This document shows, in pieces, positions 1-64,000 of a stretch of 64,000 bases of DNA. The notes under the pieces were generated by a model. That model saw only the letters and a program-made list of their open reading frames with translations, was not told the origin of the DNA and ran no database searches. The position numbers and the translations under genes were made by a program. This stretch comes from Epinephelus fuscoguttatus (taxonomy: Eukaryota > Chordata > Actinopteri > Perciformes > Serranidae), in contig NC_064757.1 in NCBI RefSeq assembly GCF_011397635.1, positions 35,005,839-35,069,838 of the forward strand, written 5' to 3'. The first letter of the stretch is position 1; every line of letters starts with the position of its first letter.

Positions 1-1320
1 TCACAGTCTGTGTTTTTACAGCAGCAGGACGATGTTTATGGGACAAACTCAAAATAGACTTCATTAGCTGTGTTTAATGAAGGAACATTTTACACAGTGT
101 GAGAATTTTCCTCATTGGTTTATTTTTAATAGTTTTATTTAGAAAACAATGGAGCTCTATGACATCGAAAAATAAGATATATCAGGTAATACTTGTTATA
201 TTATTGTTGATTTTAGTCTTTCCATGTGATTTGTTGGCAATAAGAGACACAGAATATCACCAGACCGATCCTGTATGTGTTTTCACAGTATGCATAACAG
301 ATAAGTTTTGAAAGAACCAGCCATATGAATGTTTGTTTTTGTCCTCATAATGGAGCCTGTTGACTTTCTAACAAGTTGTCAGCACTACAGGAGACGTCTG
401 AGTAATGCATTTTCAGAAGGAGCAGAAATGTTATTGTTCTGTTACTTTTTGTCAAGCTCAGGGACTCCCGCATATCATCAGCACTGTAAACAGTATGTGG
501 GTCAAGCCGCAGTGGGGAGCCATGGTAACTCTTCAGCTGTAAATAACTGGTGTGATAACTTAAGTGTTGGTTTTCTGTGTGACTGGTATGTTGATAGTAT
601 GAGTGGCTCTTTGAGGGCATATTGTGCTGTCACAAGTCCTGGTGTAGCTTTTATTACTTTTTTAAAAATATGAATCCTGTCAAATCAAATTAGTTCCTTT
701 TATGTAATAGAGACTAAAGAGATGAAATACTCAAATAAAATAAGGTTTGGTAACTTTTAACCACTTCAAATGTGAATTTTCTTATTGATATTTGAAAGAT
801 AACTTGAGATCCAGATCACTTTTGTTGTTCCTTTAGTACTGTAATATTAGTTTTCATACGTACAGCCCGCTCCACCCTTTTTTCTGCTTTCTCTTTTCAG
901 GTTTTGTCTGAATATATGAAATCTCTTGTTAGTCCTTGTTAAGTTCAAAATGCTATATTTGTGCTATATGCACTGATGGTTTTAAACACGTCTCACATGT
1001 CTTTACTTCATTTTCATCTCTATCTTTTATCTTATCTGCCTTGAGCACTCCCAAAGCTAGATACAAGTCTCTTACAGCTGGCTCAAACTCTCAGGAGCTG
1101 CCCAACACAACATGACACTGATACCAGGATGAGAATATTATTAGTGGCTTTTAGGAATCTGAGGTATGTGCTGTACAAATTCCTCAGGAGTTGAAGAACA
1201 CTTTTGCACCCTAATTATCGAATCAGTATAAGCCCTCACACTAAGTTTGTTCCACATGGCTTAATACTTTGTGTTGGAGCATTAATGTTAAATGATCAAA
1301 AGAAAATAATTTTGCAACTA
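1..1320. other. AT-rich sequence, no gene recognised
   Basis: I see no exon with convincing splice sites and family similarity, no RNA gene and no clear transposon end. Two open frames at 99-311 and 329-673 show no known motif and have ordinary non-coding composition. The stretch could be intergenic or part of an intron or 3' UTR of a gene lying left of the window. Confidence 0.4.
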
Positions 1321-1324
1321 TTGT

Positions 1325-1700
1325 AATTATTGTTCTCAAAAAACGTCATGTATAGTATGTTAAAAAAAAATGTCATAGTATAGTATGATAAAACAAATCA
1401 TAATATAGTATGATAAAAATAGTCATAGTATTGATAAAAAAAAATCTCGTGCTAAACTATGATATATTGTGTTTTATAATTTAAAAAGGGTCATCATAGA
1501 GTATGATGAAAAAAGTCATAGTATAGTATGTTAAAAAAAGTCATAGTCATAGTACAGTGTGTTAAAAAAAATCATAGTATTTTATGATAAAAACAAATCA
1601 GTTTAGTATGTTATAAAACTGTATGTTAGAAAACTAATAAAAACATCATAATGTAGTATGTTGAAAAAAGTCATAGTATAGCATGTTGAAAAAAACTGAT
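1325..1700 (-). repeat. Minisatellite, left arm (arm A)
   Basis: Degenerate copies of a motif reading roughly TCATAGTATAGTATGTT followed by a run of A recur every 30-40 bases. This is the reverse complement of the motif in the large arm starting at 1956, so arm A faces it head-on. Copies are more diverged than in the centre, as expected at the edge of a minisatellite. Confidence 0.8.
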
Positions 1701-1711
1701 AAAAAAAAAAA

Positions 1712-1764
<53 letters not shown>
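1712..1764. repeat. (TA)n microsatellite
   Basis: An A-run is followed by about 50 bases of nearly pure TA dinucleotides, interrupted once near 1725. It lies between arm A of the minisatellite and about 190 bases of unrelated sequence. Confidence 0.95.
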
Positions 1765-1766
<2 letters not shown>

Positions 1767-1955
1767 CTATATTGACTTTTTTTGACTCACACACTTAAAT
1801 TTGCACTAAAATTCACATCAACACAACATCATGTGAATTCACTGAATTTTTTTTCATTGTGGTCTTTTTAGTTGTTTTTCCAGCACCTTAACCAAGACTT
1901 GGCTGGGTTGAGCGGTGGTCCTCCCTCAGTTTCTAGACTTGCTATAGGGTGAAAT

Positions 1956-4900
1956 TTTTATCAGTTTTTTTCTCGACATGCTATACTATGACGTTTTTGT
2001 GGTTTTTTCGACATGCTATACTATGACGTTTTTGTGGTTTTTTTCGACATGCTATACTATGACGTTTTTGTGTTTTTTCGACATGCTATACTATGACTTT
2101 TTTCGACATACTACATTATGACGTTTTTATCAGTTTTTTCAACATACTATACGATGAAGTTTTTGTGTTTTTTTCCGACATGCTAGACTATGATGTTTTT
2201 GTCAGTTTTTTCGACATGCTATACTATGATGTTTTAATCATTTTTTCAACATGCTATACTATGACGTTTTTGTGTTTTTTTGACATGCTATACTGTGACG
2301 TTTTTATCAGTTTTTTCAACATACTATACTATGACGTTTTTGTGTTTTTTTGACATGCTATACTGTGACGTTTTTATCAGTTTTTTCAACATACTATACT
2401 ATGACGTTTTTGTGTTTTTTTGACATGCTATACTGTGATGTTTTTATCAGTTTTTTCAACATACTATACTATGACGTTTTTGTGTTTTTTTGACATGCTA
2501 TACTGTGACGTTTTTATCAGTTTTTTCAACATACTATACTATGACATTTTTGTGTTTTTTTTAACATGCTATACTATGACGTTTTTATCAGTTTTTTCAA
2601 CATCCTATACTATGACGTTTTTGTGTTTTTTGACATGCTAGACTGTGACGTTTTTATCAGTTTTTTCAACATACTATACTATGACGTTTTTGTGTTTTTT
2701 TGACATGCTATACTATGACATTTTTATCAGATTTTTTCGACATGCTATACTATGACGTTTTTATCAGTTTTTTCAACATGCTATACTATGACGTTTTTGT
2801 GTTTTTTGACATGCTAGACTGTGACGTTTTTATCAGTTTTTTCAACATACTATACTATGACGTTTTTGTGTTTTTTTGACATGCTATACTGTGACGTTTT
2901 TATCAGTTTTTTCAACATACTATACTATGACATTTTTGTGTTTTTTGACATGCTAGACTGTGACGTTTTTATCAGTTTTTTCAACATACTATACTATGAC
3001 GTTTTTGTGTTTTTTTTGACATGCTATACTGTGACGTTTTTATCAGTTTTTTCAACATGCTATACTATGACGTTTTTGTGTTTTTTTGACATGCTATACT
3101 GTGACGTTTTTATCAGTTTTTTCAACATACTATACTATGACGTTTTTGTTTTTTTGACATGCTATACTGTGACGTTTTTATCAGTTTTTTCAACATCCTA
3201 TACTATGACGTTTTTGTGTTTTTTGACATGCTAGACTGTGACGTTTTTATCAGTTTTTCAACATACTATACTATGACGTTTTTGTGTTTTTTTGACATGC
3301 TATACTGTGACGTTTTTATCAGTTTTTTCAACATGCTATACTATGACGTTTTTGTGTTTTTTTGACATGCTATACTGTGACGTTTTTATCAGTTTTTTCA
3401 ACATGCTATACTATGACGTTTTTGTTTTTTTGACATGCTATACTGTGACGTTTTTATCAGTTTTTTCAACATACTATACTATGACGTTTTTGTTTTTTTT
3501 AACATGCTATACTATGACATTTTTATCAGTTTTTTTCGACATGCTATACTATGACGTTTTTGTCAGTTTTTTCAACATACTATACTATGACATTTTTATC
3601 AGTTTTTTTCGACATGCTAGACTGTGACGTTTTTATCAGTTTTTTCAACATACTATACTATGACGTTTTTGTGTTTTTTTTGACATGCTATACTGTGACG
3701 TTTTTATCAGTTTTTTCAACATACTATACTATGACGTTTTTGTTTTTTTAACATGCTATACTGACATTTTTATCAGTTTTTTTCGACATGCTGCACTATG
3801 ACGTTTTTATCAGTTTTTTCAACATACTATACTATGACGTTTTTGTTTTTTTAACATGCTATACTATGACATTTTTATCAGTTTTTTTCGACATGCTGTA
3901 CTATGACATTTTTATCAGTTTTTTTTTAACACGCTATACTATGACATTTTTATCAGTTTTTTTCGACATGCTATACTATGACGATTTTATCAGTTTTTTC
4001 GACATGCTATACTATGACATTTTTGTGTTTTTTCGACATGCTATAATATGACCTTTTTATCAGGTTTTTCGACACACTATACTAGGACATTTTTATCAGG
4101 TTTTTTCGACATGCTATACTATGACGATTTTATCAGTTTTTTCGACATGCTATACTATGACATTTTTGTGTTTTTTCGACATGCTATAATATGACCTTTT
4201 TATCAGGTTTTTCGACACACTATACTAGGACATTTTTATCAGGTTTTTCGACATGCTATACTATGACATTTTTATCAGTTTTTTTCGACATGCTATACTA
4301 TGACGATTTTATCCGTTTTTTCGACATGCTATACTATGACATTTTTGTGTTTTTTCGACATGCTATAATATGACCTTTTTATCAGGTTTTTCGACACACT
4401 ATACTAGGACATTTTTATCAGGTTTTTCGACATGCTATACTATGACTTTTTTCAACATACTACATTATGACCTTTTTAGCAGTTTTTTCGACATACTACA
4501 TTATGACGTTTTTATCAAATTTTTCAACATACTATGCGATGAACTTTTTGTGTTTTTTCAACATGCTATACTATGACGTTTTTGTCAGGTTTTTCGACAT
4601 GTTATACTATGACGTTTTAATCAGTTTTTTCGACATGCTATACTGTGACGTTTTTATCAGTTTTTTTGACATACTATACTATGACGTTTTTATCAGTTTT
4701 TTTCAACATACCATACTATTAAGTTTTTGTGTTTTTTTTCGACATGCTATACTATGACGTTTTTGTCAGTTTTTTCAACATGCTATACTATGACTTTTTT
4801 CGACATACTACATTATGATGTTTTTATCAATTTTTTCAACATACTATACTATGACGTTTTTGTGTTTTTTGACATGCTCTACTATTAAGTTTTTGTCAGT

Positions 4901-5840
4901 TTTTTCGACATGTTATACTCTGACGTTTTAATCCGTTTTTTCGACATGCTATACTGTGACGTTTTTATCAGTTTTTTCAACATACCATACTATTAAGTTT
5001 TTGTGTTTTTTCAACATGCTATACTATGACGTTTTTATCAGGTTTATCGACACACTATACTATGACCTTTTTGTCAATTTTTTTCGACCTGCTATACTTT
5101 GACTTTTTTCGACATGCTATACTATGACGTTTTTGTGTTTTTTCGACATGCTATACTATGACTTTTTTTGACATGCTATACTATGATGTTTTGATCAGTT
5201 TTTTCGACGTGCCATACTATGATGTTTTTGTGTTTTTTCGATATGCTATACTATGACTTTTTTCAACTTCGGATACTGTGACGTTTTTATCAGTTTTTTT
5301 CGACATGCTATACTATAACTTTTTTCAACATGCTATCCTATGACGTTTTGATCAGTTTTTTTGACATGCTATACTATAACTTTTTTCAACATGCTATACT
5401 ATGACCTTTTCATCAGTTTTTTTCGACCTGCTATACTTTGACTTTTCTAGACATACTATGCTGTGACGTTTTCATCATTTTTTTCGACATGCTAATCTAT
5501 GATGTTTTTATCAGTTTTTTCGACATGCTACATTGACTTTTTTCGACATAGTATGCTATGACGTTTTTATTCGTTTTTACCACGTTATACTTTGACTTTT
5601 TCGACATTCCATACTATGACCTTTTTATCAGTTTTTTCGACCTGCTATACTTTCTTTTTTCGACATTCTATACTATGACGTTTTCATCAGTTTTTTCGAC
5701 ATGCTATACTATTACATTTTTATCAGTTTTTTCAACATGCTATACTATGACTTTTTTTCAACATACCATATTATGACATTTTTATCAGTTTTTTCGACAC
5801 AGTATACTATGACGTTTTGATCAGTTTTTTATGTATAGTA
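1956..5840 (+). repeat. Minisatellite, main forward arm (arm B), about 35-bp units
   Basis: The unit reads GACATGCTATACTATGACG followed by TTTTTATCAG and a T-run ending in C, 34-36 bp in all, repeated about 110 times without a long break. Variants change one or two bases (ACTGTGACG, AACATACTAT, or TTTTTGTG in place of TTTTTATCAG). The core CATGCTATACTATG is close to its own reverse complement. The many Phe/Asp/Tyr-rich open frames across the arm are a by-product of a unit length often near a multiple of three and are not genes. Confidence 0.95.
2282..3560 (+). repeat. Higher-order 70-bp dimer block inside arm B
   Basis: Two monomer types alternate here: a 36-bp type (GACATGCTATACTGTGACG, then TTTTTATCAG) and a 34-bp type (AACATACTATACTATGACG, then TTTTTGTG). 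The 36-bp type starts at 2282, 2352, 2422 and 2492, an exact 70-bp period. The copies are more alike than those in the flanks, indicating recent expansion of a dimer rather than of single units. Confidence 0.85.
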
Positions 5841-5869
5841 CGTATAGTGACGTATATAAAACATCTAGT

Positions 5870-6645
5870 ATAGCAAGTCTAAAAAAGTCACTATAGCATG
5901 TTGAAAAAAACTAATAAAAATGTCATAGTATAGCATGTTGAAAAAAACTAATAAAAACGTCATAGTATAGCATGTCGAAAAAAGTGAGAAAAACATTGTA
6001 TAATATGTCGAAAAAACTGATAAAATGTCATAGTATAGTATGTCGACAAAAGTCATAGTATAGCATGTCAAAAAAATTGATAAATATGTCATAAAATAGC
6101 ATGTCAAAAAAAGTCGTAGCATAGTATGTCAAAACAAACTGATAAAAACGTCAGAAAAAACTGATGAAAACGTCATAGTATAGCGTGTCGAAAAAACTGA
6201 TAAAAACGTCATAGTATAGTATGTTGAAAAAACTGATGAAAACGTCATAGTATAGTATGTTGAAAAAAGTCATCGCATAGTATGTCAAGACAAACTGATA
6301 AAGACATCATAGTATAGTGTGTTGAAAAAACTGATGAAAACGTCATAGTATAGCATGTCGAAAAAACTGATGAAAACGTCATAGTATAGTGTGTCGAAAA
6401 AAACGCATAAAAACGTTATAGTATAGTATGTCGAAAAAATCATAGTATAGACTTTCGGAAAAAACTGATAAAAACGTCATGGTATAGCATGTCGAAAACA
6501 ACTGATGAAAACGTCATAGTATAGTATGTTGAAAACAAGTCATGGTATAGCATGTCGAAAAATACTGATAAAAATGTCATAATATGGTATGTTGAAAAAA
6601 CTGATAAACGTCATAGTATAGTATTTCGAAAAAAGTCACAGTAAA
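5870..6645 (-). repeat. Minisatellite, reverse arm (arm C, part 1)
   Basis: The same unit as arm B appears in reverse complement (CTGATAAAAACGTCATAG, then TATAGCATGTCG and an A-run). The orientation changes between about 5830 and 5880, where a short degenerate segment (GTATAGTACGTATAGTGACG) separates the arms. Arms B and C therefore form a very long inverted repeat. Confidence 0.9.
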
Positions 6646-6794
6646 AAACAAAACAAGTGGCAATGGATCCATAGATTATAAAATCAAACATTTCAGTAAT
6701 ATACAAGAAAAGTTGATAAAATGACTAGACAAAATCATAATTAGAAAAACTAGGTATACAATAATCACAATAAAAGTATCAGCAATATGTGTTT

Positions 6795-7150
6795 CTCGAT
6801 TAAATCAGACTGAGTATGCTAGCTTGAAAAGGGGTGTTTTCAGACGGGATTTGAAAGTGGAAAGGGAGTCAGTATTGCGAATGTTGTGCGGGAGAGAGTT
6901 CCATAGGCGAGGGACAGAACGGCTGAATGCTCTAGAACCCATGGTAGTCAGGCGGGCAGATGGTGATGTGAGTTGGAGTGCAGAAGAAGATCAAAGGGTA
7001 CGGGAGGGTGTGTAGATGTGAAGGAGTTCAGACAGGTACAAAGGGGCTTGATTGTGAAGGGCCTTGAAGGTGAGAAGCAGAATCTTGAAATCAATGCGAT
7101 ATTTAACAGGAAGCCAGTAACGTTGCTGGAGAACAGGAGTGATATCATCC
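6795..7150 (-). pseudogene. LINE ORF2 C-terminal fragment (Rex1/CR1-like)
   Basis: Read on the minus strand from about 7145 down, this encodes the C-terminal tail typical of fish non-LTR retrotransposon ORF2. Recognisable blocks are LPVKYRIDFKILLLTFKALH, then YTPSRTL, then MGSRAFSRSVPRLWNSLP and FKSRLKTPLFKLAYSV. The frame has a TGA stop just after PSRTL, so it is a dead copy. It lacks the endonuclease and reverse-transcriptase core. It sits as an island of normal-complexity DNA inside the minisatellite, which resumes on both sides. The family assignment rests on remembered motif patterns. Confidence 0.75.
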
Positions 7151-7185
7151 ATGGAGGGGGTTCTGGTTATGATCAGGGCAGCTAA

Positions 7186-8250
7186 TACTACATAGTATAG
7201 TCTGTTAAAAAACTGATATAAACATCATAGTATAGCATGTCAGAAAAAAGGCATACTATAGTACTGTATGTCGAAAAAAACTGATAAAAAAGGACATAGT
7301 ATAGCATGTTGAAAAAAACTGATGAAGGCATCATAGTAAAGTATGTAGAAAAAAACTGATAAAAACCTTGTATGTCGAACAAACTAATTAAAACATAGTA
7401 TATGTCGGAAAAAAGTCATAGTATAGCATGTCGAAAAAAATGATAAAATCGTCATAGTATAGTATGTCGAAAAAACTGATAAAAACGTCATAGTATATAG
7501 CATGTCGAAAAAACTGACGTTTTTATCAGTTTTTTCGACATGCTATAGCCTACTATGACGTTTTTATCATAGTATATAGCATGTCGAAAAAACTGGTAAA
7601 AACGTCATAGTTATAGTATGTTGACAACACTGAAAAACACGTCATAGTATAGCATGTCGAAAAAACTGATAAAAATGTCATAGTATAGCATGTCGAAAAA
7701 ACTGATAAAAACGTCATAGTATAGCTTGTCGAAAAAACTGATAAAAACGTCATAGTTATAGTATGTCGACAACACTGAAAAACACGTCATAGTATAGCAT
7801 GTCCAAAAAAACTGTTGAAAAAATCATAGTATACCATGTTGTATAGCATGTCAAAAAAAAACTGATAAAAACGTCATCGTATAGCATGTCAAAAAGACTG
7901 ATGAAAAAAATCATAGTATACCATGTTGAAAAAACTGATAAAAACGTCATACTACAGCATGTCGGAAAAAAATGATAAAAATGTTGTAGTATAGCATGTT
8001 GAACAACCTGCTAAAAAAAAAAAAAAGTCATAGTACAGCATGTCGAAAAATCTGATAAAATGTCAGTACAATATGTTGAAAAAATTCAGTATGGTCTGTT
8101 GAAAAAACTGATAAACTACATAGTATAGTATGTTGAAAAAAGTTACAGTTTGTCGAAAAAATTCAGTATAGTATGTATATTGTATTATGGTAAAAAAAAA
8201 AAAGTCAGTCAGTATAGTTTACTAAAAAAATGTCATTGAAAAGTCAGCAT
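7186..8250 (-). repeat. Minisatellite, reverse arm (arm C, part 2)
   Basis: Reverse-orientation units resume after the LINE island and become increasingly degenerate towards 8250. A short segment at about 7515-7575 flips back to the forward orientation, giving a local palindrome in which CTGACG and TTTTTATCAG are flanked by mirror copies of the unit. Confidence 0.85.
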
Positions 8251-9820
8251 AGAATGTCATTTATTAAAGCGTATATTTTGTAAAATTTTCATCATATAGA
8301 ACACCATAAAAAGTCATCAGATGCCAATAAAAGTCCTCATTTGGTGAGGCATCATGTTATGCATGCATTATATTTCAATAGCTTACATTTAATACATTAG
8401 TCAACTACTGTGTTACGCTGCATCTGTGCTCCTCTTAATAAGTGTCTTTGAGGTCGGGAAAGCCAGTTCATAGAAAGTTACTGGTTTCATGGCAAATAGT
8501 GGCACCTGACAAGTGTTGTGGGAATTTCATCATCAATAATAGTGCTATTAGCTAAAGTTAGAAATTTTGTTGGATAACACAACAGTTTAATGTGAAAGTG
8601 AGATGGAATACATATTGTTTTATGTGTTGATTTTTCCTGTGAGCACTCAGTCATGTGCTGGTTAATTATCTGTCATTAAAATAGAAATATCTAATGTGTG
8701 AATAAAGTAGGAAATTGTCCAATAAGTCCAATTAAATCTGGGATAGGAGACCTGATTAAGATTAGGGAATCCAGTAAACACTGATGTGTTGAAGCTTTTC
8801 CATCTTGTGTGATCCATTTAGTCAGTAGTGTTCCACAAGTCATCACTGGGTGGCAGTGTTGATTGAAATATATTTAAAACCTGCCTTCATACAAAACATG
8901 TACAAAGTTAAAGACAAAAATGTTTAATCCAGACATTTTTTTCTACACACAAAACAGTTTAGATTAGAAAATAATTAATTTAGAATTAAGACTGTACTCA
9001 TCTACTTGATCAAACAAATGTCATAAAACACATTAAAACATTTTCATACAACAGGTGCATATTAACAAAAGCCTACAATAAACTACCTCCTATGTTTTGT
9101 CATAGTATTTGGAAAAAAAAAAAAAAGGAAAGTCAAGGCAACTATTTTACACAACAGAATTGAGGCACCAAGGTCATTTTATAGATGATGGGAGTCTAGA
9201 AATTAACTGTACTCAACTTAAAATACAGTATTTCAGAGGTTTGTTACGGAGCGGCCTCGGTGTCGACGGGTGCACTTATTTTGCGACTTGGAAAAGCAAA
9301 AGTTGCACCTTTGGTCCATTAGAACAGTTCAAGTGATCCCTCTAAGAAGGGTGCGATCAGCCACGGCGCCCCGTCCCAGTGTCCACCTCACAGACTTAAA
9401 CACTCATTCGTATTAAGTCTGGAGCTCAGGGCTGTTACATTAGGAAATCAACGAGTGCTTGAGAGCTCTCTTGCAGCCTTCTGAGCCCCAACTTTACACA
9501 CTTCTTGCCCTGCTGTAGGCGCTAAACTTTTACAGAGCACAGTACTGATTTGTTGTTCCCCAATTTGATCAAACACTTTAATACAGAGGCCAATTTTTCT
9601 GTAGACAAGTGAGCAAAAGTCTCCATTTTATAAAACTACATCTGAAAAATGACATCACACTTTTATGGTGACAAAAATGCTTCTGTCCCAGCTAACGTGA
9701 TTTCACCAGGTAGTGTTTCAACCCTCCTGCTTTCACATTTCTCACTGAACAAACTGGTGTTAAAAATCTGTGAGGTTTTACAGCTCAGGCCGGACATTGT
9801 GACTAGACCACAGGGAGCAC
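8251..9820. other. gldc 3' flank and probable 3' UTR
   Basis: No coding exon or clear transposon is visible. The part nearest 9820 is expected to be the gldc 3' untranslated region, transcribed on the minus strand. A frame at 9109-9336 has no recognisable motif and is treated as chance. Confidence 0.5.
9577..9582 (-). terminator. Possible gldc polyadenylation signal (ATTAAA)
   Basis: On the minus strand the hexamer ATTAAA lies about 240 bases beyond the gldc stop codon. It is the most common variant of AATAAA. I found no AATAAA on this strand nearer than 8260-8265, so this is the better-placed of two weak candidates. Confidence 0.3.
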
Positions 9821-38627
<28,807 letters not shown>

Positions 38628-38774
38628 CTCTAAATCACTTTGCAAGACAAGTCCGCAGAAACTGGTGAAGCCTCTTCTTTTTTTTTCTTCCTCCCCTCGC
38701 GCGGCAGAGTTTCCCCCCACTGACACTGATGCGATCCCTGCAGGAGACTCTGCCAACTCCTTCAAACTGCAGAG

Positions 38775-38845
38775 TTTATACAACTGCACAGTTGCACAAG
38801 AGCGGACCAATCAGAGCAGAGACGCTGCGTGACGCAGTGACGAGC
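38775..38845 (-). promoter_or_regulatory. gldc: Probable gldc core promoter (TATA-like and CCAAT boxes)
   Basis: On the minus strand a TATAAA lies at 38780-38775, about 150 bases upstream of the start codon, and an inverted CCAAT box (ATTGG) at 38811-38807, about 27 bases further upstream. Next comes a CRE/AP-1-like TGACGCAGTGACG near 38830. The spacing suits transcription starting near 38745. This is motif inference only. Confidence 0.4.
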
Positions 38846-39394
38846 CCCGGTCAAACAGCTGCTTAACTTTCTCACGTGCCCACCCTGCACTGGTCAGGCG
38901 GAGGAAACAAGAAAGAAGAGATGTTTCAGGGGCAAGTTACACTTTCAAAGTCCAACCTGAGCGCCTGGGTGTGCTCAGTGATAGTGTGTGAGGGCAAGAG
39001 GGTAATATGGGACTGTACAGTCAGACCTGCTAGGCTTTTACCCAATGAACAATAAAGTGGCCTTAACCTCCTGCGCCTATTGTTAGATATGCATTTGTAA
39101 TTTCCAAGTTGCTAAAATTGGTCAAATTTGTTGTCATATCAATCTACAGACATTATTAATCATAAATTAACAAGTTCCAGTCATAAAATGTGATCAGGTT
39201 TTGGCTCTTGTCCACGTTTGTGTCAGGACTGGCTGCAGACTAACAGGCCTAAATTAAGTGGAATGAAGTATAAGCTCAAGTAAACCAAAAATGTGATGTC
39301 CTCATATGAGGACACAGGGTCTCAGGAGGTTAATGGAATAATCACAGAGCTTGTTCATTTCTATTTTACAATTAACTAATGTTTGTTTGTTTTG

Positions 39395-40187
39395 CCACAC
39401 ATTACTCATTGTGTGGAAGTGTGGGGAAATACATACAACAAATACAAGTCCAATTTTCATACTTCAAAAGAGAGCCATAAGAATTGTGAATACCTCATAC
39501 AGAGACTCTAGCATTCCTGGGATACAGTCAGCAGCCCTAAACCTAAGCCCCTTTTTACTGAAGCTGCTTAAGGTGCTACTTTTTAGTGCAAGGAGGTGTG
39601 TTCTTCTTCAGTGGATTTCAGATAGATTTCATATTGGATCCAGAGCATTACTTAACTATAAGCTTCTGGCTCAAGGACCAGCCATCCACGTTTTTCACCT
39701 TTGGGACCCTTTTCTGGATTATATTGGAAATGAGGCGGACCAGGCCCTCAGGAGTGGACTGTTTTGAACTGGATTTGGGGGGTTTTTTTTTGGTTTGTTT
39801 GTTTTGTTTTTTTCCTCGCAAGTGTGGAGAATGTATTCTATGTTAGTTAGAGAATAAGCTGGAAAAGAGGATGTAAATGAATATGCCCCTTATTTTGTAT
39901 GTAAGATGCTTAAATTTGAAGATTTGGTCAACTTTAAAACAGCTCAAATTATGTACAATTATGTAAAAATGATGTTCAATTATCTAAGAAGACAATTATT
40001 ACCTGAAAGTATCCAAAAGTTGTTTCAAAAGAGAGAAAGTCAACATGCTTTGAAAGGTGTCTTTATGTCCAAAAAAACACTGGTGAGGACCGATGCCAAA
40101 CTACATTGTATCTCAATTAAAGGAGTGAGTTTATGGAACAGTTGTTGTGAGGAACTGAAAACATGTAGAACATTAAGTAGGTTTTAA
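39395..40187 (+). pseudogene. Non-LTR retrotransposon ORF2 C-terminal remnant, interrupted
   Basis: Two pieces look like adjacent parts of one LINE tail: NTSPIFILQKRAIRIVNTSY at about 39440-39500, and LKFEDLVNFKTAQIMYNYVK through SIKGVSLWNSCCEELKTCRT at 39906-40187. About 400 bases of unrelated sequence lie between them, including a frame ending near 39767 that I cannot assign. The 5' domains are missing and the copy is not functional. Confidence 0.65.
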
Positions 40188-40676
40188 TAACGTATTGATC
40201 AAATATGAAAATGGATGATCAAACTGTAATACTGGCGTAGAAGAACAGGGTTGTTTTCTGTGTGAGTTGTATTTTGTCTTTGTTGCTATTTTGCCGTGTT
40301 TGCCTGTCTTGGTTTGTTTTGTTGTCACTTGCTTCATATGATATGCTGTTAAAGGGTCAGTGTTATAAGCCTACACCTTTTTCGGACAGCCTAAGTTAGG
40401 TTAAATTACTTTATTGTAATGTTTTGTACTGTACTATTGAAGTATCTGCCATTTTGTGAGAGGCTGTGACTTTATTTACATTAATGTGTAGATTAACACA
40501 TGATGTTCTTATTTCTATTTGCAGACCGAAATAAATCCTAAATTCTAAGACAGTGATGTGTCAGGTGAAAACATACCTTATATGTAGGGCTGTGTATTGG
40601 CTAAGACACAGGGGTTACGATTCAGTATATTGCAATTTTTTAAATCTAATTTTAGGACTGAACTGTCATAGTCATG

Positions 40677-41150
40677 TCAAGCCAGATGCATGAGGGAGGA
40701 ACACACTGGGATCATTCACAGTCACATCCACTCTGTGAGTTCAGGGAGCAAAACATTACAAGGCTACAGGGGGAACAAAAATACATCAACAGCTACACAG
40801 CGGGACTGAGCTGTTTCCACCACTGTGTGTGTATATACATATACCCCAGTTTGGGGGTCACAGACCCGAGTGCTGCGATTACCGCTGGCTATTTTTCAAG
40901 CTTCTCATGTTCCTGTTTCCTTATGTTGATGTCACTTGGGATTGCTACATCTATCACCACTGCCTCCTTCTGTTGTTTGTTGTTCAGCATGATGTCCAGT
41001 TGGTTAGCCATCACCAGTCTGTCAGTCTGGATCTGGAAGTCCCACAGGATCATAGCTTGGTCATTCTCAACCACTTTAGGAGGTGTCTTCCATTCTGACC
41101 GTGGAACTTCCAGCCCATACTCAGTGCAGATGTTCCTATACTGAATTCAG
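40677..41150 (-). pseudogene. Non-LTR retrotransposon C-terminal fragment
   Basis: The minus strand encodes VVENDQAMILWDFQIQTDRL followed by VMANQLDIMLNN and VVIDVAIPSDINIRKQEHEK. Further down comes PAVIAALGSVTPKLG. This pattern is familiar from the 3' end of fish LINE ORFs. The family is not assigned. No reverse-transcriptase core is present. Confidence 0.6.
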
Positions 41151-41184
41151 TATATTAATTTGCAAATACTGTCTAAACAAATGT

Positions 41185-41300
41185 ACACCAATCAGCCAAA
41201 ACATTAAAACCACTGACAGGTGAAGTGAATAACTTTGATTATTTTGTTCCAATGCATTGTTCTGCTGGGAAACCTTTGGTTCTGGCTGATCGATGTATAT
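41185..41300. mobile_element. Terminal fragment of a DNA transposon
   Basis: ACACCAATCAGCCAAAACAT, followed by TAAAACCACTGACAGGTGAA, matches a terminal sequence I recall from common fish DNA transposons. Only one end is seen here. Confidence 0.45.
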
Positions 41301-41970
41301 TACTTTGTTTATTTATTCATTCATTTGTTTATTTATGTTATAGTTTAGTTTAGTTAAGTTTATTTGTACATTTGTGTATAGAAAATACAGGAAAAAGAAA
41401 TTAAAAGTTAAAACATTGTGCAGGAGAGGTTAGAGGATACCTCCCCTATTAAATAACAACGATCATACATAAAAAGAAAAAGATAAATGTATTTATGTTT
41501 GTATTGTATTCCTCATTTTAACTGCCACTATCTTCTGTTCTAGTTTCTCATTTTGCTTTTACTTGTGCGATTTATTTTTTAACACATATTTAATGAGCAT
41601 TGTTGGAGGGAGCCCGAGAGCCGAGATTTTAATTGCCAACGACTGCCTTCGTAATTGTTGTGCACAAGTGTTTGTGTTTCATCACTTACCAGTAACACTG
41701 AATGACTCAGAGACATGGAGCCAGAAAGACGACCTGACAAGAATGTTATCACCCTCTCACCTGCTTCTCAACTGTCAGGTCCATTGAATTGCACTTCATC
41801 TATGGGCGTTTGTTTCCGACTGCTAATGACTCATGTCTGATTTACAGTTGGTGGTTATTAGGTTGAAGAAATATAAAACATGAGTCAGACATTAGGACCA
41901 GAATAAAACACATTTTCACTTCATCATCACGTCATGAATGCTTGAGTGGAATTCATAGTGCACACTCATA

Positions 41971-42237
41971 CAGTACAGGCCAAAAGTTTGGACACACCTT
42001 CTCATTCAATGCGTTTTCTTTATTTTCATGACTATTTACATTGTAGATTCTCACTGAAGGCATCAAAACTATGAATGAACACGTGGAGTTATGTACTTAA
42101 CAAAAAAAGGTGAAATAACTGAAAACATGTTTTATATTCTAGTTTCTTCAAAATAGCCACCCTTTGCTCTGATTACTGCTTTGCACACTCTTGGCATTCT
42201 CTCCATGAGCTTCAAGAGGTAGTCACCTGAAATGGTT
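41971..42237 (+). repeat. Tc1 left inverted repeat, about 267 bp
   Basis: Near reverse complement of 43326-43592. The outer 170 or so bases are non-coding on both sides. The inner part mirrors the last 30-35 codons of the transposase: AGCCACCCTTTGCTCTGATT on the left is the complement of AATCAGAGCAAAGGGTGGCT in the coding end. Confidence 0.88.
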
Positions 42238-42381
42238 TCCACTTCACAGGTGTGCCTTATCAGGGTTAATTAGTGGAATTTCTTGCTTTATCAATGGGGT
42301 TGGGACCACCAGTTGTGTTGTGCAGAAGTCAGGTTAATACACAGCCGACAGCCCTATTGGACAACTGTTAAAATTCATATT

Positions 42382-43429
42382 ATGGCAAGAACCAATCAGC
42401 TAACTAAAGAAAAACGAGTGGCCATCATCACTTTAAGAAATGAAGGTCAGTCAGTCCGGAAAATTGCAAAAACTTTAAATGTGTCCCCAAGTGGAGTCGC
42501 AAAAACCATCAAGCGCTACAACGAAACTGGCACACATGAGGACCGACCCAGGAAAGGAAGACCAAGAGTCACCTCTGCTTCTGAGGATAAGTTCATCCGA
42601 GTCACCAGCCTCAGAAATCGCAAGTTAACAGCAGCTCAGATCAGAGACCAGATGAATGCCACACAGAGTTCTAGCAGCAGACCCATCTCTAGAACAACTG
42701 TTAAGAGGAGACTGCGAATCAGGCCTTCATGGTCAAATAGCTGCTAGGAAACCACTGCTAAGGAGAGGCAACAAGCAGAAGAGATTTGTTTGGGCCAAGA
42801 AACACAAGGAATGGACATTAGACCAGTGGAAATCTGTGCTTTGGTCTGATGAGTCCAAATTTGAGATCTTTGGTTCCAACCGTGTCTTTGTGAGGCGCAG
42901 AAAAGGTGAACGGATGGATTCCACATGCCTGGTTCCCACTGTGAAGCATGGAGGAGGAGGTGTGATGGTGTGGGGGTGTTTTGCTGGTGACACTGTTGGG
43001 GATTTATTCAAAATTGAAGGCACACTGAACCAGCATGGCTATCACAGCATCCTGCAGCGACATGCCATCCCATCCGGTTTGCGTTTAGTTGGACGATCAT
43101 TTATTTTTCAACAGGACAATGACCCCAAACACACCTCCAGGCTGTGTAAGGGCTATTTGACCAAGAAGGAGAGTGATGGAGTGCTGCGGCAGATGACCTG
43201 GCCTCCACAGTCACCGGACCTGAACCCAATCGAGATGGTTTGGGGTGAGCTGGACCGCAGAGTGAAGGCAAAGGGGCCAACAAGTGCTAAACACCTCTGG
43301 GAACTCCTTCAAGACTGTTGGAAAACCATTTCAGGTGACTACCTCTTGAAGCTCATGGAGAGAATGCCAAGAGTGTGCAAAGCAGTAATCAGAGCAAAGG
43401 GTGGCTATTTTGAAGAAACTAGAATATAA
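42382..43429 (+). pseudogene. Tc1-like DDE transposase, one frameshift
   Basis: It begins MARTNQLTKEKRVAIITLRN. The N-terminal part has the paired-type helix-turn-helix DNA-binding region (SVRKIAKTLNVSPSGVAKTI) and the GRPR-like hook in RKGRPRVTS. Catalytic residues are visible in WSDESKFEIFG (first Asp), FQQDNDPKHTS (second Asp) and SPDLNPIEMVWGEL (Glu), with DD34E-like spacing. The reading frame shifts near 42712: the first frame runs to a stop at 42745-42747 and the second carries the catalytic domain to 43429. Relative to the family a 2-base loss is likely. Otherwise the protein has the usual length of about 340 residues. Confidence 0.9.
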
Positions 43430-43592
43430 AACATGTTTTCAGTTATTTCACCTTTTTTTGTTAAGTACATAACCCCTCATGTGTTCATTCATAGTTTTGA
43501 TGCCTTCAGTGAGAATCTACAATGTAAATAGTCATGAAAATAAAGAAAACGCATTGAATGAGAAGGTGTGTCCAAACTTTTGGCCTGTACTG
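43326..43592 (-). repeat. Tc1 right inverted repeat, overlapping the transposase end
   Basis: Mirror of 41971-42237. It includes the transposase C-terminus and stop (43429) and then the non-coding terminus. One visible difference between arms is around 43455-43470 (ATAACCCCTCATGTG against CACGTGGAGTTAT). Confidence 0.88.
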
Positions 43593-43868
43593 TATGTGTA
43601 ACACACTTTCACTGTCTTTTGACTTGTTTATGTTAAATCACTTGATCTTCAGCACATTTACTAAAATACATGTAATATAACACACTGCTCGTTGAAAATC
43701 CTTACTGATGAATAGTTTGTTAGGAACAAAATGGCACAACAACAGTCAGTGGAAACCAAAGTCATCAACCCACTGAGGGCTGGATTCAAAATCACACCAA
43801 AAATCAAAGTGAAAAATTGAAATCACAGGCTGATTCAATGTGTGTGAATTTTATCATAATGTGACTCA

Positions 43869-44640
43869 TTAGTGAGTACAGCCTCCACCTACCTGTATGC
43901 ACTCCCAACAACGACTGGGTATGCTGCTGATGAGCTGGTGGATGGTGTCCTGAGGGATCTCCTCCCTAACCTGGATCAGGGCATCACTGAGCTCCTGGAC
44001 AGTCTGTGGCGGTACTTGGTGGTGATACATAACGTCCCATAGGTGTTCAGTTGCATTAATGCCTTCGTCATCAAGGAACTGTCTACACACTCTGGCCACA
44101 TGAAGCTGGGCATTGTCCTGCACCAGGAGGAATCCAGGAACCACTGCACCAGGAGGAACCCAGGAACCACTGCACCACCTTAAGGTCTGACAATTGCTCT
44201 AACAATTTCATCCTGTTGTCTTACAGCAGTCAGGGTACCGCTGGCTGTGACATAGAGGTCTGTGCGACCCTTCAAGGATATGACTCCCTAGACCATCACT
44301 GACCCAACCACCAAACCAGTCATGCTGGGTTGTGTTACAGGAAGCATAACGTTCACCATGACTCTTTCAGGCCTGTCACATGTGCTCAGTCTGAACCTGC
44401 TCTCATCTGTGAAGAGAACTGAACGCCAGTGGCGAATCTGCCAATTCTGGCGTTCTCTGGTGAATGCAAGTTGAGCTGCACGGTGCTGGGCTGTGAGCAC
44501 AGGTCCCACTAGAGGACATCGGGCCCTCATGTCAAACTCATGGAGTCTGTTTCTCACAGTTTGGTCAGAAACATGCACACCAGTAGCCTGCTGGAGGTCA
44601 TTTTGTGGGACTCTGGCAGTGCTCCTGTAACCCAGGTTAA
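43869..44640 (-). pseudogene. Decayed second Tc1-like transposase
   Basis: Minus-strand pieces include VHVSDQTVRNRLHEFDMRAR, HWRSVLFTDESRFRLSTCDR (first Asp) and FLLVQDNAQLHVARVCRQFL (second Asp), then TEHLWDVMYHH (Glu). Only 22 residues separate the second Asp from the Glu, against about 34 expected, so a dozen codons including the usual SPDLSPI block are lost. A 25-26-bp tandem duplication at about 44124-44176 adds a second break. It is a different family from the neighbouring intact element. Confidence 0.85.
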
Positions 44641-44849
44641 AAATCAGCATTAAAAGACAGTTGTGTATTAAAAAACAATAAAACAAAAACAAAGATGTTT
44701 GGGTTAAAAACAGTAAATTCATAGTGAAAAAAATCAATTCATTAAATACAGTGTTTTGGTTAATGATTAAAAACAGATGTTTACCTGAAAGAAGAAATGG
44801 AATTGTAATAAAATGATTTATACAGAACTTTAATTTGAAAGAGGCGGGT

Positions 44850-46268
44850 TGGAGTCCCGGTCTGTCAGCAACCGGAAAGCTCAAGGGTTAGATGGATTCC
44901 TGGCTGACTTTTATAAAAAGTTTTCCCACCAACTTACTCCTTTGTTATTAGACATGTTTAATGAGACTTTTAAATATTGTGTTATCTCCTCACATGTCCA
45001 AAATTGCTGAAATGGTTATATCTTTAGATGTGGAGAAAGCCTTTGATCGGGTTGAATGGGACTGTTTGTTTTCTGTTTTGGGGAAATTTGGCTTTGGGTC
45101 TAAATTTATTTCTTGGATACAACTTTTATACTCTGCCCCATCCACTTGTGTGACAACTAACTTTCAAAGGTCTGAATATGTCCCCCTATCAAGAGGGACC
45201 CGCCAGGGTTGCCCAGTGTCTCCCCTGCTCTTTGCCATAGCAACAGAGCCTCTTTCCATTGCTCTCAAATCTTCTTCATGTTTCACTGGTATTCTTAGTG
45301 CTGGACTGGAACATAGAGTGTCTCTCTATGCTGATGACCTGTTGCTATATGTCACCAACCCAGTTAGCTGTGTAGATGATATTTTACAAATCTTGACAAC
45401 TTCTGGATCATTCTCTGGTTATAAGTTAAACATCAGTAAAAGTGAGTGTTTTCCGGTAAACAAAGCAGCTAAACTGCTCTGGTTTGTGCCCCTCTAGCTT
45501 CTTGTTATCCTAGTTATATCAAAAACCCAATTGTACTTTCCTCTTTGAAAATTTGTAAACAATTCAGGCAACACTTCAAACTTTCAGCACCCATCCCATT
45601 AAGCCCTATTTGCAACAACCATTTCTTTACCTCCTCCAATTCAGACACAGCTTTCACTTTGTGGAGAGAGAGAGGCCTGGTTCTTTTTTCACATTTATAT
45701 TCCAAGGGCTTATTTGTTACATTTAATGATCACTGTGTTAAATATAATTTACCCCAATCTCATATGTTTCAATTCTTCCAAGTGCGCAATTATGTTCGCA
45801 CACACTTCACATCTTTCCCTCAATCTCAAATGGGGTCTCTTATCACCGAGGTGCTCTCTCTTCCAATGGCTCGTAGTAGGATTTCAGTATTATTTGACCT
45901 CATATCATCTTCGAATGTGACCTCCCTTGTGGGGGTCAGGCAAAGTTGGGAAAGGGAGCTTGGCTTTGATTTGACAGATGAGTGGTGGAAAGAGGCACTG
46001 ATCAGGGTTAATTCTACATCTTCTTACACTCGTCTTGGTTTAATTCAATTTTAGGTCCTCCACAAAATTCATTTCACAAAAAACAGACTTAATAATTGTT
46101 AAACTAAGCCCTAAATATCAGGTTGGAACCCTGCCCACTGATAGCCATATTTGGTGTACATCGTACATCAACTAGTCTCAAAAAAGTGGGGAAACAGCTG
46201 TGAATCAACTTTGTATCTTGTATTTGATACTTGTGAAATGCTGGTCTCAAAAAAAAAAAAAAAAAAAA
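44850..46268 (+). pseudogene. Tx1/L1-like LINE reverse-transcriptase remnant with poly-A tail
   Basis: Blocks in order: KAQGLDGFLADFYKKFSHQL (44870-44935); VISLDVEKAFDRVEWDCLFS; SRGTRQGCPVSPLLFAIATE; VSLYADDLLLYV with the catalytic YADD; then, after a frameshift near 45485, a C-terminal region ending QSWERELGFDLTDEWWKEAL. The RT segment between LDMFNE and the LLNIVLS block is deleted, fusing two parts out of frame at about 44960. It ends in a run of A at 46250-46268, as in L1-type elements. The endonuclease is missing. Confidence 0.88.
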
Positions 46269-46274
46269 CCATTC

Positions 46275-46455
46275 CCTTTTTGGGAGTTGTCTAGCTTTTG
46301 CCTCTCCATTGCACCTGCTGTCGCTTTGATTTGCACCAAAGCAGCTGAAACTGATTCACAATCACTTGTGCTTCCAAACAGATTGATATCTCCGAAGTTT
46401 AACTGACTTGTGTTATAGTGTGATGATTAAGTGTTCCCTTGAGCAGTGTTGTGAC
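46275..46455 (+). mobile_element. 3' terminal fragment of another Tc1-like element
   Basis: TGCACCAAAGCAGCTGAAAC, TGATTCACAATCACTTGTGC and CCGAAGTTTAACTGACTTG, followed by GATTAAGTGTTCCCTTGAGC, form an ordered match to a Tc1 3' end as I remember it. The rest of the element is absent. Confidence 0.55.
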
Positions 46456-47590
46456 CTTTATACAGTATATATTTATTATCAACAAAGTGTGGCACAATAA
46501 TATGAAACATACTGATTGACATTTCCTTTTAAAAAGGGCAGGTTATAGTGGACAGCCGCACCCTTTTTTACATAATTAGAATGGCAATCATAGTCTTGCT
46601 CTTACGCAATAGAAAACATTAATCACCATCCAAACAGTCGAAAATACAGGTTTAGCATGAAAGTCAGGTTAAATGAGGACAGTAGAATATGAGCATCATT
46701 TAGCTACTGACAGTTTAACAGTGACAGAATGTATAATATTAAATATATGGTGAGCATGCTTTTAGGAAAAGTTGCGATGTGTATCAGATATTTCACAAGT
46801 TCTTTAAACTGGCATAGATGTGAACTCTAATATGTAACTTGGTATTTATCGATACAACTTTTCTTTGTTCTTCATTTTTATGAAGAAAAATAGAAAATCA
46901 CATTTTTTGGTAATCTAGGGGAAAAGGTCACTCATATTTGTGTCTTATTTCTAGTATCAATTACATTAACTAACTGTGAATTTAAAGACACATTTCAAGA
47001 GTGTGCTGTCCATCGTTGGGGTAAGAAGTGTCACAGGTGTCACAGGTGCTGGTCCTTGACCTCTACTTTTATCTTTGACCTTTCTATCTCCCGCTTTGTT
47101 TACACTGATTGTTGTTTTTTAAAGTGTTACACAAATAAATGGCTACAGTTGCTTGTAAATCCTTCTTGAGTCAGGATTTAACTAAAGGCCTCAAGTATGA
47201 AAAGCAATACATATAAAATCAGTCAACCAGGCCCATAATACAAATTAAGATCGTGATTGTGGGACCGAGTGAAAACAAACTCCCTGAGTTGCTATTTGTT
47301 TGATTTGGACAAACAAAAAAGACTCTTGGTTACTACAGTTGCTAAAATATGTTTGATAAAAAAGCTTCTGTATCCGTCAATACTGATAGTGTTGAACAAA
47401 AGGAATAACTATTACCAATACTGTGTGATGATGGTAAACAAAAGCGATTACTTTAATGCAGGTCTCAGGAGGAATGGCAAACACAGTTGGTTCAGGTTAA
47501 ACAAGTATTCCTCCTCTTTAATAGGACAACCAGCAGAAACATCTGCTATCAGCGGCGCTCTTCTTCTGTCAGTGATATTCAGGATCAGAT
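46456..47590. other. mboat4 upstream region, nothing assigned
   Basis: AT-rich with no recognised exon or element. The region just before 47591 should contain the mboat4 promoter and 5' UTR, but I see no convincing TATA box or other defining motif. Confidence 0.45.
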
Positions 47591-50500
47591 ATGGGTTTGA
47601 TGAGCTGGTTGTGGGAACATCAGTTTTTGATGCACCAGTGTTTTTCACTTCCATTCGCATTTCTGTTTTATTTCCTTGCTCAACGGGGATATCTGTCCTT
47701 GACATACAGGTATGTAATTACAAATCTATTAATTGACTTTTGTTATTAAACCACACATTAAAAGCAATATGTTAAGTGACTAGTGTATTATATGGCCTTA
47801 ATACTCTAAAATTAGTCACAATTTTCTGTGAAGCCATGATCTGTTCTATCTATTCGGATTTTAATTTCAATAGGTTCATGAAGTTTTATATGTAATTCAA
47901 ATGAAATTTGAATTAATGAAATTTGAATTAACCAGTCCAAATAGCACAACCACAATATTTAACAGGGGATACAATACTGGCGAAACTTTTGTTTATTTGT
48001 TTTTAACATTGATTCATACTCGTGTTTCTAATTCATATCTGTTTTTTAGTTTTCATCTAATTGTATTTTGTACTTCTCCCATAAAGCAAGTTGGCAAATG
48101 TTGTTGTTTTTAAATACATTATTTAAAATAATTTGACTTTACAAATCTTAAATAAGTCACTTCACACTAACTTATCAATTGAAGTACAACTAACATTTAT
48201 TTTCATTATTAATTAATCTGCAGATCAATTTCCTGATTAATCGTTTGGTCTATAAATGTCAAAAAATAGTGGAAAATGAGTCCTTGTTGATGTCATTATA
48301 TCTTGTTTTGTCAGATCAACAGTCTAAAACCGACGGATATTCAGTTTATAATTATGTTAAACAAATAAGAATGCTTGAGAATCTGCTTAAAGAGCATCCT
48401 ATATGGGGCACCGGTGGCTTAGTGGTGGAGCAGGCGCCCCATGTGTAGGGCTGTTGCTGCGGCGGCCCGGATTCAGCTCCAGCCTGTGGCCCCTTACTGC
48501 ATGTCACTCCCTCTCTCTCTCCCCCCTTCATGCTTGTCTGTCCTGTACATTAAAGGCTAAAAGGCCCCAAAAAATATCTTTAAAAAAAACAGAACATCCT
48601 ATATACTAATCAAATAGTTACTGATTAATTGTCTATATATCAATTGACAAACTTATCAACTAATTGTTGCAGCTGTGATTGTCAACATGAGTTTCTATCT
48701 GCAGGTACCTGTATGTTTGTCTTGGAGGATGCGTCCTGGCGGTCGTCACGATGGGCATCTACAGCTTGCTCCTGTTCACCTCAACTTTCCTCTTTATCCT
48801 GCTTGTTTGCTCTGTGGATCCTAGCTGTGTCCACGCCTGGGTGTTTGGTGTCCAGATGTTGTGGCAAACCTTCTGGCACCTGCTTATACAGTACAGGGAA
48901 TACTACCTGCATGAGCCTGTCAGCATCAGGTACCGATCTTAATTCACTTAACTGGCATGTAAACTGATACCTTCATGCTTTTCCAGAGGGTCCAATATAA
49001 ATTATGAATTTATGTATTAACTGATAGGTCTGGTAATACTTCATATTTTCTTATTTTCAACAAATCTCATGAAAAGACCAAAACCAACAATGAACTGTTC
49101 CTAATAACAAGTATTACTTGATATCATTTATTCCTCTCCACCATAGAGCTCAATTGTTGTACAAAAACTACAAAAAGCACATCAGTGACCAACACTGTTG
49201 CACTACATGGTATTTTGCTTTGTTACCATGAACATGAGCACATCCTTCTGCTGCTGTACACAAAAAAATGCATCACTCCTGTTTGTTTTTAAGGAGTCAC
49301 ATCTTCAGAGTACCACAGACAAGCTCAGGAAGTCTGAAGAAAAGACTGAGACAAACTAAAATGTTGTAGGCATTGGACTTTTCATGCGATTTGTAATGTC
49401 TGACTGGTCCTTTAAAGGGGCAGTTCATCCCAAAATTTAAATTATGTATTTTTCCTGTTGTGCTAATTATTAACACAGATCGTTTTGTTATGAGTTGCTG
49501 AGTGTCAGCCGTAGAGATGTCTGCCTTCTCTCCAATATAATGGAAATAGATGGTACTCGGTTTGAGGTGCACAAAGCACCAAAAAATATATATTTGAAAA
49601 ACTCAACAACAATGTCTCTTTCCAGATATCATGACCCAGTTCCTCAAGATAATCCACAGACCTTGTTGTGAGCAGTTTCATTTAGAAGCTATTTCCTTTC
49701 TACCAAACTACACCCACCAAATGTATCACTGCACAGAAGGAGGGGTCCATCTACTCTTGAACCAGAGGCTTGCCCTGATGTAACCACAAGATGTAAACAT
49801 TAATGGGTCCTCCTAAGCTGAGCTGTAACGTTAGCTGGGTCAATGGTCATGATTTCTGGATAGAGACACTAATGTAGTTAATGGGTGGAAGTACAACAGG
49901 ATGGAAAATCGTATTCTGAAAAACAAATCTGAATATTACATGAAGGCATAACATTAAAATAAGCCCGCTGCATACCAAAAACAACATTTCAGTGGATATA
50001 ATCAAGAGAAAAAACATACAGTGAAAATGACCTTCCATTTAGTATGAAACCATTTTCCACCAGCTGGAATACAGCTTTTCAGTTTGACAAAACAATCTCC
50101 CCTTAAGATCCACAGTAGCTGTACTGGAGCTTTCAGTCACATCACACTGTCCTCATCACTGTCCAGTGCCTTCTATTCAACACAGAGTTGTAGATGTTTC
50201 GTGACTCTGAGCACCTCTGTGATTTCTCATCCATGCTGAATGTTTGTCAGAAATTGTCAGCTGCCATCAACTTTGTGACATGATAGAAAGCTCCATTACA
50301 GCGACTAAATGGACCTTAAAATGGAAATTTTAATTTTAATATTCAGCATTTCCCCTTATAGTGTTTCCAAGTGGTATTATTGTTGTTGTTATTATTGTCT
50401 CAGAGCCTAACAAACACCACAGTTTAAAGTCACTTCAGTTGCTCTACTGTCCGCCAATTCAACTAATGGAGATAGTAATTGCAGAGAACCTACGCTGATT

Positions 50501-51734
50501 GTCTTTGGTAACTAGGGACCATCCTCTTGCTGTTTTGGTGGACGCATTTTGTGCTGTAAATTGAGCCATTTTCCCTGGAGATCCTACCTGGTACGGACAG
50601 AAGTGCATTGTGAAAAGCGAGGCTGAACCAATCTAAATGCAGATGGTGAAGCTATTACAGTGTGCAATCAATAGTTGTTGGCTGCTGTTATACTCTTGGT
50701 AACATAAAATGCAGACATATATTCAAACATTTATTCCTCTTTCTGACAAAAAGACTTAACATATATAAGGTTTTCTTTTCAGATTGTTTCTGGCAGTGTC
50801 CTCTTTGATGCTGCTCACTCAGAGAGTCACCTCTGTGTCCATGGACCTCCAGGAAAAACAAGTTACACTAACATTTAATTCTTCATCCAAAAAGAAAACC
50901 TGCGTGATGCTTCTCCCTCTTGTCAGCTACATCCTCAACTTCACCACACTGTTCGGTGGGCCATTGTGCTCCTACAGCCGATTTGTGTCCCTAATGGCGG
51001 GAATCAGCCTCAACCCTCCACCTAGTCCACTGGGTGTTGTCTCCTTAAAGTTGATGCAGGTGTTAATGATGGAGTTAGTAAAGTATTGTCTTGTCTATTT
51101 CCTGAAACGTAACACCTATGATCCCTCCAGCTTTATCATTCTCTATGGCGTCCTGTGGGTTTGGGGTCTGGCGGCAGTTTTGAGGATCCAATATTATTCT
51201 CACTGGAGGGTCAGTGAATGCCTCAATAACGCAGCTGGGTTTGGCTTTTGGGAAAATTCACCAGGAGACTCCCCAGACTGGAGCGGACTATCCGATGGAG
51301 ATTTCTGGACCATTGAAGCATCGAGCCGTATGTCAGAGTTTGCCCGTCGATGGAACTCCACGACAGCTTCATGGCTGCGTAGGCTGGTTTTTACAAGATG
51401 CAAACGTTTCCCATTGTTCATGACTTTTAGCTTCTCAGCGTGGTGGCATGGCTGGCATTTGGGTCATTTTGTGGGAATTCTGACCTGGGCAGCAACCGTG
51501 AAAGCAGATTATCACATACACAGGCACCTGGGCCCAAAACTGTCGTCTCCATGGAGGAAAATATACACTTGTATAAGTTGGATTAACACTCAAATGATTG
51601 TGGCTTGTGTTGTTATAGCAGTAGAATTAAGAAATGTGTCTGGTTTGAGACTTTTGTCTGTAACATACATAGGTCTGTTTCCACTTTTTAATGTAATTCT
51701 GATTTTTATCTTATTAAAACTCAACACAAATTAA
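47591..51734 (+). CDS. mboat4: Ghrelin O-acyltransferase (MBOAT4), 3 exons
   Basis: Multi-pass ER enzyme that attaches octanoate from acyl-CoA to Ser3 of ghrelin. Exons are 47591-47709, 48705-48929 and 50783-51734. Junctions are GT/AG and in phase (ACATACAG/GTATGT; TGCAG/GTACCT; CATCAG/GTACCG; TTTTCAG/ATTG). The total is 1296 nt, giving 431 aa against 435 in human. Exon 1 gives MGLMSWLWEHQ, exon 2 the block MLWQTFWHL with REYYLHEPVSIR, and exon 3 SSLMLLTQRVTSVSMDL. The MBOAT catalytic pair is present: N306 in RRWNSTTASWLRRLVF and H337 in FSAWWHGWHLG (human N307 and H338). A second in-frame ATG lies three codons in. No stop or frameshift is present. Introns 1 and 2 contain a SINE and an interspersed repeat. 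Confidence 0.95.
48405..48590 (+). mobile_element. tRNA-derived SINE in mboat4 intron 1, with target duplication
   Basis: It starts GGGGCACCGGTGGCTTAGTG, with TGGAGCAGGCGCCCCATGTG (tRNA-like A-box region) and GCGGCCCGGATTCAGCTCC (B-box region). The body TGCATGTCACTCCCTCTCTC ends in A-runs. AGAGCATCCTATAT (48391-48404) and AGAACATCCTATAT (48591-48604) flank it, differing at one base. Confidence 0.9.
49412..50200. mobile_element. Interspersed fish repeat in mboat4 intron 2
   Basis: Segments AAAGGGGCAGTTCATCCCAA, GTAGAGATGTCTGCCTTCTC, CAACAATGTCTCTTTCCAGA and ATAATCCACAGACCTTGTTG match, from memory, an abundant teleost repeat, probably a non-autonomous DNA transposon. The right boundary is uncertain and no coding region is visible. 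Confidence 0.55.
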
Positions 51735-52150
51735 TCATCTGAACACACTCCTATATCTACGTAGCGGGACGTAATTACGCTCAATTAGGGCTGGGCAATA
51801 TATTGATATCTTCTTATGAGACTAGATATCATCTTAGATTGTGGACACATAACATTGTACGTGTCTTTTCCTGGTTTTAAAGGCTGCATTACAATAAAAT
51901 GATGACATTTTCTGAACTCACAGGCTGTTCTTACTGTTCTATCATTTGCCTTTAACCACCTAGTCATTATATCCACATTACTGATGACTGTTTATTGAAA
52001 ATCTTATTGTGTAAATATTTTGTTAAAGCATTGTTAAAGAGTCACCCCTATTTTATTGTTGCAATATAAAAATTGATGTATTTGGTCAAAAATGTCACTG
52101 CTGTTTGATCTTTTAAAATTCTGTTCTTGAATTTGTGAAAATTGAATCTA

Positions 52151-52156
52151 AATAAA
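52151..52156 (+). terminator. mboat4: Candidate mboat4 polyadenylation signal (AATAAA)
   Basis: AATAAA about 420 bases after the mboat4 stop. An earlier AATAAA at 51893-51898 is an equally canonical alternative; I cannot choose between them from sequence alone. Confidence 0.4.
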
Positions 52157-52216
52157 GTCTTAAAGGAAGATAACCAAAATGAAAAATGTTCTCTGCTGGC
52201 ATAAACTGAAGATCAC

Positions 52217-52978
52217 TATATTCATTCATTTTCCGTAACCGCTTTTCCATTGTTAACAATTTGCCTCAAAGAGCACTGCGATCATCTGCTGCTGGTTTAC
52301 TGGAGGTTCCCAGCAACAGCCGGAAGAATATCGGAGATGCAGCCTTTGTCAGTTATGCCCCAAAGATATGGAGCACACTACCTGTCGATATCGGGGAAGC
52401 TAGCTCGCTAAATATTTTTAAAAGAAAGCTAAAAACATATTTGTTCACTTTAGCCTTTAACTAGCCCTGACCTCCTGATACAGGTCTGAAACGCTTTCTT
52501 TTTACAATTTTACTGTCTATTTATGCTACATGCTGCTGCAACTCTTGATGATTTATAGTTTTAATCCATGTTTTAAACTGTTTTTAATGTCGTTTCATAT
52601 TGAATTGTCTTTTTTTGTCCATTTATTGTAAAGCACTTTGCACTGCATTTCTTCATATATTTCTTGTATGAAAGGTGCTCAAAATAAAGTTTATTATTAC
52701 TATTATTATTATTATTGTTATTATTATTATTACTAGTATTATTATTATGTCAGTGGTCGCGGGTGTGCTGGAGCCTATCCCAGCTGACACTGGGCAAGAG
52801 GCAGGGTACACCCTGCCAGACTATCACAGGGCTGACACATAGAGATAGACAACCATTCATGCTCACATTCACACCTACGGACTATTTAGAGTCACCAATT
52901 AACCAGCATGCCTTTGGACCGTGGGAGGAAACCAGAGTACCCACCCTCTGGTTCGAACCAGAAACCCTCTTGCTCGCC
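52217..52978 (-). mobile_element. SINE in antisense, split by a LINE insertion
   Basis: The SINE tail (ATTCATTCATTTTCCGTAAC, antisense) ends near 52250. Its body resumes at about 52748 with GGTCGCGGGTGTGCTGGAGC and runs to GGTTCGAACCAGAAACCCTC (antisense B-box) near 52975. It is the same family as 26441-26818. The gap is filled by the LINE fragment at 52251-52747, so the SINE is older. Confidence 0.8.
52251..52747 (+). mobile_element. 5'-truncated LINE (Rex1/CR1-like) inside the SINE
   Basis: It encodes the ORF2 tail: ALRSSAAGLLEVPSNSR, then NIGDAAFVSYAPKIWSTLPV and IFKRKLKTYLFTLAFN, stopping at 52464. About 220 bases of 3' UTR follow, with AAGGTGCTCAAAATAAAG and an (ATT)n tail at 52694-52747. 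5' truncation and a microsatellite tail are typical of target-primed insertion. Confidence 0.85.
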
Positions 52979-53094
52979 TGAAAATCACTTTTATAATCTA
53001 AACCTGCATTAATTGACATTTACTGGTATTGAAAAGAGTTGTGAAAAATATGGATATATCAAAACACAGTACTCATTCTCTCCAGTATTGATAC

Positions 53095-53752
53095 ATCCGT
53101 ACCAGCTGCACCTTCTCACTCTCTCTCACTACTACCAGCAGAGGCTGCTGGTGACTTTCTACCGCTCCACCATTGAAAGCCTGCTGGCATTCTCCATCAC
53201 TGTGTGGTATGCTGGCTGCACAGTGGCTGACAGGAAAAGGCTGCAGAGGGTGATAAGGTCAGCTGAAAAGACAATTGGCTGTCCCTTGCCCTCCCTGGAT
53301 GACATCGCTAGCTCCCGATGCCTCATGCGAACAAGGAAGATCATTCGCGACCACCTCCATCCAGGACACTGCCTGCTCAGCTTGCTGCCCTCTGGAAAGA
53401 GGTACAGGAGCATAAAGAGTAGAACAAACAGACTGAAAAACAGCTTCTTTCCGTGGGCTGTCAGGACACTCAGTGCTCACATGAGTCACTAATGCCTCCT
53501 TTTACAGACTTTTACAGACTTAAGTGCAATACCTTCTTTTATTAAGTGCAATACAATTTTTTTACTTATTGTTTTTATTATGACATGACCTGTATGCTCT
53601 TGTCTCGTTCGTCTTGTTTGTCTTGGGTTGTCTCCACTTGTTTTATTTTTGTTCTTATATTTATTCCTAATGCACCTTCAGTTGTGGCACTCCCAATTTC
53701 GTTGTATAGGTGTCTGTACAATGACAATAAAGGCTATCTTGAATCTTAATAT
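53095..53752 (+). pseudogene. L2-like LINE ORF2 C-terminal fragment and 3' UTR
   Basis: Frame ending at 53492 encodes TFYRSTIESLLAFSITVWYA, DRKRLQRVIRSAEKTIGC, LPSLDDIASSRCL and HPGHCLLSLLPSGKRYRSIK, the familiar C-terminus of fish L2-type elements. The 3' UTR ends ACAATGACAATAAAGGCTAT near 53740. No RT catalytic block is present. Confidence 0.85.
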
Positions 53753-53759
53753 TTACTAC

Positions 53760-56016
53760 AGTCACTCAGCTGTTCTCTGCTACTAATCAAGAAAGGTTGT
53801 CGTTGTCATATAAACGCCCTGTTACATTCATCTTTTAATTAAAGTGTTACATTTTATGTATTCAGTGTCAATCTTTCCATGTGGTATCAAAAGTACTGTG
53901 TCAAAGTTAAAAATTCCAGTATCGTGACAACACTACATTAAAATAAACAACACCAGGTCACATAAGGTCACAGCTCATAGTGCCAAACTTCACTCTTCAG
54001 GTCAGTGCAGCTTCTACCCTCTTTCATCACATTGTTTAGGTTGTGCAACTTGCAAAAACACTACAGATGAGTGTGACTACTCTCAAAAAACTCTCTTCAC
54101 ATAAAAAAAAGTGACAGCTGTTTCCATCAAACAAGCTCAGCCATAGTGAGCATCCCCTATCTGCCTCGCATGAAAAGAGTGCAAGAATGAAAAGAAAAAC
54201 AGTGAGTCATGAGGAAAGTGAAGCTAAAGACCCAAATATTTTTCTCAATAGGTGGTGGGCAAAAACGAAACTAGATGACCGGTAAATACTTTCTAAAGGT
54301 GGCCACTGTTTGTCTGCTCCCTAGTGGTAACAACTGCTTAGTGCGGTTTTAAGGAGTATTTAGCAACAATAACACTCTGTGCGTTCCAATACCCATACTA
54401 CCATAAAATATAATATGCCAGATAAAGATTTATAATGTCCCAATACATGGTATGTCAAATGCAGTATGCCAAAAATACCAAGATGTTCTACTACATCTTG
54501 TCCAATTTTGCAGTATGCAAGCCAGCATGCTTTTCAGGCTATTCTGACCCACAATCCTCTGCAACAGATGACAGCTTGACAGCTCGTTGACAGCTGTAGC
54601 CTTTAACAGCTGATTTACAGCTGTCAGAAGTCGCAATGATGGGTGACAGCACATTCAAGTAACTGATGACCAGTCTAACAGTAATAACAGGAATATTAAT
54701 TGTTGAAGTGAACAAAAGAATCATAAATATTACAAACAACAAAAGGAAATTACAATAAAAATAGCAGTGACAGGGGAACTGCAGATGTAATTTCACTGAA
54801 TGTACAATCTATGCAGTTATAACTTTTAAGTTACACTACATACATTGCAAAGTAACAACTGCAGAGCTCTTCAAGTTGAGCTCTCCATCTCTTGCGAACT
54901 TTGCAAGCAGGGTTTGTTTTATCTCCAGATTAACGGATATAAAAGCAAGAGGGTCAAATTTCTGGGCACAATGTTATAAAAAAGTAGCGTGTCCCGATTG
55001 TGTACACACTGCATGCAACAGTACATACTTTTAACAACAGCTGCAGCACCTAATAAAAGTAAAAAGAAACAACTTCCCCACCTGTACGTGTTTATTGTGA
55101 CTAATTCTGAGTGTACATATGCAGAAACTATAAGTCCCCTAGCAGCACTTGAACACATAAGTAAATTATAAATGTAGGTAACAGGAGGTATTTTATTCAT
55201 CAGTTTACAACAAAACCATTGAAAGTGATTTTTTAAATTAACATCTGTAAAAATACATTTTATAAGTAAAGAAATATATCAAATAACTTCATTGTGTGGG
55301 TAAAAATCACACAGCTTGTAGTACATCTATTTGCTCTCTCATAGAGCTTTGTTTGGAGTGGAAGTAGCCAAATGCTATTAAAATATGCAAGTGGCTGGTA
55401 GATTGGCCTCACTCACCAGCCATAAAAAAACAATAGTAATCTATAAAACAGTCAGGGTGTGATGATACATTGATTAAAAATCCATTATTATCGATGCAAA
55501 GTGAAAACATCGATAAATATATCACCATATTAATTACTTATTTATTCAATTTCATTTTATTTTCCTCGCCAGGGTTGGGGATAATATACTTATTTTCTTT
55601 GTTGAAATGTTACTGTTAAAAAATGCAATAAAAAAGATTGTCTAAAAAAACCAACACGTGTCACCATATTTATTTTTAAATTACCATAGCATGTTTGTGT
55701 AACCGTATCTGCCTGAGCACACCTTTTTCCTGGACATTCAAATAGTGCAAGTGGCCCAGCACCGAGCAGACAATGGCAAGCAGCACAGAAAGATACAACA
55801 GGATATTTACTGATTTCATTTCATATCAATCGCAGGCTCGAATTGAAATTGTACCGCGGCTGACTATGTGATTATCTGCAGATAACATATCATTGTCCAA
55901 AGAATTGATATAATATTGTGCTGCAATGAAACCTGTGATGTGCACCCCTGCTGAGTGACACTGCATGTGATGTACTGTAAATACAATAAAAATACTATTT
56001 GTTCTGGTTATCTCAC
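53760..56016. other. Region between LINE fragment and coq2, no gene seen
   Basis: AT-rich, with possible degenerate DNA-transposon pieces (for example around 54380-54620 and 55450-55930, where ATCGATAAATATATC-like sequence occurs). I found no supportable exon. The last few hundred bases should include the coq2 3' UTR; a minus-strand AATAAA at 55674-55669 is a candidate signal. Confidence 0.4.
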
Positions 56017-59779
<3,763 letters not shown>

Positions 59780-61381
59780 GGTGCTTCTCTGAGGTCAGAC
59801 TGGCATTATGCTTTTTCCCTCTGAAAATGTCACCCCCTGAACACACAAACGAAAACACACACAATGGTTCGTCAATGGCTTTTTTTCACAGAGGACTGAT
59901 TTGCTGCAACAGGCATTCCTTTTGTGTTTGAGTGAGTCGGGTGCACAAAGACTGAGATACTCATGTGTCCCAGAGCTGGGTCTATTTAGCTGTTTGTATG
60001 TGTTTTTAGCATTATAACAGCGTTTAGCCGTGGCTGGTAACAGTAAGTTAGTTTGCAAAAGGACAAAAACCGGCACACATTAATACTATTAACATTCACT
60101 TAACACTTAACTTACAATGAGTGTTAGCCACAAGCCAACTCTGATGCTAACTTTAGCTTAAGTTAGCATTTTCAAACGACTTCTTGTAACGTTAGCTTGT
60201 CTTGAACCGAGTACAGTGTGGTGTAACGGTGAAACAAACTTACACTTTGAGTTACAGTAGACAGAAATGTAAATTTTAAAAGAAGCTAGCTACTACACAG
60301 GTGGCTGTGAGGTCACTGCTGCACCGCTGTTGCGTCTTCCTGTTATGGTCCGCCCGATATTGCTCCGGTGGAAACAATACCAGAGCGCGGAACCAATGAC
60401 ATCAGTGACGGAGAACAATCAACATCCGTTACAGTAAATCATTTTTACTGCGGTCAGTGTTGATATGAGGAGAAAAACACACTGGCGGTCGAAGTTTACA
60501 CGAAGATAACACAACCACAATTATATATAGCTTGTAACTTATTTAAAAAATAATTTATAATCAATACAGAGACCCAGGCTGGAACTAAATGTAGAGTAAT
60601 AAAAGGAGTTTGGCACCAAATCTTTTATATAAATGTATTTTAAATATGTTCTCATCCTCTTTAAACTAGCAAAGTGACCACAAAGCAAACTATAAGTACT
60701 TCCGGTCAAATTTGTCTCTGATTTTACAATTAAAGCATGAGTAGGTGTTATTTTTTTCCTAATAGAAATGAAAATATGAGCTGCGCCAATTGTAAAATAA
60801 TACAGTTTAGCATAACATTAAAAATCATAACACACTGGTGTAAATGAGAAAATATATTGGGCTTTTATTTTTAGATTACATTTTATTAATTACAGATTTA
60901 TTTTATACTTTTATTAGTAGACATATTTTTAATCAATGTGTAGTTTTGCTCTGGATGTATTATTTTTGTTTTCTGTGCATTATTTCAATTAAATACATCA
61001 AAAAGACACATAAGGGTTTGTTATTAATTATTTTTTCATTATTATTACATTCAGTAAAATGCCTGGTTAATATGTTGCATTTTAATTAAGGGGAGTTGAA
61101 ACATTTTTCTCCACATTAAGAACTGGAAATTTCTATCTTTTTTGCAGCATGAACCCTACGGAATTGTGGGTGACATAGTGCCATCTAGTGGCTAATACGA
61201 GTATGTGAACGAATGGGTGGTAAATTAATTTATTGTTTAATTGATGCATTTGCGTCTCTTCTAAGGCATCATAGTGAAACTGGGATTATTGTTTTTTGTG
61301 CACAGCGCCGCTAATTCATTTGATTTTGAAGGTATAGTAACATTCACAGGAAGTGATGTAAAGTCCATTGATGTTTCGTCG
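59780..61381. promoter_or_regulatory. Divergent intergenic region between coq2 and the zinc-finger gene
   Basis: coq2 is transcribed leftwards and the zinc-finger gene rightwards from this 1.6-kb interval. ETS-like sites are visible: ACTTCCGG at about 60699 and CAGGAAGTG near 61350. There is no TATA box near either expected start. The middle (60430-61270) is AT-rich with no recognised gene or element. Confidence 0.4.
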
Positions 61382-61412
61382 ATGGAGCGGAAGGACAAGC
61401 CAGAGAGTTGTA

Positions 61413-61431
61413 CTCGCGGGAAAAATGGCGG
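61413..61431 (+). promoter_or_regulatory. E2F-like and YY1-like sites near the zinc-finger gene start
   Basis: CTCGCGGGAAAAATGGCGG combines an E2F-like TCGCGGGAAA with a YY1-like AAAATGGCGG. YY1 sites of this type often lie just downstream of vertebrate transcription starts. A good splice donor (GTGAGT at 61514) follows, so a non-coding first exon from about 61380 to 61513 is plausible. Confidence 0.4.
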
Positions 61432-61939
61432 AAACTTGTGTTTTCTTCACGTTATCAACATCAGCGCTTCTAAACATTGCGTCTTAAGCCTCATCCGGAG
61501 TTTGTCGCCTTATGTGAGTATATCATTAATGTGCTCCGAGTATTTCAGTAAATTATATTCGTCCATTTTTTCTTTCGATCGTGTTGTTGAAAGTGTTCGT
61601 GTTAGTTTTGTCTGTAAAGGAGCAGGGCTCGTTTTACGCTTCCTTCCTGTTGAATATGCTGAAGTCTCAAGTTGTTTTTACTGCTGTTTTGTTCTGACGA
61701 TCAATTGATTTTTCCTTTAATGCGTTAGAAGCGCAATGCATTTCATGTTGTAGTTTTTTAAAAAAAAATCCCCTATGTAATCCTCGGTGCACTCAACTTT
61801 ACGTGGTAACTAAAGTAATAGTCAAATATGTTGCTGGTTTTGTACTATGAGCAATGCAGTAATGAATGTTATCCATCCTCTAGATGTGTCACAAATGTGT
61901 CTTCATATGTAAGGCTGCGGGTTTAAAGAGGAATGCAAG

Positions 61940-61949
61940 ATGCAAGAAG
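61940..61949 (+). CDS. Candidate tiny coding start exon of the zinc-finger gene
   Basis: ATGCAAGAAG is followed by a GTATAT donor. If spliced to the acceptor at 62041-62043 it gives MQED and joins in frame to the SMSFSTPG reading of the main exon. The intron would be only about 94 bases. If it is not used, translation starts at 62049. Confidence 0.3.
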
Positions 61950-62048
61950 GTATATATCACAGTTATTTTTCTGACAATGTTTTTTCAATGTAGTGCATGA
62001 AATTAAGTTGAGTATTTAATTTTATCTGTTATTTACCCCTCAGATTCA

Positions 62049-64000
62049 ATGAGCTTTTCCACCCCTGGCCCCATGACACAGAATCAAGTATCCCAAGTCA
62101 AGTCTTTCAAGTGTAGTCACTGTACGATCCTTTTCAAATCCAAGGTCTACCTTTTTGAACACCTTAACAAGGTGCATGACTTTGATGTAGATGCTGCTCT
62201 CACAGTGGCTGGTTTAAAATGCTCCGGCACTTTCAAAGCCAGCACTGACAACCATAGCAACACCTCAGGAGATGATTTTAAATGCCAGCACTGTGATTTC
62301 AAAGCTTGCAATGGGGACACTCTAAACGACCATGAGAAACAATGTCACAAAAAATCAGAGGATCAGAACATGATTGGGAAAATTATCATTTCTCAAAACC
62401 TGGAGACCAATACACCTGTTATTTCAACAAACCAGCACAGTGAAGCTGCAGAAGAAAAAGAGATTTCCAACGTTTTTTCGGATACTTCTACCTCAAAAAC
62501 TAAATGCACACTTAACTCATCGAAGGATGTTAAGATCTACAAGAGGCCCTTGCAAACCATTACCAAGTACTTTGCACCATCATCTGGATCAAATGGGAAA
62601 CCATCAGTGAAGTCAGCTGATAGCCCAAAGCTTCTCGACAGCGCCAAAGGAACTATAATTTTGCAAGAGTCCCCCTCATGCTCCCGTCCAAACAGTAGTG
62701 GTGTGTTTAAAGTCACTGCAAAGCCCATGATTGACATCACCAGTGTTTCTGATCATTTTTTGCTAAATGACCACCTTTTAATTACCGATCTGAGACCATT
62801 AAAGCCTAAGGAACAATCCAGAGAAACAGCCCCTGAAAAAACTGGCAAGAGGACCGACAGTGAAAGGATGAATGCTCCTCCTGCTAAAAAAGCAAAGTCT
62901 GATGTAAGTGAGACAAAGCTCCCGGAGGAAGCAAACGCAAGTAAACAAAAAGAAACAAATGACCCAGAGTTTTCATTTGAAGTTAGCGAAGATGAAGGAG
63001 AAAAGAATCTTCATCTTGCCAATGGGGACACGGAAGGCTCAAAGGTCTATTATTGTAAGCACTGTGACTACCGTGATGTGAGCATCAGTTCTGTGACCAC
63101 CCATTATCAGATCGACCACCCTTATATAAGATGTAACACTGCTTACATTCAGGATCCACGTGATGCGAGTGCTACCTTTCGTTGCCTGCAGTGTCCAGTT
63201 GAATTTGTAAGTGTAGCTGCCATCAAGAGACACTACTCTGAAAAACATCGAGGGGCCCCAGATGTATTCACGATGCAAACACGTGAACTCAGTTTGGTTT
63301 TCAGATGTTTTGTGTGTCCCTTTACCACCAACATATTGGAAGCTTTGGAAAACCATTACAAGGAAATTCACCCAAAACATAAAATGGATAATTCCTTGAT
63401 GTACTGCAAATATTTGGTAACTGGATGTCAAAAGGGCTCATCCCAGTCGAATACATGTGAAACAGTGCCCAGTCCGGAAAGACAAGGAGAGATTTCTCCT
63501 GAGAGGGTCTGTACACCATCTAAGGAAGTCAAAAATGCACCCTCACCCCAACATCCCACCTCTACAACAGCAGATGAGATCTTGTATCATTGCAGTAAGT
63601 GCAAGTTTAGTCATAAGTCAACTGTTGTTATGCGTGTCCACTACCAAAAAAGCCACCCAGGGGAAGCAGTCACACTTGACAAAATCAAACAGTCACAGAG
63701 GACACCAGATAAGTCTCCAAACTCTGTGACATTAACTGAAGAATCTGCTCCTCAAACAAAAATCTCAGGTTCTTCCAAGAGAACAAAAGACAAAGCTGAG
63801 CTGTCACAGCATAAGCGCACACCAGAAGTTTTGCAGACTCATTCAGAGTTACCAAAAACTAAGAAATTGGAATCTGCGGTGGACAGAAATAAAGGAACTC
63901 AGTCACCCACCAAACATGATAAGGAAATGTCTGTGGGAAAGTACAGTTTAACAAGCAGTTCACCAGATAAGTTGTTTTACTGCAAGTTTTGCAGTTATTC
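62049..64000 (+). CDS. C2H2 zinc-finger protein, ZNF462 family, 5' part
   Basis: Large exon after a TTACCCCTCAG acceptor, open from the ATG at 62049 to the window end (650 codons, no stop). C2H2 fingers are at C22-C25-H38-H43, C79-C82-H95-H100, C336-C339-H352-H357, C379-C382-H395-H400, C420-C423-H436-H441 and C515-C518-H531-H536; a seventh starts at C645-C648 and runs off the end. The third to fifth fingers, with linker YIQDPRDASATFRCLQC and THYQIDHPYIR, closely follow a human ZNF462 block (HYQKRHPYI, then YILDPNDHSAVYRCLEC). Fingers end HYxxxHP, as in that family. Between fingers 2 and 3 lies a long Ser/Lys-rich linker with KRPLQTITKYFAP. The divergent N-terminus suggests a fish paralogue rather than the orthologue, so no symbol is given. 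Probably nuclear. Confidence 0.88.
   Translation, partial: MSFSTPGPMTQNQVSQVKSFKCSHCTILFKSKVYLFEHLNKVHDFDVDAALTVAGLKCSGTFKASTDNHSNTSGDDFKCQHCDFKACNGDTLNDHEKQCHKKSEDQNMIGKIIISQNLETNTPVISTNQHSEAAEEKEISNVFSDTSTSKTKCTLNSSKDVKIYKRPLQTITKYFAPSSGSNGKPSVKSADSPKLLDSAKGTIILQESPSCSRPNSSGVFKVTAKPMIDITSVSDHFLLNDHLLITDLRPLKPKEQSRETAPEKTGKRTDSERMNAPPAKKAKSDVSETKLPEEANASKQKETNDPEFSFEVSEDEGEKNLHLANGDTEGSKVYYCKHCDYRDVSISSVTTHYQIDHPYIRCNTAYIQDPRDASATFRCLQCPVEFVSVAAIKRHYSEKHRGAPDVFTMQTRELSLVFRCFVCPFTTNILEALENHYKEIHPKHKMDNSLMYCKYLVTGCQKGSSQSNTCETVPSPERQGEISPERVCTPSKEVKNAPSPQHPTSTTADEILYHCSKCKFSHKSTVVMRVHYQKSHPGEAVTLDKIKQSQRTPDKSPNSVTLTEESAPQTKISGSSKRTKDKAELSQHKRTPEVLQTHSELPKTKKLESAVDRNKGTQSPTKHDKEMSVGKYSLTSSSPDKLFYCKFCSY

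Follow-up and report, generated by a model that had tools for sequence, protein, structure and literature searches.

Ordinary unequal crossing-over expands a tandem repeat in one direction and makes no direction switch, as an initial annotation of the locus studied here had argued and as we agree. How, then, does a tandem array come to run in two directions? The question is raised by an AT-rich array in the grouper Epinephelus fuscoguttatus, whose genome assembly of about 1.05 Gb (1.047 Gb) comprises 26 contigs. What we call the window is the whole 64-kb stretch that was analysed (C6:35005839-35069838). All positions below are window positions unless another locus is named.

Layout of the array

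The array spans about 1.34-8.27 kb of the window. The repeat unit had been annotated as 35 bp, which we correct to 36 bp; it is accompanied by 25-bp short units and by variants of 34-35 bp. Units in the T-rich direction are labelled forward (F) and those in the A-rich direction reverse (R), and the limits and identities of the arms were taken from a wraparound alignment against one 36-bp consensus. Tandem Repeats Finder (TRF), a core scan and the wraparound alignment all give the order R-F-R, that is, an F arm of about 3.9 kb with R units on either side. Allowing at most 5 mismatches in 20, the core scan found 147 cores in the whole 64 kb, every one of them within 1371-8116. The TRF run, which had been proposed as a check, reports periods of 36, 70-73 and 106 among its rows.

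From left to right, the array begins with a reverse arm on the minus strand (1338-1705), seen by all three methods and by the initial annotation. It can be aligned over 1504-1705 (6 units, 70.9% identity) and is degenerate from there back to about 1338. The change from R to F falls at an (AT)26 tract (1713-1764, from TRF) that can form a hairpin at 1712-1765. At the left edge of the F arm a genome search identified a rearranged piece of a dispersed repeat (1790-1935), which the first ten or so bases of the arm overlap. The forward arm itself (1926-5830, plus strand) holds 114 units with 86.5% identity to the consensus, in line with the 3.9 kb annotated earlier. It ends in a degenerate F-to-R junction (5831-5880), followed by a proximal reverse arm of 23 units (5880-6645, minus strand; aligned part 5880-6634, 82.3% identity), a 0.55-kb non-array insert (6645-7190) and a distal reverse arm of 27 units that fades rightward (7191-8265, minus strand; aligned part 7191-8141, 80.6% identity). 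The 1.8 kb of reverse repeats annotated earlier are split by this insert into two arms.

In all, the array changes direction at least four times: near 1.71-1.76 kb, near 5.85 kb, and at either edge of a lone inverted unit (7518-7569). The AT skew, calculated in 120-bp steps, is +0.10 to +0.20 at 1321-1800, -0.26 to -0.51 at 1921-5760 and +0.21 to +0.38 at 5881-6720, and its changes of sign coincide with the arm boundaries obtained from the wraparound alignment. An array of about 6 kb with a flip near 5.85 kb, as first described, is consequently recovered by the core scan, the alignment, TRF and the skew alike.

The F arm is not uniform. Its blocks at about 2240-4450 are homogenised, with within-block identities of 0.871 and 0.866; the other three F blocks have 0.677-0.755. 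Two dimer variants, TTTTTGTGTTTT (27 copies) and TGTGACGT (20 copies), are found in F, and the three R arms contain no copy of either.

The unit core had also been described as near-palindromic, with cruciforms possible at two scales. The palindrome is real but imperfect: in the core 14-mer, 5 of the 7 positions pair, a degree of pairing also found in 888 of the 54,986 14-mers at 9001-64000. Cruciforms remain conceivable on paper at both scales, but at the scale of the unit they would be weak, the whole 36-mer folding at -1.5 kcal/mol, a value equalled or bettered by 13 of 200 shuffles.

Setting and interrupting elements

On the minus strand, a peptide encoded at about 9.82-9.96 kb corresponds to the final part of human glycine decarboxylase (E = 2.7e-23), which places the array about 1.5 kb past the end of the gldc coding sequence. 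Nothing in the analysis points to a function of the array.

The insert at 6645-7190 has, on the minus strand, a frame whose translation resembles the C-terminal part of a LINE reverse transcriptase. It gave no Pfam match and no similarity to the open reading frame at 45545-46054; its edges share no word of 6 bases or more, and no target-site duplication was found there. The dispersed repeat at 1790-1935 has 21 matches in the genome, which represent the window itself and 16 other places, and it is probably a transposable element. Seven of these 16 places were read over 0.9-1.0 kb each, and none of the seven contains an exact satellite core. One copy of this repeat (L039, C22:14304900-14305800) has its 28-base start duplicated in inverted direction.

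Several other features were seen in the window. The segments 145-270 and 49023-49158 are 76% similar in opposite directions, and presumably represent a dispersed repeat. At 34418-34535 lies an imperfect inverted repeat, perhaps a small mobile element, whose 53-bp arms have 4 mismatches and enclose a 12-base loop; it outscores the other three hairpins that the search at this setting gave for the window. Remnants of Tc1-like transposases (DDE_3, HTH_Tnp_Tc3_2) and a reverse-transcriptase fragment cluster at 42656-43429, 44288-44884 and 44961-45497. Further, a 316-codon open frame at 50784-51734 matches MBOAT acyltransferases (E = 3.7e-19), and there is a weak UbiA match at 56719-57339, under the curated cut-off (24.1 vs 34.2 bits). 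Rfam gave no match at its gathering thresholds. Neither did IMG/VR, the GTDB genomes, phages or plasmids, as expected for collections without fish.

Kinship with Lca_38 and abundance

Lca_38 has been described as a pericentromeric satellite of the Asian seabass, Lates calcarifer (PMC4833346). In a cyclic alignment its published 38-mer FISH probe scores 78 against our consensus unit. None of 500 single-base shuffles reaches this score (best 35), and the best score at 9001-64000 is 31. By this resemblance the array unit is related to Lca_38, and we treat the array as part of an Lca_38-like dispersed satellite. The two are alike in unit sequence and in forming AT-rich tandem arrays, while they differ in that the unit of the window is 36 bp and its copy adjoins a gene, whereas Lca_38 is a 38-mer and pericentromeric. 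The passages of PMC4833346 on Lca_38 considered here mention no direction changes. Our literature searches, most of which were aimed at other questions, found no report of such changes in the Lca_38-like family; judging by titles, the Asian seabass study alone among the papers listed dealt with a fish genome.

The family forms tandem arrays of 36-39-bp units and is abundant in the genome. A strict two-core pattern has 20,984 matches in the whole genome, 10,840 forward (control 0) and 10,144 reverse (control 1). Among the two-core matches listed, all of them on C1, the units are 37-40 bp long, which includes the 38-39-bp form of the family, and their spacers look closer to Lca_38 than the spacers of the window do. 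A DNA search of the genome with the R arm gave at least 253 matches; those among the matches listed lie on 11 contigs.

Direction changes elsewhere in the genome

The initial annotation had called for a genome-wide search for the unit, and the search shows that it is inverted at other places too. From 28 loci marked among the listed matches of the R arm we read 22, namely 20 ten-kb stretches and two shorter ones. The sample is biased, as the two shorter loci, and also L016 and L017, were picked with opposite directions already visible. Thirteen of the 22 loci are unidirectional and nine contain both directions.

Using stricter cores and neighbours at most 160 bp apart, 12 of 2516 adjacent pairs are flips (7 F to R, 5 R to F), distributed over 7 of 23 loci when the window is included; this count leaves out the inverted unit at 7.5 kb and changes across wide gaps. 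Three of the 12 come from L031, a locus fetched because both directions already showed, and the flip of L019 lies among very degenerate units. With a neighbour distance of 110 bp there are 11 flips in 2496 pairs at 6 loci, the 5.85-kb flip of the window exceeding that distance.

Exact patterns for close opposite cores, searched genome-wide, have 15 F-to-R matches (control 3) and 6 R-to-F matches (control 0), counted by pattern alone, whether inside an array or not. Such patterns miss diverged flips, among them the window's own at 5.85 kb. The match at C14:14914058 is the flip seen in L025. Set against the 20,984 same-direction matches, which were scored with a stricter core, the 21 opposite matches are rare. 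Flips in the Lca_38-like family are real, recurrent and rare, and since they occur at other loci the direction switch is no peculiarity of the window. By eye the junction sequence differs at each of the close opposite-core matches, which suggests that the flips arose independently. At C6:27530517-27530580 an R-to-F and an F-to-R match overlap; this is one inverted unit amid reverse units.

Not all direction changes need have one origin. In L013, L014, L024 and L032 the spacer identities indicate that arms of different subtype are united: for L013 the identity is 0.64 between the arms vs 0.83 and 0.81 within them, while the right arm of L014 offers four spacers only. Some direction changes of the family would accordingly be neighbouring separate arrays. 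At 7150-9130 of L024 the opposite arrays flank apparent coding exons, so that part of a gene lies between them. In one C10 neighbourhood, 2.3-kb inverted copies with 96% similarity (L020 6929-9201 and L021 2173-4433) lie beside satellite arrays.

The lone inverted unit near 7.5 kb

Two of the direction changes lie close together within the distal reverse arm, around one unit of opposite direction. Folding of the region (7477-7569) gives arms at 7477-7517 and 7526-7569 around a loop at 7518-7525. The pairing of these flanking arms extends over 41 bp, interrupted by a single 3-nt bulge, and leaves a loop of 8 nt. The surroundings fold at -42.1 kcal/mol, compared with a shuffle mean of -10.7 (z -12.5). 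The window has just two copies of the variant CATAGTATATAGC, at 7489 and 7568, and they stand on either side of the inverted unit; a short template switch with return would be expected to produce such an arrangement. Inspection by eye also shows a TGA/TCA microhomology at both edges.

Described models include four-point short-range template switching (PMC7954356), and an inverted unit between two direct copies of CATAGTATATAGC has the form that this model would predict. The two symmetry scores of the unit, 72 and 66, are equalled or exceeded in 57 and 94 of 1000 random joins, respectively. The best match of the inverted unit is found at 7648-7702 (score 76), the adjoining neighbour scoring 73. 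A small-scale fold-back is a plausible origin for this unit.

Origin of the 5.85-kb switch

If the R arm had been copied from the F arm by fold-back, the sequences on the two sides of the 5.85-kb axis would be expected to mirror each other. Stretches of 100, 200, 400 and 700 bases from the start of the R arm were aligned with their mirror place in F. The scores are 0, 79, 233 and 492, compared with means of 20.6, 123.3, 317.6 and 592.8 for other F windows, and 289 of 310, 288 of 302, 278 of 285 and 249 of 260 F windows, respectively, score at least as high as the mirror place. At these lengths no mirror-image similarity exists across the axis.

The symmetry of the junctions points the same way. 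At 5.85 kb it is 28, a value reached by 819 of 1000 random F/R joins and by 929 of 1000 joins from the same locus. Among the 14 junctions scored, 11 have a symmetry that at least 342 of 1000 random joins reach, and the best three are reached by 43-109. The best junction of L031 has a symmetry of 74 (47 of 1000), whereas ten junctions, those other than the 5.85-kb one, the inverted unit and the best of L031, are reached by 342-893 of 1000. On the question whether a junction lies at a short interrupted inverted repeat, the inverted unit and this L031 junction are borderline.

We also compared the units of the two directions. For the F units at 4450-5835 and the R units, mean identity within directions exceeds that between them by 0.003, and 205 of 1000 label shuffles give a difference as large; nearest neighbours favour the same direction (0.64 vs 0.50; 10 of 1000). 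When the whole F arm is taken, direction separates the units both in mean identity and in nearest neighbours (2 and 0 of 1000), which we ascribe to later expansion. Near the junction the identity of the spacers is 0.65 between the arms vs 0.67 and 0.66 within them, that is, the arms are of one subtype here.

Flips lie among more diverged units: for 11 flips the value is 1.68 vs 1.24 core mismatches, which 41 of 5000 random sets reach. However, 649 of 5000 sets drawn from the same loci are as high, so the excess is mostly a property of the loci. Hairpins number 3 in 96 kb of arrays and 3 in 121 kb of the rest, which is much the same density, the mask having assigned the 7.5-kb hairpin to the non-array rest.

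Taken together, the mirror, pool, junction-symmetry and divergence tests favour an inversion over a fold-back duplication. Both had been put forward by the initial annotation; of the two, fold-back replication at 5.85 kb is weakly supported, with its mirror alignment below the mean and its symmetry lower than that of most random joins, and an inversion inside the array is the reading that we prefer.

Discussion

With moderate confidence we propose that part of an array was turned round after its units had diverged, and that some of the turned part later expanded. There would initially have been a single array of the dispersed Lca_38-like satellite beside gldc, with all units in the R direction. 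Inside this array, after it had diverged, some 4.1 kb (approximately 1.71-5.85 kb) would have been inverted. Most likely this took place by recombination, or by a template switch, between oppositely directed units, and isolated inverted units such as the one at 7.5 kb could furnish the partners. Later, the part of the inverted segment at about 2.2-4.45 kb would have grown through ordinary unequal exchange; two interspersed repeats, both probably mobile elements, would also have been added to the array. The R units outside F on both sides, together with the common pool of units near the junction, fit a single inversion. As the dimer variants are absent from R, the expansion either postdates the direction change or stayed on one side of it. 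At the left boundary the (AT)26 tract and the dispersed repeat obscure the picture, and it is from the order of the arms that we infer one inversion behind both big changes, at 1.71-1.76 and 5.85 kb, its mechanism and the sequence of events being likewise proposals.

A fold-back (snap-back) template switch at a replication fork, by ODIRA or the four-point route, with later turnover erasing the mirror symmetry, is a somewhat unlikely cause of the big switch. Replication models able to make such junctions have been published (PMC10766183, PMC7954356), but our controls do not single out those of PMC10766183. The 7.5-kb inverted unit, with its 41-bp arms, 8-nt loop, flanking pair of CATAGTATATAGC and TGA/TCA edges, speaks for this kind of event, as do near-perfect hairpins in L013 (9906-9954, 22-bp arms, loop 5) and L025 (6055-6094, 18-bp arms, loop 4). 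However, F and R units pair wherever they meet, and the random-join control removes most of the support that junction hairpins give: those of L013 and L025 are among the 11 of 14 junctions that are no more symmetric than random joins. Moreover, the inverted unit is matched better elsewhere than by its neighbour, and at 5.85 kb, where fold-back should have left mirror arms, there are none. That two independent arrays of one family came to lie head to head, as seems to have happened at the four loci with arms of different subtype, is quite improbable for the window, where the arms by the junction share one subtype and R flanks F on both sides.

Tandem arrays are hard to assemble, and mis-joining had been named as a possible cause of the flip; the corresponding rival is a misjoin or a chimeric read behind the 5.85-kb change. 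The window contains no Ns, the units at the junction are degenerate, and the same assembly has other flips with different junctions. A chimera of the fold-back kind is disfavoured, as it would yield identical mirror arms, which are absent; a misjoin of another kind stays as a less likely option, and we rate an assembly artefact as a whole highly improbable. Inverted tandem arrays also resemble Foldback and TU elements, in which case the locus would be a transposon with long inverted ends made of tandem repeats. This is hardly conceivable here, for both outer ends run in the R direction and copies have no ends in common. At the settings used, the non-array parts of the window have no similarity to the 22 other loci that were read. 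Non-array stretches are shared by L011 and L013, by L013 and L020-L021, by L016, L018 and L027, and by L018 and L025, with no end common to all, and the longest words common to the two ill-defined ends of the array have 6 bases.

Direction switches over several kb are already known from satellites, namely in Tribolium and in human alpha satellite, the latter with a monomer of 171 bp. The macro-dyads of Tribolium are opposite subarrays of several kb with highly conserved inversion sites, and predominantly two subarrays per array (PMC13081366). Opposite multi-kb subarrays inside one array are also met in the window, but by eye our junctions vary from site to site. Further, where two subarrays tending to equal length are the rule in Tribolium, 13 of our 22 loci are one-way and the arms of the window are unequal, 3.9 vs about 1.8 kb. 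In human alpha satellite, inversions and insertions of mobile elements gather in diverged parts of arrays (PMC9549924), and the window too has flips and probable mobile-element insertions amid diverged units; in contrast, alpha satellite is centromeric and the satellite studied here is short and dispersed.

The inversion that we favour leaves room for a wider idea, which we think unlikely: the dyads of the unit might let replication switch strands, making the satellite prone to repeated and independent turning, with inverted units as seeds of multi-kb inversions. If so, a dispersed fish satellite would show a gradation from one inverted unit up to whole inverted arms. Across the Lca_38-like family direction changes recur, although rarely, and an array near a gene is tied to a family that in another fish has been described as pericentromeric. 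The sites, ranging from single inverted units to arms of several kb, form a natural series on how tandem arrays gain inversions.
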